Source: Clostridiales bacterium (GTDB lineage: Bacteria; Bacillota; Clostridia; Christensenellales; Borkfalkiaceae). From it: a DNA stretch of 64,000 bases. Below the pieces are notes generated by a model. That model ran no database searches and was not told the DNA's origin. It saw only the letters and a program-made list of their open reading frames with translations. The stretch lies in contig SVHG01000003.1 of assembly GCA_015055965.1 (NCBI GenBank), forward strand, positions 1-64,000, in the 5' to 3' direction. The first letter of the stretch is position 1. Each line of letters starts with the position of its first letter. Of this stretch, positions 1 to 64,000 are shown in pieces. Both the position numbers and the translations under genes were made by a program.

Positions 1-29
1 TATTCGTTCTTTTCCTTTCTTTCATAAAA

Positions 30-71
30 ATATGCACCTCCAAAAATTTGTCTAACTTTTGGGGTGCATAT
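30..71 (-). terminator. Rho-independent terminator after the kinase gene
   Basis: On the minus strand the arm ATATGCACCCCAAAA pairs with a nearly perfect partner that has one bulged base, and a run of T follows. It lies 20 bp past the stop codon of the phosphotransferase gene. Confidence 0.75.
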
Positions 72-91
72 CATTTACTGCGTGTTTTTTT

Positions 92-1150
92 CTATTTTAA
101 TAAAGAATAAGTTATATCTTTAATTTCTTCTTGCTTGTCGAAAACATCAAAAGCAAGCGTTAATTGATTAATAGCTCTATCTAAATTATGATTAGGATAA
201 TCAGTTTTAAAATATATATCGTTTAAAAGAAAATCGGTTAAAAATCTTACTGAAAGCTCGGTTGTTATTTTCAAAATGCCCATATATAAAGTTAGTTTTT
301 CTATTTCAATAAGATAATTTTTAATTTCTTCTGTAAATCCTTTTGCGTAATGATAAAACTTATCAAGATCAAAGCTTATATTTTCAAACCTTTTGGAATC
401 TTCCTTTTCGGTTGCGCAAATAGACCGAGCCCCATCACCAAAATCGTGCAATATATAGCCAGGCATTACTGTATCTAAATCAATGACTGTTATGTATTCA
501 TGAGTTTCGCGGTTAAACAATACGTTATTGCATTTTGTATCGTTATGAGTTATTCTAACCGGTAATTTGCCTTCTTCAATCAAGCAGTCTAAAAAACATA
601 CGTGATTTTCTAATTGCTTAAGAAGCGCATATTCTCTTTGACATTTCTCATATCTGCCTACCGAGCTCTTTACTGCATTATCAAGCGACTTATATCGCAT
701 TTTTGTATTATGAAAGTTAGGAATCGTCGTTTTTAAATTACGTCCATCAAATTGGCTTAAGCGTGAAAAGAAATTCCCGTAGGCTTTACCCGTTTGATAT
801 AAAATAGTTAAATCTTCACTTTCATCAAATGAAATTGAATTACTAACGAAGTTGAAAATTCTCCAAAACGATCCGCTACTATCAATATAATATTTCTTAC
901 CGTCTAACGTTTTTAAATAATAAAGAGCCTCATCTTTAATATAATCTAAAACTAATGATGAATTTTCAATAACTGCAATTGGATCATTAAATACCATTTT
1001 ATTTAATTGTTGTAAAAGGTATTTCTTTTTATTTTTATTAATAGTTAAATATAAAATAAAAGTTTTATTAATATTTCCATTTTTAATAGGAACAACCGAG
1101 TATTCGCAAAAAAAAGGAAAATAACTCTTTATTACTTCTTCAATTGGCAT
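92..1150 (-). CDS. Phosphotransferase, N-acetylhexosamine 1-kinase-like (APH/choline kinase fold)
   Basis: This 352-residue protein belongs to the aminoglycoside phosphotransferase/choline kinase superfamily. The catalytic loop is visible near residue 200 as ITHNDTKCNNVLF (HxDxxxxN pattern). The metal-binding segment IDLDTVMPG follows about 20 residues later, and then HDFGDGARS. This combination is typical of NahK-type N-acetylhexosamine 1-kinases, which phosphorylate GlcNAc/GalNAc at C1 in host-glycan use. No lacto-N-biose phosphorylase or sugar transporter is adjacent, so the substrate is inferred from motifs only. The gene stands alone between its own terminator and the arsR gene. The ribosome binding site is weak. 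A general sugar or amino-alcohol kinase is the alternative. Confidence 0.75.
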   Translation of the reverse strand: MPIEEVIKSYFPFFCEYSVVPIKNGNINKTFILYLTINKNKKKYLLQQLNKMVFNDPIAVIENSSLVLDYIKDEALYYLKTLDGKKYYIDSSGSFWRIFNFVSNSISFDESEDLTILYQTGKAYGNFFSRLSQFDGRNLKTTIPNFHNTKMRYKSLDNAVKSSVGRYEKCQREYALLKQLENHVCFLDCLIEEGKLPVRITHNDTKCNNVLFNRETHEYITVIDLDTVMPGYILHDFGDGARSICATEKEDSKRFENISFDLDKFYHYAKGFTEEIKNYLIEIEKLTLYMGILKITTELSVRFLTDFLLNDIYFKTDYPNHNLDRAINQLTLAFDVFDKQEEIKDITYSLLK

Positions 1151-1209
1151 AAAATTTTCTCACTTATAAATATTATATGCCAATAAAAACAAAAATGAAT
1201 TTTAAATAA

Positions 1210-1476
1210 TTAAATTAACGTACTTAAAAAATACTCTACTTCTTTTATTTTAGTTTTATTTTGACTGTAATAAGTCCATTTCCAGTCCTTTTCAGCAATA
1301 ACTAACCCGCAATCACACAAAACCTTCATATGGTGGGATAAAGTTGGTTGTGTAACGTTTAATTTATCTAATAAATGATATGCGCAAAGCTTTTTATCTT
1401 TTAACATCATAAATATTTTTAAACGCGCGTCGTTACTCAATGCTTTTAAAATTTTCTTTAGTTCGTTTAATTCCAT
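1210..1476 (-). CDS. ArsR-family winged-helix transcriptional regulator
   Basis: This 88-residue protein is a small ArsR/SmtB-type repressor. The pattern LKALSNDARLKIFMML is followed by the recognition helix region VTQPTLSHHMKVLCDCGLV and a wing. A Cys sits at KLCAYHL where metal sensors carry ELCVCD, so a full ArsR thiol site is not evident; a CDC pair lies after the recognition helix. A longer frame opens at 1518, but the ATG at 1476 has a good Shine-Dalgarno (GAGGT, 6-nt spacing) and gives the usual family N-terminus. Tandem palindromes overlap its promoter, which suggests autoregulation. The target and inducer are unknown. Confidence 0.85.
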   Translation of the reverse strand: MELNELKKILKALSNDARLKIFMMLKDKKLCAYHLLDKLNVTQPTLSHHMKVLCDCGLVIAEKDWKWTYYSQNKTKIKEVEYFLSTLI

Positions 1477-1529
1477 AGTGACCTCATATTTATAACTTTC
1501 GATATTATAATATATCATATTGATTTATA

Positions 1530-1613
1530 TCTATATTATATCATTTAATATAGAAACTTGTCAATATGAAATACAGGTATAATCAAAATATTCATATAGA
1601 AATTTATCTATAT
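1530..1613 (-). promoter_or_regulatory. Promoter and tandem ArsR-type operator palindromes
   Basis: A sigma-A promoter on the minus strand has -35 TTGACA at 1559-1564 and -10 TATAAT at 1535-1540 (18-bp spacer). A palindrome TCTATATTA-N7-TAATATAGA (1530-1554) covers the -10 and spacer. A second one, ATATAGA-N6-TCTATAT (1594-1613), lies upstream and shares the TCTATAT half-site. AT-rich ATA-type dyads like these are usual ArsR operators. Confidence 0.65.
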
Positions 1614-1659
1614 CATTTGTTATTATATCGAATTATATCAATATGATAAAAATAAAAAA

Positions 1660-1680
1660 GGCGATAAGTAACTACCGCCT
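1660..1680 (-). terminator. Weak terminator after rpe
   Basis: On the minus strand GGCG and CGCC close a short imperfect stem that is followed by TTTTTT. It starts just past the rpe stop and would end the yicC-to-rpe operon. Confidence 0.5.
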
Positions 1681-1685
1681 AAAAT

Positions 1686-2357
1686 TTATTCTTCTTTCAA
1701 TTTTTTAATCGCTAACGCTCTGTCCTTTGCAGAAAAAACGGTGTTTCCAGCAACCAAGACGTTTGCACCAGCTTTTTTTACCAAGCTAGAATTTTCAAAA
1801 TTAATACCACCGTCTACCTCAAGTAAAATTTCTTTACCGCTAGAATTTATTATTTCTCTTATTTTTTTAATCTTAGGAATAACGTCAGCAATAAATTTTT
1901 GTCCACCAAAGCCTGGATAAACACTCATAACCAAAACCATATCGCATTTTTCAACTAGATGAGCAATAGCTTCTACGGGAGTATTGGGATTTATTACTAA
2001 ACCACATTTTGCCCCACATTCTCTAATTTCAAAAAGAGTTTGTTCAAGGCGATCCTTACAAACTTCGTAATGTACGGTAACGTAATGGCTACCCGCCTCA
2101 ACAAATTGCTTTACGTATTTCCAAGGCTCAACAATCATTAGATGGGTATCTAAAATTAAATTGGTATGCTTAGAAATATCTTTAACCATTTTAATCCCAA
2201 AGGTTATGTTGGGAACAAAAACGCCGTCCATAACGTCAATATGAATAACGTCTGCTCCGCATTCCTGTAAATTTCTTACTTCTTCCCCCATTTTCGAAAA
2301 ATCGGCAGATAAAATTGATGGAGCTATCAAAATTTTATTAGTACTTTTTATTTCCAT
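1686..2357 (-). CDS. rpe: Ribulose-phosphate 3-epimerase
   Basis: This 223-residue TIM-barrel enzyme interconverts ribulose 5-phosphate and xylulose 5-phosphate in the pentose phosphate pathway. The N-terminus IAPSILSADF, the metal and catalytic region HIDVMDGVFVPN, the VMSVYPGFGGQ loop and the DGG near residue 180 are family signatures. The start overlaps the rsgA end by 20 bp, so the genes are translationally coupled. The order rsgA-rpe is conserved in Bacillota. Length is normal. Confidence 0.96.
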   Translation of the reverse strand: MEIKSTNKILIAPSILSADFSKMGEEVRNLQECGADVIHIDVMDGVFVPNITFGIKMVKDISKHTNLILDTHLMIVEPWKYVKQFVEAGSHYVTVHYEVCKDRLEQTLFEIRECGAKCGLVINPNTPVEAIAHLVEKCDMVLVMSVYPGFGGQKFIADVIPKIKKIREIINSSGKEILLEVDGGINFENSSLVKKAGANVLVAGNTVFSAKDRALAIKKLKEE

Positions 2358-3207
2358 ATCTCATACCGTAATCTTTTTTAATTTCTTGAAATATTTCAAT
2401 ATAGCGCTGGTATCTATCTTTAGAAAGTTTTCCTTCTTCAACCAACTGTTTAATTTTACAATCAGGCTCGCTTATATGCGTACAATCCAAATACTTACAT
2501 TCATTTAAATACTTTTCATAAGGTGGGTAATTCATAACTGCATCTTGGGGTGAAATATCAACTGAAATTTCAGAAAATCCCGGTGTATCGAATAATAAAA
2601 AGCCATCTCCCTTAATAATTTGAGAACCCGTTGTAGTATGTCTGCCGCGTTCGGATTTTTCAGAAATATCACCAGTCCTATAATCAGTATTCATTAAAGT
2701 ATTTAATATCGAGGTTTTACCTACTGCAGACTGACCGGCAAAAGCAACCGTTTTTCCGTTTAAAAAACTACGTAATTGCGAAACACCTTCTCCCGTTTTT
2801 GCGGAAACGTTAAAAATAGGAATAAAATCATAATTTGCTTTAACGTATTCACTAATAGACTGATCTAAATCCGTTTTATTTATAATTATGACGCATTCTA
2901 CGTTGGCGAAGCTTGCAGAAAGCAAAAGCTTGTCAACGACTAAATAGTCTGGCTTTGGCGGATTAGCCACGGTTATGCAAAGCATATCAATATTAGCCAC
3001 GTTCGGTCTAATAAAGCGTGATGTACGCGGATAAACCTTAGATATAGCATCATCTATAACTTCTACAAAGTCCCCTGTTAAAATTTCCCCGCTACGGTAT
3101 TTAATTTTACCACGCGCATTAATGACAACCATTTTTTCGCCTAAATCAACGGTATATTTATTGCTTGATGCGCTAATAACTCTGCCCTTAATTGTTGCTT
3201 CCTCCAA
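2338..3207 (-). CDS. rsgA: Ribosome small-subunit-dependent GTPase A
   Basis: RsgA is a circularly permuted GTPase that acts in 30S subunit maturation. After an N-terminal OB fold the motifs come in permuted order: NKTD (G4), SAKTG (G5), GQSAVGKTS (Walker A/G1), DTPG (G3). A C-terminal zinc knuckle follows (C-x4-C-x-H-x5-C). The outer start here is a TTG at 3207, but that codon overlaps the only Shine-Dalgarno, GGAGG at 3201-3205. An ATT codon at 3192 sits 8 nt after GGAGG, overlaps the rlmN stop (ATTAA) and gives the usual N-terminus (KGRVISA). The true start may therefore be AUU at 3192, giving 284 residues. Confidence 0.95.
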   Translation of the reverse strand: MEEATIKGRVISASSNKYTVDLGEKMVVINARGKIKYRSGEILTGDFVEVIDDAISKVYPRTSRFIRPNVANIDMLCITVANPPKPDYLVVDKLLLSASFANVECVIIINKTDLDQSISEYVKANYDFIPIFNVSAKTGEGVSQLRSFLNGKTVAFAGQSAVGKTSILNTLMNTDYRTGDISEKSERGRHTTTGSQIIKGDGFLLFDTPGFSEISVDISPQDAVMNYPPYEKYLNECKYLDCTHISEPDCKIKQLVEEGKLSKDRYQRYIEIFQEIKKDYGMRYGNKKY

Positions 3208-4231
3208 CGTATTTGTTTCTTAATTGACCGCAAGCGCCTTCTATATCGCTGCCCATTAATCTTCTAACAGTGGCAGATATTCCACCTTCGTTTAATTTAT
3301 TCATAAAAGCGTAAGCGCTCTTATTAGTCCCTGCCTTTAAACCCGTTTCCTCAACCTCGTTTAAACGAATTAAATTAACGTGACAGGGTAATCCCTTTAG
3401 TAAAGAAATAAGCTCTTTTGCATCAGCCTCACCGTCGTTAACGCCTTTAACTAAAGAATATTCAAAAATAAATCTTCTACCCGTAACAGAAAAATAATGC
3501 CTGCATGCTTCTAAAATTTGTGATATACTGTATGCGCTAGCTATAGGCATGATTTTTTTACGTTTTTCATCTGAAGTTGCATGTAATGAAACAGTTAAAT
3601 TCAAAGGCAATCCTTCATTTGTTAGCTTATACATTTTATCAACTAATCCGCAAGTAGATAAGCTAACGTTTCTTGGACTTACGTTAAGATTTTCCGGTTT
3701 TGCAAGCTCTTTTAAAAATGGAATTACCTCATCATAATTATCAAGAGGCTCTCCACTCCCCATTAAAACAAGATTGGTTATTTCACGCTTCTTTGCATTT
3801 CCACCGCAATCGCGATTTGCAAGAGCAACTGTAAAAAGTAATTCGCCTTTAGTTAAATTTCTTATTAAGCCGTTCAACGTAGAGGCGCAAAACTTGCACC
3901 CCATTCTACAACCTACCTGTGTGGAAATACACTGCGTTTTTCCGTATTTGTAGGTCATAATAACCCCTTCAACAATATTTTTATCGGCTAGTTCGAATAA
4001 ATATTTAACCGTACCGTCCGTTGAGGTAAGTTTTTTATGAATTTTTACGGGTGCATCAGGAAATTGCTCTAATAATTTTTGCTTTAAAGAATTAGGTATA
4101 TCAGTCATTTCAGTTATAGCTTTTCCTAATACTAAATTTGCATAAATTTGCTTAGCCCTAAATTTGGGCTCGCCTATGGTCAATAGCAATTCCTGCAAGC
4201 CGTCTATATTGTAATCAAATAAATTTTTCAT
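3188..4231 (-). CDS. rlmN: Dual-specificity 23S rRNA/tRNA A2 methyltransferase (radical SAM)
   Basis: RlmN methylates C2 of A2503 in 23S rRNA and A37 in some tRNAs. The radical-SAM cluster motif is CRMGCKFC (CxxxCxxC). The nearby GSGEP loop binds SAM. The C-terminal GACGQLR carries the resolving cysteine used in the methyl-transfer cycle. At 347 residues it has the family length. It overlaps rsmB upstream by 4 bp (ATGA) and its stop lies inside the rsgA start region, so all three genes are coupled. Confidence 0.96.
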   Translation of the reverse strand: MKNLFDYNIDGLQELLLTIGEPKFRAKQIYANLVLGKAITEMTDIPNSLKQKLLEQFPDAPVKIHKKLTSTDGTVKYLFELADKNIVEGVIMTYKYGKTQCISTQVGCRMGCKFCASTLNGLIRNLTKGELLFTVALANRDCGGNAKKREITNLVLMGSGEPLDNYDEVIPFLKELAKPENLNVSPRNVSLSTCGLVDKMYKLTNEGLPLNLTVSLHATSDEKRKKIMPIASAYSISQILEACRHYFSVTGRRFIFEYSLVKGVNDGEADAKELISLLKGLPCHVNLIRLNEVEETGLKAGTNKSAYAFMNKLNEGGISATVRRLMGSDIEGACGQLRNKYVGGSNN

Positions 4232-5478
4232 AGTTTTTGTAATTTACAAACGTAAAATCCTGCGCCTGAACTAATATTTGGTAAAAATTGCAATCCAAAT
4301 TGAGTTTTCTTATGAGTTAGTGGTGAATCAATTTGTTGCACTGTGAAACGATCATTATGTTGCTTAATAAATTGTTCTATTATATTATCGTTCTCACGTT
4401 TAAAAACGCTACAAGTCGAATAATAAAGTGACCCGCCCGATTTAACGTAACGCGCTGCGTTATTTAATATTTTTAACTGAATTTCGTTAAGTTGGGTAAG
4501 GTTTTCGTATTCACGATTAATCTTTATATCGGGATTATCTTTAACAACACCAAATCCACTACAAGGCACGTCACACAAAACGGCGTCGAATGCAAGCTCA
4601 AAGCTAGGGTTAAACACGCTGGAATCAGCTTGAACCGCATTAACGTTATTTGCATGCATTCTTGAAGCGTATTCTTCTATAAGCTTTACTCTATGCGGAT
4701 GCAATTCGCATGCCGTTATGCTAGAAAACCTTTCTGCCAAATAAACTGATTTTCCACCGGGGGCGGCACAAGCATCAAGAAGCTTCTCACCTTTACCAAC
4801 AATATTACATATAGCAATAGAACCAATTGACTGAAAAGTGTATTTTCCCTCAAAAAATCCTTTTTCTCTTGTAAAATTACTTAATGCAAAGCAGTTTGTA
4901 AAAGGCGTATTTTGATAGTCAACCTTTAAAGAAGATAAATATTTTTCACCATTCACATCCTTTGCGAAGCGTAAATAAGTAACCACGTTATCGTAGGCCA
5001 TAACTTGCTTTGCTTGTTCAATGCCGTAATCGCTAACTAATTCCTTTACTGCAAATAATGGGTAAGAATATTTAATAGATAACGCCTCCAGTTCATTTGA
5101 AGGCAATTTTATATCGGGATTTGAGATGTATTTTCTTAAAATAGCGTTTAAGAATCCACTCATCCCCGATTTACCAAGCTTTTTGCATAATTCTACGGCG
5201 TTATCAGTAATAGCGTAAGGATGCTTATTCAAAAACTTAATACAAAAGATTGAAATCTTAAGTAAAATGCGTATAGGCAATTTAGGTCGTTTAGAACACA
5301 ATTTAGATATTAAATATTCTAAATAGATATCATTTTCAACAACCCCATAACAAATTTTTATAACTGCATTTTTGTTTAAAGGCTCAATTACTTCACCGTT
5401 TATAGCTTGTTTAATAAATGCCTTTTCACTATATACGTGAAAAAGAACACGGTAAGCGTCGTAAATAAGATTAACCAT
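4228..5478 (-). CDS. rsmB: 16S rRNA (cytosine-967-C5)-methyltransferase
   Basis: This 416-residue protein has an N-terminal NusB-like RNA-binding domain (about residues 1-130) and a C-terminal Rossmann methyltransferase. The SAM loop is DACAAPGGK. The two catalytic cysteines are in PCSGFG (motif IV) and YSTCSVF (motif VI). It overlaps the fmt end by 8 bp. Position between fmt and rlmN is the standard Bacillota arrangement. Confidence 0.94.
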   Translation of the reverse strand: MVNLIYDAYRVLFHVYSEKAFIKQAINGEVIEPLNKNAVIKICYGVVENDIYLEYLISKLCSKRPKLPIRILLKISIFCIKFLNKHPYAITDNAVELCKKLGKSGMSGFLNAILRKYISNPDIKLPSNELEALSIKYSYPLFAVKELVSDYGIEQAKQVMAYDNVVTYLRFAKDVNGEKYLSSLKVDYQNTPFTNCFALSNFTREKGFFEGKYTFQSIGSIAICNIVGKGEKLLDACAAPGGKSVYLAERFSSITACELHPHRVKLIEEYASRMHANNVNAVQADSSVFNPSFELAFDAVLCDVPCSGFGVVKDNPDIKINREYENLTQLNEIQLKILNNAARYVKSGGSLYYSTCSVFKRENDNIIEQFIKQHNDRFTVQQIDSPLTHKKTQFGLQFLPNISSGAGFYVCKLQKL

Positions 5479-6415
5479 TTAGTTTAGTTCCAATTTCAAT
5501 TTTGTGACCTAGTAGATAGGCCGTATCGGGCATGCGCTTTCCGCCCTCTGACTGTATTTCCTTTAAACGAATAAATCCGTTAGCAGTGGAAACTATTAGT
5601 CCCTGTTTTGAATTAGCGCATACAACGCTGCCAAAAGGTAGGTTTGAATTATAATCCACAATCTCAGAGGAATATACCTTTAATGGCTTTCCGTTTAAAA
5701 TAGCAAACGCGCAAGGCCAAGGATTCATTCCCCTTATAAAGTTATATATTTGAATAGAAGATTTTTCAAAATCAATGATTCCATCTTCTTTTTTAAGCAT
5801 TTTTACATGCGTAGCTAAATCGTGGTTTTGCTTAGTATACGTTGCATTTCCGTCTTCAATCATATCTAAAGCCTTAACTAATAGGTTTGCGCCAAGATCG
5901 GCTAATCTATCAAACAACTCGCCTGCGGTTTCTTTATCGCTAATGGGTGTTTTTTCCACGCAAATAATATCGCCGGTATCAATACCAGCTTCCGTTTGCA
6001 TAATGGTAACACCCGTTTCACTATCACCGTTAATGATAGACCATTGTATGGGAGCTGCTCCCCTATATTTTGGCAAAATGGATGCGTGCACGTTAATAAT
6101 ACCCTTAGGAGCTATATCAATAATTTCCTGTGATAGAATTTGACCAAACGCGCAAGTGACCATAATATCAGGGTTTAGAGCTTTTAAATCCTCTACCCCT
6201 TCAAGACGTATTTTGTTATACTGTAACACCTTAATACCTTTTTCAACTGCAACCTGTTTTACAGGCGAAAACACAGGCTTACCGCTTCTTCCAACCGGTC
6301 TATCCGGTTGTGTAACAACGGCAAGAACTTCGTGACGGCTATTCAAAATTGCCTTTAAGGTATTTACCGAAAAATCGGGTGTGCCTAAAAAAACTACCTT
6401 CAAATTACTGTTCAC
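5471..6415 (-). CDS. fmt: Methionyl-tRNA formyltransferase
   Basis: Fmt formylates the initiator Met-tRNA using 10-formyl-tetrahydrofolate. Visible motifs are FLGTPDFSV at the N-terminus, NVHASILPKYRGAAPIQW with the catalytic Asn/His, and DTGDI. The C-terminal OB-like domain contains GMNPWPCAF. At 314 residues the length is typical. The start overlaps the def stop by 11 bp, so deformylase and formyltransferase are co-translated. Confidence 0.96.
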   Translation of the reverse strand: MNSNLKVVFLGTPDFSVNTLKAILNSRHEVLAVVTQPDRPVGRSGKPVFSPVKQVAVEKGIKVLQYNKIRLEGVEDLKALNPDIMVTCAFGQILSQEIIDIAPKGIINVHASILPKYRGAAPIQWSIINGDSETGVTIMQTEAGIDTGDIICVEKTPISDKETAGELFDRLADLGANLLVKALDMIEDGNATYTKQNHDLATHVKMLKKEDGIIDFEKSSIQIYNFIRGMNPWPCAFAILNGKPLKVYSSEIVDYNSNLPFGSVVCANSKQGLIVSTANGFIRLKEIQSEGGKRMPDTAYLLGHKIEIGTKLNG

Positions 6416-6860
6416 TCCTTAAATTATCTGCTTTATCAACGTACACTATGCCTTCTAAATGGTCGTATTCATGGCAAATAGCCTTAGCAAAGAAATCCTT
6501 TGCAGTTATGGTAAAATATTCGCCCTTTCTATTTTGAGCCTTAATAGTCACCTTATATGGGCGCTTTACGTCCCCCCATTTACCTTTTACAGAAAGACAT
6601 CCTTCAATACCGTACTGTTCGCCGCTTGTGGAAATAATTTCAGGATTAATAAATTCAAAAAAGCCCTCGTCTACGTCAACGATAAAAATACGTCTTAAAA
6701 CGCCAACCTGCACGGCAGCAAGTCCTGCACCTTGAGCTTTATCAAGAGTATCCTTCATATCGTCTAAAAGCTGAATTGTTTTTTCATTTATTTCATTAAC
6801 GGTAAAACTCTTTTTACGTAAGGTTTCATCACCTAGTTGTAAAATTTTTCTTATTGCCAT
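6405..6860 (-). CDS. def: Peptide deformylase
   Basis: This metalloenzyme removes the N-formyl group from nascent proteins. All three family motifs are present: GAGLAAVQVG, EGCLS (metal Cys) and CHEYDHLEG (HExxH metal and catalytic residues). At 151 residues it is a type-1 enzyme. It lies 10 bp downstream of priA and overlaps fmt. Confidence 0.95.
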   Translation of the reverse strand: MAIRKILQLGDETLRKKSFTVNEINEKTIQLLDDMKDTLDKAQGAGLAAVQVGVLRRIFIVDVDEGFFEFINPEIISTSGEQYGIEGCLSVKGKWGDVKRPYKVTIKAQNRKGEYFTITAKDFFAKAICHEYDHLEGIVYVDKADNLRSEQ

Positions 6861-6870
6861 GATATACTCC

Positions 6871-9069
6871 TTAACTTAAATTTGCGGGATTTTCCTCTAC
6901 TGAAGCAGTTGCTTTAACTAATTCTGCAGAAGTAACTATTTTATAAATTTCTTCTCTAATGGCGTCGTTATTAGCAGTTAAACGCATTAAAATTTGATAT
7001 CTATACTTATTTTTTAAACGCTTTATTGGGGATTTCATCTTGTTAAAAAACAAGAACGCATCTTTATTATGTTCGTAAAGCTCCTTGAGTGGCATATAAA
7101 CTGTTTTTAAACCTTCAATCGCGTCAGCCTCTTCCGTTGCCTCAACCAGAATTCTAACAATTAGAGCAAAGGGAGGGAATTTTGTCGCCTTTCTTATTGC
7201 GACCTCTCTTTCATAAAATCCTTCGTAATCGTAAGCCATTGCATACTTTAACACGGGGTTTTGAGGTGAATAGGTTTGTAAAACTACCTTACCCTTATTT
7301 TCTGCTCTACCACTTCGCCCTGCTACTTGGGTAAGCAGCTGGTAGGTCCTTTCCCCGCTACGGTAATCGCTAAAATGCAAGCTCATATCTGCATCGAGAA
7401 TACCAACTAAGGTAACGTTTGGGAAGTCGTGCCCCTTTGCAATCATTTGAGTACCAACCAAAATATCGCTTTCACCTTTTGCAAATGCAGAAAGAATTTT
7501 ATAATGGCCTTCTTTATTTCTAGTAGTATCGTTATCCATTCTTGCAATTTTAGCTTGCGGAAAGAGCTTTTTTAGCTCGTCAACTATCTTTTGCGTTCCC
7601 GTACCGATTAAACTAAGATTAACAGAACCGCAATCCGGGCAAGCTGAAAGCATTTTATAATTAGTTCCACAGTAGTGGCATTTAAGTAAATCACCAGACT
7701 TATGATAGTTTAATGAAACGTCACATACGGTACATTTTGCAACGTAACCGCAATCTCTACAAATAACCTGCTGAGAAAACCCTCTTCTATTTAAAAAGAT
7801 AATCGACTGTTTACCTGCATCTAACGCAGATTGCAATTCTTCTTTTAAATAAGAAGAAAAGAAGCCGTTATTTCCCCTACGCGTTTCATCACGCATATCT
7901 GCAACGATTACTTCAGGTAAAGGTCTCTTATTAATTCGCTCTGGCATTTTTACAAGGTTATAAGAGCCCTCTTTTGCAAGCATATAGGTATTAATCGAAG
8001 GCGTTGCGCTACCCAAAACAAGCTTGCATCCGTTGTAATCACAACGCTTTTTTGCAATATCAATAGTCGAATATCTAGGTGAGCTTTCGCTTTCGTAGCT
8101 TCCGTCATGCTCCTCGTCGATAATAATTACACCAAGATTTTCTAATGGAGCAAAAATTGCGCTTCTAGCTCCAATGGCTATTTTTGCCTCGCCCGAACGA
8201 AGTCTAGACCATTCGTCAAAACGCTCGCCGGCAGATAACCCGCTATGAATAATGGCGCATAACTCGTTAAATCGTCCCCTTAACTGCTTAAACATTTGTG
8301 GCGTCAAGGATATTTCAGGCACTAACATTATTGCGGTTTTCCCTTTTTGAATAGCTTCTTTTATAAGCTGAAGATAAACTTCCGTTTTCCCGCTTCCCGT
8401 AACGCCGTGAATCAACGTTACCTGTTGATTAGTATTGTTAACGCTTGAAATAGCATTATTTTGCGCGCCGGTTAATTGAACTGATTTATCCTCAGATATC
8501 ATTTCGCTGTAAGGCAAGCGATTAACGCGAATTTTATCTATAATCAAAGCATCGCGATCTAAAAGCGCTTTTATTGCAGACGCACTAAATTCCTGCCTTA
8601 AAATGGAAGCTCTGGCGCTTTTACCGGATTTTAAAAAATCTAAGACCGCAAGCTGATTTTTAGCGCTTTTTCTAATTGATGAATAAACAGCCTCCAGATC
8701 AATTGCCGGATTAATTTTAATAAACTCAACTTGCTTTTCGCTCACTCTGCCGCGGCGCATTTCAGCAGGTAAAAACAATCTAATTGCAGAAGCCTTACTT
8801 ACTGAATATTTTTTAGAAATATAATTTACTAAGTTAATTGATTCCTGAGTTAAGGCCGGAAAATCATCTAAAACTTCACTAATAAATTTTATCTTACATT
8901 CGGGCAATTGCGATTTTTCTTTAATACCGATAACCAAGCCTTCGATTTTTCGGTTAGCAAAAGGAACGCCTACGCGTGAACCCACCGTAACGTTCAAATC
9001 ACCAATATTATAATCAAAAACTTTATCGACCTCACTGTTAGTGATATCGACTATAACCTCGGCAATCAT
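6871..9069 (-). CDS. priA: Primosomal protein N', replication-restart helicase
   Basis: PriA recognises stalled forks and reloads the replisome. The 732-residue protein has an N-terminal fork-binding domain, a superfamily 2 helicase core with Walker A GVTGSGKTE and DEEHD box, and a cysteine-rich zinc domain with repeated CxxC pairs near residues 440-480. The GTGTQK and QVAGRSGR motifs complete the helicase. A terminator separates it from rpoZ, so priA needs read-through or a weak promoter in the 47-bp gap. coaBC, the usual upstream neighbour, is absent. Confidence 0.96.
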   Translation of the reverse strand: MIAEVIVDITNSEVDKVFDYNIGDLNVTVGSRVGVPFANRKIEGLVIGIKEKSQLPECKIKFISEVLDDFPALTQESINLVNYISKKYSVSKASAIRLFLPAEMRRGRVSEKQVEFIKINPAIDLEAVYSSIRKSAKNQLAVLDFLKSGKSARASILRQEFSASAIKALLDRDALIIDKIRVNRLPYSEMISEDKSVQLTGAQNNAISSVNNTNQQVTLIHGVTGSGKTEVYLQLIKEAIQKGKTAIMLVPEISLTPQMFKQLRGRFNELCAIIHSGLSAGERFDEWSRLRSGEAKIAIGARSAIFAPLENLGVIIIDEEHDGSYESESSPRYSTIDIAKKRCDYNGCKLVLGSATPSINTYMLAKEGSYNLVKMPERINKRPLPEVIVADMRDETRRGNNGFFSSYLKEELQSALDAGKQSIIFLNRRGFSQQVICRDCGYVAKCTVCDVSLNYHKSGDLLKCHYCGTNYKMLSACPDCGSVNLSLIGTGTQKIVDELKKLFPQAKIARMDNDTTRNKEGHYKILSAFAKGESDILVGTQMIAKGHDFPNVTLVGILDADMSLHFSDYRSGERTYQLLTQVAGRSGRAENKGKVVLQTYSPQNPVLKYAMAYDYEGFYEREVAIRKATKFPPFALIVRILVEATEEADAIEGLKTVYMPLKELYEHNKDAFLFFNKMKSPIKRLKNKYRYQILMRLTANNDAIREEIYKIVTSAELVKATASVEENPANLS

Positions 9070-9118
9070 GCTATACCCTCGTGAAATAATTTTGATCGGC
9101 GTAACCCTTATACTATAA

Positions 9119-9141
9119 AAAAATGCTCATGCGAGCATTTT
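9119..9141 (-). terminator. Terminator between rpoZ and priA
   Basis: AAAATGCTC-GCAT-GAGCATTTT followed by further T forms a hairpin immediately after the rpoZ stop on the minus strand. It probably reduces downstream expression of priA and the following genes. Confidence 0.7.
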
Positions 9142-9144
9142 TAA

Positions 9145-9348
9145 TCAGAATCTTGTTGCAATAACTTTTTTGTCGTAAATTTCCTTTGCGGCTACTGATA
9201 AGGGCTTTTCTCCACCGGGAATATCAGTTAATCCTTGGTTTTGCGCTGCATCAATTAATTGACGAGCACGCTTTGAAGCTACTATGCAAAGAGCATATTT
9301 TGAACCGATATTTTCTGCTAATTGATCAATTGAAGGTTCGTGTAACAT
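9145..9348 (-). CDS. rpoZ: DNA-directed RNA polymerase omega subunit
   Basis: This 67-residue protein matches omega, which assists beta-prime folding. The segments KYALCIVASKRARQL and KPLSVAAKEIYDKKV are the two conserved blocks. It has a good ribosome binding site (AGGAG) and sits 17 bp after yicC. The gmk gene that normally separates yicC from rpoZ is missing here. Confidence 0.9.
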   Translation of the reverse strand: MLHEPSIDQLAENIGSKYALCIVASKRARQLIDAAQNQGLTDIPGGEKPLSVAAKEIYDKKVIATRF

Positions 9349-9365
9349 ATTTTTTTCTCCTAATT

Positions 9366-10241
9366 TTATTCTATATTTTGAATTTGTTCCCTAATTTTTT
9401 CTATTTCACACTTAATAAGCAACGCAGTGTTTGTAACGTCAACGTCATTTGCCTTTGAACAAACGGTGTTAGCTTCACGATTAAATTCTTGAATTAAGAA
9501 ATCAAGCTTTCTACCGGGCGTTTTATCTTGAATAATATTTCTAAACTGTGAAATATGCGATTTTAAGCGAGTTAATTCCTCGTCTATATTAGATTTATCT
9601 GCAAAAATTGCAACCTCTTGCAATAACCTTGCTTCATCAATTTGAGTTGTTTCAAGAATATTTCTTACTCTTTCTTCTATTTTCTTGCGGAAGTTTTCTG
9701 CAACTAAAGGCGCGTTTTGCTCTAATATTCCAACCAACCTTTCAACTTCATTAATGCGTTCAGTTAAATCATTTTTAAGCTTTTCGCCTTCAGCTTGACG
9801 CATTATGTTAAGATTATCTAACGCTTGAGAAAGAGTTGCTAAAACTATTTCACGAATTGCATCTTCATCTGCTTCACTAGCAATTTGTGAAACGACTTCA
9901 GGCATTCTAACGATTTTGCTAACGGATAAGTCGTTTTCGATATTTAAAGATTGAGCAATAAGGCTAGCTGAATTATAATAAGCTTTAGCCAAAGCAACGT
10001 CCGTACCTAATTCCTTTTCAACGTCACGCGCGTCGTTAAAGGTAAAGAATAGCTCTACTCTGCCACGCATCAATTTGCTTTGAACGGTTTTTCTAATAGC
10101 ATCGTCAAATACTATAAAGCTTTTTGGGTACTTTGGTAAAATATCTAAAAAACGGTTGTTAACGGTCTTTATTTCTACCGTAAGTTCATATCCGTTTTTA
10201 TATTCGGCTTTGCCGAAACCTGTCATACTATACACGGGCAC
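9366..10241 (-). CDS. yicC: YicC family endoribonuclease-like protein
   Basis: YicC proteins are RNases or stress factors linked to sRNA turnover. The N-terminus YSMTGFGKAE and the C-terminal block DKTPGRKLDFLIQEFNREANT are diagnostic. A frame opens at a TTG (10253) that overlaps its own Shine-Dalgarno; the GTG at 10241 has GGGAG at 5-nt spacing and gives MPVYSMTGFG, so I choose it. It is the first gene of the operon and is preceded by a good promoter. Confidence 0.92.
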   Translation of the reverse strand: MPVYSMTGFGKAEYKNGYELTVEIKTVNNRFLDILPKYPKSFIVFDDAIRKTVQSKLMRGRVELFFTFNDARDVEKELGTDVALAKAYYNSASLIAQSLNIENDLSVSKIVRMPEVVSQIASEADEDAIREIVLATLSQALDNLNIMRQAEGEKLKNDLTERINEVERLVGILEQNAPLVAENFRKKIEERVRNILETTQIDEARLLQEVAIFADKSNIDEELTRLKSHISQFRNIIQDKTPGRKLDFLIQEFNREANTVCSKANDVDVTNTALLIKCEIEKIREQIQNIE

Positions 10242-10269
10242 GAAATCTCCCAATTTTATTATATGTTAT

Positions 10270-10298
10270 ATAATAACATATTTTTTTAATATAATCAA
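10270..10298 (-). promoter_or_regulatory. Promoter of the yicC operon
   Basis: On the minus strand, -35 TTGATT (10293-10298) and -10 TATTAT (10270-10275) are separated by 17 bp, upstream of the yicC GTG start. Confidence 0.65.
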
Positions 10299-10338
10299 GC
10301 GCTTTTAATAAAAAAGATTACTTTTGCAAAAAAATCCC

Positions 10339-11178
10339 TTAAATACAATACTTTTTTATCGCTTTTGCAACACCATCTTCATCACATGCTTCAATAATTA
10401 AGTCAGCAATATTTTTTAATTGCTCCGCTCCGCTTATAGGAACTGCTCCAACGGCTTCTTCAATAGCTATCATGCTTTCGTCGTTCATTTCGTCGCCGAA
10501 GCAAATTAGTTTTTCTAAGCTCTTATTAATCAATTTCGCAAATTTTCTAATCGTAGCTCCCTTAGAAACGCTTTTCTTCATTATATCAACGTGATATTTA
10601 TTGCTATGAGTTATAGTAAATTCATTTCCCAAAACTTCCTTAAGTTCCGCTAAAATTTTATTAACAATTTCCTCCTTTCCACCCGTTAAAAATAAAGATT
10701 TACCACTCGTTAAGTTATTCTTTTTAACGTATTCACTAACACTTTCAGCAAGCACAAGCGCGCTTGATGAAGACATTTGCATATACTCTGCGTTATTTGG
10801 GGTAACTCTTTCTACTAAAATTTGGTCGTTGGGGTAAACAAGGACCTCAAATCCGTTTCCTTCAGCATATTTTAAAATTTTAACAAGATTTTCACTCTCT
10901 ATGTGATTTTTAAAAACCTTTTCACCCGTTGCAATATCACATATTTCTGCTCCGTTATACGTTATTACGTATCCCCTATCAATTCCAAAACGCTTTAATA
11001 ATGGAATTATAGAAGCAGTCATTCTACCCGTGCAAACACAAAAAACACCACCGTTATCAACGAATGCGTTTATTGCATCAACGGTTTCCTTAGAAACCTC
11101 TTTGCGAGAGTTAAAAATCGTACCGTCAAAATCACTTATTACAAAATCATAAAATTTTTCTTTAACTGTTTTACACAT
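10339..11178 (-). CDS. Cof-type HAD-IIB family hydrolase
   Basis: This 279-residue protein is a Cof-like sugar/nucleotide phosphatase of the HAD superfamily. The nucleophile motif is ISDFDGTIF, motif II is VCTGRM, the Lys of motif III is near residue 205, and motif IV is CFGDEMNDESM. The large IIB cap lies between. Substrates of this family cannot be read from sequence. It is a single gene between the yicC operon and the ACT regulator. Confidence 0.9.
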   Translation of the reverse strand: MCKTVKEKFYDFVISDFDGTIFNSRKEVSKETVDAINAFVDNGGVFCVCTGRMTASIIPLLKRFGIDRGYVITYNGAEICDIATGEKVFKNHIESENLVKILKYAEGNGFEVLVYPNDQILVERVTPNNAEYMQMSSSSALVLAESVSEYVKKNNLTSGKSLFLTGGKEEIVNKILAELKEVLGNEFTITHSNKYHVDIMKKSVSKGATIRKFAKLINKSLEKLICFGDEMNDESMIAIEEAVGAVPISGAEQLKNIADLIIEACDEDGVAKAIKKYCI

Positions 11179-11222
11179 AGGAATAGATTATCATTATAAA
11201 ATCATTTTGTAAAGCAAAAAAC

Positions 11223-11251
11223 TTGAGTTTTTTATAAAAAAGTTGTATAAT
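11223..11251 (+). promoter_or_regulatory. Promoter of the ACT-domain gene
   Basis: -35 TTGAGT at 11223-11228 and -10 TATAAT at 11246-11251 have a 17-bp spacer. The start codon follows 27 bp later. Confidence 0.7.
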
Positions 11252-11278
11252 ATATTTAGTAAATATATTTGGTGAGCT

Positions 11279-11707
11279 ATGAACGAGAAATTTTTAATTG
11301 TAAGTACGTCTGTATTGCCCGACTATTTTTTAAACGTTGTAAAGGCTGAAGAGCTTGTTTTAAGCGGTGAAATGACCATCTCACAAGCTTGTGAGCAAAT
11401 GAATATTAGCCGTTCGACCTTTTATAAATATCGCAATAAAGTATTCCGCTCCAATAGAGAATACACCAAAAAAAGCATTTTATCATTCAAAATGATAGAT
11501 GAAAAGGGCGTTTTAAATAATATATTGAAGATTTTTTACGAGTTCAATATTAACATTGTTTCCATAAACCAAGCAATGCCCATAAGAAACTATTCTTACG
11601 TTATTATCATGGTAGACTTAAGTGAAACCAATTTAGACGTTCAAGAATTAACCAAAAAATTAAAACAGGTTAACGGTATTAAAAGTGTTAACGTCGTATT
11701 TGAATAA
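11279..11707 (+). CDS. ACT domain-containing regulator (PheB / UPF0735 type)
   Basis: This 142-residue protein has an N-terminal helix-turn-helix (about residues 30-55, SISQ-like ISRSTFYKYRNKVF) and a C-terminal ACT amino-acid-sensing domain (about residues 68-142, beginning SFKMIDEKGVLNNILKIF). In Clostridia and Bacilli this family often precedes homoserine dehydrogenase or other aspartate-pathway genes. Here asd and lysC follow after a terminator, which suggests a role in aspartate-family amino-acid control. The effector is unknown. Confidence 0.85.
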   Translation: MNEKFLIVSTSVLPDYFLNVVKAEELVLSGEMTISQACEQMNISRSTFYKYRNKVFRSNREYTKKSILSFKMIDEKGVLNNILKIFYEFNINIVSINQAMPIRNYSYVIIMVDLSETNLDVQELTKKLKQVNGIKSVNVVFE

Positions 11708-11719
11708 TTTAATAAAATC

Positions 11720-11745
11720 AAGCCTTGCTTTCAAGGCTTTTTTTT
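11720..11745 (+). terminator. Terminator after the ACT-domain gene
   Basis: AAGCCTTG-CTTT-CAAGGCTT is followed by seven T. It separates the ACT gene from asd. Confidence 0.85.
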
Positions 11746-11804
11746 ATTTGCAAAAACTAACATACTTCCCTGCTAAAGCATAAAATATACGGGTGGTTTT
11801 TAAC

Positions 11805-12788
11805 GTGAATAAGAACTATATAGCAATCGTAGGTGCAACCGGCTTAGTGGGTAGAACTCTAATTAAAATATTTGAAGAAAACAACACGAACAATCATTAC
11901 GTTATTCATCTGTACGCAAGTGAAAATAGCGTTGGCAAAAGAATTAAATATAAAAATCAAAGTTTAAAAGTTAAATCTTTAAACAAACCGATAGTTATTT
12001 CGTATGATTTCGTTTTTTTAATGACTGAAAAAGAAATCTCTAAAAAATGTGTTGAAATTTTTAAAAACTCTAAATATATCATTGATAACTCTTCAGCATT
12101 TAGATTAGAAAAAGGTGTTCCACTATTAGTACCGGAAATAAATTTTGACGCTGGTAAAAATTTTAAATTGTTTGCTAATCCTAATTGCACCACCGCCATA
12201 TGCGCTCTTCCCATATATGAAATCGCAAAAGAGTTTGGCGTTAGTCGCGTTAACGTTACAACAATGCAAGCAGTTTCAGGTAGTGGTAGAAATGGAATTA
12301 AAGCTTTAAAGGACGTTGAGGTTTCTAAAAATATTTACGGCTATGACATAACTAAAACTTGCGTTTGTAAAATCGGCGCTCTTAAAGAAAACGGCTATTT
12401 TGAAGAAGAATGCAAAATCATTGATGAATTGCGTAAAATTTTAAATGATTATGAATTAAAAATTAGCTCTACTTGCGTTCGTGTGCCAATAAAAAATTGT
12501 CATTCTGCGGTAATTTCGTTAACCTTAAAAAAAGAATTTAATCTTGACGCTATAAAGCAAATCTTAATAAGCTGTAATGAAATTATTTATTTAGAAGATG
12601 ATAAAAATTATTTACCAAACTCGATTTTAGCAAGTGGGTCAAACAAAATTTATTGCGGAAGATTACGCTTAGATCTTTCATGCAACAATACTATACTGCT
12701 TTACGTGTGTAGCGATAATTTAAGAAGGGGCGCAGCATATAATGCTTATAAAATAATGGAGTATTTACAGAAAAATGATAGTTTGTAA
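11805..12788 (+). CDS. asd: Aspartate-semialdehyde dehydrogenase
   Basis: Asd reduces aspartyl phosphate to aspartate semialdehyde in Lys/Thr/Met synthesis. The NADP loop is VGATGLVG; the active-site Cys is in NPNCTTAI; STCVRVP and a conserved His near residue 230 (NCHSAV) form the substrate side. NCTT replaces the common NCST, and CHS replaces GHS, so it is a diverged member. A GTG frame start exists at 11793, but GTG at 11805 has GGTGG at 8-nt spacing and yields MNKNYIAIVG. It overlaps lysC by 14 bp. Confidence 0.9.
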   Translation: MNKNYIAIVGATGLVGRTLIKIFEENNTNNHYVIHLYASENSVGKRIKYKNQSLKVKSLNKPIVISYDFVFLMTEKEISKKCVEIFKNSKYIIDNSSAFRLEKGVPLLVPEINFDAGKNFKLFANPNCTTAICALPIYEIAKEFGVSRVNVTTMQAVSGSGRNGIKALKDVEVSKNIYGYDITKTCVCKIGALKENGYFEEECKIIDELRKILNDYELKISSTCVRVPIKNCHSAVISLTLKKEFNLDAIKQILISCNEIIYLEDDKNYLPNSILASGSNKIYCGRLRLDLSCNNTILLYVCSDNLRRGAAYNAYKIMEYLQKNDSL

Positions 12789-14007
12789 ATTTGGCGGTAC
12801 TTCAGTAGCTTCAAAAACGGCTCTTGCAAAGGTAAAAGAAATAATTGATAGCAATAGTGAAAGAAAAATTATCGTGCTTTCTGCAATAGGTAAAGAATCC
12901 ACAAATGATATAAAATTAACCGATTTATTAATTAATGCGTATAGGCAAGCAGGCTCTCAAGCCTTTATTTCAACCTATAATCGCTTGAAAAACAAAATGA
13001 TTACTTTTGCCACCAGACTAGATATAAATCCACATAATTACTTTAACTTTGAATTATTTAAAAGACAAATCGAGTATTCAAGTGTAAATTATGATTATAT
13101 TTTAAGTCGAGGCGAATATTTTACTGCTAAAATATGCGCTACTGCCCTTAACCTTGAATTCATTGATGCAATCAATTTAATTAAAAAAGATCACCTTAAT
13201 CGAATTAACATATCAAAGGTTGCAAACAATTTAAAAAAATATACTTTAGATAAAAAATACGTTATTCCCGGATTTTATTGCTTAAATGCAAGCGGCGAAA
13301 TATCCTTACTAGAGCGCGGTGGGAGCGATACGACAGGCGCTATAGTTGCAACTGCTGCAAATGCAACCGTATACGAAAACTATTCTGACGTAAACGGTTT
13401 GTTAACCATTGACAATAAGATAAGTTTAAAAGCAAAAACCATAAAAGAATTAAGTCTCCCCCAGCTTACTCATTCTATTAAGGATGGAGCTAACGTTTTT
13501 TGCTTAGGCGCTATACCGTATATTTACAAATTTAAAGGCGAACTACAAATTAAAAACACATTTTTAAATAACGATAATTTTACGTTAATAGATAAGCAAA
13601 CCAAGCATTACTATTTTGATCATATAAAAGAATATGCATGTATAAGCCAAAAAGAAAAAACCTCAAAAAAGCGCTTTATATCAAATATTTTTAACATTAT
13701 TATGACAAACAAAATCGATATCAGCGAAGCATTTTATCTCAGCTCTACCATTTTTCTTCGCAGTGCAAATTCAAAGCTATCTATTAATAAAAAGCTCGTT
13801 GACGGTATAAAACTAACCTTATATAGTTACAGTAATGATCTTACTTTAAAAATTAAAAAAATAGCAAAAGATTACAAAGTTACAGTAGCCTTTAAAAGTT
13901 TACCTGCCCCATATTTAAAATACAAATTCTATTTTTTCGGCAAAATAACAAAAAACTTTATTAATGAAATTATTGAAGAGCTAGAAAGAAAAAACACACC
14001 TCTTTAA
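12775..14007 (+). CDS. lysC: Aspartate kinase
   Basis: Aspartokinase catalyses the first step of the aspartate pathway. KFGGTSVAS opens the protein, the SRGEYFTAKICA segment is near residue 118, and ERGGSDTTGAIVA near residue 180 binds aspartate/ATP. The C-terminal 120 residues should hold two ACT domains but are strongly diverged and I cannot see the usual ACT signatures, so feedback control may differ. It is co-translated with asd (14-bp overlap). At 410 residues it has the monofunctional length. Confidence 0.9.
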   Translation: MIVCKFGGTSVASKTALAKVKEIIDSNSERKIIVLSAIGKESTNDIKLTDLLINAYRQAGSQAFISTYNRLKNKMITFATRLDINPHNYFNFELFKRQIEYSSVNYDYILSRGEYFTAKICATALNLEFIDAINLIKKDHLNRINISKVANNLKKYTLDKKYVIPGFYCLNASGEISLLERGGSDTTGAIVATAANATVYENYSDVNGLLTIDNKISLKAKTIKELSLPQLTHSIKDGANVFCLGAIPYIYKFKGELQIKNTFLNNDNFTLIDKQTKHYYFDHIKEYACISQKEKTSKKRFISNIFNIIMTNKIDISEAFYLSSTIFLRSANSKLSINKKLVDGIKLTLYSYSNDLTLKIKKIAKDYKVTVAFKSLPAPYLKYKFYFFGKITKNFINEIIEELERKNTPL

Positions 14008-14018
14008 CAAGGTGTGTT
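13990..14018. terminator. Bidirectional terminator between lysC and htpG
   Basis: AACACACCT and AGGTGTGTT pair around the lysC stop codon. The hairpin lies between the converging lysC and htpG genes and could serve both strands. Confidence 0.6.
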
Positions 14019-14025
14019 TAGCCTA

Positions 14026-15876
14026 TTAATTTTTCGCAATTAAATTACAAATTTTTGCAACTAGCTCCGTGGGCTTTTCTATTGAAATACCTTCTATCAT
14101 TTGAGCAAGGCCAAATAAAACTTCCGCATACTCATTTAAATTTTCACCCGAATCAAAGGCAGATTTTAATTTAGCGCAAACTTCACTTTCACGATTAATT
14201 TCTAAAACCTTTCTTGCCTTTATAGGGTTATTATTACCGGGCATAGCATTAAGCACCTTTTCCATTTCAATAGAAACGTCGCCTTCCGTTGTAAAACAAA
14301 CGGGATGACCTTTAATTCTATTTGAAATTCGCACTTTTTCCACTCTATCTCCAAGTAAATCTTTAATCACGGAAGCTAACTCTGCGTCAGTTTCATTAAC
14401 TTCGTCATCATCAAAACCTAAATCGTCACCGTAAACGTTTCTATATTCTTTTTCATTATAGTTCCCCATAAAACGAAGAGCGAACTCATCTACGTCGTCA
14501 GTCATACATAAAACGTCATAACCCTTTTCTAATATTTTAGCTAACTGAGGCATAACCTTAATACCTTCAACAGTTTTACCGGTTGCATAGTATATAAATT
14601 TTTGATCATCCTTCATACAGTCAAAATATTCTTTTAAGGTAACAAACTTCTCTTGCTTTACAGAATAATACAACAATAAATCCTGGAGCTGATCCTTATT
14701 CATTCCGTAGGAGGTATAAATTCCAAACTTAAGCTGTAAACCAAATGCATGAAACAGCTTTTCGTATTTTTCACGGTCTTTTGCAAGTAAATTTTCTAGC
14801 TCTTGTTTAATTTTCTTTTCTACACTGTTAGCTATAACCGATAAACTTTTTGATTTTTGTACCGTTTCGCGTGAAAGATTAAGTTCAATATCTGTATCAA
14901 CTATCCCCTTAACAAAACTAAAATGATCAGGAAGTAAATCCTTACATTTTTCAGTAATCATTACGCCGTTCGTATACAGCTTTAACCCCTTTTCATATTC
15001 TTTAGAATAATAATTATAAGGAGCTTTTGCAGGAATATACAATAACGCTTTAAAGTCAACTACACCCTCTACCGACATATGAATTGTAGAAATAGGATCT
15101 TCACTATCGTAAAAAGTATCTTTATAAAGCGAATTATATTCTTCTGTTGTTACTTGATTTTTAGCCTTCTTCCATAAAGGAATCATGCTGTTAATAGTTT
15201 CTAGAGATTGAGTTTTTACAGGTTCTTCCCCTTCAGGAACGTTATAATCGTATTTGGTACACATCATCTGTATTGGGTACGTTATATAGTTACTATATTT
15301 TTTAACTAATTCTTTTAAGGTATATTCCTCTAAAAACTTATTATATTCTTCATCATTTTTTAAATATAGAATAACGTCCGTTCCATGCTCTAAACGCGAA
15401 GCGGACTCGATATCATATCCTTCTGCACCGTTAGAACTCCATTTAAAAGCCTGTTCTTCCCCGTAAGCTTTAGTAACGACTTCTACTTTATCGCTAACCA
15501 TAAAGCCGGAATAGAAACCAACGCCGAACTGACCGATAATATTAATATCTTCTTCCTTTAGCTCGTTATTAGCTTTAAAATCCTGCGAACCGCTTTTTGC
15601 AATAGTTCCAAGGTTGTTTTCCAAATCTTTTTCAGTCATACCAATACCGTTGTCAGATACGGTTAAAGTTCGCGCTTCCTTATTTACGGTAACTGTAATT
15701 TTAAAATCACCGCGTGACAAGCCGGTATTACCAAGCTGTAAGCTTTTATAATATAATTTATCAATAGCATCACTCGCATTTGATAAAAGCTCTCTTAAAA
15801 AAATCTCTTTGTTTGTGTAAATTGAATTAATCATTAAATCCAATACCTTTTTGGATTCTGATTTAAACTGCTTCAT
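14026..15876 (-). CDS. htpG: Chaperone protein HtpG (Hsp90)
   Basis: HtpG is the bacterial Hsp90, an ATP-dependent chaperone. The GHKL ATPase motifs are in order: RELLSNASDAIDKL, SDNGIGMT, GTIAKSG and GQFGVGFYSGFMV. Middle and dimerisation domains follow. A frame opens at 15885 (GTG), but the ATG at 15876 has AGGTG at 6-nt spacing and the normal N-terminus, giving 616 residues. A CIRCE element lies at the transcription start, so HrcA repression is expected. Confidence 0.96.
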   Translation of the reverse strand: MKQFKSESKKVLDLMINSIYTNKEIFLRELLSNASDAIDKLYYKSLQLGNTGLSRGDFKITVTVNKEARTLTVSDNGIGMTEKDLENNLGTIAKSGSQDFKANNELKEEDINIIGQFGVGFYSGFMVSDKVEVVTKAYGEEQAFKWSSNGAEGYDIESASRLEHGTDVILYLKNDEEYNKFLEEYTLKELVKKYSNYITYPIQMMCTKYDYNVPEGEEPVKTQSLETINSMIPLWKKAKNQVTTEEYNSLYKDTFYDSEDPISTIHMSVEGVVDFKALLYIPAKAPYNYYSKEYEKGLKLYTNGVMITEKCKDLLPDHFSFVKGIVDTDIELNLSRETVQKSKSLSVIANSVEKKIKQELENLLAKDREKYEKLFHAFGLQLKFGIYTSYGMNKDQLQDLLLYYSVKQEKFVTLKEYFDCMKDDQKFIYYATGKTVEGIKVMPQLAKILEKGYDVLCMTDDVDEFALRFMGNYNEKEYRNVYGDDLGFDDDEVNETDAELASVIKDLLGDRVEKVRISNRIKGHPVCFTTEGDVSIEMEKVLNAMPGNNNPIKARKVLEINRESEVCAKLKSAFDSGENLNEYAEVLFGLAQMIEGISIEKPTELVAKICNLIAKN

Positions 15877-15895
15877 GCATATCACCTCACGTAAA

Positions 15896-15922
15896 TTAGC
15901 ACTCTTAATGCTTGACTGCTAA
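15896..15922 (-). promoter_or_regulatory. CIRCE element (HrcA operator) of htpG
   Basis: TTAGCACTC-N9-GACTGCTAA matches the CIRCE consensus TTAGCACTC-N9-GAGTGCTAA with one mismatch. It sits between the -10 and the htpG ribosome binding site. Confidence 0.9.
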
Positions 15923-15923
15923 T

Positions 15924-15952
15924 ATTTTATAACTAATAAAGAAATTTGTCAA
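15924..15952 (-). promoter_or_regulatory. Promoter of htpG
   Basis: Minus-strand -35 TTGACA (15947-15952) and -10 TAAAAT (15924-15929) are 17 bp apart. The CIRCE site begins 2 bp downstream of the -10. Confidence 0.75.
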
Positions 15953-15979
15953 CGGAATTTTATTAGAAATAAAAATCTA

Positions 15980-16008
15980 TTGACTTTTTTTATATTAAAT
16001 TTTATAAT
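15980..16008 (+). promoter_or_regulatory. Promoter of the PlsC-like gene
   Basis: -35 TTGACT (15980-15985) and -10 TATAAT (16003-16008) are 17 bp apart. It is divergent from the htpG promoter. Confidence 0.75.
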
Positions 16009-16037
16009 TGAACCAACAAAATAGAATAGAGGTATTT

Positions 16038-17345
16038 ATGAAAAAGACTATTGCTCAAAAGTTAAAAACAAAAAAATATAAACGCCCCAATAAACTACTT
16101 TATAATTTATTACTTACTTTCGTTGTAAAAGCTTTAGCAAAAAAATACAAAACAACCTTTGTTAGAAAGGTTGATATGAAAAAATATAAGGGAAAACAGT
16201 TTATTTTAGTTGGTAATCACGCTAGTAGAGCCGATTACATCTTTGCAACTTTAGCCGTTGGCGGAGCTCATCCTTTAAATTTCGTGGTTGGACACAACGA
16301 ATTTTACCGTTCACATTTAAAGCTTATTTTTAATATTGCAAACGCTATTCCAAAGAAAAACTTCGTACCGGATATGACCGCTATGAAAGGAATCGCTTCG
16401 GTTATTAAGCAAGGCGGTAATATCTGCATATTCCCCGAAGGCATGAGTTCTATTTCCGGCGCACAGCAGCCAATTGCTCTTGGAAGCGGAAAACTGATTA
16501 AGCATTACAACCTTCCCGTTTTAATGATAAAAATAAGTGGCGGATATTTAACAAATACTAAATTTTGCATGAATGAACGCCCCGGCAAGGTTGAGGTTGA
16601 ACTCACGGAATTACTTAACGAAGAGCAAATTGCTTCACTTTCAGCTGAAGAAATTGATTCTTTACTTGATTGTCAGTTATATCACGACGATTACGAATGG
16701 AATTTAGATAAGCAAGTTAAATTTAACTGCGATGGCAATCCTGAATATCACATTGAACAATTATTGTATAAATGCCCCCATTGTCTTTCAGATTATACAA
16801 TGAAGGGTGAAAATGGAAAAATCAGCTGCTCAAAATGCGGATTTGAAGTAAATATTGACGAAAAATATAATCTAACCGCAAAAGATAACGTTAAACATCC
16901 TAAAACACCAGTTAACTGGTTTGATTGGGAAAGACGCATTGAAAGAAAATCCGTTCAAGAATCAAACTTTTTCTTAAAAGAAAGAGTTGCCTTAGGCGGT
17001 TTACCAGAGTATAAATATTTAGGAAAAACCGAAACCAGCTTACCGCTTGGCGAAGGAATGCTTACTTTAACCCGTGATGGATTAAGCTATGAAGGAACTA
17101 AAAACGGTAAACCCTTTAATTTCTTTATAGCAAGTAAAAATCTACCCACTTACGGTATGTGTACTGATGCTAGTATTTTTTATACTTTTGCTCATAACGG
17201 CGAATACTATGAATTTATGCCATTAGAAAGCAAAACTGCAATAAAATGGTTGCTTTGTACCGAAGAAATACATAGAATCAACGGTGGAAAATGGCAAAAC
17301 TACCCTTGGTTTGATTACGATAAGGAAGAACAATTTAATTCTTAG
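16038..17345 (+). CDS. PlsC-like 1-acyl-glycerol-3-phosphate acyltransferase with zinc ribbon
   Basis: The first half (about residues 20-220) is an LPLAT acyltransferase: NHASRAD gives the catalytic HxxxxD, and FPEGMSS is the acyl-acceptor motif. A four-cysteine zinc ribbon follows near residues 245-275 (CPHC then CSKC), and then about 150 residues of unrecognised C-terminal sequence. Ordinary PlsC proteins are about 200-250 residues, so this is an enlarged two- or three-domain form. It is probably peripheral at the membrane. The earlier in-frame ATG at 16008 lies in the -10 box; the ATG at 16038 with GAGG at 5 nt is the likely start. Confidence 0.8.
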   Translation: MKKTIAQKLKTKKYKRPNKLLYNLLLTFVVKALAKKYKTTFVRKVDMKKYKGKQFILVGNHASRADYIFATLAVGGAHPLNFVVGHNEFYRSHLKLIFNIANAIPKKNFVPDMTAMKGIASVIKQGGNICIFPEGMSSISGAQQPIALGSGKLIKHYNLPVLMIKISGGYLTNTKFCMNERPGKVEVELTELLNEEQIASLSAEEIDSLLDCQLYHDDYEWNLDKQVKFNCDGNPEYHIEQLLYKCPHCLSDYTMKGENGKISCSKCGFEVNIDEKYNLTAKDNVKHPKTPVNWFDWERRIERKSVQESNFFLKERVALGGLPEYKYLGKTETSLPLGEGMLTLTRDGLSYEGTKNGKPFNFFIASKNLPTYGMCTDASIFYTFAHNGEYYEFMPLESKTAIKWLLCTEEIHRINGGKWQNYPWFDYDKEEQFNS

Positions 17346-17352
17346 AAAAGAT

Positions 17353-17375
17353 AAGGACGAGTTACACTCGTCCTT
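17353..17375. terminator. Bidirectional terminator between PlsC-like gene and sigF
   Basis: AAGGACGAGT and ACTCGTCCTT form a perfect 10-bp stem between the convergent genes. The sigF stop lies at its edge. Confidence 0.7.
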
Positions 17376-18111
17376 AATTTATTTCTATCTTTTGTTTTAG
17401 CTTTCCAATAATTTTACTTTCCAATCTAGAAACTTGAACTTGAGATATACCTAAGACCTTTGCAGTTTCACTTTGCGTTTTATCCCTAAAAAATCTTAAT
17501 AAAATAATTTTTTGTTCGCGTAGCGGAAGCTCGTCAATTAATCCTCTCAACATGATTTTATCAATCATTTTTTCTTCTTCACGAGAATTGTCGCCTATCT
17601 TTTCTAATAATTCTGGAGAATTATCAGAATCATCATCTTCTTGCTTGTCGTATAGCGACAGCGGAATTTTAGCGCAATTTAAAGCTAGAACAATTTCTTC
17701 TTCACTAATATTTAACGATTTTGAAACCTCTTCAATAGTTGGAGAATTCCCATTATTTGCATTCTTATAAGCTTCTATAAAGTTATTTATTTGCAATCTT
17801 TGCATTTTTATAACTCTAGAAACCTTAATTATTCCATCATCGCGTAAAAAGCGCTTAATTTCACCTATCACCATTGGAACTAGATAGGTTGAAAAGCATA
17901 CCCCGTAAGAAATATCAAAATTATTAATTGCTTTAATAAATCCAACGTAAGCAATTTGCTTTAAATCTTCATAATTTTCACCTTTGTTTTTAAATCTTGA
18001 GACAAGGGACTTAATTAAATTTTCATTTTCGGTAATCAATTGTTCCTTTGCATTGATATCCCCATTTTTCGCTTTAAGTATGAAATCCATCGTTTGATCA
18101 TATGAAAGCAT
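17374..18111 (-). CDS. sigF: RNA polymerase sporulation sigma factor SigF
   Basis: SigF is the first forespore-specific sigma factor and directs early forespore genes. The 245-residue protein shows region 2 (QIAYVGFIKAINNFDISYG and FSTYLVPMVIGEIKRFLRD), region 3, and region 4 with an HTH (KTQSETAKVLGISQVQVSRLE). The identification as SigF rather than SigG rests on co-transcription with spoIIAA and spoIIAB, 9 bp apart. Its activity would be held by SpoIIAB until SpoIIAA is dephosphorylated. No spoVA genes follow. Confidence 0.93.
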   Translation of the reverse strand: MLSYDQTMDFILKAKNGDINAKEQLITENENLIKSLVSRFKNKGENYEDLKQIAYVGFIKAINNFDISYGVCFSTYLVPMVIGEIKRFLRDDGIIKVSRVIKMQRLQINNFIEAYKNANNGNSPTIEEVSKSLNISEEEIVLALNCAKIPLSLYDKQEDDDSDNSPELLEKIGDNSREEEKMIDKIMLRGLIDELPLREQKIILLRFFRDKTQSETAKVLGISQVQVSRLESKIIGKLKQKIEIN

Positions 18112-18120
18112 AATTCTCCT

Positions 18121-18543
18121 TTAAGCGATACTTAAACTTTTAGTCATTGTAACCGTTGTTCCTACGTTCAACGCAGATTCAACGGAAAATGAATCCATAA
18201 AGGTACGCATAATCGTAAAGCCCATACCCGCATGCTCTTCCATAGCTTTTGAACTGTAAAAAGGCTCTAAAACCTTATTTAGATTTTCAATACCAACGCC
18301 GTTATCGCTTATTTTTATATGTAGAACACCTTCATTAATTTCACATTCAAGGGTAATTTCCCCCATTGTATCGGGATAACCGTGAACCACACAATTTGTA
18401 ACCGCCTCTGAAACTGCCGTTTTTACGTCTGTAATTTGTTCAACGGTTGGGTTTAAAAACATAATAAATCCAGCCACGGCTGTACGAGCAAAAGACTCGT
18501 TTTCACTTATGGCAGAAAAAGTTATTTTCATTTTATTACTCAT
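18121..18543 (-). CDS. spoIIAB: Anti-sigma F factor, serine kinase SpoIIAB
   Basis: SpoIIAB binds and inhibits SigF and phosphorylates SpoIIAA. It is a GHKL kinase: the N box is VSEAVTNCVVHGY, the G1 box is ISDNGVGI, and the G2 box is HAGMGFTIM. A GTG at 18552 opens the frame, but it overlaps the Shine-Dalgarno AAGGAG; ATG at 18543 is at 8-nt spacing. The length of 140 residues matches the family. Confidence 0.94.
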   Translation of the reverse strand: MSNKMKITFSAISENESFARTAVAGFIMFLNPTVEQITDVKTAVSEAVTNCVVHGYPDTMGEITLECEINEGVLHIKISDNGVGIENLNKVLEPFYSSKAMEEHAGMGFTIMRTFMDSFSVESALNVGTTVTMTKSLSIA

Positions 18544-18556
18544 ATTTCGCACTCCT

Positions 18557-18865
18557 TTATAATTTAGGAATTAGATTATATATTCCACTTACACTAAAGA
18601 CTTTATCTACGGAAAACGAAGGATTTTCAATATAAGTAGGAATTTTCATATTTTTTAGTTTTTTATATCTTCCAATTAAAACGCCTATGCCGGTAGAGTC
18701 CATAAACGTCAGCCCGTGCATATTAAAAACTACGGAAGGCGCTGTGGAATTTTTTTCTATTAAATTATCAATTTTACTTTTTGCAATAGCACCGTTACAT
18801 TCATCTAATTCACCTTCCAAATAGATATATAAACCTCTTTTAGTTACGTTATGTTTTATTTTCAT
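18557..18865 (-). CDS. spoIIAA: Anti-sigma F factor antagonist SpoIIAA
   Basis: This 102-residue STAS-domain protein releases SigF from SpoIIAB when unphosphorylated. The phosphorylated serine lies in FMDSTGIGV near residue 57. It is the first gene of the spoIIA operon and is 4-13 bp from spoIIAB. The SpoIIE phosphatase is not in the window. Confidence 0.93.
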   Translation of the reverse strand: MKIKHNVTKRGLYIYLEGELDECNGAIAKSKIDNLIEKNSTAPSVVFNMHGLTFMDSTGIGVLIGRYKKLKNMKIPTYIENPSFSVDKVFSVSGIYNLIPKL

Positions 18866-18897
18866 TTCTCACCATCCCGTATGTATTTACGCCTATT

Positions 18898-18942
18898 ATT
18901 ATACCACTTAAAATTGGGCTGATTTTGTAAAATCAGGTCGAA
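18898..18942 (-). promoter_or_regulatory. spoIIA upstream region: -10 box, palindrome, weak 0A-like box
   Basis: A -10 TATAAT lies at 18898-18903 (minus strand), but the -35 position holds no TTGACA. Instead a perfect palindrome, CTGATTTT-GT-AAAATCAG (18919-18936), covers the -35 position. A one-mismatch Spo0A box (GGTCGAA for TGTCGAA) overlaps at 18936-18942. The sites are suggestive only; a SigH-type promoter is not clear. Confidence 0.35.
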
Positions 18943-18963
18943 TAAAATATTTTTTTGCAAATA

Positions 18964-18994
18964 AAAAACACCTGCCTTTTTAGCAAGTGTTTTA
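18964..18994 (-). terminator. Terminator after the FAD oxidoreductase gene
   Basis: On the minus strand, AAAACACTTGC and GCAGGTGTTTT form a stem with one mismatch, followed by T residues. Confidence 0.65.
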
Positions 18995-19047
18995 CTTTTT
19001 TGTTAAACATAATAATTCTTAAAAATAAAGATGTTATGCTATATTTT

Positions 19048-20463
19048 TTAAATTATTTCATATTCAATTCCTTCTTCAGTTAAAAGCTTTCTACCCATAT
19101 ACACACCCATAACTGAAGCCATCATTAGACCGCGAGTCCAACCGCTAGAATCACCTAAACAATATAAGTTTGCAACGTTCGTGTTAAGCTCTTCATCCAT
19201 CTTAACCCTATTAGAATAGAACTTTAATTCGGGCGAATAAAGCAAAGTTTCAGGTGAAGCAAAACCGGGAACAACCTTATCTACCGCCATAATAAAATTA
19301 AGAATATTGGTTAAAGAACGGTATGGCATTGCAGCAGTTATATCTCCTGCAACCGCATCAACTAACGAGGGGCGAAGATTTGAACGTGAAAGCTCTTTTT
19401 GCCAAGTACGCTTTCCGTCTAAAATATCGCCTAGTCTTTGAACTAAAATATGACCAGCACCAAGCATATTGGTTAACTCACCAATTTTACGCGCATACTC
19501 AATAGGCTGATTAAACGGATACGTAAAGTTATGTGAGCAAAGAATAGCCAAGTTTGTGTTTTCAGACTTAATTTCCTTGTAAGAATGTCCATTAACAACA
19601 GCCAAGTTATTATCGTAATTTTCTTGACTAACAAATCCTCCGGGATTTTGGCAAAAAGTTCTAACCTTATTCTTAAAGGGCTTTGGATAACCTACGAGCT
19701 TAGATTCGTAAAGCGCTTTGTTTACGATTTCCATAACTTCGTTTCTTACTTCTACTCTAACACCTATATCAACGGTGCCGGGCTCGTGCGAAATATTATG
19801 CTCAAAACAAAGCTTTTCTAGCCAATCACTACCTCTTCTACCCGTGGCAACGATTACTTTATTTGCAAAAATTTCAAATTGTTTGCCTTTTTCCGTTATT
19901 TGAGCACCAATACAAGCGTTATTTTCGATTATAAGATTATTACATTCGCTAGAAAATCTTAAATCAACACCACGTTCTTCTAAATATTTTTGAATAGAAT
20001 AATAGATTTCTTGAGCCTTTTCCGTTCCCATATGTCTTATAGGACAGTCAACAAGCTTCAAGCCGGCTTGAATTGCTCTTTTTCTAATTTCCTTGATATC
20101 GTCGTTATTGTTAATTCCTTCGATATGCTCGTCAGCACCAAATTCAAGATAAATTTTATCCGTATAATCAATAAGTGCCTGCGCTCGCATTTCACCTATT
20201 AAAGTTGGAAAATCCCCACCAACTTCATAAGATAAAGAAAGCTTTCCGTCAGAAAAAGCACCTGCGCCTGAAAAACCGGTAGTAATTCTACAAGGCTTAC
20301 AACCAACGCAAACCTTAGTATCCTTTTTAGGACAACTTCTTTTTTCAATAGATAACCCTTTTTCTATAATGGTTATTGATTTTTTTGAACCGTAACGAAG
20401 CATTTCTAACGCTGTAAAAATACCGGCAGGCCCTGCGCCTATAATTAAAACGTCTGTTTTCAT
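19048..20463 (-). CDS. FAD-dependent oxidoreductase (COG2509-type dehydrogenase)
   Basis: This 471-residue protein has an N-terminal dinucleotide-binding motif (IIGAGPAGIF) and a cysteine-rich patch (residues about 37-53, CPKKDTKVCVGCKPC). The segments TGFSGAGAFSDGKL and the C-terminal GDSSGWTRGLMMASVMG are seen in a widespread clostridial family of uncharacterised FAD dehydrogenases. The start at 20463 (GAGGG Shine-Dalgarno) is preferred to an upstream frame start at 20490. The substrate is not known. It is a single-gene unit. Confidence 0.8.
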   Translation of the reverse strand: MKTDVLIIGAGPAGIFTALEMLRYGSKKSITIIEKGLSIEKRSCPKKDTKVCVGCKPCRITTGFSGAGAFSDGKLSLSYEVGGDFPTLIGEMRAQALIDYTDKIYLEFGADEHIEGINNNDDIKEIRKRAIQAGLKLVDCPIRHMGTEKAQEIYYSIQKYLEERGVDLRFSSECNNLIIENNACIGAQITEKGKQFEIFANKVIVATGRRGSDWLEKLCFEHNISHEPGTVDIGVRVEVRNEVMEIVNKALYESKLVGYPKPFKNKVRTFCQNPGGFVSQENYDNNLAVVNGHSYKEIKSENTNLAILCSHNFTYPFNQPIEYARKIGELTNMLGAGHILVQRLGDILDGKRTWQKELSRSNLRPSLVDAVAGDITAAMPYRSLTNILNFIMAVDKVVPGFASPETLLYSPELKFYSNRVKMDEELNTNVANLYCLGDSSGWTRGLMMASVMGVYMGRKLLTEEGIEYEII

Positions 20464-20568
20464 ATTTTTCCCTCTAATATTGTGTAGCATACGCTCACGA
20501 TGTTATATTATAGCATATTTTTATCATTAGGTCAAATAATTTCGGCATATTATTATTGTAAAGAATTT

Positions 20569-20590
20569 TTTATTTATGGCCATAAATAAA
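20569..20590. promoter_or_regulatory. 22-bp perfect palindrome, operator candidate
   Basis: TTTATTTATGG is followed directly by its exact reverse complement. The site ends 8 bp upstream of the -35 box of the DUF1538-PII operon, which is a position for an activator or repressor. Confidence 0.6.
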
Positions 20591-20598
20591 GGATATTC

Positions 20599-20627
20599 TT
20601 GACTTTTATTTTAAACAAGTGTATAAT
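20599..20627 (+). promoter_or_regulatory. Promoter of the DUF1538-PII operon
   Basis: -35 TTGACT (20599-20604) and -10 TATAAT (20622-20627) with a 17-bp spacer. Confidence 0.75.
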
Positions 20628-20654
20628 AGAACAAAATAGATTTAGAGAGTAAAC

Positions 20655-22169
20655 ATGAAGTTTAAACACAGCGCATTATACGAAGCAATAATTGCCGTTT
20701 TACCAATTACCGCTTTAATACTAATAATCAACCTATTTTTAGATGAGGGATTAAAAAAATACGATTTAATCGGTTTTATTATTGGTAATTTATTTTTAAT
20801 AGGCGGTATGACGTTATACGGCATTGGTACTAAAATTTCTTTAACCCCAGTTGGAGATAGCTTTGGTAGCTATATCACAATGAAAAAAAAGGTTTGGATA
20901 TTAATTCTAATGGGCATCCTATTGGGCTTTATTATTACGGTTGCAGAGCCGGATTTAAGCGTTTTAGGAACTCAATTAGGATCTATTAAATGGACCTTAA
21001 TTTTAACCATAGCTCTTGGTGTAGGCGTATTTTTAGCGCTTTCGCTATTAAAAACACTCTTCAAACTTGATTTTGCACTACTAATAATGTGTTTATACGC
21101 AATTTTATTTATAATTGCAATTTTTCTTGATAATGAATATCTTGCACTATGCTTTGACTCCGGCGGGGTTACAACGGGAGCATTAACAGTCCCCTTTATT
21201 CTTGCGTTAGGCGCTTCAGTTGCAGGTGTTGTCGGCGGTAAAAACAAAAGGGAAAACAGCTTCGGTATGACTGCCATTTGCTCCGTTGGGCCAGTAATGA
21301 TGACGATGCTTTTGTGTATCATATTCAAGCCTGAAGTAAATCCTTCAATTACCCCTGAAAATGCAACGGATTTTGCATCTTTATTAAATATTTATTCAAC
21401 GACTTTAGCTCATTGTCTTAAAGAGGTTTTAATAGCCCTCGCCCCCATTGCACTATTTTTCTTTATATTCAACTTTATATCCTTTAAACTACCCGGTATC
21501 GAATTGCTAAGAATATTGTTCGGTTTCATTTATACTTATATCGGACTTTCATTGTTTTTAACAGGTGTAAACGCTGCGTACATGGGAACGGGATACTTTA
21601 TAGGAAAAAGCTTGGGGGCTCTTGAAAACAAATTTGCTTTGATTGCCGTTGCATCTATGGTTGGTTTGCTAATTATTCTAGCAGAGCCAGCGGTGAACGT
21701 ATTGGTAAAGCAAGTTGAAGGGGTTTCAAGTGGCACTATTAAAAAAGCGACTTTAAAAATTGCTTTAGCTTTATCAATGGCATTTGCTTTAGCAATTTCT
21801 ATGTTGCGTATTATTTACGGTTTTTCATTATGGTATATTATAGGCGTTGGTTATGCTATTGCCTTAGGACTATCTTTCTTCGTTCCAAAGGTTTACACCA
21901 CTATCGCTTTTGATGCCGGCGGCGTTGCATCAGGGCCAATGACGGCAACGTTCTTGCTTCCTTTAGCTATAGGAGCTACCGAAAGCATAGCCTCATCCTC
22001 TGCAATTTTAACAAGCGCTTACGGCTTAGTAGCAACAGTTGCCCTAATGCCCTTAATAACCATACAAGTTCTTGGTTTTGCAAGCAAACTTAAGGTTAAG
22101 TACACTAAACATAAAATTGAAGCTATTCGAGCTCAAATTAGGAATGAAGAAATCATTGAGTTTGAATAA
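20655..22169 (+). CDS. DUF1538 family integral membrane protein
   Basis: This 504-residue protein is almost entirely hydrophobic helices and consists of two homologous halves. Each half has an AEP motif (AEPDLSVL near residue 98; AEPAVNVL near residue 345) and a glycine-rich motif (FDSGGVTTG near 170; FDAGGVASG near 418). The duplicated half-helix layout resembles an inverted-repeat transporter or channel. The transported molecule is unknown. The gene is co-transcribed with two PII-like genes; such pairing usually means control of a transporter by a nucleotide-sensing PII protein. The ribosome binding site is weak (AGAG). Confidence 0.85.
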   Translation: MKFKHSALYEAIIAVLPITALILIINLFLDEGLKKYDLIGFIIGNLFLIGGMTLYGIGTKISLTPVGDSFGSYITMKKKVWILILMGILLGFIITVAEPDLSVLGTQLGSIKWTLILTIALGVGVFLALSLLKTLFKLDFALLIMCLYAILFIIAIFLDNEYLALCFDSGGVTTGALTVPFILALGASVAGVVGGKNKRENSFGMTAICSVGPVMMTMLLCIIFKPEVNPSITPENATDFASLLNIYSTTLAHCLKEVLIALAPIALFFFIFNFISFKLPGIELLRILFGFIYTYIGLSLFLTGVNAAYMGTGYFIGKSLGALENKFALIAVASMVGLLIILAEPAVNVLVKQVEGVSSGTIKKATLKIALALSMAFALAISMLRIIYGFSLWYIIGVGYAIALGLSFFVPKVYTTIAFDAGGVASGPMTATFLLPLAIGATESIASSSAILTSAYGLVATVALMPLITIQVLGFASKLKVKYTKHKIEAIRAQIRNEEIIEFE

Positions 22170-22187
22170 AATATATTAGGAGTTAAT

Positions 22188-22529
22188 ATGAATCCAAAAG
22201 AAATTAAATTACGTTGCATGATAATAATTGCAGATCGTGGATTGGGTGACGGCATAAGTAATTTAGTTAAAGATTACGCTCACTTTCAATCAATAATTTT
22301 AGGCAGAGGTACTGCAAGTAGTGAAATTAAGTCTGCTCTAGCAATTTCCGAGCCTGAAAAGGATATAATTTACTGTTTTATAGAAAAACATAACGTTAAT
22401 TACGTATATAGCTTAATCGAGGAAAACTTTGAACTTAACAAAAAACACAAAGGTATAGCATTCACTATCCCCGTTTCTTCGGTTGACGGTTATACTTCAT
22501 TTAAAATTCTTACAGGTAAAAACGACTAG
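22188..22529 (+). CDS. PII-like signal protein (first copy)
   Basis: This 113-residue protein has the ferredoxin-like PII fold pattern: a beta strand CMIIIADRGLGDGI, an ILGRGTASSEI stretch in the T-loop region, and a C-terminal strand IAFTIPVSSVDGY. It lacks the Tyr51 uridylylation motif. It follows DUF1538 by 18 bp with a clear AGGAG. It probably binds a nucleotide and acts on the membrane protein; this is inference from context. Confidence 0.75.
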   Translation: MNPKEIKLRCMIIIADRGLGDGISNLVKDYAHFQSIILGRGTASSEIKSALAISEPEKDIIYCFIEKHNVNYVYSLIEENFELNKKHKGIAFTIPVSSVDGYTSFKILTGKND

Positions 22530-22539
22530 GAGGAAAATT

Positions 22540-22854
22540 ATGGATAAAAATTACGAATTAATTGTTGCAATAGTTAATCACGGATTTGAAGAAGAGGTTA
22601 TGTCTGCAGCAAGAGCAGCTGGCGCTCGTGGCGGTACTGTATTTAACGCACGCGGAACAGCAAATGCTGATGACGAAGTTAAATTTTTAGGTATTTCCCT
22701 GCACCCACATAAAGAAATAGTATTTATTTTAGCTCAGTCAGATACAAAAAAGGATATTATGACCGCTATTAAAGACAGAGCGGGACTTGCTACACCTGGT
22801 TCAGGTATTCTATTTACCCTACCGGTTGAATCAGTTATGGGTATTGATTTTTAA
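22540..22854 (+). CDS. PII-like signal protein (second copy, GlnB/GlnK-like)
   Basis: This 104-residue protein is closer to canonical GlnB: LIVAIVNHGFEEEVMSAARAAGARGGTVFNARGT carries the first strand and start of the T-loop (shown in part: VNHGFEEEVM, ARGGTVFNARG), and the C-terminus has ILFTLPVESVMGI. No modifiable Tyr is seen in the T-loop. The ATG at 22540 follows AGGAGG; an upstream frame start at 22483 lies inside the first copy. Two unlike PII proteins in tandem suggest a heteromeric or two-input sensor. Confidence 0.82.
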   Translation: MDKNYELIVAIVNHGFEEEVMSAARAAGARGGTVFNARGTANADDEVKFLGISLHPHKEIVFILAQSDTKKDIMTAIKDRAGLATPGSGILFTLPVESVMGIDF

Positions 22855-22902
22855 TTGATTAAAGTAAAAATTATAATAAAAAAAGAGTTCGGAAAACGTC
22901 GT

Positions 22903-22998
22903 TCCCTATAAGGGATTTTTTGAAATATTAAAAAATTTATAGGAAATTGCACTTTCAAGCGGAGAAACAATCAGATTCCAAAAGGAGTCTGATTTTTC
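22903..22998 (+). terminator. Two successive terminator hairpins after the PII genes
   Basis: TCCCT-ATA-AGGGA plus TTTTTT (22903-22921) and AATCAGATTCC-AAAA-GGAGTCTGATT plus T residues (22969-22998) both act on the plus strand. The first probably ends the DUF1538 operon. The second marks the left end of the accessory island. Confidence 0.7.
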
Positions 22999-23032
22999 TT
23001 TTGGATAATATTATAAGTAAAATTAAAACAGC

Positions 23033-23061
23033 TTGAAATAAAATTCTTTTTTTGGTATAAT
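23033..23061 (+). promoter_or_regulatory. Promoter of the PD-(D/E)xK-like gene
   Basis: -35 TTGAAA (23033-23038) and -10 TATAAT (23056-23061) with 17-bp spacing. Confidence 0.7.
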
Positions 23062-23091
23062 TAACTAACATTTCAAATGGGAGATAATAAT

Positions 23092-24579
23092 ATGAAGGAA
23101 AAGACAACACATCCTTTTTTCACATATGCTTCTCGATTTACATTGGGCTCAATGATATATTCTATATGTTATTGGGCAAAAGGAATCTCGTTTGACTCTC
23201 AAAGTGATACTTTTGGATTTTCGGGAGAAGCAAATTATACTATAAATTTTGACAACAAGCCCTTAACCGTGAAATGCACTATCGTGCAGACTTGGCTTAT
23301 AGATATGTTGTATCTTATTATCTGTAAATGTCGAAATGGTAAAAAAGAAATAGAAAAAGCGGAGTCTTTGCATTTGATAAATCTATATAATGATTATGCG
23401 GATAAATTGGATGCAGAATATTTAAAGGACGATGATGACGCTATTTTGTATGTTATGGGCTTTTTCGGAGAGCAAGGCAGAATGCAAGGTCCATCTATTT
23501 TCTTTGAGGAATTTTCACGAGAAAAATATATATTAGAAGAAATTTCACATAGAGTTCCATCAGAAAAATCATTTGGATTAGATATAAAAAAAGAGTTTTA
23601 TAACGAAACCCATTATACAACGGATGAGTATTCTGCTCTTTTATTGCTGATTTGGAGTCTTTTCTCTAAAACGATGCTGGTTGTTAATCAAAAAGAATTA
23701 GATAGAATAGTCAAATACACTAATCCAATATTATCTAATGAAAATGTTATGGATGTAATAACTAAGAATTCAATTACCATAGAAGAGATTAGAAATAGTC
23801 CTTTGGGGCGTCAAGTGTTTTATTCAAAACCTATCATAAAGTTAGGAGATGATTACATTGCGTCTAACCCATATTTGTTATTAGCCTTGTTTACAAATTC
23901 AAATTATTGGGTTTTGAGAAATAAATATAGAGCCTTAAATTCTCAAAATTTCACAAATGCTTTTGGTTATTATTACGAGATATATTTACAAGAAGTATTA
24001 TCTAATTGCTTAACAAAAGATTGTTTTCAACGCATTGAAGAAGACCTCAACGAAAAACGTGCCGATTGGTACATAAAGTTAGGTAACTATGACTTCTTTG
24101 TTGAACAAAAATCCTCATTGTCATTGTTAGGAATAAAACATAGTCACCCCGATGTTAAAGCTATGAAAAAATATATGATAGATAACTGGGGTGAAGCTAT
24201 TCAACAGCTAAACACTACACAAAAGTTTTATAACAAGCAAAATGCTATAAAAATAATTTTGGTGTATGAGGATTATTATAAGAGTAAATGTCTTGATGAA
24301 TTGTTTAGATTGCACCCAGAACTTGGAAATGATAACCACTTTTGGTTAATATCAATTAATGAGTTTGAAACACTGTTGCAATTATGTAAAAGCAACCCTG
24401 AAATGGCGCTACAAATTATTCAAGAAAAAGATAATATAGAAACAAAAACAAGTCGTAATCATAATGAAAGAGAATTGAAGCAATTATTCTTCAAATATAA
24501 TATTGAACATAATCTCTATTTAAGAGAACAAGGAATATATGAGCAGGAGTTTGAAGGAATTCGTGATATGTGTCACTAA
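23092..24579 (+). CDS. Uncharacterised protein with a PD-(D/E)xK nuclease-like domain
   Basis: I do not recognise this 495-residue protein as a whole. The region about 285-400 shows the restriction-endonuclease-like pattern in order: a Glu in an opening helix (GYYYEIYLQEVL, near 293), Asp325 (KRADWYIK), ExK at 338-340 (FFVEQKSS), and a Gln helix (EAIQQLNTTQKF, near 370). The N-terminal 280 residues match nothing I know. It is a single gene with its own promoter and terminator in an accessory island, as for solitary defence or DNA-repair factors; that role is inference. ATG at 23077 would overlap the GGGAG Shine-Dalgarno, so 23092 is chosen. Codon context differs from the flanking genes. Confidence 0.6.
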   Translation: MKEKTTHPFFTYASRFTLGSMIYSICYWAKGISFDSQSDTFGFSGEANYTINFDNKPLTVKCTIVQTWLIDMLYLIICKCRNGKKEIEKAESLHLINLYNDYADKLDAEYLKDDDDAILYVMGFFGEQGRMQGPSIFFEEFSREKYILEEISHRVPSEKSFGLDIKKEFYNETHYTTDEYSALLLLIWSLFSKTMLVVNQKELDRIVKYTNPILSNENVMDVITKNSITIEEIRNSPLGRQVFYSKPIIKLGDDYIASNPYLLLALFTNSNYWVLRNKYRALNSQNFTNAFGYYYEIYLQEVLSNCLTKDCFQRIEEDLNEKRADWYIKLGNYDFFVEQKSSLSLLGIKHSHPDVKAMKKYMIDNWGEAIQQLNTTQKFYNKQNAIKIILVYEDYYKSKCLDELFRLHPELGNDNHFWLISINEFETLLQLCKSNPEMALQIIQEKDNIETKTSRNHNERELKQLFFKYNIEHNLYLREQGIYEQEFEGIRDMCH

Positions 24580-24590
24580 AAAATTGACAA

Positions 24591-24621
24591 AAACACTGAT
24601 AATATTTTATCGGCGTTTTTT
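24591..24621 (+). terminator. Terminator after the PD-(D/E)xK-like gene
   Basis: ACACTGATAA pairs with TTATCGGCGT (one mismatch, one wobble) and TTTTTT follows, 12 bp past the stop. Confidence 0.6.
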
Positions 24622-24641
24622 GATAGTGCTTGCAAAACACC

Positions 24642-24670
24642 TTGATTTTTCTTTTAATTAGTGTTATAAT
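24642..24670 (+). promoter_or_regulatory. Promoter of the structured leader
   Basis: -35 TTGATT (24642-24647) and -10 TATAAT (24665-24670) with a 17-bp spacer. Transcription should start close to 24677, at the first base of the leader stem. Confidence 0.75.
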
Positions 24671-24676
24671 AACTAC

Positions 24677-24811
24677 GCTACATATTTTAATATGCCTTTT
24701 CATAGGGAATACTGTTGGTAAAAATGTATTCTCTCCCTTATGATTAGGTAAAATATGTAGCAATATTGAGAGATGCGTTTTTTGGCGTATCCCTCGTGGG
24801 TACGCTTTTTT
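24677..24811 (+). ncRNA. Structured leader RNA with terminator/antiterminator (orphan riboswitch or attenuator candidate)
   Basis: The 5' leader begins with GCTACATATTTTA (24677-24689), which pairs perfectly over 13 bp with TAAAATATGTAGC (24749-24761). Inside it is a second hairpin (24701-24742; GGGAATAC against GTATTC...CCC, 13-nt loop). Downstream, GCGTATCCC-TCGT-GGGTACGC plus six T (24785-24811) is an intrinsic terminator 3 nt before the Shine-Dalgarno of the lipoprotein gene. GAGAGATGCG (24768-24777) can instead pair with CGTATCCCTC (24786-24795), the same bases as the terminator's left arm. I could not match it to purine, SAM, T-box, c-di-GMP or other classes I know. An independent terminated sRNA of about 135 nt is the alternative. 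Confidence 0.6.
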
Positions 24812-24825
24812 ATTGGAGATTACTT

Positions 24826-27447
24826 ATGAAAAAATCGTTGATTATTACAATATGTATAATTATGTTACTTTTCTTAGTGAGTTGTAGTAATAATGATGAA
24901 ACATCTTTGAAATGTTTAAATTGCGGCGAAACAGTTGCCCTTGATACTAAATTCTGCCCACAGTGTGGTGAAACAATTCTAGATAGTTCTAATGATAACA
25001 ACAATGATGAACAATGTTCACATAGTTGGAATGTAGCTACTTGCATAATTCCTAAAACTTGTTCTAAATGCGGAGAAACGGAGGGTAACGCATTAGGTCA
25101 TACCACGACTACGGGAGTTTGTGACAGATGTAATGTAAGGCAAGGATGGACGCAAGACGAAGTTCGGTCACTGATAAAGGTATATGATATTTTTGTAACT
25201 GATATAGATAGTGCTGATGGTGTGGATATGACTATTTCTTGGGAAAATACATCATCAAAAACTATAAAATATATTTATTTTTCAGTTGAAGCTTATAATG
25301 CAGTTCATGATAAAGTTTATTGTGAAATACGTGGCTATAATGTTTTTATAGGGTCAATTACTGGTCCTCTTGAACCTGGATATTCTAATTTAATTTATGA
25401 CTCAAATAAAGATGAATATTTTATTGATGGTGGTTGGGAAAATTGTTATTATAACTCCGATATAAAATATTTTGATTTAACTAATATTCGCATTATCTAT
25501 ATGGATAACACCGAGATTGAGATTGGAAAAGGTTGGTGTGATTATTCCTTATCAGATGTTCCTCAGGGGGTCTATTATACTTGGAGTGATGAATATAACG
25601 GATATGAAGTTAATTATAGATTGAAGAAGACTTGCACAGACACACACATATCCATCCCATCAACATATAACGGGGACAAGGTTGTTTCTATTGCAAATAA
25701 AGGATTTAGTAATTTATCTTCTCTTATAACTATTACTCTCCCTAATACTATTAAATATATCGGCGAAAGCGCTTTTGCCTCTTGCACATCACTTACAAGT
25801 ATAGAACTCCCCGAAAATCTAACAGATATCGGCGAAAGCGCTTTTTTTGGTTGTGATACGCTAAAAAGTATAACGATCACTGATAGAATATCAATCATCA
25901 AAGATTGGACTTTTTATGGCTGTGATTCGCTTGTGAATGTGAATATGCCCGATGGAGTAACCGCTATAGGTCAATACGCGTTTTCTAACTGTAGTTCGCT
26001 AACAAATATTACCATTCCCAATAGTGTTACTGACATTGGTTATAATGCATTTCATGACACGCATATTGAAATTGCTTCAATTCCAGCTTCGGCTATATAT
26101 GATATAAAGAATGATAAATTAAAAAAAGTCGTTATTACAAGTGGAGATGTTATCGAGGGATTTAGAAACTGTATTTCTCTTACATCGGTTATCATTCCAA
26201 ATGGTGTTACAAAGATAGATTACGATGCGTTTGAAGGATGTACGTCGCTTGAAAGTATCACCATTCCAAACACGGTAATAAGTATTGAATCTGATGCCTT
26301 TAAAAACTGTGATTCATTAACAACAATTGATATTCCGAGTAATGTTACAACTATAGGACATGGTGCCTTTGAATGCTGTGATTCTTTGATAACAGCAAAA
26401 ATTTCGGGCGATTATTTAAGTATAGGTTCCTCTGCATTTAGTGAGTGTCCCCTACTAACAGAAGTTAGTATTTTCAAGGGTGTTGAAAGTATTGGTAGTA
26501 TGTCCTTTGCAGACTGTCCTTCATTGAAAAGTGTATATATTTCAGATAGTGTTCAATATATAAGTGGTTATGCTTTTCATGGTTGTATGCTATTGACTAT
26601 TTATTGTGAAACGAACAATGAATTGAGTGGATGGGATGAGGACTGGAATTATGTAGAGTATGATTATGGATATATATATGCTCCTGTTGTTTGGGGATAT
26701 ACACAAGAAGCAGATACGTTGAAATATTCACTTTCGGATGATGGGACGTATTACATTGTGACAGGTATAGGTTCATATTCTAACACGAATTTAGTGATTC
26801 CTGAAGCTTATAAAGAAAAGCCAATTAAAGAAATCGGAGAATCAGCTTTCGAGTATAATACATCAATAAAAACAGTAGAGATTCCTAACGGGATTGTAAA
26901 AATCGGGGATTCTGCATTTTATTCTTGTAAAAATATTGAAAGCATTAATATTTCTGATGGTGTTATTGACATAGGAGCATGGACTTTCAAAGATTGCTCA
27001 AAATTGATTGAAATTGTAATTCCAAATAGTGTAGCAAGTATCGGCAGCTGTGCTTTTAGCGGATGTAATTCACTTGTAAGCATAGTAGTTGATTCAAACA
27101 ATACAATTTACAAATCAATATCGGGCAATTTATATTCTAAAGATGGCAAAATTCTTATTCAATATGCCATTGGCAAACAAGAATTAGCATTTAGAGTCCC
27201 CGAAACAGTAACGACAATTAACGACTATGCATTCCTTCTTTGCGAAAACCTTAGCAAAGTTATTATATTAGATAATATCACAACCATTGGATGCGATGCA
27301 TTTAATGGTTGTGTAAATCTAACCATTTACTGTGCCACAAGTAACAAACACGCTGGATGGGATACATATTGGAATTATTGTTTCGAACATAAAAATGGTA
27401 CAGACTATTGCACTGTGATTTGGAACTATAATGAATCAATATCATAA
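24826..27447 (+). CDS. BspA-like leucine-rich-repeat surface lipoprotein with zinc ribbon
   Basis: This 873-residue protein starts with a lipoprotein signal peptide; the lipobox is LVSC with Cys near residue 20. A zinc ribbon (CLNCGE then CPQCGE, residues about 29-50) and a second cysteine-rich stretch with CSKCGE and CDRCN follow. Residues about 110-240 form a beta-rich domain of unknown type. The rest consists of many LRR_5/Treponema-BspA repeats (pattern ITIPNxVxxIGxxAFxxCxSL). Such proteins face the outside and often bind host or other bacterial surfaces. The ATG at 24826 follows GGAG; the frame start at 24766 lies in the leader RNA. Codon context suggests acquisition by transfer. Confidence 0.88.
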   Translation: MKKSLIITICIIMLLFLVSCSNNDETSLKCLNCGETVALDTKFCPQCGETILDSSNDNNNDEQCSHSWNVATCIIPKTCSKCGETEGNALGHTTTTGVCDRCNVRQGWTQDEVRSLIKVYDIFVTDIDSADGVDMTISWENTSSKTIKYIYFSVEAYNAVHDKVYCEIRGYNVFIGSITGPLEPGYSNLIYDSNKDEYFIDGGWENCYYNSDIKYFDLTNIRIIYMDNTEIEIGKGWCDYSLSDVPQGVYYTWSDEYNGYEVNYRLKKTCTDTHISIPSTYNGDKVVSIANKGFSNLSSLITITLPNTIKYIGESAFASCTSLTSIELPENLTDIGESAFFGCDTLKSITITDRISIIKDWTFYGCDSLVNVNMPDGVTAIGQYAFSNCSSLTNITIPNSVTDIGYNAFHDTHIEIASIPASAIYDIKNDKLKKVVITSGDVIEGFRNCISLTSVIIPNGVTKIDYDAFEGCTSLESITIPNTVISIESDAFKNCDSLTTIDIPSNVTTIGHGAFECCDSLITAKISGDYLSIGSSAFSECPLLTEVSIFKGVESIGSMSFADCPSLKSVYISDSVQYISGYAFHGCMLLTIYCETNNELSGWDEDWNYVEYDYGYIYAPVVWGYTQEADTLKYSLSDDGTYYIVTGIGSYSNTNLVIPEAYKEKPIKEIGESAFEYNTSIKTVEIPNGIVKIGDSAFYSCKNIESINISDGVIDIGAWTFKDCSKLIEIVIPNSVASIGSCAFSGCNSLVSIVVDSNNTIYKSISGNLYSKDGKILIQYAIGKQELAFRVPETVTTINDYAFLLCENLSKVIILDNITTIGCDAFNGCVNLTIYCATSNKHAGWDTYWNYCFEHKNGTDYCTVIWNYNESIS

Positions 27448-27534
27448 TTTGGTTAGCATAAAAGTGTATTGTAAAAGAATTTACAAAATACTTTGGTAAA
27501 TTTTCTCTAGTAGCATTAATAATTTCACAAAAAA

Positions 27535-27566
27535 AGGCAGATGTCCAAGAACGTGGACATTTGCCT
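27535..27566 (-). terminator. Strong minus-strand terminator without a minus-strand gene
   Basis: AGGCAAATGTCCA and TGGACATCTGCCT form a 13-bp stem with one wobble, followed on the minus strand by TTTTTTT. No minus-strand gene ends here, so it may be a relic or may work on read-through from the ABC transporter operon. Confidence 0.65.
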
Positions 27567-27600
27567 ATTGCTTTGTTCAGCTTAATATCTTCCCTATTTA

Positions 27601-27631
27601 GGCGAGTAGAAATTGTTCTGCTCGCCTTTTT
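27601..27631 (+). terminator. Plus-strand terminator downstream of the lipoprotein gene
   Basis: GGCGAGTAGAA-ATTG-TTCTGCTCGCC plus TTTTT forms an 11-bp stem with one wobble. Confidence 0.8.
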
Positions 27632-27803
27632 GAATAAAAGGGAAAATTTTTTGCAGTTAGACCACCACTTTTTGCTTAAAAATCGCCCTTTTAAGTGAAA
27701 GGATTAATTAAATTAATAATTTCTTGATTTAGGGGTGCGGATTTTCTTGAAAACTACCTTTTTAAGTGAAGGACCAATTATTAGATAAGGAGAATACAAC
27801 AAA

Positions 27804-28234
27804 ATGAAATTTTACAACTTTATCCATCCGCCATAAGTTTGACTTTTATAAGTGTAGCCACTACACTTTCGTCTGAAAGTGGTGGGCTCTGCGAGGCAAA
27901 ACGACAACCAAAAAATAAAGCGGAAAATACCAAAAACCTAAGCAGGTTAAGAAAACAGCAGAACCTGTCGTAGATAAAATTGTACATTACTACACGACGA
28001 AAACGGGAATTTGTTGAGAAGCCGACAAGTAAAAATCGGCAAAACTATTTACACGATAATATCCCGTGAGAAACCTAACGCCAAATCAACGGCGTTTGAT
28101 ATAACCAAGAGATTGATTGAAAGTCAAGCAGAAAGTTTGACGGACATTATACTCATACCGTAGAAATCATCTACAATTTAGTTGGAGCAATAGATTTACC
28201 CGATTTTGGTGATTTATTAGATGAAGAAAATTAA
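27804..28234 (+). pseudogene. Decayed mobile-element accessory gene remnants (TnpW-like)
   Basis: The stretch begins with a 10-codon micro-ORF (27804-27836, MKFYNFIHPP) preceded by AAGGAG. Several broken frames follow. One at 28011-28163 reads LRSRQVKIGKTIYTII and then AFDITKRLIESQAE, resembling the small TnpW-type proteins of clostridial conjugative elements. An overlapping frame at 28121-28234 (ending LPDFGDLLDEEN) looks like its frame-shifted continuation. No relaxase, integrase or transposase is present. The family match is from memory of a short motif and is weak; the broken state is seen directly. Confidence 0.4.
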
Positions 28235-28244
28235 ATAGCACGAG

Positions 28245-28266
28245 AAAAGGCGTGGCATCACGCCAC
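28245..28266. repeat. Perfect hairpin in the remnant region
   Basis: GGCGTGGC-ATCAC-GCCACGCC is an 8-bp perfect GC-rich stem without a T tract. It is far more GC-rich than its surroundings and may be part of the old element. Confidence 0.5.
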
Positions 28267-28378
28267 GCCTGACTCTTAAAAAGGACAGCCTTCCCGAAAA
28301 AATCCCTTGTAGGACTCGGTAATGCCGAACTCTTTTTTTTGCAAATTGATTTGCAAAATAATATTAAAAACAAAAAAT

Positions 28379-29233
28379 TTATAACACCTTACTTAAAAAA
28401 TCCTGCAACCTTGCGGATTTAGGTTTACTAAAAATCTCTTCAGGCATACCGTCTTCTAAAATTTTTCCATCAGCCATGAACACCACTCGATTTGAAACGC
28501 TTTTTGCAAATTCCATTTCATGCGTAACAACTATCATCGTCATTCCAGACTTAGCAAGATCACTCATTACAGCCAAGACCTCTCCAACCATTTCAGGATC
28601 TAAAGCACTAGTAGGCTCGTCAAACAGCATAACGTCGGGCTTCATAGCTAAAGCGCGAACTATAGCAACTCTTTGCTTTTGCCCACCTGATAAAACTGAA
28701 GGATATTTATTTGCATATTCTTCAAGACCAACCTTTTTAAGTAGCTCTAAAGCCCTTTCTTCTGCATCTGTCTTTTTTATCTTTTTAAGTGAAACAGGCG
28801 CAATAGTTAAATTTTCTAACACGGTCAAATGCGGAAATAGATTAAACTGTTGAAACACCATACCGATATGACATCTAATTTCATTTAAACTTTTACTAAC
28901 AACTTTATCTATTTGATGCTCTTCATGACGTATTTTAGCAATTTTATTATATAATTCATTGTATTCAGGTGTTCCTACCTTATATTCGCGTATATCTCTT
29001 TTTAAAAAATATCGTTCGTTTTTATATAAATACTTACCGTCAAATATAATCTCACCTGCATCAGGCATTTCCAATAAGTTTATACAGCGCAATAAGGTTG
29101 ACTTTCCACAACCGGAAGGCCCTATTATAGAAATAACGTCACCTTTATTTACAGAAAAATCTACCCCCTGTAAAACCTTTTGATTCCCAAACTGCTTGTG
29201 CAAACGTTTGACTTTTATAATTTGATTATCCAT
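28379..29233 (-). CDS. Polar amino-acid ABC transporter ATP-binding protein (GlnQ-like)
   Basis: This 284-residue ATPase has Walker [11 protein letters not shown]-loop GMVFQQ, signature LSGGQKQR, Walker [13 protein letters not shown] and the H-loop VTHEM. Normal GlnQ-type ATPases have about 240 residues; this one carries about 45 extra, charged residues between Walker A and the Q-loop (about residues 65-115, including [15 protein letters not shown]). The start at 29233 overlaps the permease stop by 8 bp; an alternative GTG lies at 29254. It completes an SBP-permease-ATPase operon. Confidence 0.93.
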
Positions 29234-29921
29234 TGTTAGCCATTCTCCTTTCACACAATTTTATTAAAGCAGTTATTATCATAACAAGGCCAAGATAAAT
29301 TAGCGCTAGCATGATATATGGAATAAAATAATCGTACGTGCTTTCCGCAATAGCAGTTAATGAACGGGTTAAATCTGTAACAGCAATTAAGTTTGCAACC
29401 GAGGTTTCCTTGATTAAAGCAATAAATTCATTACCTAAAGTGGGTAAAATATTCTTAATTGCTTGAGGTAGAACTATTTTAATCATTGTTTGAACGAAAG
29501 AAAAGCCCAACGCTCTGCCAGCTTCCATTTGCCCTTTATCAACCGAATTAATTCCACCTCTTAACGCCTCAGCCATATACGCGCTACTATTAATACCGTA
29601 AATTATAACGGCTTCCGCAAGATAACTTATGTTTATTCCCATTAAAGGGAAAATTGCAAAATGAAAAAGTAGTAATTGCACAAGCAAAGGTGTACCTCTT
29701 ATAATAGTTACGTATACTTCGCAAATTATATTTATACCCTTTTTCCAACCTTTATTTGAGGGAATAAGCTTTACAGTCGTTATAATAACACCTATTAAAA
29801 AACCTATAATTAAGCCTAAAATAGAAATAATTATAGTATTTTTCAATCCTTGAAGGGTTAAAAGATATCCTTCTTGACGTATAAATTTATCTATAAAAAT
29901 TTCAATCGTTTCTCTATTCAT
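29226..29921 (-). CDS. Polar amino-acid ABC transporter permease (HisM/GlnP family)
   Basis: This 231-residue membrane protein has about five hydrophobic helices. [17 protein letters not shown] begins the family core, and the EAA loop reads [23 protein letters not shown], which contacts the ATPase. It lies 7 bp from the binding-protein gene and overlaps the ATPase gene. It moves the amino acid through the cytoplasmic membrane. Confidence 0.94.
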
Positions 29922-29928
29922 TATATAC

Positions 29929-30762
29929 CTATTTATTAGTATTTATTGCCTTTACTATTTCCAACGCCGGCTGATAATCCAAAATAACTGCATCAATTTT
30001 ACCGTTTGATAAATCTCTAATAGCTAAAGCTGCTGTTGTAAAAGCTATTACGTCTATGCGGGCAAACCCTTTATATCCAAAACCGGAATCCCCCCTTATG
30101 TACATATAGCCCGTTGTTCCGCTTTGCGCCCCTATTTTATAGGAGCTTCTTTTAGTTGCTAAAATTGCTTCAATTTCTAAATTACTAAAAGATTGATCAA
30201 ATTCACAATTACTTTCTCTAACCACCAAAACTTGTGAAGACTGATAATATTCCATGCTAAAATCAACTAAACGCCTACGGTCTTCATTAATAGTTAATCC
30301 CGCCATTCCTATATCGCAATTACCCTTTTGAACGCTTGGAATTACAGCGCTAAAATCCATATCCTCAACGTACAAGCTTTTCCCTAAAGTCTTTGCTATT
30401 TCATTAGCCAAATAAATATCTATACCGGTAAGTTTATTCCCATTATAATATTCAAAAGGTGGGAAATACGCGTTTGTCGCAACTACCAAACAGCCCTCTT
30501 TGCTTTTAGGATTAACGTGCGCAAAATCTGCTTTTCCGTTAAAAAAGGAATTGATAATCGCCTCCAATTCCCCGTTTTCTGTTATTTCGTTTAAATAAGC
30601 GTTAACAGCATTTTTTATTTCATTATTCTCTTTAGCAATTGCAAAGGCATAAGATTCTTGCGTTAACGGAACGTTAATAATCTTTACTCTTTCTGCTTCT
30701 ATACCGCAACCGCTTGAAATTACCAAAATTACTGTTAATAATAAAATTATAACTCGTTTCAT
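29929..30762 (-). CDS. Amino-acid-binding lipoprotein (SBP_bac_3), circularly permuted
   Basis: This is the solute-binding subunit of the transporter, with a signal peptide and lipid-anchor Cys near residue 19 (ISSGC). The usual family order is inverted. Residues about 28-75 (VPLTQESYAFAIAKENNEI and NAYLNEITENGELEAIINSFF) match the C-terminal end of SBP_bac_3 proteins. Only from about residue 88 does the normal N-terminal start appear (CLVVATNAYFPPFEYYNG), then GIDIYLANEIAKTLGK, DIGMAGLTINEDRR and LVDFS. The protein ends at GKIDAVILDYQPALEIV, exactly where normal members continue into the segment found here at the N-terminus. The start at 30762 is preferred to the TTG at 30774. Confidence 0.85.
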   Translation of the reverse strand: MKRVIILLLTVILVISSGCGIEAERVKIINVPLTQESYAFAIAKENNEIKNAVNAYLNEITENGELEAIINSFFNGKADFAHVNPKSKEGCLVVATNAYFPPFEYYNGNKLTGIDIYLANEIAKTLGKSLYVEDMDFSAVIPSVQKGNCDIGMAGLTINEDRRRLVDFSMEYYQSSQVLVVRESNCEFDQSFSNLEIEAILATKRSSYKIGAQSGTTGYMYIRGDSGFGYKGFARIDVIAFTTAALAIRDLSNGKIDAVILDYQPALEIVKAINTNK

Positions 30763-30790
30763 AATTATTCCCAAAAATCAATCGGCGGTT

Positions 30791-30819
30791 ATTATATCAT
30801 TTTAATATTTATTTGTCAA
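30791..30819 (-). promoter_or_regulatory. Promoter of the amino-acid transporter operon
   Basis: Minus-strand -35 TTGACA (30814-30819) and -10 TATAAT (30791-30796) with 17-bp spacing; a near-consensus promoter. Confidence 0.8.
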
Positions 30820-30939
30820 AGATTTTTTGAATAAATATTAATAATTTTTGTATTTTTTTCTAAAATATTAGTTAATATTGTATATTATTCAAATAATGTA
30901 TAAAAAATTTGCATATAATGTATTTTTATAACAAATAAA

Positions 30940-30966
30940 AAATGAGCTCTAAAGAAGAACTCATTT
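30940..30966 (-). terminator. Terminator after the efp operon
   Basis: Minus-strand AAATGAGTTC and GAGCTCATTT pair with one wobble and TTTT follows, just past the reductase stop. Confidence 0.7.
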
Positions 30967-30978
30967 AATCTGTAATAT

Positions 30979-31695
30979 TTAATTCATTCCGCCGTTAACG
31001 TTTAGAACGTGACCGGTTATATATGAAGCTTGATCACTTGCTAAAAACAATACAGCTTGAGCAACCTCTTCAGTGCTTCCAATTCGGTTTAAAGGAACGC
31101 ATTGTAAAAAATCATCAATATCTTCATTTGAAAGATGCGCATTCATATCCGTTTTAATAAAACCGGGAGCAACTGCATTTACCCTTATATTAGATAGCGC
31201 TAGCTCTTGCGCCATTGATTTTGTAAAGCCAATAACACCAGCCTTAGTCATTGAATAAACGGCTTCACAAGAAGCGCCAACCTGCCCCCAGATAGAGGAA
31301 ATATTAATTATAGAGCCACCACCGTTTGAAATCATTAAATCAATAACTAATTTTGAACAGTTAAAGGTTGATTTAAGATTAACGGCAACGATATTATCAA
31401 ATTCTTCTTCGGTAACCTCTTGCAAAACCTTTTGCGGTAATGCAATACCGGCATTATTAACTAAAACGTCTATTTTCCCAAACTTTTCAACGGCAAAATC
31501 AACCAAAGCTTTTGCTTGGTCAAATTTACTAACGTCAGCTTTAAAAATTGGCGCATTGAGCTCTTCACCTAATTTTTTTGCTCTTTCTTCACTTTTGTTA
31601 TAATTAATAATAACGTTATATCCATTTGTAGAAAAGGCACGGGCGATTTGTTCGCCAATGCCTCTTGATGCGCCTGTAATTAAAACAGTCTTCAT
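30979..31695 (-). CDS. ymfI: SDR-family reductase, probable EF-P 5-aminopentanone reductase (YmfI-like)
   Basis: This 238-residue short-chain dehydrogenase has TGASRGIG for NADP, NNAG, a catalytic Ser (NISSIWG), YSMTK (YxxxK) and the C-terminal block YITGHVLNVNGG. It resembles FabG, but it lies 6 bp downstream of efp and no fatty-acid genes are near. In Bacillus, YmfI reduces the 5-aminopentanonyl group on Lys32 of EF-P, so this role is likely from context. FabG-type ketoacyl reductase is the alternative. Confidence 0.75.
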   Translation of the reverse strand: MKTVLITGASRGIGEQIARAFSTNGYNVIINYNKSEERAKKLGEELNAPIFKADVSKFDQAKALVDFAVEKFGKIDVLVNNAGIALPQKVLQEVTEEEFDNIVAVNLKSTFNCSKLVIDLMISNGGGSIINISSIWGQVGASCEAVYSMTKAGVIGFTKSMAQELALSNIRVNAVAPGFIKTDMNAHLSNEDIDDFLQCVPLNRIGSTEEVAQAVLFLASDQASYITGHVLNVNGGMN

Positions 31696-31701
31696 ATTAA
31701 A

Positions 31702-32262
31702 TTATTTCTTAACTCTTTCCATGTAATCGCCGGTTCTGGTATCAATACGGATAACGTCGCCTTCGTTTACGAACATGGGAACTTGAATAGAAATACCGGT
31801 TTCAAGCTTAACGATCTTGGTTGCGTTGGTTGCAGTATTACCTGCTACGCTGGGTTCAGCTTCGGTTACTAGTAATTCAACGAAGTTTTCACATTCAACA
31901 GAGAATGCTACGCCCTTGTGTGATTTAACCATAACGTAATCGTTTTCTTTAATGAACTTTAATGCATCTTCAACTTGTTCATAGTTAAGAGGAATCATAT
32001 TGTATTCTTCATCCATAAAGTAGTAAAGATCGCCGTCATTGTAAGAATATTGCATCTTTTGAGTTTCGATAAGCGCATTTTCAACCTTTTCAGTGGGGTT
32101 GAAGGTTTTTTCTAGAACAGCGCCCGTAACAACGTTTTTAAGTCTAGTTCTTACGAATGCTGCGCCTTTACCGGGCTTAACGTGTTGGAAGTCAACGATA
32201 GTGTAAATGTTTCCTTCGTATTCAATGGTAACACCTTTTCTAAAATCGCCTGCTTGAATCAT
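31702..32262 (-). CDS. efp: Translation elongation factor P
   Basis: EF-P relieves ribosome stalling at polyproline. The 186-residue protein has three OB-like domains. The tip loop reads [11 protein letters not shown] with the modifiable Lys near residue 32, as in Bacillus (PGKGxAF) rather than the PxxP loop of Paenibacillus-unlike types. The C-terminal signature [16 protein letters not shown] is present. The adjacent SDR gene supports the 5-aminopentanol type of modification. Confidence 0.97.
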
Positions 32263-32293
32263 AATTTATCTCCTGATTTAAAAATTCCTTATT

Positions 32294-33373
32294 TTATTTA
32301 TATTTTTTAATTTTTCCGTTGTTAACGATGATAAGCTTTTTATCATCTTGCATAAAGGTTTTAGCCTTTCCATCTTCTAAATAAATAGTATCTTCTATTC
32401 TTATACCAAACTTCCCGTCAAAATATACGCCGGGTTCATCAGAAAATACCATACCGTCTAGAAGTAAATTATCTCTCTTGGGCGCTAACCAAGGCGCTTC
32501 GTGAATATTAACGCCAACACCGTGACCAAGTGAATGAGTAAACACGTTACCGTATCCCCTACTTGTTAAAACGTCACGAGCTAATGCGTCCGCTTCTCCA
32601 CCGTTCATTCCCGGCACAATCTTATTAAAGGCTTCCATGTGCGCGTCGTATACAGCGTTGTAAGCATCTAAGAATGCGGGAGTAGGTTCATCGCCAAACC
32701 AAAGCGTTCTAGTCATATCGGAACAGTAACCTTCATATATGCAACCAAAATCCATTAAGACTGGCATATTATGTTTAAGGCGCGTTTTACCTGACTCATG
32801 ATGAGGAACTGCAGAATTGGGCCCGAAAGCAATAATAGAATCAAAAGATTTATCGCTTGCGCCGTTCTTTTCAAAAAGATACTCAAGCTCTGCGGCAATT
32901 TCCTTTTCCGTAACGCCAACCTTTAGGCTTTTTAATACTTGATTAAAACTCTTTTCCGCGATTTTGCACGCCTTAGCAATTACGTTGATTTCCTCGGGAT
33001 ATTTCACAGACATTTCCTCTGCAAGCTCTGCGCCAATATCCTTGTAGCAAGTATCAGGTAAAAGCTTCTTAAATAATGCAAACTGAGAAAGGTTTGTTTT
33101 AGAAAAATCAATACCAAGAGTTTTTACGTTTAAAAAGTTAACGCAATCAACTAAATAAGAAAAATCGTTTGCGCACAAAACCTCATACCCTTTTGAGCTT
33201 AACTTCTTCTTGGCTGCATAAAGATAACGCTTATCAACTATAAAATATTTTTTACGTTTGTTAAACATTAAATAGCCCGCAGATGAATGGAATCCTGTAA
33301 AATACAGTCTTTGCTTTTCATCCGTTATTAAACAAAGGTCGTAATCGCGAAATTTCATATTAAAGTCAAACAC
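32294..33373 (-). CDS. M24 metallopeptidase, aminopeptidase P / Xaa-Pro dipeptidase
   Basis: This 359-residue protein cleaves N-terminal Xaa-Pro bonds. An N-terminal creatinase-like domain (1-130) precedes the pita-bread catalytic domain. Metal ligands are visible: the Asp pair in MDFGCIYEGYCSDMTR, the His in HSLGHGVGVNIHE, and two Glu in DEPGVYF and GIRIEDT. It is upstream of efp, the common order in Bacillota. The start may be GTG 33373 (Shine-Dalgarno very close) or ATG 33358. Confidence 0.92.
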   Translation of the reverse strand: MFDFNMKFRDYDLCLITDEKQRLYFTGFHSSAGYLMFNKRKKYFIVDKRYLYAAKKKLSSKGYEVLCANDFSYLVDCVNFLNVKTLGIDFSKTNLSQFALFKKLLPDTCYKDIGAELAEEMSVKYPEEINVIAKACKIAEKSFNQVLKSLKVGVTEKEIAAELEYLFEKNGASDKSFDSIIAFGPNSAVPHHESGKTRLKHNMPVLMDFGCIYEGYCSDMTRTLWFGDEPTPAFLDAYNAVYDAHMEAFNKIVPGMNGGEADALARDVLTSRGYGNVFTHSLGHGVGVNIHEAPWLAPKRDNLLLDGMVFSDEPGVYFDGKFGIRIEDTIYLEDGKAKTFMQDDKKLIIVNNGKIKKYK

Positions 33374-33508
33374 TCTCCAATATTACTATTTATCTTATTA
33401 TATAATAACATAACGAGAAGTTAATGTCAATATTTTTTCTAATAAAAACGCTAAAAACACCCTTTATAATTAGCAAAACCACCAATTTAGTGCACAAAAA
33501 ATAAAAAA

Positions 33509-33543
33509 CGAACAAATGTTCAAATAATGCGAACATTTGTTTG
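33509..33543 (+). promoter_or_regulatory. Two LexA (SOS) boxes
   Basis: CGAACAAATGTTCA (33509-33522) and CGAACATTTGTTTG (33530-33543) each match the Bacillota LexA consensus CGAAC-N4-GTTCG with one mismatch. They are 21 bp apart, centre to centre, and the second overlaps the -35 box of the radical-SAM operon. The two form a larger 11-bp inverted repeat. Confidence 0.8.
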
Positions 33544-33569
33544 ACTTTTGAAAAAGTTAGTGATATAAT
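33541..33569 (+). promoter_or_regulatory. Promoter of the radical-SAM DNA-metabolism operon
   Basis: -35 TTGACT (33541-33546) and -10 TATAAT (33564-33569) with 17-bp spacing. Confidence 0.8.
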
Positions 33570-33598
33570 ACAATCATCAACCGTAAGGGGGCGTAAAT

Positions 33599-34849
33599 AT
33601 GGATGCAAGGAAATTGCAAATTCTAACAGAAAGTGCTAAATACGACGTGTCCTGCTCTTCCTCCGGTTCTTCAAGAAAGAACACTCGAGGCGGCTTGGGT
33701 AACGCAAGCATTTCGGGCATTTGCCACTCTTTTACAGAAGACGGTAGATGTATTTCACTTTTAAAAATACTTCTAACAAACGACTGCTCTTACGACTGTC
33801 AGTACTGCGTAAATCGTCATTCAAACGACGTACCCAGAGCAATTGCCACCCCTGATGAAATTTGTGATTTAGTGCTTAACTTTTACAAGCGCAATTATAT
33901 TGAAGGCTTGTTTTTATCATCAGCCATCTATAAATCACCTGATTACACCATGGAATTATTGCTTGAGGTCGTTGTAAAGCTTCGCAAGACTTACAAGTTT
34001 AACGGTTATATTCATCTAAAAGGTATACCTAACGCAGATTATTCTCTTATACAGCAAGCTGGAAATTTAGTTGATAGAATGAGCTTTAATATAGAATTAC
34101 CATCTGAAAAAAGCTTAAAACTCTTAGCTCCACAAAAAAGTAAAAGCTCAATTCTTTTGCCTATGAAAAGCGTAGCTTTAGAATATCTTGAAAACAAAAG
34201 AGAAAAAAAACACAGTTTCCTACCTGCCGGTCAAACTACCCAAATGATTATTGGGGCCTCCCCTGAATCCGATGGGCAAATAGTAAGGCTATCTCAAGCA
34301 CTTTACAAAAATTATAAGTTAAAGCGCGTTTATTATTCATCATACATCCCGGCAAATCAAAACAGCAAGCTTTTACCAAGCACGCCCGTTGGACTACTGC
34401 GCGAACACAGATTATATCAAGCAGATTGGTTAATGAGATTCTACGGCTTTAGCGCTGAAGAGATAATTGATGAAAACCACAATTTACCAACCGAATACGA
34501 TCCAAAATGTGCTTGGGCTCTACGAAATATGGGATTTTTCCCTATAGAAATTAACACCGCCCCACCCGAAGCTCTAGTACGAGTCCCGGGAATTGGGTTT
34601 AAAGGCGCAAGTAAAATCGTTATGGCGCGTCGATTTGGTAAATTAACCTTTGAGGATTTACAAAAAATGAGAATAGTTTTAAAACGCGCTATTCATTTTA
34701 TAACGGTTAACGGGAAATTCTTCGGGAAAGAGCGCTTAAATCTTATTGAGTCCGATTTAACTTTAATTAATACGTTAGATAACTGCGAGCAGTTAAATTT
34801 ATTTTCACATCCAGAGCTAAAACTAAGCGTTTTAACTGGAGAAATTTAG
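33599..34849 (+). CDS. Putative DNA modification/repair radical SAM protein (TIGR03916 type)
   Basis: The 416-residue protein has a radical-SAM cluster motif at about residues 62-69 (CSYDCQYC, CxxxCxxC) and a C-terminal helix-hairpin-helix (PPEALVRVPGIGFKGASKIV, about residues 320-345) as in DNA-binding proteins. The NCBI family name for this architecture is 'putative DNA modification/repair radical SAM protein'. It is co-transcribed with a DUF4130 protein, as usual for the family. The reaction is unknown. Two LexA boxes overlap its promoter, so SOS induction is expected. Start ATG follows GGGGGCG. Confidence 0.88.
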   Translation: MDARKLQILTESAKYDVSCSSSGSSRKNTRGGLGNASISGICHSFTEDGRCISLLKILLTNDCSYDCQYCVNRHSNDVPRAIATPDEICDLVLNFYKRNYIEGLFLSSAIYKSPDYTMELLLEVVVKLRKTYKFNGYIHLKGIPNADYSLIQQAGNLVDRMSFNIELPSEKSLKLLAPQKSKSSILLPMKSVALEYLENKREKKHSFLPAGQTTQMIIGASPESDGQIVRLSQALYKNYKLKRVYYSSYIPANQNSKLLPSTPVGLLREHRLYQADWLMRFYGFSAEEIIDENHNLPTEYDPKCAWALRNMGFFPIEINTAPPEALVRVPGIGFKGASKIVMARRFGKLTFEDLQKMRIVLKRAIHFITVNGKFFGKERLNLIESDLTLINTLDNCEQLNLFSHPELKLSVLTGEI

Positions 34850-34858
34850 GAGGTTATT

Positions 34859-35602
34859 ATGTTAGTTTACAAATATGACGGAACTATTGACGGTATTTTT
34901 TCTTGCGTTTTTACTGCTTTTACAAAAAAGGAAAAGCCTGATTTAATTACCGCGCGTGAAGATATACAATTAGCCATAGACGGTCAACTTCGCTTTGTTC
35001 AAACTAATTATGAAAACAATAAGCGTATTATTACCGCTCTTTATCGCTATATAGGCATAAATGCCCTTTCTGATATTCGCTACGCCTTTAGGCTTGGTGA
35101 TGATTCAAAATCAAGCGTAATCTTTAACTACATTTATAGAACCTTTGAATATCGCAAAAATATTTCTACAAAATTCTCTGAAGAAACCGTTTTAGCCTTT
35201 TACGATACCGTAAAGAAAATTGCAAACGAAGTGCACAGAATGAAAGGGTTTGTTAGATTTAGCGAATCAGCCCAAGGCTTTTTCTATGCTCATATCGAAC
35301 CCGATAACGATATTGCCGATTTACTGCTTCCCCATTTTATGATGCGCTTTAAAGGAATACCTTTTATTATTCACGACGTAAGAAGAAATCTTTTAGCCAT
35401 GTACGACGGAAAGGAAAGCAAAACTATAAACTCCAATCAAACCATTTACGTTCAACTAAGTGCGGAAGAAGAATCATTCCAAAAGCTATGGCAAACCTAT
35501 TATACCTCAATTAATATAAAAGAACGCAAAAACGTTAAGCTTATGAATACCTTTTTACCTATACGCTATAGAGAGCATTTGGTAGAAAAAATTGCAAATT
35601 AA
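34859..35602 (+). CDS. Probable DNA metabolism protein (TIGR03915 / DUF4130)
   Basis: This 247-residue protein begins YKYDGTIDGIFSCVFTAF and contains EVHRMKGFVRF, HIEPDNDIADLLLPHFMMRF and IIHDVRRNLLAMYDG, all typical of the DUF4130 family. The family partners a radical-SAM protein; DUF4130 is also fused to uracil-DNA glycosylases in other bacteria. It lies 9 bp after the radical-SAM gene with AGGAGG. The biochemical role is not known; DNA damage processing is inferred from partners and SOS boxes. Confidence 0.88.
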   Translation: MLVYKYDGTIDGIFSCVFTAFTKKEKPDLITAREDIQLAIDGQLRFVQTNYENNKRIITALYRYIGINALSDIRYAFRLGDDSKSSVIFNYIYRTFEYRKNISTKFSEETVLAFYDTVKKIANEVHRMKGFVRFSESAQGFFYAHIEPDNDIADLLLPHFMMRFKGIPFIIHDVRRNLLAMYDGKESKTINSNQTIYVQLSAEEESFQKLWQTYYTSINIKERKNVKLMNTFLPIRYREHLVEKIAN

Positions 35603-35715
35603 ACTTTTATGTAAAACATAAAACCATTTAAAATTTGGCATTTTATCTTGTTTTTTAAGAAAGATTATAATTTAATTCGTTTTAAATTTGACTTAGTTGT
35701 TCTATAAAAAATATA

Positions 35716-35764
35716 AGAAATCCCCTATTGGTATTCTTTTAATTCCATTAGGGGATTTCTTTTT
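35716..35764 (+). terminator. Terminator of the radical-SAM operon
   Basis: AGAAATCCCCTATTGG pairs with CCATTAGGGGATTTCT (one mismatch), followed by TTTT. Confidence 0.85.
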
Positions 35765-35834
35765 AATACTACTTTTTTCTGCTATTTTTTACTTGGATAA
35801 AGTTAACTCACCTACTGAATTCACAGTTTTTTAT

Positions 35835-36143
35835 TTAAAACTTCATGTTGTGAATTTCTTTCCAATCACTTAAATCATTATAAAACTCATGAAAAATTTT
35901 ATTAAATTCTTTTTCATTAACAAATGAATAATTTATATTTTCATCATATTCAAAATCGTTATCATCAATATATCTTATTTCCCATTCTTGGGTATTATGG
36001 TCTTTTATAATCACTCTATAAACAGCCGAACCGTAATTCCAATTACAATGATCAAAGCAAAGAATACGATCAATCCCGTCCGTTAAGCCACCACGAAAGG
36101 CAAAAAAATCAGGCTTCGTATAAAGCTCGATAAAGAAAAAAGC
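35835..36143 (-). pseudogene. 5'-truncated ORF of unknown function
   Basis: An open frame of 102 codons without a usable start codon reads FIELYTKPDFFAFRGG, CFDHCNWNYGSAVYRVII and ends LSDWKEIHNMKF. A TAG lies directly upstream in frame at 36144-36146. An ATG in another frame just upstream (MNKNRLF) suggests a frameshift in an A/T run, or the 5' part has been lost. I do not recognise the family. The length of uninterrupted sequence suggests recent decay. Confidence 0.5.
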
Positions 36144-36176
36144 CTATTTTTATTCATTAATTGTGCATTTAGAGAA

Positions 36177-36208
36177 AAAGAACATTGTTCCTTTGCATAA
36201 AGAACATT
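36177..36208 (+). promoter_or_regulatory. Direct-repeat operator candidate of the XRE gene
   Basis: AAAGAACATT occurs at 36177-36186 and 36199-36208, 22 bp apart. The first copy is part of the palindrome GAACATTGTTC. They lie just upstream of the -35 box. Confidence 0.5.
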
Positions 36209-36214
36209 ATTTTA

Positions 36215-36243
36215 TTGAATTTTAGTGGTATTTATGCTATAAT
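36215..36243 (+). promoter_or_regulatory. Promoter of the XRE-type gene
   Basis: -35 TTGAAT (36215-36220) and -10 TATAAT (36238-36243), 17-bp spacer. Confidence 0.7.
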
Positions 36244-36279
36244 GACGTTGAAATTTAATTGAAAAATGAGGTAACTATT

Positions 36280-36939
36280 ATGTTAGCTGATAAATTAAGT
36301 AACTTGCGAAAATCACACGGATTAACGCAAGAAGAGCTTGCTTCAGAGTTGTTTATTTCCCGTTCTATGATAGCAAAATACGAAACAGGAAAAGCATATC
36401 CGACAAATGAAATTTTACAGAAAATCGCGGATTATTTTGAAATATCCATTGATGAATTAGTACAGAGAGAAGAGCTTATCGATGAGCATTCAAAGACACT
36501 TGAAGATAATATAGTCAAGAATCAAAAACTTGTAACGGTCGTCGCTATTATTGGAATTTTAATTCTTTGCATTGTTGCAGTATTTTCCGTTATTGAAATT
36601 GATACAACAGAATATGTAACTGATTATGCTCAAATTGAATGGGATGGTTATTCCGCGTGGAATCTAAATTATTACGAGGAAAGTAATCCTGACATTTGGC
36701 AAAGAAGAGCTCGCCTGCATTTATCTGAATGGGATATTTACGAAAACAGTAGAACAAGTGCACAGTTTACTATTGAAGGGGAAGATTGGTTTGTTCAATT
36801 CAATAAATACAATGTTTCCGAAGATTATCGGGAACTTAAAACTGTTACTCTTTATTATCGCGTTACTGTAAGGAAAAACTTACTTGGAATGGTGCAAAGT
36901 AAAGCTTATTATCTTGAAAGAGTGGATTTCCATTTATAG
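36280..36939 (+). CDS. XRE-family helix-turn-helix protein with membrane anchor
   Basis: The 219-residue protein has an N-terminal XRE HTH (residues about 3-60; LTQEELASELFISRSMIAKYETGKAYPT, cited in part as SRSMIAKYETGKAYP), a single membrane helix near residues 90-112 (VTVVAIIGILILCIVAVFSV) and an extracytoplasmic C-terminal domain of about 105 residues that I do not recognise. Such proteins may pass an outside signal to the DNA or be transcription factors released by proteolysis. ATG 36280 has GAGG at 8 nt; the earlier frame start is in the leader. Codon context differs from the neighbours. Confidence 0.8.
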   Translation: MLADKLSNLRKSHGLTQEELASELFISRSMIAKYETGKAYPTNEILQKIADYFEISIDELVQREELIDEHSKTLEDNIVKNQKLVTVVAIIGILILCIVAVFSVIEIDTTEYVTDYAQIEWDGYSAWNLNYYEESNPDIWQRRARLHLSEWDIYENSRTSAQFTIEGEDWFVQFNKYNVSEDYRELKTVTLYYRVTVRKNLLGMVQSKAYYLERVDFHL

Positions 36940-36956
36940 TGAAAAACAAACAAAAA

Positions 36957-36989
36957 AGCCCGTAACTCCTTATATAGAAGCTACGGGCT
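36957..36989. terminator. Terminator hairpin between XRE gene and tRNA-Ser
   Basis: AGCCCGTA and TACGGGCT form an 8-bp stem. The T run is strong on the minus strand (CTTTTTT) and weak on the plus strand, so it probably serves both sides. Confidence 0.65.
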
Positions 36990-37042
36990 ATATTGATTAT
37001 TTTAAGTGAATTGTGATGCCGAAATACTACGTATTAAAAAAC

Positions 37043-37074
37043 AAAACGAACTCCGATTTCTCAAAGTTCGTTTT
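37043..37074 (-). terminator. Terminator of the tRNA-Ser gene
   Basis: AAAACGAACT and AGTTCGTTTT pair 10 bp downstream of the tRNA on the minus strand, followed by a T-rich tail. Confidence 0.7.
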
Positions 37075-37083
37075 ATTTCCTTT

Positions 37084-37174
37084 TGGCGGAGAGAGTGGGA
37101 TTCGAACCCACGCGTGCGTAAACGCACAAACTGATTTCGAATCAGCCCCGTTATGACCACTTCGATATCCCTCC
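37084..37174 (-). tRNA. tRNA-Ser, anticodon CGA
   Basis: The minus strand folds into a class II cloverleaf: acceptor GGAGGGA against TCTCTCC, anticodon loop TTCGAAA with CGA at positions 34-36, long variable arm GTGCG-TTTA-CGCAC, T arm GTGGG-TTCGAAT-CCCAC and an encoded CCA end. CGA reads UCG serine codons. Confidence 0.97.
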
Positions 37175-37185
37175 ATATGCTATAC

Positions 37186-37214
37186 ATTATAGCACAAATT
37201 AATTTATTTGTTAA
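37186..37214 (-). promoter_or_regulatory. Promoter of tRNA-Ser
   Basis: Minus-strand -35 TTAACA (37209-37214) and -10 TATAAT (37186-37191), 17-bp spacer, 12 bp upstream of the tRNA. Confidence 0.7.
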
Positions 37215-37233
37215 CTAAAATAAGTTTAAAAAA

Positions 37234-37653
37234 CTAATTACCAATTACGTTTTTCTTCGTAAATGCAAAGGGAAATAAATCTTCAAAGGTTAAAATTGTG
37301 AAATCGTTTACTGATTTTGCCAGTATTATTTCAAAACTCAAGGGATTGCAAAATTCTTGAATAACCTGGCGACATACACCGCTTGGCGGACAAAAATCCA
37401 AGGTTTCAACGTCATCCGGGCCACCAACTATTGCTATTGCCACAAAATTCTTATATCCGGAAGTTATTGCATTAATGAAAGCAGAATGACCAGCGCAAAC
37501 TGACGGCGAAAAGGATGCTATTTCTATATTACACCCGGTAAACACTTCCCCATCCGCAGTTAATAACGCTGCCCCTGACTTAAAACCTGAATATGGCGCG
37601 TATGCGCTTTCGCGAGCCTCAAAAGCAATTTCTACAAGCTGTTTATAATCCAT
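37234..37653 (-). CDS. Cytidine deaminase homologue, probably inactive
   Basis: The 139-residue protein aligns along its length with tetrameric cytidine deaminases (AYAPYSGFKSGAALL, GCNIE, CRQVIQEFC). The zinc-proton-shuttle motif CAERTA is CAGHSA here, so the catalytic Glu is Gly. The second motif PCGAC is PSGVC, so one zinc Cys is Ser; another Cys lies three residues earlier (FCPPSG). The substrate-binding NxE is kept. It is therefore likely a pseudoenzyme or has a new role. It is followed by no other nucleotide gene. Confidence 0.85.
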   Translation of the reverse strand: MDYKQLVEIAFEARESAYAPYSGFKSGAALLTADGEVFTGCNIEIASFSPSVCAGHSAFINAITSGYKNFVAIAIVGGPDDVETLDFCPPSGVCRQVIQEFCNPLSFEIILAKSVNDFTILTFEDLFPFAFTKKNVIGN

Positions 37654-37711
37654 AATTTACCTAAAAAATAAAGCATAATCTTACATGAAATAAAATTATG
37701 CTTTAACTTAA

Positions 37712-38179
37712 TTATTTTTTCTTTCTATACATATATCTTAATTCAAGCATTCCGTTTTTTAACGTTCTTTGTTCGCCGGTAAACTCAAAACCGTACTTTT
37801 CAAAGAAGCTAAGACCGATTTCATTACATGATAAAACGGTTAAATAAACACGGTTAATGCTTGTCATTTGTTTAATACCAAACTCTAAAAGCTTAGTGCC
37901 TAAGCCATTTTTTTGCTTTTCAGGCGCAATATACAAATGAGCAATTTCACAACGTAATTTATCAATAGTAACTAAACCATTAACGGTATTTTTATCGTAT
38001 GCGATAAAAGTAATTCTATCCGTAGTATTATCTTTCTTTAAAATATTAATGAAACGATCTACGTTATAAAGACTAAGCTGATCTTCAGAAAAGCATGCTG
38101 AGTGCGAAGAAAGCCAACTGTTATAGTAGCATTCTGCTGCATCTGCCATATTCTTTTCATTCATTTCAACGATATACAT
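37712..38179 (-). CDS. GNAT family N-acetyltransferase
   Basis: This 155-residue protein shows the GNAT fold: motif A LYIAPEKQKNGLGTKLLEFG with the acetyl-CoA pyrophosphate loop, and the C-terminal NEIGLSFFEKYGFEFTGE strand-helix. The substrate is not readable. The ATG at 38179 has GGAG at 8-nt spacing; a TTG lies one codon upstream. Confidence 0.88.
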   Translation of the reverse strand: MYIVEMNEKNMADAAECYYNSWLSSHSACFSEDQLSLYNVDRFINILKKDNTTDRITFIAYDKNTVNGLVTIDKLRCEIAHLYIAPEKQKNGLGTKLLEFGIKQMTSINRVYLTVLSCNEIGLSFFEKYGFEFTGEQRTLKNGMLELRYMYRKKK

Positions 38180-38284
38180 CAATTTTTCTCCGAAATTTAT
38201 AATTTATTGTAGTTATTATAACAATTTTTTTAATTATTGTCAACCTTTTATTAACGATAAAATCACGGGTTTTAATAAATATTA

Positions 38285-40297
38285 TTAGTTTAGCGATACG
38301 TTACAAAGCGATTCATATTTTTCCATAGCATATTTTCTAATACTAGTATCAAATAACGGCTGAGCCATTACTTCATCAGAAATCTTTTTCGCTAAAAATA
38401 TCGCTTCACTACCGTAACGCAAACCGCCCAATTCGGTAGTAGTTCTACCACTTTGCTTCGTACCTATAAAATCACCGCTACCGCGCATTCTAAAATCTGC
38501 CTCAGAAAGCTTAAACCCGTCGTCGGTTTTACATAATATCTTTAAACGCTCAACACCCTCTGCCGTGCTATCACCCGCAATTAAAAAGCAATAGCTTTGC
38601 AAATCACTTCTACCAACGCGCCCTCTTAACTGATGTAGCTGTGAAAGTCCAAAGCGATCTGCATTATGAATAACCATAACGGTTGCATTTGGTACGTCTA
38701 CACCAACTTCAATAACCGTTGTTGAAACGAGCACGTTACAATCCCCGTCTTTAAAATCACGCATAATTTCTTGTTTTTCTTTATCTTTCATGCGCCCGTG
38801 TAAAAGACGAATTTTTAAATGCGGAAGCTGAACGGTCAAGTCGTTAAATAAGTCGGTAACACTCATAACCTCGCCTTCTAAATCACCTTCGATTTTAGGC
38901 GCAACAAAGTAAATTTTATTACCCTTTTGAGCCTCTTTAGATATAAACTTTAGCATATCTGCATATTTAGACTGAGGAACTAAATTCGTCCCAACCTTTG
39001 CGCGAGCTAAAGGCTTATCAGCAATAGTAGTAATATCTAAATCGCCGTAAAAAATTAAAGAAAGCGTTCTTGGTATAGGCGTTGCGCTCATTACCAATAA
39101 ATCAGGTTGATTGCCTTTTGCAATTAACGCGCTTCGTTGAGCTACGCCAAAACGGTGCTGTTCATCACATACGCAAAGAGCAAGATTTTTAAATTCAACG
39201 TCTTTTTGAATGATTGCATGCGTTCCAACCAATAAATCAATTTCACCGCATTCTAAACGCTTTTTGATTTGATTTTTTTCTTTTACACTTAATGAGCCAG
39301 ATAAAAATTCTACTCTAAAATCCGCAAAATATTTCTTACAAAGCTTAAAATTTTGTTCAGCTAATACTTCCGTAGGCGCAAGCATTGCACCTTGATAACC
39401 AGATTTTAACGCAATAAATAGCGCGCAAAGCGCAACCGCAGTCTTTCCGCAGCCAACGTCGCCCTGCATTAGTCTGTTCATTACAGTCGGTGAATTCATA
39501 TCTGTAAAGATTTCGTTAACAGCACTTTTTTGACCTTGAGTAAATTCAAAGCCAAAGGAATTTGCAAATTCTTTAAGCTCGTTAGCCTTACAAGTGTATT
39601 TTTGGGTTCTATATTGCTGTTTATCGCCTTTTATCAGTTTTAAAGCTGAAATTAATAGAAAATACTCTTCTGTTGCAATTCTATCTGAAGCTACGTCTTT
39701 ATTTTCAAAGCTAGTGGGATTATGAACTTCAATATAAGCTTGCTTTAAAGACATTAAATTATATTTTTTAATTAAATTTTCAGGTATAACCGATTTAATA
39801 TTTACTTTTGAAATGGCGTCATTAATTATTTTTTGAAAGCTTTTTTGAAAAAGACTGGGTGTTAAGGTATAAACGGGTAAAATCCCTTTTAAATAATCGT
39901 TTTTTTCAGCAAGCTCAAAGCTAGGATTAAGCATGCTAATTTGTCCCATTTTCTTTTGAACTCTACCGTAAAATAAATACTCAGCGCCCTGTTCTAATTT
40001 TTGCGCTACGTAAGGTTGATTAAACCAAATCGCAGTAAAAATCTCACCATCCTGCTCGCATAAAGCTTTAATAAACCTAACCTTTCTTGCGGACGTAAAC
40101 GTCTGCGGTACAGATAAAAGCTTTGCCTTTGTAAACGCAAACTCGTTAGGATATGCAAATTTTAGGGGCATAACCCTAGTTAAGTCCAAATAATTGCGTG
40201 GAAAATGTCGAATTAACTCTTCAGCATTCGTTATTCCAATATTATTTAATTCTTTAATTCGCTTATCACTTAAGCCCTTTACGTATTTTAATTCCAT
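38285..40297 (-). CDS. recG: ATP-dependent DNA helicase RecG
   Basis: RecG remodels stalled forks and branch-migrates Holliday junctions. The 670-residue protein has an N-terminal wedge domain (YKGLSDKRIKEL-like start, VKGLSDKRIKELNNIG), helicase motifs GDVGCGKT (Walker A), DEQHRFG (DExH), SATPIPRTL, and QLRGRVGRSDLQSYC. It follows fakA in the order found in many Bacillota but has its own unit behind a terminator. Confidence 0.96.
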   Translation of the reverse strand: MELKYVKGLSDKRIKELNNIGITNAEELIRHFPRNYLDLTRVMPLKFAYPNEFAFTKAKLLSVPQTFTSARKVRFIKALCEQDGEIFTAIWFNQPYVAQKLEQGAEYLFYGRVQKKMGQISMLNPSFELAEKNDYLKGILPVYTLTPSLFQKSFQKIINDAISKVNIKSVIPENLIKKYNLMSLKQAYIEVHNPTSFENKDVASDRIATEEYFLLISALKLIKGDKQQYRTQKYTCKANELKEFANSFGFEFTQGQKSAVNEIFTDMNSPTVMNRLMQGDVGCGKTAVALCALFIALKSGYQGAMLAPTEVLAEQNFKLCKKYFADFRVEFLSGSLSVKEKNQIKKRLECGEIDLLVGTHAIIQKDVEFKNLALCVCDEQHRFGVAQRSALIAKGNQPDLLVMSATPIPRTLSLIFYGDLDITTIADKPLARAKVGTNLVPQSKYADMLKFISKEAQKGNKIYFVAPKIEGDLEGEVMSVTDLFNDLTVQLPHLKIRLLHGRMKDKEKQEIMRDFKDGDCNVLVSTTVIEVGVDVPNATVMVIHNADRFGLSQLHQLRGRVGRSDLQSYCFLIAGDSTAEGVERLKILCKTDDGFKLSEADFRMRGSGDFIGTKQSGRTTTELGGLRYGSEAIFLAKKISDEVMAQPLFDTSIRKYAMEKYESLCNVSLN

Positions 40298-40310
40298 AAT
40301 ATTATTAACA

Positions 40311-40335
40311 AAAATGCGCCGCTTATGCGACGCAT
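40311..40335 (-). terminator. Terminator between the fakA-like gene and recG
   Basis: AATGCGTCGC-ATAA-GCGGCGCATT followed by TTT on the minus strand, after the fakA-like stop. Confidence 0.7.
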
Positions 40336-40341
40336 TAAAAA

Positions 40342-41979
40342 TTATTCAAGTGAAACTATGTAATAGTAAATATCTTGCCCGCCGTAATAAATCTCTACGT
40401 CGCATTCGGGATATTTTGCAGCAAGCTTTTCTTGTAGTTTTTCAGCTTCTTGCTCGCTAACCTCTTTTCCGTAGTAAAGATTGATTAATGCATGAGCGCT
40501 ATCCTTCATTTTTTCAACCAGCTTAAGGGTTGCATCTTCAACAGAGTTTGACTTAGCAAGGATCTTTTTACTGTTTAAACCAATAATATCACCCTTCTTA
40601 AGGCTAAATCCATCAATTTTTGTAGTTCTAGAAGCATACGTTACTTGACCGGTGCTTACGTTTTCGATTTCGTGAAGCATGGTAAGAAGATTTTCTTCTG
40701 CGCTAACTTCAGGATTAAACGCTAAGGCAGCTGCAAAGCCTTGAGGAACGTTCTTAGTGGGAACAACGTGAATTTTTTTGCCTTCCACTAAGAATTTTGC
40801 CTGTTCTGCTGCAAGAATAATATTGCTATTATTGGGGAAAACAAAGATGTTTTCAGCGTTAATTTTAACTACTGCATCCGCAATATCACTTGCGCTAGGA
40901 TTCATCGTCTGACCGCCTTCAATAATACGGTCCACCATTAATTCCTTGAATATTTCTGCAAGACCATCACCTTGAGAAACAGCTAACATACCCATTTCTT
41001 TCTTTTCAGCTTCATATTTTGCAATAAGCTGACGGTTTTGCTCAAGCATATTTTCAATTTTAACACGATCAAGCTCACCAAGCGTTAACGCTTTAGAAAG
41101 CGCTTGACCGGGATTATTGGTATGAACGTGAACCTTAACAAATTCTAAATCGCCAACAACCACAACGCTATCGCCAATAGTCATTAGATATTCACGAAGT
41201 CTATCAATATCCGCTAAAGTAGTTCTATGTTTTAAATTTATGATAAAGAATTCAGTACAGTAACCAAATTCAATTTCACCTAAATTAAGAATATCAATTT
41301 CGGTGGGAACAGCTTCTTCCGCTTTAACAGTAGTAGCCTCTTCGGGTTCTTCTTCAACCTCAACAGTTTCACCGATTAAGCCCTTGTACATACCCTTATA
41401 AACGGTAAGTAATCCCATACCGCCGGAGTCAACAACGCCAGCCTTCTTTAAAACCGGTAATAGCTCAGGCGTCATAGCTAAAGCTTCTTCACCACGAGCA
41501 ATAATTTCTTTAAAGAAAACTTCAAAATCGCGATGTCTTTGAGCGGTTTGAGCGCATTCAGAAATCATTCTTGAAACGGTAAGCATAGTACCTTCCTTGG
41601 GTTTACTCACCGCTGCATAAGCAATTTCGGTTGCTTTTTTTAGCGCTTTTGCAAATAATTTAGTATCTACTTCCTCATTTTCCTTTAAAACAGAGCAAAT
41701 ACCGCGAAATACCTGAGATAAAATTACGCCTGAATTACCTCTTGCTCCACGAAGAGCGCCACGAGAAATCGCGTCAGTAATAAGGCTCATTCTATTTGAA
41801 TTGCATAGCTTTAATTCTTTAACGGCTGATTGCATCGTTAAAGACATATTAGTACCCGTATCACCATCTGGAACGGGGAAAACGTTTAATGCGTCAATTT
41901 TTGTTCTATTGGCTTCTAGCAATTTGCCAGCCGTTATAACCATTTTGGTTAACGTTGCGCCGTTTATATTTTTTTGCAT
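40342..41979 (-). CDS. fakA: DAK2 (DhaL) domain protein, fatty acid kinase FakA-like
   Basis: The 545-residue protein starts with a DhaL-type ATP-binding domain (DALNVFPVPDGDTGTNMSLTM, residues about 30-50) and continues with a FakA middle and C-terminal domain. FakA phosphorylates exogenous fatty acids bound to FakB for phospholipid synthesis. Neighbours asp23 and recG match the standard yloV-type locus. A Glu-rich linker lies near residues 205-225. The partner FakB is not in the window. Confidence 0.9.
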   Translation of the reverse strand: MQKNINGATLTKMVITAGKLLEANRTKIDALNVFPVPDGDTGTNMSLTMQSAVKELKLCNSNRMSLITDAISRGALRGARGNSGVILSQVFRGICSVLKENEEVDTKLFAKALKKATEIAYAAVSKPKEGTMLTVSRMISECAQTAQRHRDFEVFFKEIIARGEEALAMTPELLPVLKKAGVVDSGGMGLLTVYKGMYKGLIGETVEVEEEPEEATTVKAEEAVPTEIDILNLGEIEFGYCTEFFIINLKHRTTLADIDRLREYLMTIGDSVVVVGDLEFVKVHVHTNNPGQALSKALTLGELDRVKIENMLEQNRQLIAKYEAEKKEMGMLAVSQGDGLAEIFKELMVDRIIEGGQTMNPSASDIADAVVKINAENIFVFPNNSNIILAAEQAKFLVEGKKIHVVPTKNVPQGFAAALAFNPEVSAEENLLTMLHEIENVSTGQVTYASRTTKIDGFSLKKGDIIGLNSKKILAKSNSVEDATLKLVEKMKDSAHALINLYYGKEVSEQEAEKLQEKLAAKYPECDVEIYYGGQDIYYYIVSLE

Positions 41980-42082
41980 ATTAAAAAGATTTCTCCTAAT
42001 TTCCTGTTAGCTACAAGAAGTGCTGTAAACTTGATTAATAATTCTAGTTTTTTAGATAAGTATATTACATATGGAGATAAGA

Positions 42083-42430
42083 TTATAGCTTAACTCCAAC
42101 GATATTTACGTTAACAGTATCAACCAACATTCCCGTAAATTTTTCTACTTTATAATTCACCGCTTGCTTTAAGCTTTCTGCAACTGCAGAAATTGAAACA
42201 CCAAACTTGATAGTCACGTATAAATCAATGTGAATTCTATCGCCTTCAGTTGAAACTTTAACTCCGTGAGTTCCACCCTTTTTAAATAATCCGGAAAGGC
42301 TGTCCGTAAAACGTTTATTAACCAATTCAACAATTCCATAGCATTCAAGAGCTGCATGTTCTGCTACTCTAGCAATAGCTTCATCTGAAATTGAAATTTT
42401 GCCGTAAATATTATTTGTATTAACTGACAT
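42083..42430 (-). CDS. Asp23/Gls24 family envelope stress protein
   Basis: This 115-residue protein belongs to the Asp23/DUF322 family: ISDEAIARVAEHAALECYGIV and VDLYVTIKFGVSISAVAESL-type segments (here IDLYVTIKFGVSISAVAE). In staphylococci Asp23 is membrane-associated and linked to cell-wall stress. It precedes the fakA-like gene, a conserved pair, and is divergent from rpmB. Confidence 0.92.
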   Translation of the reverse strand: MSVNTNNIYGKISISDEAIARVAEHAALECYGIVELVNKRFTDSLSGLFKKGGTHGVKVSTEGDRIHIDLYVTIKFGVSISAVAESLKQAVNYKVEKFTGMLVDTVNVNIVGVKL

Positions 42431-42457
42431 AGTCCTACTCCTTTGATTACTCTCATT

Positions 42458-42486
42458 ATTTTACTACAAATACGCAAATTTTGCAA
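42458..42486 (-). promoter_or_regulatory. Promoter of asp23-fakA
   Basis: Minus-strand -35 TTGCAA (42481-42486) and -10 TAAAAT (42458-42463), 17-bp spacer. Confidence 0.65.
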
Positions 42487-42576
42487 CAAATTTTTAGCAT
42501 ATTTATATTTTAAGCGTAATAATTAAATTATTTTTCAAATTTTTTTCAATCAAATGCAAAAATCAAGTAAAAACTC

Positions 42577-42605
42577 TTGCTTTTTTTTCTAAATAGTGTT
42601 ATATT
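42577..42605 (+). promoter_or_regulatory. Promoter of rpmB
   Basis: -35 TTGCTT (42577-42582) and -10 TATATT (42600-42605), 17-bp spacer. Confidence 0.65.
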
Positions 42606-42659
42606 ATATAGGCTAATGATTTAAAAAGAAATTTTACTTACTTATTTGGAGGTGTAGAT

Positions 42660-42848
42660 ATGTCAAGAGTTTGCAGTGTTTGCGGAAAAGGAAAATTATC
42701 AGGTAACCATGTTAGCCACAGTAACCGTAAAACTCCTCGCTTATACAGCGCAAACGTTCAAAAGGTCAAAATTTTAAAAGACGGAGTAATGACCTCTGAA
42801 TACGTTTGTACTCGTTGCTTAAAGAGCGATAAAGTTACTAGAGTTTAA
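42660..42848 (+). CDS. rpmB: 50S ribosomal protein L28
   Basis: This 62-residue ribosomal protein opens MSRVCSVCGKGKLSGNHVSHS and contains KTPRLYSANVQKV. Two CxxC pairs (CSVC and CTRC) make it the zinc-binding C+ form. It has a strong GGAGG and its own promoter and terminator, which allow high expression. Confidence 0.97.
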   Translation: MSRVCSVCGKGKLSGNHVSHSNRKTPRLYSANVQKVKILKDGVMTSEYVCTRCLKSDKVTRV

Positions 42849-42876
42849 TTTAAACTTAATTTTTTATTTTAAAGTA

Positions 42877-42904
42877 AAAACCGACGCAATTGCGCGTCGG
42901 TTTT
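42877..42904 (+). terminator. Terminator of rpmB
   Basis: AAAACCGACGC-N6-GCGTCGGTTTT, an 11-bp perfect stem, followed by ATTTTT. It may also serve the converging lpd-like gene. Confidence 0.85.
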
Positions 42905-42918
42905 ATTTTTTACTTATT

Positions 42919-44295
42919 TTATGAATTTAAAACGTCTTTTATTATTTCCCCTACCGTAGGATGAGGAAAAATAAGTGAATTGATTTTATCAATAGGAGTT
43001 TGCATAATAATTAAATTGCTAATTGCAACTATTAATTCGCTTGCCCCATCTGCTAAAATTGCCGCACCAATAATCGTGTTTTTCTTATTATCAATAAAAA
43101 TTTTACAAAGCCCGTCTACTCCACTACTTTCCGCAACGAAACGACCGGAATAAATCATAGGTAACTTTTTTACGGTAACGTCTAAAGACTTTTTAACAAC
43201 ATCTTCTTCACTTACACCTACCCAAGCGCACTCCGGCGAGGTATATAAAACTGAAGGAATCGTTTCGTAATCCAAAACATCTTTATTATTTATAATATGG
43301 TTAAAAGAAACCTCAGCTTCCCTATACGCAGTATGAGCAAGCATAACTTTACCGTTTACGTCACCAATAGCATAAACAGAGCTATCGTTAGTTTGCATGC
43401 ATTCATTAACCGTAATGCCCCTATTAGTAAATTCAACATCTAAATTTTCCAAACCAAAGCCGGTCACGTTAGCAACTCTACCAACTGAAAGCAGTACTTT
43501 ATCACACTGTAAATCAATAGTTTGATCATCTTTAATATATGTAATGCCGTTATCGTTTATAGAGGATACTTTCGCATTTAAAACAAATGAAATACCTTTT
43601 TTAGATAAGTTTTTAACCAACAAACTGCTTATTTCATTATCAAGTAAGCCACAAGTCTTTTCAGCCGCTTCAATAACCGTAACGGCTGATCCCACTGATG
43701 CAAAATAAGAAGCCATTTCTAAACCAATAATTCCACCACCAATAACTACTAGCCTATTAGGAATTATATCTAAATTAAGTATCTCCGTAGATGTTAAAAC
43801 AAAACCTGACTGAAGCCCAAATTCCACACCTTCTATTTTAGGAATAAACACCTTAGATCCGGTTGCAATTATTAGCTTTTCAGCAGAATAAATTTTTTCG
43901 TTTGAGCTTACGTAGTATAATCCCTCTTGCTTTTTTAAAATATCAGCGTGTGTAAAGAAAAGCTTAACTTTATTTTTTCTTAAGCCACCCCTTACACCCA
44001 TTACTAGTTTACTAACTATTTCATTCTTTCTTAAAATAACCGATTCTTGATTAACTGAAAAATCACCTACAGATATACCGTAATGCTCAGAATTAGTTAT
44101 TCCATCTACAATTTTAGCGCTTTTAAGCAAAGCCTTTGAAGGTATACAGCCTTCGTTCAAACAAGTTCCTCCAAGACTTTTTTCTTCAAATAAAGCAACT
44201 AAAAATCCCTTTTTAGCAGCTAAATTTGCAAAATGATAACCCGCAGGACCACCGCCTATAACTATTATATCAAATTGTTGTGATACGTTTTCCAT
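42919..44295 (-). CDS. lpdA: Dihydrolipoamide dehydrogenase-like flavoprotein disulfide reductase
   Basis: The 458-residue protein has the FAD motif IVIGGGPAGYHFA, the redox disulfide GGTCLNEGCIPSK, an NAD loop IGGGIIGLEMA, the YAIGDVNG FAD segment and a C-terminal HPTVGE with the catalytic His-Glu. These define the Lpd family. No pyruvate, 2-oxoacid or glycine-cleavage genes are near, so the partner complex is unknown. The start is the ATG at 44295 (AAGGTG Shine-Dalgarno), because the frame start at 44319 lies in the clpX terminator. Confidence 0.88.
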   Translation of the reverse strand: MENVSQQFDIIVIGGGPAGYHFANLAAKKGFLVALFEEKSLGGTCLNEGCIPSKALLKSAKIVDGITNSEHYGISVGDFSVNQESVILRKNEIVSKLVMGVRGGLRKNKVKLFFTHADILKKQEGLYYVSSNEKIYSAEKLIIATGSKVFIPKIEGVEFGLQSGFVLTSTEILNLDIIPNRLVVIGGGIIGLEMASYFASVGSAVTVIEAAEKTCGLLDNEISSLLVKNLSKKGISFVLNAKVSSINDNGITYIKDDQTIDLQCDKVLLSVGRVANVTGFGLENLDVEFTNRGITVNECMQTNDSSVYAIGDVNGKVMLAHTAYREAEVSFNHIINNKDVLDYETIPSVLYTSPECAWVGVSEEDVVKKSLDVTVKKLPMIYSGRFVAESSGVDGLCKIFIDNKKNTIIGAAILADGASELIVAISNLIIMQTPIDKINSLIFPHPTVGEIIKDVLNS

Positions 44296-44306
44296 ATTAC
44301 ACCTTA

Positions 44307-44336
44307 AAAAAGCAGGCAATTTAAATTGTCTGCTTT
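44307..44336 (-). terminator. Terminator of the tig-clpP-clpX operon
   Basis: AAAGCAG-A-CAATT and AATTG-C-CTGCTTT form a long stem with a single mismatch, followed by TTT on the minus strand; the lpd-like ribosome site follows at once. Confidence 0.75.
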
Positions 44337-44341
44337 ATCAT

Positions 44342-45598
44342 TTATGCTATTTCTTTTTTGATAATGCGCGGTTTACTTAATCCGTTTACCACGTCTTTAT
44401 CAATAATGATTTTTTCAACGCTGTCGTCTTCAGGGAGCTCATACATAGTATCAAGCATAATAGACTCAAAAATTGTTCTAAGACCACGCGCGCCGGTTTT
44501 TAACGTCATTGCCTTTTTCGCAATTTCACGAACAGCCTCTTCTTCAACCTCTAACTCAACGTCATCCATTTCAACAAGCTTTTTATATTGCTTCACGATG
44601 GCATTTTTAGGCTCAGTCATTATTTTAACTAAAGCATCTTCAGTTAAAGCGTTTAAGCTGACCACTATAGGAAGTCTTCCCACAAATTCAGGTATAACAC
44701 CATACTTTATTAAATCCTGTGGCTGAACGTCTTCTAAAGCCTTGCCCTCGCCATCCTTCTTTGATGAAACTGATGCGCCAAATCCTAAACCGGAATTGTC
44801 TTTACGGTTAGCAACTATTTTATCAAGCCCTACGAAAGCGCCCCCACAAATAAACAATATGTTAGTCGTGTCTATTCTAAGAAGCTCTTGTTGAGGATGT
44901 TTTCTGCCACCTTGAGGAGGAACGGAAGCCACCGTGCTTTCTATAATCTTTAATAAAGCTTGTTGTACGCCTTCCCCTGAAACGTCACGCGTGATAGACA
45001 TATTTTCACTTTTACGCGCAATTTTATCTATTTCATCAATATAAATGATCCCACGTTGCGCCTTTTCAATATCAAAATCAGCATCTTGAATTAGTTTTAA
45101 CAAAATATTTTCAACGTCTTCACCAACGTAACCTGCTTCAGTCAAAGTTGTTGCATCAGCAACGGCGAATGGAACGTCTAAAATTTTTGCTAAAGTTCTT
45201 GCAAGAAGAGTTTTACCTGAACCGGTTGGGCCTAGAAGTAAGATATTACTTTTATCGATTTCAAAACCATCTTCTTGAGTTGCCTTTTTAAACTTATCTG
45301 CAAGATTAACTCTTTTATAATGATTATATACCGCAACGGAAAGTACTTTTTTCGCCTTTTCCTGCCCTACGATATACTTATCTAATTCAGCCTTAATTGC
45401 AGCAGGCTTTTTTAAAGGAATTAAATCTTTATGATTCTTTTTCGTGTTTTCCTTTATAACCTGCTGACAAATTTCAACGCATTCGTCACAAATAAACACA
45501 CCGTCAGGCCCTGCTACGAGCTTTTTAACTTGTGAGTTTAGTTTACCGCAAAACGAACAACGCTTTTCATTGTTTCTACCTTCAGTATTAATTGCCAT
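44342..45598 (-). CDS. clpX: ATP-dependent Clp protease ATP-binding subunit ClpX
   Basis: ClpX unfolds substrates and feeds them to ClpP. The 418-residue protein has an N-terminal C4 zinc domain (CSFCGK and CDECVEIC), Walker A GPTGSGKT, Walker [12 protein letters not shown], the ClpP-binding IGF-type loop replaced by the LGFGASV region near residue 280, and the sensor-2 GARGLR. It is 8 bp downstream of clpP. Confidence 0.97.
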
Positions 45599-45606
45599 TT
45601 TACCTC

Positions 45607-46188
45607 TTAACGCTTATAAAAAACGGTATCAATTAGACCGTATTCCTTAGCTTCCTCTGCAGACATATAATTATCTCTATCGGTATCGCGTTCCACCTCA
45701 AAAATATCCCTACCGGAATTTTCTGCAATAATGGTGTTAAGCTTTTGCTTAATCTTCAAAATTTGTCTTGCTTGAATTTGAATATCACTAGCTTGACCTT
45801 GCGCGCCACCTAAGGGTTGATGAATCATAATTTCCGCGTTGGGAAGGGCAAAACGCTTACCCTTTGCCCCACTGGAAAGCAATAAAGCGCCCATACTTGC
45901 AGCTAAACCAATACAAATAGTGGATACGTCACATTTAATATAATTCATAGTATCATAAATAGCCATACCTGCAGTTACACTACCGCCGGGGCTGTTTATA
46001 TATAGACTTATATCTTTATCGGGATCTCTTGATTCAAGATAAATTAATTGAGCAACTACGGTATTCGCAACCGCGTCGTTAATTTCACCCGTGATAAAAA
46101 TAATACGGTTATCTAAAAGTCTTGAATATATGTCGTAAGATCTTTCACCTCTATCGGTTTGTTCCACAACCATGGGGATTAATGCCAT
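45607..46188 (-). CDS. clpP: ATP-dependent Clp protease proteolytic subunit ClpP
   Basis: The 193-residue serine peptidase has the catalytic Ser in GLAASMGAL, His in [10 protein letters not shown] and Asp in [11 protein letters not shown]. It forms the tetradecameric chamber with ClpX. It lies between tig and clpX, the classical order, with 11 bp to tig. Confidence 0.97.
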
Positions 46189-46199
46189 AAATAACTCCT

Positions 46200-47489
46200 T
46201 TAGGCGATTTTATTGTTAGCTAATAAGAGTGCAAATAATTTATCGATTACGATAGAATTTCTAATATATTCGATTTGTTGTGAAGGCATACCTGCTCTGT
46301 ATTCTTCGTATGACTTTTCAACTGATTCAGCTTGAGCTTTAATCTTTTCTTCAAGCTCTTCTTCTGTTGCAACAATCTTTTCTTCAGCGATAATTTGTTC
46401 AACTACTAATTGAGATTTAACCCTAGCTTTAGCAGGTTCTTCTAATCCCTTGCGGTAATCTTCCATAGTTTGACCGGTATACTTTAGATAATCAGCAAGC
46501 TTTAAGCCTTGATACATCATTCTGTATTCCATATCTTGAACTAAATTATCAACTCCTCTTTGAACTAAACAATCGGGAATTTCTACTTCAGTTTCATCAG
46601 TAATCATCTTCATTAGCTTATCTTCGATTTCGCGTTTAGCTTTTTCTTCGTTAGCCTTTTGAAGCTTTTCGGTTACTGACTTCTTATACGCTTCTACACT
46701 TTCTTCACCAGTAGCGTCTTTGATAAATTCGTCATCTACTTCAGGAAGCTCTTTTACCTTAATAGCGTGTAACTTAATTGCAAATACTGCTTCCTTACCG
46801 GCTAAAGATTCTTGAGGATAATCTTCGGGGAATTTTACGGTAATATCTCTTTCCCCACCAATATTCATACCGATAATTTGATCTTCAAAGCCGGGAATAA
46901 AGGTTTTGCTACCAATAGTTAACATGTGATGTTGAGCAGTACCACCTTCAAATTTAACGTTATCAATTGAACCAGAGAAGTCAATATCACAAATATCGCC
47001 TTCTTGAACGGGTCTATCGTTTACTTCTACTTCGCGTGAATTTCTTTCACGTAAGTTAGAAATTTCCTTTTCAACGTCTTCGTCGGTTACATTATACTCA
47101 ACTTTTTCAATCTTTATACCTGTATATTTACCTAATTTTACGATAGGCTTTAAAGGAGCGATTGCAACGATAGTTAAACCGCCGTCATCATTCATCTTAA
47201 TATCTTCAACAGAAGGTCCGTCAATAACAACGTAATCGGTTTCTTTATCAATAATATCAAAATAATGTTCGCCGAAAGCAATATTAATAGCGTCTTCAAA
47301 GAAAATTTGTTCACCGTATGCTTTAACTAAATAGCTGTAAGGAACGTGACCTTTACGGAAGCCGGGAACAGAATATTTTGATTTGTTCTTTTCATAAGCT
47401 TTTTTGTTTGCGGCTAACCATTCTTCCTTAGAAAGCTCAATGCTTGTTCTAAGTTCGTTCTTTTCTGTTTTTTCAACTTTGTAATTCAT
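46200..47489 (-). CDS. tig: Trigger factor (ribosome-associated chaperone and PPIase)
   Basis: Trigger factor meets nascent chains at the ribosome exit. The N-terminal ribosome-binding loop reads [14 protein letters not shown] (signature GFRxGxxP). The FKBP domain spans about residues 150-245 ([13 protein letters not shown]). The C-terminal helical arms follow. At 429 residues length is standard. Confidence 0.96.
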
Positions 47490-47529
47490 AGTAAACTCCT
47501 AAATGTTTTAACAATTTTATAACGTGAAT

Positions 47530-47558
47530 ATTTTAACAAATAAAAAATAAAATGTAAA
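47530..47558 (-). promoter_or_regulatory. Promoter of tig-clpP-clpX
   Basis: Minus-strand -35 TTTACA (47553-47558) and -10 TAAAAT (47530-47535), 17-bp spacer. Confidence 0.6.
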
Positions 47559-47575
47559 GTTAATATCACATATAT

Positions 47576-47604
47576 TTTACTTTTTTATTGAAATTATATA
47601 TAAT
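47576..47604 (+). promoter_or_regulatory. Promoter of rqcH, divergent from tig
   Basis: -35 TTTACT (47576-47581) and -10 TATAAT (47599-47604), 17-bp spacer. Confidence 0.6.
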
Positions 47605-47667
47605 ATAATTATATAAAGTTAAGAAAAACAATGTAAATTGACAAAAAAAGAAAAAGGATTTATAGTA

Positions 47668-49377
47668 ATGCCACAAGATGCAATAACCTTACGCAAAACC
47701 GCAAGTGAGTTAAACAACGTCGTAGCGGGCGCAAAAATCAATAAAATTACTCAACCTACTGCAGAGGAGATAATTCTAACACTTTACGGGAAAACCGGCA
47801 GTTTTAAGTTATGTGTTTGCGCAAATGCAATAGGTGCGAGAGTTGGATTTACTACTATAGAAAAGAAAAATCCAACTACCCCAAGCGGGTTTTGTATGCT
47901 TTTAAGAAAGCACCTTTTAAACGCAACTGTAAAAGAAATAACCACGATTCAGGACGAGCGAATAATAAAAATTACCTTTGACGGCAAAAACGAGTTCTTA
48001 GAACCGGCAGAAAAGGAATTATATTGCGAAATAATGGGCAAATATTCCAACGTGATTTTTTGCGAAAATGAAATAATTTGCGGTACGCTAAAAACCTCAT
48101 TATTAGAAATAGGTAAAGAAAGAGCATTACTTGCAGGCGTAAAGTATGCTCTACCAAAAAGTCAAGGCAAATGTTCTATTTATAACAAAGAAAAATCCTT
48201 AGAAATTCTTAACGGGTTTTCTTTTGGTGACTTAGGAGAATATATCTTTAATAATTTTCAAGGTTTTTCACTAGCAAGCGCGAATGAAATTGCATTTAGA
48301 ACTTTTGGAAAAACAGTTTTTGAGAGCAATACGTCGCTTTCATTAAATTTCTATAATGAAATCTGTGATTTTATTAATTCAAAGCCATCAAGTCCAAACG
48401 TCGTTTCATCATTAGACAAATTATCAGATTTCTATTTTTGTGATTACAAAAGCGTAAAAGGAAATAAACTTTACTTTGATACACTTCTTCAAGCAGAAAC
48501 TTATTTTTTTGACACGAAGCAACTCGTTAGAGAGTTTAACGAATTAAAAAACAAGCTAATTTCAACGGTAAAATCAAAGCTCAAAAAAGAACAAAAAAAA
48601 TTACAAATAATACGGGAAAAGGAATTAGCTTGTGCAGACGCTGAAAACTTACGCCAGCTTGGTGAATTGATTATTTCCAACATATACAAAATTAAGCGCG
48701 GCGATAAAACTGTAACAGTAGAAAACTATTATGACGAAAATAGACCTTTAGAAATAAAGCTTGACGAGCAGTTATCCCCTAACGCTAACGCACAAAAGTA
48801 TTTTAAAAAATACAACAAGCTTAAAAATACGCTAAAAGCAATTATTCCACAAAAAGAACAGGCAGAATACGAGTGTGCGTATTTGCAATCAGTTTTAGCG
48901 GAGCTAGAAATTGCTCAAAACGTTGCGGACTTAAACTCAATTGAAGATGAGCTAAAAGAAAGCGGAATAATCAAAGTAGACGTAAAAATAAAACAAAGTA
49001 AAAAGCAAGAAAAAATCGAGTATAGAATTTTTGAATATAGCGGATATACTATATACGCAGGTAAAAACAATATTCAAAACGATAAGCTAACCTTCTCTGC
49101 AAGGCCTTCTGATTTGTGGCTTCATACAAAAGATTATCATTCAGCTCACGTGATAATTCCTTGCGGTTCTTCACATATACCTGATGAAATTCTTCAGCTA
49201 GCAGCAGAAATATGCGCTTATTACAGTGAAGCTAAAAGCGGTGATAAAGTACCCGTTGACTACACTCAAAGAAAGTATGTAAAAAAGCCACCAAAATCAA
49301 AATACGGCGCAGTAATTTATACCGATTTTAAAACCGTATACGTTACACCCAACGCTCATAAAAATTTAGAAAAATAA
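47668..49377 (+). CDS. rqcH: Rqc2/RqcH (NFACT) ribosome quality control protein
   Basis: RqcH binds obstructed 50S subunits and directs alanine tailing of stalled peptides. The 569-residue protein has NFACT-N (residues 1-130; MPQDAITLRKTASELN, PSGFCMLLRKHL), a helix-hairpin and coiled-coil middle region (about 290-420) and the NFACT-R domain (ARPSDLWLHTKDYHSAHVII). The ATG at 47668 follows AAGGA; an upstream TTG at 47638 has no ribosome site. Confidence 0.93.
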   Translation: MPQDAITLRKTASELNNVVAGAKINKITQPTAEEIILTLYGKTGSFKLCVCANAIGARVGFTTIEKKNPTTPSGFCMLLRKHLLNATVKEITTIQDERIIKITFDGKNEFLEPAEKELYCEIMGKYSNVIFCENEIICGTLKTSLLEIGKERALLAGVKYALPKSQGKCSIYNKEKSLEILNGFSFGDLGEYIFNNFQGFSLASANEIAFRTFGKTVFESNTSLSLNFYNEICDFINSKPSSPNVVSSLDKLSDFYFCDYKSVKGNKLYFDTLLQAETYFFDTKQLVREFNELKNKLISTVKSKLKKEQKKLQIIREKELACADAENLRQLGELIISNIYKIKRGDKTVTVENYYDENRPLEIKLDEQLSPNANAQKYFKKYNKLKNTLKAIIPQKEQAEYECAYLQSVLAELEIAQNVADLNSIEDELKESGIIKVDVKIKQSKKQEKIEYRIFEYSGYTIYAGKNNIQNDKLTFSARPSDLWLHTKDYHSAHVIIPCGSSHIPDEILQLAAEICAYYSEAKSGDKVPVDYTQRKYVKKPPKSKYGAVIYTDFKTVYVTPNAHKNLEK

Positions 49378-49382
49378 TAATA

Positions 49383-49418
49383 AAGACTAAGGTTTTGAAA
49401 TAATCCTTAGTCTTTTTT
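49383..49418. terminator. Terminator between rqcH and folA
   Basis: AAGACTAAGG and CCTTAGTCTT form a 10-bp perfect stem followed by TTTT on the plus strand. It lies between convergent genes and may also stop the long folA-ending operon. Confidence 0.75.
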
Positions 49419-49488
49419 CTTTTATATAATAATCTTAAAAATATTAGATTATATGAGCATTTTTAAATATTTTTATGTCTAACAAAAA

Positions 49489-49983
49489 TCATTTTAACCG
49501 AATATTTTTATAAGTGGTAAAGCTTATTTTATAGCCGTTATCTTCTTCCCATTCAGTAGCTGAAACAAGCTCGAAATCAGGGTGTTCGTCTAAGTTAGGA
49601 AAGAATACTTCTGCCCCACCAACCGCATCAACTTTAGTTAGCATAACCTTATCGCAATAAGGCAACATAGCGCGGTAAACACTTGCCCCACCTATTATAA
49701 AAAAGTCATCTTTGGGATACTTTTTTGCTTCGGTTAAAAGCTCGTCTATTGAGTGAACGCAAATACATCCGTCAACCGATATTCCATCCTCACACAATAC
49801 AATGTTAGTGCGATTTTTTAAAGGCTTTGAATTGGGAAAAGAAAGTAAAGTATTATACCCCATACAAACGACTTTTCCAGTAGTAGTTTCTCTGAAAAAT
49901 TTCATATCCTTTGGCAAAGAAAACATCAAATCATTTTTCTTACCAATACCCCACTCCCTATCGGCGTGCAATATAGCAATCAT
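49489..49983 (-). CDS. folA: Dihydrofolate reductase
   Basis: DHFR regenerates tetrahydrofolate after thymidylate synthesis. The 164-residue protein has DREWGIGKKNDL with the active-site Asp, LPKDMKFFRETT, the NADPH segment GKVVCMGYNTLLSFP and FIIGGASVYRAMLP. It is diverged from the classical type (MGYNT for MGRKT). It overlaps thyA by 4 bp, so the two enzymes are made together. It is the last gene of the long operon. Confidence 0.92.
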   Translation of the reverse strand: MIAILHADREWGIGKKNDLMFSLPKDMKFFRETTTGKVVCMGYNTLLSFPNSKPLKNRTNIVLCEDGISVDGCICVHSIDELLTEAKKYPKDDFFIIGGASVYRAMLPYCDKVMLTKVDAVGGAEVFFPNLDEHPDFELVSATEWEEDNGYKISFTTYKNIRLK

Positions 49984-50810
49984 ACGGCAACCTCTATTTT
50001 TTCTTCAAGTGGCGTACAGTTATAATCAATCAACTCGAAATCTTCCACTTTAAAATCGTAGAAATTTTTAACTTCAGGATTTATCTTTAAAATAGGTGCT
50101 TTATACTGCGGATTTTCTATAATCTTTTTAACTATAGGAATATGTCTATCATAGATGTGAGCGTCAGAAATAACGTGGACTAATTCACCAACCTTTAAAC
50201 CGCTAATTTGAGCTAGCATATGAATCAGAATAGAATATTGAACGACGTTCCAATTATTTGCAACGAGCATATCGTTTGATCTTTGGTTAAGAATGCCGTT
50301 TAATTTTCCATCTTTAACGTTAAAGGTCATAGAGTAAGCGCAAGGATATAAATGCATTTCATGCAAATCTGCAAAATTATATATATTAGTTAAAATTCTG
50401 CGTGAATTAGGGTTGTGCTTTAAATCATATATAACTCTATCAACTTGGTCAAACTCCCCTTCAGGATAAACACTTTTAACCCCTAATTGATATCCGTAAG
50501 CCTTGCCGATTGAACCGCTTTCATCAGCCCAACTATCCCAAATATGACTTTTTAAATCCTTTACGTTATTAGATTTCTTTTGCCAAATCCACAAAATTTC
50601 ATCAATAGCAGACTTAAAAAAGGTTTTTCTAATAGTTAAAATGGGAAATTCCTTTTGTAAATCATATCTATTAACTATAGCAAACTGCTTTACTGTATGC
50701 GCGGGCGTTCCGTCATGCCAACGCGGTCTAACGTTAAATTCAGTATCCCAAGAGCCATTTTCTAATATTTGTTTGCAATTTTCAATAAATACTTGATCAG
50801 CAAAACTCAT
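49980..50810 (-). CDS. thyA: Thymidylate synthase
   Basis: ThyA methylates dUMP with methylene-tetrahydrofolate. The catalytic Cys lies in LYPCAYSMTF. The dUMP-binding block reads NQRSNDMLVANNWNVVQY, and DAHIYDRHI holds the nucleotide Asp/His/Tyr. PCAY replaces PCH, and VANNWN replaces LGxPFN, as in a known Bacillota subgroup. At 276 residues the length fits. It abuts the SDR gene and overlaps folA. Confidence 0.93.
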   Translation of the reverse strand: MSFADQVFIENCKQILENGSWDTEFNVRPRWHDGTPAHTVKQFAIVNRYDLQKEFPILTIRKTFFKSAIDEILWIWQKKSNNVKDLKSHIWDSWADESGSIGKAYGYQLGVKSVYPEGEFDQVDRVIYDLKHNPNSRRILTNIYNFADLHEMHLYPCAYSMTFNVKDGKLNGILNQRSNDMLVANNWNVVQYSILIHMLAQISGLKVGELVHVISDAHIYDRHIPIVKKIIENPQYKAPILKINPEVKNFYDFKVEDFELIDYNCTPLEEKIEVAV

Positions 50811-51613
50811 TATTTTTTCCTCGATTTTCTTTTTTCTTTAGTTCCGTCAAGCTTTTGCCTGTTAAGCCATACTCTCATAACGAATTTGTGTGGTAATAGC
50901 TTGGTTGCAAACCATTGCAATCTATTTTTCACACCGTATACAGACATATCTTTATTGGTATATAAATCCTTAATCGCAAGCTTAATTACGTCTTTAGCCT
51001 CGTAAAGAACGTCATAATTAATTACAACGGGATTTTCTTCACTTACCACAGCGCGATCAAAGAATTCAGTTTTTACCCAATAAGGACAAACTGCTAACAC
51101 GTGAATACCTCTATATTTTAATTCCTTATTTAACGCCCTACTATAGCTTAAAGTAAAAGCCTTAGTTGCGGCATAAATATTTATATAAGGAATAGGTTGA
51201 AATGCTGCGCAAGAAGCAATATTCATAATTTTAGAGCCTTCTTGCATGTAAGGTAATGAATAGTCAGTCATTATCATAGGCGCGTTACAGTTTAAATCAA
51301 CCATATTTAAATGCACCTTGGTATCAATATTTTCGTAATGCTCAAACTTACCAAAACCAGCGCAGTTTGCCAATATTTTTATATTAGGCTTATATTCCTC
51401 AAGTAAATCCGCGTATTTTTTTATTGCATCAAAATCCGTTAAATCAAGCTCAATTGGGCGAATTTTTATAGGTACTGCTTCTGCAAGCTCTTGTAATCTA
51501 TCAAAACGCCTAGCAATTACCCAAAGCTCATCTGCTTTTTCTTTTTTACAAATTTGCAAGGCGAATTCTCTTCCCATTCCGCTACTTGCGCCTGTTACTA
51601 CAATTATATCCAT
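50810..51613 (-). CDS. Short-chain dehydrogenase/reductase
   Basis: This 267-residue SDR has the NADP loop TGASSGMG, the catalytic Ser in NIASCAAFQP and YAATK (YxxxK). The C-terminus is basic (RKSRKK) and preceded by a hydrophobic stretch, so it may be membrane-peripheral, as in the DltE/YqjQ group. The substrate is unknown. It lies between scpB and thyA with a 1-bp overlap to thyA. Confidence 0.88.
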   Translation of the reverse strand: MDIIVVTGASSGMGREFALQICKKEKADELWVIARRFDRLQELAEAVPIKIRPIELDLTDFDAIKKYADLLEEYKPNIKILANCAGFGKFEHYENIDTKVHLNMVDLNCNAPMIMTDYSLPYMQEGSKIMNIASCAAFQPIPYINIYAATKAFTLSYSRALNKELKYRGIHVLAVCPYWVKTEFFDRAVVSEENPVVINYDVLYEAKDVIKLAIKDLYTNKDMSVYGVKNRLQWFATKLLPHKFVMRVWLNRQKLDGTKEKRKSRKK

Positions 51614-51627
51614 AAATACACCTATTA

Positions 51628-52416
51628 TTAGTCTATAGTATCAACGTCTTCACCTTCAAGAAAGTCAGGTAGCTCTTCTTCAGAAATATCGCATAATTCA
51701 AAAGAATCGCCTTCTGCCTCAAATGAATCAGCTTGTTCGGGCACGCCGTCATCATCTTCATCAGTAGAAGAAACGATTTGAGCCTGCTCTTCTTCCATCT
51801 GCGAAGCCGCTCTTTGCGCTTGAAGCTCAGGATCGGTATTTTCATCATAAACGTCTTTAGTGAACAAGTAAGACTTGGGTGTATGAATAAGCTTTATTTC
51901 GCTTAAAACGGTTTCATAATCAGGTAAATCATCCAAAGAAGCTATTTGGAAACGCTTTAAGAACTCATCAGTAGTACCAAATAAAACGGGTCTACCAATA
52001 GCGTCCTTTCTACCAACAACCTCAATAACGCCCAATTTTAGCAGGTTTTGTATAGCGTATTCGCTATCTACACCACGAATTTGTTCAAGATCTAAACGAG
52101 TTACCGGTTGCTTATAAGCAATTATTGCAGCAACCTCCATCATACTCTTAGAAAGCTCCCTTTCTCTTATAGGATTTAACACCGTTGCGACGCTTTCAGC
52201 ATATACGGGATTAGAACAAAATTGTAATTTTTTATTAAAAACAAGTAAATTGATACCGCTTGTTTCGTTATATTTCGCCTGTAACTTTTTAGCTTCGTCT
52301 AGCACCGCTTTTTCAGTAATTTCAAGTCTTTCAGCAATATCTTTAGCCGCAATAGCGTTGCCTGCCACAAAAACTATAGACTCAATTATATTCGCTAAGG
52401 TCTCCGAAGTCGCCAT
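51628..52416 (-). CDS. scpB: Segregation and condensation protein B
   Basis: ScpB dimers join ScpA and SMC in the condensin complex. The protein has tandem winged-helix domains (IESIVFVAGNAIAAKDIAERL, then MEVAAIIAYKQPVTRLDLEQIRG, cited as AAIIAYKQPVTR). The C-terminal 60 residues are a very acidic tail. The start at 52416 follows GGAGGGG at 6 nt; a longer frame to 52482 lies inside scpA. It overlaps scpA by 35 bp. Confidence 0.93.
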   Translation of the reverse strand: MATSETLANIIESIVFVAGNAIAAKDIAERLEITEKAVLDEAKKLQAKYNETSGINLLVFNKKLQFCSNPVYAESVATVLNPIRERELSKSMMEVAAIIAYKQPVTRLDLEQIRGVDSEYAIQNLLKLGVIEVVGRKDAIGRPVLFGTTDEFLKRFQIASLDDLPDYETVLSEIKLIHTPKSYLFTKDVYDENTDPELQAQRAASQMEEEQAQIVSSTDEDDDGVPEQADSFEAEGDSFELCDISEEELPDFLEGEDVDTID

Positions 52417-53176
52417 CTGCATCCCCTCCGTTTTCTTCATTGAACGTAATGGTAATATCGTCAAATACTTCCTTTTGTTCAACCTTTATAAATTGTCTTT
52501 TTAATAACTCAAGCATAGCTTGAAAGGTGGTAATAATTTCACTTTTAGAGGCCGTCGATTTAAATAACTCAAAGAAAGAACATTCTTTAACCTCTAAAAT
52601 TCTGGCTTTAATGTATTCCATTTTTTCAGGAACGGTAAAAACTTCTTTTGGAATTTCACGGTTTTGGTGTATTGCTCTTTCTAATTCCACCCTAGAAAGC
52701 AAGTTAGAAAAAGCCTTCATTAAACCGTCAAAGTTAAAATCCTTATAAACTATCCTGTAATCGTTTGCAGTAGGTTCAGGAGGTTTGTAATATCTGTTAA
52801 CGTTTTCTAGCATTTTAAGCTTTTCACTCATTGCTTTAAATAAAGCCAACTCCTCAAGTGAATTAATAATACTTCCGCCTTCTTCTACTTCTTCCATATC
52901 TTCATCCAATTTAGGCAATAATGCCTTTGATTTTTCGTACACTAAAGCAGTAGCGAATCCTGCGTACTCGCTAGCCTTTTCAATATCAAAAAATTCCATT
53001 GTATCAAGATAACTTAAGAATTGGTCTGTAACTTCAGATACGAAAATATCCTTAATTTCGATTTTAGCTCTTTTTACCAGTTGTAAAAGCAAATCAAGCG
53101 GACCGTCGAAGTCAATTATTTTCGTCTTATAATCGCAGACGCATTCATAATTCTTTATTTCGTAATTTCCATCCAT
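52382..53176 (-). CDS. scpA: Segregation and condensation protein A
   Basis: ScpA is the kleisin that bridges SMC heads. The N-terminus has the signature DFDGPLDLLLQLVKRAKIEIKDI (cited as FDGPLDLLLQLV) and the C-terminal winged helix has LEVKECSFFELFKS. An acidic loop lies near residues 90-100. The ATG at 53176 follows the M50 gene stop within 8 bp, so translational coupling is likely. The downstream scpB overlap keeps subunit stoichiometry. Confidence 0.93.
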   Translation of the reverse strand: MDGNYEIKNYECVCDYKTKIIDFDGPLDLLLQLVKRAKIEIKDIFVSEVTDQFLSYLDTMEFFDIEKASEYAGFATALVYEKSKALLPKLDEDMEEVEEGGSIINSLEELALFKAMSEKLKMLENVNRYYKPPEPTANDYRIVYKDFNFDGLMKAFSNLLSRVELERAIHQNREIPKEVFTVPEKMEYIKARILEVKECSFFELFKSTASKSEIITTFQAMLELLKRQFIKVEQKEVFDDITITFNEENGGDADGDFGDLSEYN

Positions 53177-53180
53177 AAAA

Positions 53181-53861
53181 TCAACCAAAAATCAAAGAAA
53201 ATATAAAATTCCAAAATAGTTTTATTGGGTAACCAAATACGTTAACCGCGAAATTCATAAAGTAACCGAATATATCTAAAAAGGCTAATTCAGGAATTCT
53301 ATTAGCAACCGTACTTAATAAAATTAACGCAAGTAAACAATAATATCCGTATTTACGTAAAAACTGATATGCCTTATTGCTCTTATTTACAAAAGTATCA
53401 ATAATTCTAAATCCATCAAGCGGAAACACGGGAATCAAATTAAATACACAAAAAGATAAATCTAATGCAAATCCCCAATAACAAATTAAATAAATAAAGG
53501 TAGTTAAGTTGTTGACCGGTAAAAATCTTGAAACTAAATAAATCATTGGATAAAACAAAAATGCCAATGCGTAATTAGTTAAAATTCCGGCAACAGAAAC
53601 CCAAAACGAGCCCTTTTTTAAATTATGAAAATTATAAGGGTTAACAGGAACGGGCTTCGCCCAGCCAAAATCTGCAATTAAGAAGCAAATTAAGCCTATA
53701 GGATCAAAATGCTTCAATGGATTTAACGTATATCTCCCATAAAGCTTTGCAGTATTATCACCGTTTTTATACGCAGCGAAAGCATGTGCAAATTCGTGAG
53801 CCGGTAATATAAAAAGCAAAACTATAAAGCGTGATAAATAAAATAAAAGATCTGCACCCAT
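53181..53861 (-). CDS. Site-2 protease family (M50) integral membrane metalloprotease
   Basis: This 226-residue protein has four or five membrane helices. The zinc motif is PAHEFAHAFAAY (HExxH), and the third ligand motif is PVFPLDGFRI (LDG), which define M50. In Bacillota such proteins are often encoded beside scpA; the substrate is unknown. The ATG at 53861 is 1 bp after the ftsY stop; a frame start at 53906 would be inside ftsY. Confidence 0.9.
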   Translation of the reverse strand: MGADLLFYLSRFIVLLFILPAHEFAHAFAAYKNGDNTAKLYGRYTLNPLKHFDPIGLICFLIADFGWAKPVPVNPYNFHNLKKGSFWVSVAGILTNYALAFLFYPMIYLVSRFLPVNNLTTFIYLICYWGFALDLSFCVFNLIPVFPLDGFRIIDTFVNKSNKAYQFLRKYGYYCLLALILLSTVANRIPELAFLDIFGYFMNFAVNVFGYPIKLFWNFIFSLIFG

Positions 53862-53862
53862 T

Positions 53863-54759
53863 TTACAATAGTCCGTCAATAAAAGATTGTGGATCAAACT
53901 CCTCAATATCGTTTACGCCCTCGCCCGTACCAACGAAAACAACGGGAACTTGATTTTCAGTGCAAAGCGAAATAACAAAACCACCCTTTGCCGTTCCGTC
54001 AAGCTTGGTTAACACTATACCGTCAATACTTACAGCGTCATCAAATGCCTCAACTTGAGATAAAGCGTTTTGACCGGTAGTTGCATCTAAAACGATAAAT
54101 TTATAGAAATTTGCTTCAGGGTATTCTCTTTCAGCTACCCTTGCAATCTTTTTAAGCTCTTCCATTAGGTTAGACTTAACGTGCAATCTGCCGGCAGTAT
54201 CAACTATTAAAACGTCCGTTTTCTTAGCCTTCATAGAGCTAATAGCGTCGTAAACGACAGCTGAAGGATCACTTCCCTCACCGTGAGATACCAACCTAAC
54301 GTTAGAACGATCCGCCCACACCTTTAATTGCTCACAAGCAGCCGCCCTAAAGGTATCGCCAGCAGCTAAAATAACGCTTTTTCCCTCGTTTTTAAAGAAT
54401 GTTGCTAGCTTACCGATAGTAGTGGTTTTTCCAACGCCGTTTACACCGATAAGCGTAATAACTGCAGGATATTCTATTTCTAACACACCTGCATCTTCAA
54501 GCTTTTCGATTAAAACCTCTTTTAGTGATTGAATAACGTACTCTTGATCAGCCGTACGCTCTTCAATCATTCTATCGCGAAGATCTTCTACGATTTCTTC
54601 AGCGGTGGAATAAGACACGTCTGAAGATATTAATACGTCCGTTAAATCCTCATAAAACTCTTCACCGATTTTATCCCCGGTAAAAAGCGCGGATATTTTT
54701 TTTGCAAACGCATCCTTGGTCTTCTTTAACGCGCCGAAAATTTTCTTAAAAAATCCCAT
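53863..54759 (-). CDS. ftsY: Signal recognition particle receptor FtsY
   Basis: FtsY receives SRP-ribosome complexes at the membrane. The 298-residue protein has the short N domain and the GTPase domain with GVNGVGKTTTIGKLA, DTFRAAA, DTAGRL, TKLDGTAKGG and GTGEGVNDIEEFD. The long acidic A domain of E. coli FtsY is absent, as in many Bacillota. It is 8 bp after smc. Confidence 0.96.
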   Translation of the reverse strand: MGFFKKIFGALKKTKDAFAKKISALFTGDKIGEEFYEDLTDVLISSDVSYSTAEEIVEDLRDRMIEERTADQEYVIQSLKEVLIEKLEDAGVLEIEYPAVITLIGVNGVGKTTTIGKLATFFKNEGKSVILAAGDTFRAAACEQLKVWADRSNVRLVSHGEGSDPSAVVYDAISSMKAKKTDVLIVDTAGRLHVKSNLMEELKKIARVAEREYPEANFYKFIVLDATTGQNALSQVEAFDDAVSIDGIVLTKLDGTAKGGFVISLCTENQVPVVFVGTGEGVNDIEEFDPQSFIDGLL

Positions 54760-54767
54760 AAAAACTC

Positions 54768-57700
54768 CTAATCAGCCATATCGCCGTTAATATCAGAAAG
54801 CTTAACTGAAACTATCTTAGAAACACCCTTTTCTTCCATGGTTACACCGAAAAGAGTATCTGCATTTTCCATAGTAACCTTTTTGTGGGTAATTACTACG
54901 AATTGCGTTTCTTCTGCAAAGTGCTTTAAGTAATTTGCAACTCTTTCTACGTTAGCATCATCTAAAGGCGCTTCGATTTCGTCCAATACACAGAAAGGCA
55001 TAGGTCTTAATCTTAATATCGCAAATAGAATTGCCGTAGCAGTTAATGCCTGCTCACCACCTGAAAGCAATGAAATCTTCGTAAGCTTTTTTCCGGGTGG
55101 TTCGGCAACGATTTCTATGCCTGCATCTAACGGATCTTGACCTTCAACGATATCTTCAATAATTAAATCTGCGCTACCACCGCCGAATAATTCTTTAAAT
55201 ATACGCTTGAAGTTAACTCTAATCGTTTCAAATCCGGTGTTAAATATTTCAAGCATTTCTTCGGTAATAGATTTAATTACTGATTTCAAATCTGCTTCAG
55301 CTGCTTCTAGATCGTTACGCTGTCTGTTATAGTCCTCATAACGTTCCTTTAAAGCGTTAAATTCATCAATTGCCGTGGGGTTAATAGCACCTAAAGTAGC
55401 AATCTTACGCTTAATTCTGTGGATTTCCTGCGTTGAAAGAGCCATATTATAATCAGGATCTTTCATAGTAACGCAAGTTTCGTAAGTTAAACCGTATTCC
55501 TCTTCAATATGCTTTTGCATATATTCAAGGTCGGTATCTATCTTTGTAAGAGCAATCTTTTCATCCATTAAACGCTGAGCAATACGGTTGAGCTCTGAAA
55601 TAAGCATTTGTCTGCGTAAATCGTCCTGTTGAACGAGTTCGCCAAGCTGGAATTTTCTAGTTTTAATCTTATCTAGTTCCTCACGCTTTACGTTTAAACC
55701 GCTTTGTTCTTCACTGCTTAACGCAATCTTTTCGATTTCTCTACGCTTTTTATCAATTGCTTCAATATTTTCCTCAATTAAACGCTTATTAACCTCAATG
55801 TTTTCCAATGCGTCCTTTCTATCTGCTTGCAAACGAGCAATTTCTTCACGAGAGCTAGAAATATCAGCGTTTAACGCAGCAAGAGTTCTTTGAAGCATTA
55901 GGTTTTCATCAATTAACTCTTCCCTTCTTCTTCTTAAGTTATCGTATTCTGACTGATGTCTTATAGCATCTGAAGAAGCCGAAGCCCTAGCTTCAGTAAG
56001 CTTTTCGTTATCCTCTTCAATATTACTATACTGACGCTTAATTTCTTCTAAACGCTCGCTAATTTGCTTAAACGAACCTTCATTAAGCTTAATTTCAGCC
56101 TCTACGTCAGCTAATGACTTTTCTAAGGTTGAATTCTTTTCTTTTAAGATAGCTAATTCTTGCTTGCAGTCGTTAAGTGAATTTTCTTTCTTTTCTAAAT
56201 CAGAAATCATTTCGTTAACCTGCGCAAACGACCTTTCTTTATTTTCGTTTAAAGACTTTAATTCTGCCGTTTTTGCAGTTAAATCCTTTTCAATTTGCTC
56301 TAACATTCTATCCGTTGCAAGCAGATTTGAGCTGTTTGAACGCTTTGAGCCACCGGTCATTGAGCCGGAAGGATTAACTAAGTCACCGTCTAAGGTAACG
56401 ATCTTAAAGGAGAAGTGATAACGCTTAGCAATAGCAACGGCGTTTTCAATCGTGTCACATATTAAAGTATTGCCAAGAAGATGCTGAATAATGTTTTCAA
56501 AATAAGAATCGTATTTAACAACCGAGGTTGCAAGACCAAGAGCACCCCTTTCCTTTACTGCTTTAAGCAAATCTTCATTACTTCTATGAACCTTCATTGA
56601 AGAAATAGGCAAGAAGGTTACTCTACCGCCGCCGTTTTTCTTTAAAAATTCAATCAAATATTGAGCATCATCAGGCGTATCAGTGATAACGTTGCTAGCC
56701 GCACCGCCAAGCAAGGTTTCAACCGCAGTTTCATATTTAGAATCAGTTTTAATAACTGAAGCAACTAAGCCCTTAACTTTTGCGCCAATAACAGAATTAT
56801 TCTTTGCAGCAAGCATTAAATTCTTAACTGAATCAGGATATCCGCTAAAAGATTCCTTTAATCCGCTATAAACGTTCTTTCTTGCACTTAATGAAGAAAT
56901 ATCAGCGTTTAAAACGTAAATCTTATTATTAATTTGCGAAATGTATTCATTCGTTGAACGAATTGCGCTTTCTTCATCTTCAATTGCAGCTTTTAGATTA
57001 GCAATTTCCTTTAGTAGTCTTTCAATAGAAAGCTCGCACAAGGTTCTATCTTTAACTAACGCATCTCGTTTTTCAGTAAGCGCAGTCATACGTTCAATAA
57101 CCTCTTGCTGTTGAGAGGAAATAACGCTTTGTTCGCCTGCTAACGCACCTATATTCATCTTGATATCAGCCAAAGATTCAACTGATTTTAAAACCTTATT
57201 TTGCGCATCTTGCTGAGCACTTTCACCTTGAGATAAACTTTGCAATAAAGAATCCAATTCCTTACCAACAACGTCTATACGCTGATTAATCTTATCTAAA
57301 TCAGCTAAAGAATCAGCAATACTTTGCTTCTTAGCAGTAATAGCCTTGTCGATTAAGTCAATTTTTTCCGTTCTATCGCGAATTTCGTTCTTTAAACGGG
57401 TATTATCATCTTGAAGGAAGTTTATTTCTTGATTAAAGAGCGAAGTGAAGCCTGATTGCTTTTCCAAACCAACGCTTAGGTTTAGAATTTCTTCGTTTAA
57501 ATCAGCAATTCGCTTATCAACCTCAACGCCTTCCTTTTGGTGATCGTTGAAATCCTTTTGAGCCTTTTCAAGATCCTTTGACTTGATAGACTGTTCTTCC
57601 TCTAAACCTGTAATTCTATTACTGATTTTTTCCTTTTCGGTATGAGAATTATCGGATTTATATAAGAAATTATTGATTTCGTGATACTTAAATTCAGAAG

Positions 57701-58358
57701 CTAGCTGTAAATACTCTCTAGTTTTTTCAGCCTTTGCCTCCATAGGACCTAAGTCTTTTTCCAACTCACTACTAATATCTATTATACGAATAATATTTTC
57801 ACGAGTTCTTTCAAGCTTTCTTTCGTTATCAAGCTTTTTAGCCTTAGTTGAAGCAATACCAACGGCTTCTTCGAATATAGCACGCCTATCTTCAGGCTTT
57901 GCGTTCATAATTTCCGCAATTTTACCCTGACCGATAATAGTATAACCACTCTTACTTACACCACATTCGTGTAAATAACCTACTATATCTCTCATTCTGC
58001 AAGGTTGCTTGTTAATATAGTATTCACTTTCACCGCTTCTAAAAAGCTTTCTGGTCATACAAACTTCGCTGTATTCAAGACTGGGGAATATTTTATTGGT
58101 ATTATCAAAATAAAGAGAAACCTCACAATAAGATAAGGATTTTCTATTTTGAGTACCGTTAAATATAACATCTTGCATTGACGAACCACGTAACGACTTT
58201 GCAGACTGTTCGCCTAAAACCCAACGGATAGCGTCCGCAATATTACTCTTACCGCATCCGTTAGGCCCAACAATAGCCGTAACGCCTTCATTAAATTGTA
58301 TTTCTTGCCTATCAGCAAAACTTTTAAAACCGATAAGCTCAATTTTTACAAAGTTCAC
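54768..58358 (-). CDS. smc: Chromosome partition protein SMC
   Basis: SMC is the condensin ATPase that compacts and separates chromosomes. The 1196-residue protein has Walker A GPNGCGKSNIADAI at the N-terminus, two long coiled coils (about residues 170-490 and 680-1010), a hinge (about 510-640) and the C-terminal signature LLSGGEQALTATA with Walker B FCVLDEIEAPLDDANV. It overlaps rnc by 4 bp. Both ScpA and ScpB are in the same operon. Confidence 0.97.
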   Translation of the reverse strand: MNFVKIELIGFKSFADRQEIQFNEGVTAIVGPNGCGKSNIADAIRWVLGEQSAKSLRGSSMQDVIFNGTQNRKSLSYCEVSLYFDNTNKIFPSLEYSEVCMTRKLFRSGESEYYINKQPCRMRDIVGYLHECGVSKSGYTIIGQGKIAEIMNAKPEDRRAIFEEAVGIASTKAKKLDNERKLERTRENIIRIIDISSELEKDLGPMEAKAEKTREYLQLASEFKYHEINNFLYKSDNSHTEKEKISNRITGLEEEQSIKSKDLEKAQKDFNDHQKEGVEVDKRIADLNEEILNLSVGLEKQSGFTSLFNQEINFLQDDNTRLKNEIRDRTEKIDLIDKAITAKKQSIADSLADLDKINQRIDVVGKELDSLLQSLSQGESAQQDAQNKVLKSVESLADIKMNIGALAGEQSVISSQQQEVIERMTALTEKRDALVKDRTLCELSIERLLKEIANLKAAIEDEESAIRSTNEYISQINNKIYVLNADISSLSARKNVYSGLKESFSGYPDSVKNLMLAAKNNSVIGAKVKGLVASVIKTDSKYETAVETLLGGAASNVITDTPDDAQYLIEFLKKNGGGRVTFLPISSMKVHRSNEDLLKAVKERGALGLATSVVKYDSYFENIIQHLLGNTLICDTIENAVAIAKRYHFSFKIVTLDGDLVNPSGSMTGGSKRSNSSNLLATDRMLEQIEKDLTAKTAELKSLNENKERSFAQVNEMISDLEKKENSLNDCKQELAILKEKNSTLEKSLADVEAEIKLNEGSFKQISERLEEIKRQYSNIEEDNEKLTEARASASSDAIRHQSEYDNLRRRREELIDENLMLQRTLAALNADISSSREEIARLQADRKDALENIEVNKRLIEENIEAIDKKRREIEKIALSSEEQSGLNVKREELDKIKTRKFQLGELVQQDDLRRQMLISELNRIAQRLMDEKIALTKIDTDLEYMQKHIEEEYGLTYETCVTMKDPDYNMALSTQEIHRIKRKIATLGAINPTAIDEFNALKERYEDYNRQRNDLEAAEADLKSVIKSITEEMLEIFNTGFETIRVNFKRIFKELFGGGSADLIIEDIVEGQDPLDAGIEIVAEPPGKKLTKISLLSGGEQALTATAILFAILRLRPMPFCVLDEIEAPLDDANVERVANYLKHFAEETQFVVITHKKVTMENADTLFGVTMEEKGVSKIVSVKLSDINGDMAD

Positions 58359-59038
58359 TTACTTTTCCTACCTGATATTTTTTTTAATGCTCTTCTCGCA
58401 GCATCTTGAGAAGCAGTTGCCTTATTACCACCCGTTCCAACCGCAACGGTTTTACCTGCAATTGAAACTGCTATTGTAAATTGTGGATTATGATCTGCCC
58501 CGGTTTTCGTTACTACCTCGTAAGCGGGAACGCCGAGCTTGTGAGATTGCGTATATATTTGCAAAGCGCTTTTATAATCTTCATTTTTGCTTTCTTTTAC
58601 GTTAATTTCATTAAGTAAAAACTTCGTTATAAATGCTTTTGCTTCATCCAAACCACCGTCTAAATAAATAGCCGCTACTACCGCTTCAAATAAATTTTCT
58701 AAAAGTCTATCGTTTTTAGAAGCACTATAATTCAAGCTTTCCCCTTGAATTACGTATTCATCTATACCAATGCGCCTTACCGCAGCAGCTAATGGTTTAG
58801 TTGATACGACTGCTTGCTTCTGTTGCGTCATATCTCCTTCAGAAACGCCTTTTTTCTTCCTAAAAAAGTAATCCGCAACGATAAAGCCAAGTACTGAATC
58901 ACCCAAAAACTCTAATCTTTCATTATTTTTACGTGATTTATTGCCGTGATAAGATTTATGCGTAAAAGCAGCAAGCAACAAATCTTTATTGTTAAAGCAG
59001 TAATTAATTTTTCTTTCAATTAGTTCTACTTCTATCAT
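58355..59038 (-). CDS. rnc: Ribonuclease III
   Basis: RNase III cleaves double-stranded RNA in rRNA maturation and regulation. The catalytic signature NERLEFLGDSVLG is near residue 40, with a second metal Glu in ENLFEAVVAAIYLDGG. The C-terminal dsRNA-binding domain spans about residues 155-225. It is coupled to smc (4-bp overlap) and plsX (1-bp overlap); the acpP gene usually between plsX and rnc is missing. Confidence 0.96.
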   Translation of the reverse strand: MIEVELIERKINYCFNNKDLLLAAFTHKSYHGNKSRKNNERLEFLGDSVLGFIVADYFFRKKKGVSEGDMTQQKQAVVSTKPLAAAVRRIGIDEYVIQGESLNYSASKNDRLLENLFEAVVAAIYLDGGLDEAKAFITKFLLNEINVKESKNEDYKSALQIYTQSHKLGVPAYEVVTKTGADHNPQFTIAVSIAGKTVAVGTGGNKATASQDAARRALKKISGRKSK

Positions 59039-60069
59039 TATGCGTTTTCTTCTGCGCTAAACGGCGGAACGGGAGTGTTTGCTATTTTATCCTTTATTAC
59101 GTCTACTATGTTATTTTGGCAAGCTCGTTTAGCCTGTAAGATAGATGCAGTAATAGCGGATGCCTTAGAAGATCCATGTGCCTTTACTACAACCTTTTTA
59201 GCACCAATGAACACAGCGCCACCCTTTTTATTGTAGTCTAAGGTGTTTTTTACTTCCATTAACGATTTTTTCATTAATAAAGCGCCTATTTTTGCTAATA
59301 ACGAATGTGAAATAGATTTTTTTAAGGTTGCAAAAATACCGCCTGAAATACCTTCCATACTCTTAATTGCAACGTTACCTGTAAATCCGTCAGTAACAAC
59401 GACGTCACAGTCGCCCGAAATTATATCACGGGCTTCTATATTTCCAACGAAATTAATTGAAGGAGAATGCCTAAAAGCGTAATTAACTTGTTTAATAAGC
59501 TCGTTACCCTTAGCGTCCTCCGTTCCGTTTGAAAGCAACGCAACTCTTGGATTTTCAATTCCTAATACTTCTGAAGCGTAAACTGAACCCATTAAAGCAA
59601 AATGGAATAGATTTAAGGGCTTACAATCGGCGTTTGCACCAACGTCAAGCATTACAACCTCCCCACCCTTTAGAGTGGGCAAAGTGGGTAATAACGCAGG
59701 ACGGGATACCCCGCGAATTCTACCAACCTTAAGAGTGCAACCAACTAATAAAGCACCCGTACTACCTGTAGAAACGAAAGCGTCTGCATCTTCGCCAAGA
59801 GCTAAACAACCTTTAACTAAGGAAGAATCAGGTTTTTTCTTTACCGCTTCAGTAGGCTGTTCTTCACAGGTTATAACCTCTTTCGCATCTAAAAACTCAA
59901 CTCTTGAAGCATCATACTGATAATTTGCAAGATGTTTTTTTATAATTTCTTCATCACCGGCTAAAACGGCAATAAATCCATCATCCTTTTTAAGAGCTTC
60001 TAACGCGCCCTCTATATTTGCTATCGGTGAATTATCGCCACCAAAGCAATCCACTACTATTTTTAACAT
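59038..60069 (-). CDS. plsX: Phosphate acyltransferase PlsX
   Basis: PlsX makes acyl-phosphate from acyl-ACP for phospholipid synthesis. The 343-residue protein begins VVDCFGGDNSP and has VSTGSTGALL, DVGANADCKP, ALLSNGTEDAKG and DGFTGNVAIK. All are family blocks; the first normally reads DAMGGD and is DCFGGD here. It lies 12 bp after asnS and abuts rnc. Confidence 0.95.
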   Translation of the reverse strand: MLKIVVDCFGGDNSPIANIEGALEALKKDDGFIAVLAGDEEIIKKHLANYQYDASRVEFLDAKEVITCEEQPTEAVKKKPDSSLVKGCLALGEDADAFVSTGSTGALLVGCTLKVGRIRGVSRPALLPTLPTLKGGEVVMLDVGANADCKPLNLFHFALMGSVYASEVLGIENPRVALLSNGTEDAKGNELIKQVNYAFRHSPSINFVGNIEARDIISGDCDVVVTDGFTGNVAIKSMEGISGGIFATLKKSISHSLLAKIGALLMKKSLMEVKNTLDYNKKGGAVFIGAKKVVVKAHGSSKASAITASILQAKRACQNNIVDVIKDKIANTPVPPFSAEENA

Positions 60070-60081
60070 ATTTTCACCTAA

Positions 60082-61476
60082 TTAGAATTCAAGATTTGAT
60101 ACCGTTCTGGGGAAAGGTATAACGTCACGAATGTTAGAAACACCCGTTAGGTACATAACCATTCTTTCAAAGCCAAGACCAAAGCCCGCGTGGCGAGTAC
60201 CGCCGTATTTACGAAGCTTAATATACCAATCGTAATCCTCTTCCTTGAGGCCGAAATCTTTAATTTTAGAAATAAGTAAGTCTTCACGCTCTTCTCTTTG
60301 GCTACCGCCGATAAGCTCGCCAATACCGGGAACTAATAAGTCCATAGCGGCAACCGTTTTGCCATCGTCGTTTAAACGCATGTAGAACGCTTTAATTTCC
60401 TTGGGATAGTCAATTAAGAACACGGGCTTTTTAAATACCTTTTCGGTAATATATCTTTCGTGCTCGCTTTGTAAATCCACACCCCAATATACGGGGAATT
60501 CAAATTTATCTTTTTCTTTTAATAAAATATCTATCGCTTCGGTGTAAGTCAATCTAACGAAATCACTGTTAACGACGTTTGTTAATCTTTCCTTTAATCC
60601 TGTATCTACGAATTTATTTAAAAACTCAATTTCCGCAGGACATTTTTCCATTACGTAAGAAATTACGTACTTAACCATAGCCTCAGCAGTTTCCATGTCG
60701 CCCTTTAAATCGCAAAAAGCCATTTCAGGCTCTATCATCCAAAATTCTGCAGCATGGCGTGAAGTGTTAGATCTTTCAGCTCTAAAGGTAGGGCCAAAGG
60801 TATATACGTTACCAAACGCCATTGCGTAAGTTTCCGCGCTTAACTGACCTGAAACGGTTAATGATGCAGGCTTTTCAAAGAAATCCTTCTTGTAATCTAC
60901 AGGAGCGTTACTCTTTGCAACCTTTTCTAAATCAAGCGTCGTAACTTGGAACATTTCACCTGCGCCTTCGCAGTCACTACCCGTAATAATAGGGGTATGA
61001 ACGTATACGAATCCACGTTGGTTAAAGAAATTATGTATTGCAAAAGCAGCCTCACTTCTAATTTTAAACACGGCAGAAAAAAGATTGGTTCTGGGGCGTA
61101 AATATGCAATTTCACGTAGATATTCTAAGGTGTGGCGTTTCTTTTGTAAGGGATAATCGGGTGTTGACTCACCTTCAACGGCAACGCTTTCCGCATGAAT
61201 CTCAAAGGGTTGCTTTGCGTTGGGGGTTAATAAAAGCTTACCCTCAACTATAATTGAAGAACCAACGTTTAGCTTTGCAACGTCGTCGTAATTAGCTAAT
61301 TTATCTCTTTCAAATACAATTTGAAGATTGGTAAAATAACTGCCGTCGTTTAATTCAATAAAGCCAAACGCCTTCGAATCACGAATAGTTCTCACCCAAC
61401 CGCAAACCTTTATAGTTTTGTCTGTAAATTGCTGTGAGTCGGCATATAAAGTTTTAATATAAGTTCTTTCTAGCAT
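60082..61476 (-). CDS. asnS: Asparaginyl-tRNA synthetase
   Basis: AsnS charges tRNA-Asn. The 464-residue class IIb enzyme has an N-terminal OB anticodon-binding domain ([19 protein letters not shown]), motif 2 [21 protein letters not shown] (cited as [15 protein letters not shown]), and motif 3 [15 protein letters not shown]. The ATG at 61476 has GAGGTG at 7 nt; GTG at 61485 overlaps that site. It is the first gene of an 11-gene operon to folA. Confidence 0.96.
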
Positions 61477-61526
61477 AATAAACACCTCGCATTTGATAAG
61501 CTAAAATATAAATAGATAATACATCT

Positions 61527-61555
61527 ATTTTATATAATAACATTTTTTTAGTCAA
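61527..61555 (-). promoter_or_regulatory. Promoter of the asnS-plsX-rnc-smc-ftsY-scpAB-thyA-folA operon
   Basis: Minus-strand -35 TTGACT (61550-61555) and -10 TAAAAT (61527-61532), 17-bp spacer. I see no terminator between asnS and folA. Confidence 0.7.
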
Positions 61556-61608
61556 AAAACAATAAAAAATTGCTCAAATAATTATTTTTTTAAAATCAAA
61601 ACAAAAAA

Positions 61609-61646
61609 AATCCCTTATTTTGCCTTAAAAAAACAAATAAGGGATT
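61609..61646 (-). terminator. Terminator after dnaJ
   Basis: AATCCCTTATTT and AAATAAGGGATT pair around a 14-nt loop, followed by a run of eight T on the minus strand. Confidence 0.8.
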
Positions 61647-61651
61647 AAAAA

Positions 61652-62803
61652 TTACTTTTTATCGTATGCCTTCACGCCGTAAAGGGATTCTAAACCTTCG
61701 TTATATTCTTTCATTTTAGGACATTGCTTTAATTCAGAATTTTCCGCAAATTCTTCTAACGCTTTCTTTTGCGCTCTGGATACGGAAGTGGGAATTTCAA
61801 CTGAAACGGTAACGTATAAATTACCCGTTCCCAAAGAAGATTTTATACCCTTTCCTCTTAAAACAAACTGCTTACCGTTTTGTGTTCCGGAAGGAATTTC
61901 CAAATCAATTGCGTTGTCTAAAGTGGGAATTTTCACCTTTCCGCCAAGCACGCAGGTTTCGTATGATAAAGGTAAATCCACGTAAAGATCAAAGCGTTCG
62001 CGCTTAAATATTTTATGGGGAAGAACCTTAAATACGATTATTAAATCACCAGGCTCACCGCCGTACTGGCTTGCATGACCGTATCCTTTCTTGCGCATAT
62101 AGCTATTACTGTCTGCTCCGGCAGGAATATCAATTCTAACAACGGTATTACTCTTACCGGTATACCAACCCTTTCCACCGCAGTCAGGGCACTTTTCGAT
62201 TATACGTTTACCCGTGCCACCGCAGTCAGGACAAACTCTTAAGCTAACAGTTCTAAAAAAACCACTGCCGGAGGTGTATTGCACTTTACCGCTTCCACCG
62301 CATTTATCACAGGTTTTATATGCAGTACCACCTTTAGCTCCCGTCCCCTTACAAGAGCTACAACGCTCTTTTCTAACGTAAGAAATTTCTTTAGTACAAC
62401 CCTTTGCGGCATCTAAGAATGAAAGTGATACCTCAACGGTTATATCCTTTCCACGTTCCTTTTCAGTAGAGCGAGCCGATGTAGCTCCACCACCAAACCC
62501 AGAAAAGATATCGTTAAATATGTCAGAAAAACCACCGAACCCACCAAATCCTTGACCGCCTGAAAAGTCGCCAAAACCAGCAGCTCCTGGATTAGCAAGC
62601 TCGTAGTCGTAAGCCGCTCTTTTTTGCTCGTCGGAAAGAACTTCGTTTGCCTCGTTTATTTCTTTAAACTTAGCAGCAGCCGCAGGATCGTTTGGATGCA
62701 AATCCGGGTGATATTGTTTAACCAATTTTCTGTATGCCGTTTTGATTTCAGCTTGCGTAGCCTTACTATCTACACCCAAAATCTCATAATAATTTTTAGC
62801 CAT
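61652..62803 (-). CDS. dnaJ: Chaperone protein DnaJ (type I Hsp40)
   Basis: DnaJ stimulates the DnaK ATPase and delivers clients. The 383-residue protein has a J domain with HPD (QYHPDLHPN), a Gly/Phe-rich linker (about 75-120), four zinc repeats CxxCxGxG (CSSCKGTG, CDKCGGSG, CPDCGGTG, CPDCGGKG) and the C-terminal client domain. The start is the ATG at 62803 (MAKNYYEILGV). It follows dnaK after a hairpin of 34 nt. Confidence 0.97.
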   Translation of the reverse strand: MAKNYYEILGVDSKATQAEIKTAYRKLVKQYHPDLHPNDPAAAAKFKEINEANEVLSDEQKRAAYDYELANPGAAGFGDFSGGQGFGGFGGFSDIFNDIFSGFGGGATSARSTEKERGKDITVEVSLSFLDAAKGCTKEISYVRKERCSSCKGTGAKGGTAYKTCDKCGGSGKVQYTSGSGFFRTVSLRVCPDCGGTGKRIIEKCPDCGGKGWYTGKSNTVVRIDIPAGADSNSYMRKKGYGHASQYGGEPGDLIIVFKVLPHKIFKRERFDLYVDLPLSYETCVLGGKVKIPTLDNAIDLEIPSGTQNGKQFVLRGKGIKSSLGTGNLYVTVSVEIPTSVSRAQKKALEEFAENSELKQCPKMKEYNEGLESLYGVKAYDKK

Positions 62804-62869
62804 AATAATTCTCAAAATGTCAATATCTATGCGATATTTTTAATATTTTTATGTTTGACAAAATAATCA

Positions 62870-62903
62870 TTTGGCGACAAACGGTTAATCGTTTATCGCC
62901 AAA
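62870..62903 (-). promoter_or_regulatory. Hairpin in the dnaK-dnaJ gap
   Basis: TTTGGCGATAAACG and CGTTTGTCGCCAAA form a 14-bp stem (one wobble) with a 6-nt loop, just past the dnaK stop. No T tract follows, so it may protect dnaK mRNA ends or attenuate dnaJ rather than terminate. Confidence 0.55.
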
Positions 62904-62909
62904 AATTGT

Positions 62910-64000
62910 TTAGCCTTGATGGAATTCAGTATCGCCTGCTCCACCGCCAGCACCGGGATCATCTGATCCATTTGCGCCGTTTTGGTAAAGCTTAGCAAAT
63001 ACCGTTTGAGCTTCGTTGGATAGAGCTTCAGTTGCCGCTTTAATTCTTTCAAAGTCACCTGAATCAAGTTCTGTTTTTGCCTTAGAAACAGCTTCTTCAA
63101 GTTTAGCTTTATCTTCTTCAGAAATCTTATCTGCGTTACCCTTTAAAGTTTTTTCAACGGTAAAGATTAAGCCGTCAAGCTGGTTACGAGCTTCAACCTG
63201 TTCTTTACGCTTTTTATCTTCAGCTTCATACTGCTCTGCTTCTTTTACTGCTTTATTTATATCCTCTTCTGATAAATTAGTTGAAGAAGTAATGGTTATA
63301 TCGGTAGCCTTACCCGTTCCTAAATCCTTTGCAGTAACGTGCACTATACCGTTAGCGTCAACGTCAAAGGTAACTTCGATTTGAGGAATTCCTCTAGGAG
63401 CGGGAGCAATGCCTACTAGATTGAATGAGCCCAAGGTTTTATTATCTCTTGCAAACTGTCTTTCACCTTGTAAAACGTGAATCGTAACTTCAGTTTGGTT
63501 GTCTGCTGCAGTTGAGAATACCTGTGACTTCTTAGCAGGAATAGTCGTATTTCTTTCAATTAATCTAGTTGATACACCACCTAAGGTTTCTATACCTAAG
63601 CTTAGGGGCATAACGTCTAGAAGAAGAACGTCTTTAACTTCACCACTTAATACACCACCCTGGATAGCAGCGCCGATTGCTACGCATTCGTCAGGATTAA
63701 TTCCCTTAAATGGATCTTTACCGGTAACGCGACGAACCGCTTCTACTACGGCAGGAATACGGGTTGAACCACCTACTAAAATAACCTTATCTATTTCATT
63801 ATAGTTTAATCCGGCGTCTGACATAGCCTTTCTTAAAGGCTCTAAGGTTGCATTAACCAAATCTTCAGTCATAGCATCGAATTTTTGCTTTGTTAAGTTA
63901 ACGTCCATATGCTTAGGACCGGTAGCGTCTGCAGTGATAAAAGGAAGATTAATGTTAGTAGAAGACATGCCAGAAAGCTCAATTTTAGCCTTTTCAGCAG
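62910..64000 (-). CDS. dnaK: Chaperone protein DnaK (3' part, cut by the window edge)
   Basis: The visible 363 codons are the C-terminal part of Hsp70: the frame runs to the window edge ([10 protein letters not shown] before INLPFITAD). [10 protein letters not shown] is the actin-fold ATPase end, [14 protein letters not shown] starts the substrate-binding domain, and the helical lid follows. The C-terminal tail is Gly/Ala-rich and ends GDTEFHQG rather than the common acidic DAEY-type end. An internal Met at 63968 is not the start. hrcA and grpE presumably lie outside. Confidence 0.96.

Follow-up and report, generated by a model that had tools for sequence, protein, structure and literature searches.

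The SBP_bac_3 family provides the textbook example of a receptor with two lobes, and its members are often used as scaffolds for biosensors. A gene in the window analysed here (the whole 64,000-nucleotide stretch of DNA) raises the question of whether such a receptor can also occur in nature with the segments of its fold in rotated order, and whether it would still serve an importer. It is argued below that the product of this gene is very probably a functional lipoprotein that binds the substrate for an ABC importer of polar amino acids and has a circularly permuted SBP_bac_3 fold, the permutation having probably come about via tandem duplication. Judged from the sequences collected, the arrangement is not a single case but is shared by a family that is widespread and in which the cut lies at several different points.

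The gene and its parts

The gene, its segments and its partners occupy the following positions:

29929-30762, minus strand: permuted SBP_bac_3 lipoprotein gene, 277 amino acids (from reading frame and homology)
30706-30762, minus strand: lipoprotein signal peptide with lipobox Cys19 (VISSGC), from the sequence; pLDDT is low over residues 1-20
30535-30687, minus strand: D1b, residues 26-76, the C-terminal segment in normal members (canonical profile h190-242, 36.9 bits; 4zv1 residues 183-231)
30493-30534, minus strand: new linker, residues 77-90, connecting the former C- and N-termini (from type A relatives and the 6h30 alignment)
30235-30492, minus strand: D1a, residues 91-176, the part of lobe 1 that is N-terminal in normal members, reaching as far as the first hinge (from homology)
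29932-30234, minus strand: D2, which is lobe 2, residues 177-277; the chain ends at its last helix (from homology, the model and the 6gpm match)
29226-29921, minus strand: cognate amino-acid ABC permease of the His/Glu/Gln/Arg/opine type (PF00528 and TIGR01726)
28379-29254, minus strand: cognate polar-amino-acid ABC ATPase, GlnQ-like, overlapping the end of the permease gene (from profile matches)

Segment D1b is made up of the second hinge strand and the last two helices of lobe 1. Elsewhere in the window (24766-27447, plus strand) lies a large lipoprotein-like open reading frame whose start resembles a zinc ribbon and which contains leucine-rich repeats of a BspA-like kind.

Order of the fold segments

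The preliminary description had placed the segment that normally ends such proteins at the N-terminus, just after the lipid anchor, with the normal N-terminal opening near residue 88 and the chain stopping where normal members continue. All three statements agree with the results of phmmer against the PDB, the boundaries lying within a few residues. Residues 88-272 matched residues 8-177 of 4zv1 and residues 26-74 matched residues 183-231 of the same chain; together, the two matches cover the whole fold in rotated order. The C-terminal part reaches only as far as residue 177 of the roughly 230 canonical residues.

The same order was recovered with a canonical profile built from 18 canonical relatives. 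The natural protein matched h190-242 first, with residues 26-76 (36.9 bits, i-E about 1e-8 at Z = 100,000), and then h23-188 (188.6 bits), and every segment of the fold is therefore present, namely the front of lobe 1, lobe 2 and the back of lobe 1. When the mature protein was aligned as a doubled sequence, as had been suggested, a single unbroken match over h23-242 was obtained (231.8 bits), and exchanging the two parts in silico gave a single continuous match over the same positions (235.5 bits). The NCBIfam GlnH model behaved in the same way, with two stretches for the natural sequence (113.7 bits) and a continuous one for the doubled sequence (18-244 of 248). One continuous match in the canonical GlnH/HisJ segment order, the result that would speak against a permutation, was found neither with phmmer against the PDB nor with the canonical profile. 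Sequence comparison confirms the 277-residue lipoprotein as a circularly permuted SBP_bac_3 protein, the rotated order lying far beyond chance.

Predicted fold

AlphaFold2, supplied with an alignment of 19 permuted relatives, gave a confident bilobed fold (mean pLDDT 88.7, pTM 0.77) in which only the signal peptide was disordered. The N-terminal segment was modelled with confidence (pLDDT ~89-97) as the hinge strand and two helices (residues 47-62 and 65-74), and a strand with two helices is what the end of lobe 1 predicts. Lobe 1 of the model fits the isolated domain 1 of TmArgBP (6y16; 90 residues, rmsd 1.4) and lobe 2 the isolated domain 2 (6gpm; 80 residues, Z 10.8, rmsd 1.6). The structure searches used are sequential and unable to score a permuted match; in these, model residues ~89-276 were placed on canonical residues up to ~177, where the alignment stopped. 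No solved structure with the order of the window protein (type A) was found, and the only solved chain matched continuously is the tandem GlnPQ (6h30), in which the match runs across the interdomain linker.

On the basis of the confidence scores and homology, residues 26-76 are predicted to pack against residues 91-176. They could in principle pack on lobe 1 of a neighbouring molecule to give a domain-swapped dimeric receptor; domain swapping is known for TmArgBP, which is among the closest solved relatives. Such a swap is nevertheless considered unlikely, since a linker of 13-18 residues, enough for packing in cis, is kept in nearly all relatives and the single-chain model is confident.

Operon and ligand residues

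The genes follow each other in the order SBP-permease-ATPase, the permease and the ATPase both being of the polar-amino-acid type, and the permease start codon lies 7 bases past the SBP stop codon. A permease of this type is found directly downstream in 63 of the 66 type A loci. The recognition positions tested were the Thr and Arg of GxTxxxxR, the Thr of GTTG and the Asp after the last strand of lobe 2; the corresponding residues T157, R162, T216/T217 and D262 were invariant in the alignment of 19 relatives. These correspond to the positions that hold the carboxylate and the amino group of the amino acid in GlnH and LAO. The protein is likely to be the binding protein of a polar-amino-acid importer, and its ligand would probably belong to this class. 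A role as a sensor or scavenger in place of the importer's binding protein is very improbable, given the 7-base spacing to the permease, the shared operon with the ATPase and the existence of relatives that are directly fused to the permease.

In the ATPase (28379-29254, minus strand), the stretch from Walker A to the Q-loop is about 40 residues longer than usual (78 compared with 38). Inserts of varying length at this place also occur at other loci, in ATPases beside some type A and some canonical SBPs.

Recognition by domain searches

With PF00497 (SBP_bac_3), the protein scores 110.2 bits against a gathering cut-off of 26.4, and the best and main stretch in the sequential Pfam search comprises residues 92-185 of 277. 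Seen alone, the sequential search would suit a reading in which the N-terminal residues 28-75 are a separate added domain and the remainder is a complete or degenerate SBP. This reading deserves hardly any credence: the C-terminal part is incomplete without residues 28-75, its match breaking off at canonical residue 177 with the last 50 residues missing; precisely these 50 are what the N-terminal segment matches (36.9 bits), and the doubled sequence gives one full match. Order-dependent domain tools detect permuted proteins only partly, and topology-aware annotation would be needed.

Distribution and cut types

The search for homologues in the same order, which had also been advised, yielded more than 60 retrieved loci of type A, all from Clostridia. 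These relatives have intact frames, share about 40-55% identity and come from many families; full-length searches found the same order in metagenome assemblies of Clostridia, in near relatives as well as in distant ones. The spread was counted in whole genomes with a junction profile (A1, E <= 1e-15), which found matches in 80 of 396 genomes of the order, 99 of 391 of the class and 17 of 398 of the phylum. By row count, the complete junction is present in about 65 of the 391 class genomes, either in a frame as long as one receptor or in a fusion with a permease. The viral contigs searched contained no relatives, and in a plasmid collection no permuted member was present among the best 15 records listed; a Vescimonas record of this collection (L139), checked by profile, was canonical.

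The window's genome is a draft of 21 contigs, but the prospect that the gene is an assembly chimera or a decayed fragment is negligible, since more than 60 relatives of the same order at about 40-55% identity occur in many families, some of them in single-contig genomes (L124, L129), which excludes misassembly, and since the frames are intact and the ligand residues conserved.

Three cut points were recognized among all classified retrieved frames. In type A the cut lies at profile position ~189, at the point where the chain leaves lobe 2 for the hinge, and lobe 2 of these proteins is enlarged by an insertion of about 15-20 residues. In type B (29 labelled frames, examples being Ruminococcus L055 and L057 and Lachnospiraceae L050) it lies at ~118-131, and in type C (L096, L099 and L102) at ~148, both inside lobe 2; the hosts of these two types are other Clostridia and related Bacillota. 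The new termini of all three types are thus in lobe 2 or at its hinge. A lobe-2 bias of the cuts is not proven, and the restriction to lobe 2 is partly a detection effect because the junction profile A1 detects cuts more readily when they lie outside lobe 1.

The window's genome has just one further SBP_bac_3 gene (L002, G000:C3 near 98173), which has type B order and gives a weaker match; this second gene on contig C3 also precedes a permease. No canonical SBP_bac_3 member was found in the window's own genome, which seems to be without one.

Origin of the permutation

Permuted receptors fused to a permease were found in type A (L007/L047, L029 and L082) as well as in type B (L059 and L094). 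A 754-residue frame (L097:445-2709) comprises two receptor units in type B order followed by a permease; its fold is ambiguous and could consist either of two type B domains or of one canonical domain with a half on each side. Two type A genes are adjacent in L040, and L098 is a canonical tandem, which was left out of the tested tree. Such fused, double and neighbouring receptors are the kinds of intermediates expected if the permutation started from a tandem duplication whose two ends were then trimmed. The linker between the old termini mostly has 13-20 residues (13-28 across all type A relatives), and the alignment of residues 37-268 of the window protein runs nearly gap-free through the SBD1-SBD2 linker in GlnPQ (6h30). 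A tandem-duplication origin is likely: of two tandem SBP units, arranged as in GlnPQ, the first would have lost its front and the second its back. The permutation would then have become fixed in Clostridia, and it would either have occurred more than once or have been re-cut to give types A, B and C.

The history was examined with quick trees (treekit) of re-ordered sequences. The most economical history on the tree has 11 changes of topology, or 8 without the long-branched rows. A single clade of all permuted proteins was rejected (AU p = 4e-4; 0.0018 without long branches), as were a single type B clade (AU p = 8e-7) and a single type A clade (AU p = 1.5e-4). An independent type A origin looked likely on the tree for L135, which has type A order and lies among canonical sequences, but it was not significant (p = 0.17). 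The separation of two other type B groups was not significant either (p = 0.15). The number of independent events is uncertain because neither of these separations reached significance, and reversals to the canonical order are possible. Eight type B proteins (L015, L026, L066, L068, L072, L077, L086 and L089) group inside the type A clade, and comparison by eye showed that L015 and L026 share the type A lobe-2 insertion; one permutation appears here to have been converted into another.

Placement of the lipid anchor

According to the explanation favoured here, the break in the chain would lie at the boundary of lobe 2 with its return hinge, and about 14 linker residues would connect the former C- and N-termini. 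Lobe 1 would in this way become one continuous stretch and both termini would come to lie at the lobe-2/hinge site. Because both termini are there, the lipid anchor and, in fused relatives, the permease would be attached at lobe 2 and not at lobe 1. The earlier proposal that the anchor has moved to a different surface of the fold holds in this form, as the lobe-2/hinge side follows from the position of the cut. The distance from Cys19 to the folded part is about 4-6 residues in the window protein; from the lipidated Cys to the fold, permuted proteins have a median of 4-7 residues, compared with a median of 15 and a longer and more variable spacing in the canonical sample.

The side of the anchor may matter for docking to the importer; just as possibly, the arrangement is a neutral consequence of tandem duplication. 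It can be entertained only tentatively, and is on the whole doubtful, that lobe-2-side permutation took place repeatedly and independently in Clostridia with lobe-2 attachment of the anchor or permease improving or altering the docking. If this were true, it would represent a recurrent adaptive route via tandem receptor fusions. A large set of natural permutants with three cut points can serve as a probe of receptor evolution, of the role of lobe order in folding and transport and of the control of docking by the anchored lobe, and the natural permutants are ready-made for sensor design.

Comparison with known systems

With the SBPs of the GlnH/HisJ/ArgBP type (PF00497; AncQR 4zv1 and TmArgBP 4prs), the window protein shares both lobes, the hinge segments, the recognition residues, the lipoprotein signal and the permease and ATPase partners. 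It differs from them in that the last ~50 residues of the fold come first and that the termini are at lobe 2 and not at lobe 1; type A proteins also have the extra lobe-2 insertion of ~15-20 residues. The tandem SBD1-SBD2 permease GlnPQ (6h30) has a similar linker and is a plausible ancestral architecture. GlnPQ, however, has two complete domains in normal order fused to the permease, whereas the window protein is one rotated domain with the permease encoded by a separate gene.

The type B model (pLDDT 80.4) has its best sequential structural match in the glycine-betaine-binding protein OpuAC (2b4l; Z 12.6, 199 residues), with the same chain connectivity at the level of the fold. OpuAC belongs to a different family (12% identity), so that the match is not evidence of common origin, and the type A window protein shows no such likeness. 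In the portions of the literature covered by the search, no statement on permutation of OpuAC or ProX was found.

The preliminary description knew of no natural circular permutation in the family. For SBP_bac_3 itself this stands within the open-access library searched, in which none was found, and the family is not mentioned in the main text of the recent CIRPIN permutation survey. A different class of SBP does provide an example. The sugar-binding lipoprotein TpMglB-2 of Treponema pallidum ('Type Ic / Cluster Bc') is a natural circular permutation with relatives in treponemes and Gram-positives, and its authors also speculated about anchoring (PMC4990184). Permutation of SBPs as such is hence already known, and the SBP_bac_3 cases with at least three cut points are, as far as could be found, apparently undescribed. 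TpMglB-2 and the window protein have in common that they are naturally permuted, lipid-anchored SBPs. They differ in that TpMglB-2 has the Type I/cluster B sugar-binding fold, an unrelated sequence and a different cut site, while the Pfam, NCBIfam and PDB matches of the window protein are all to PF00497-type amino-acid SBPs; moreover, the permuted part is poorly conserved in TpMglB-2 and clearly homologous in the SBP_bac_3 protein.
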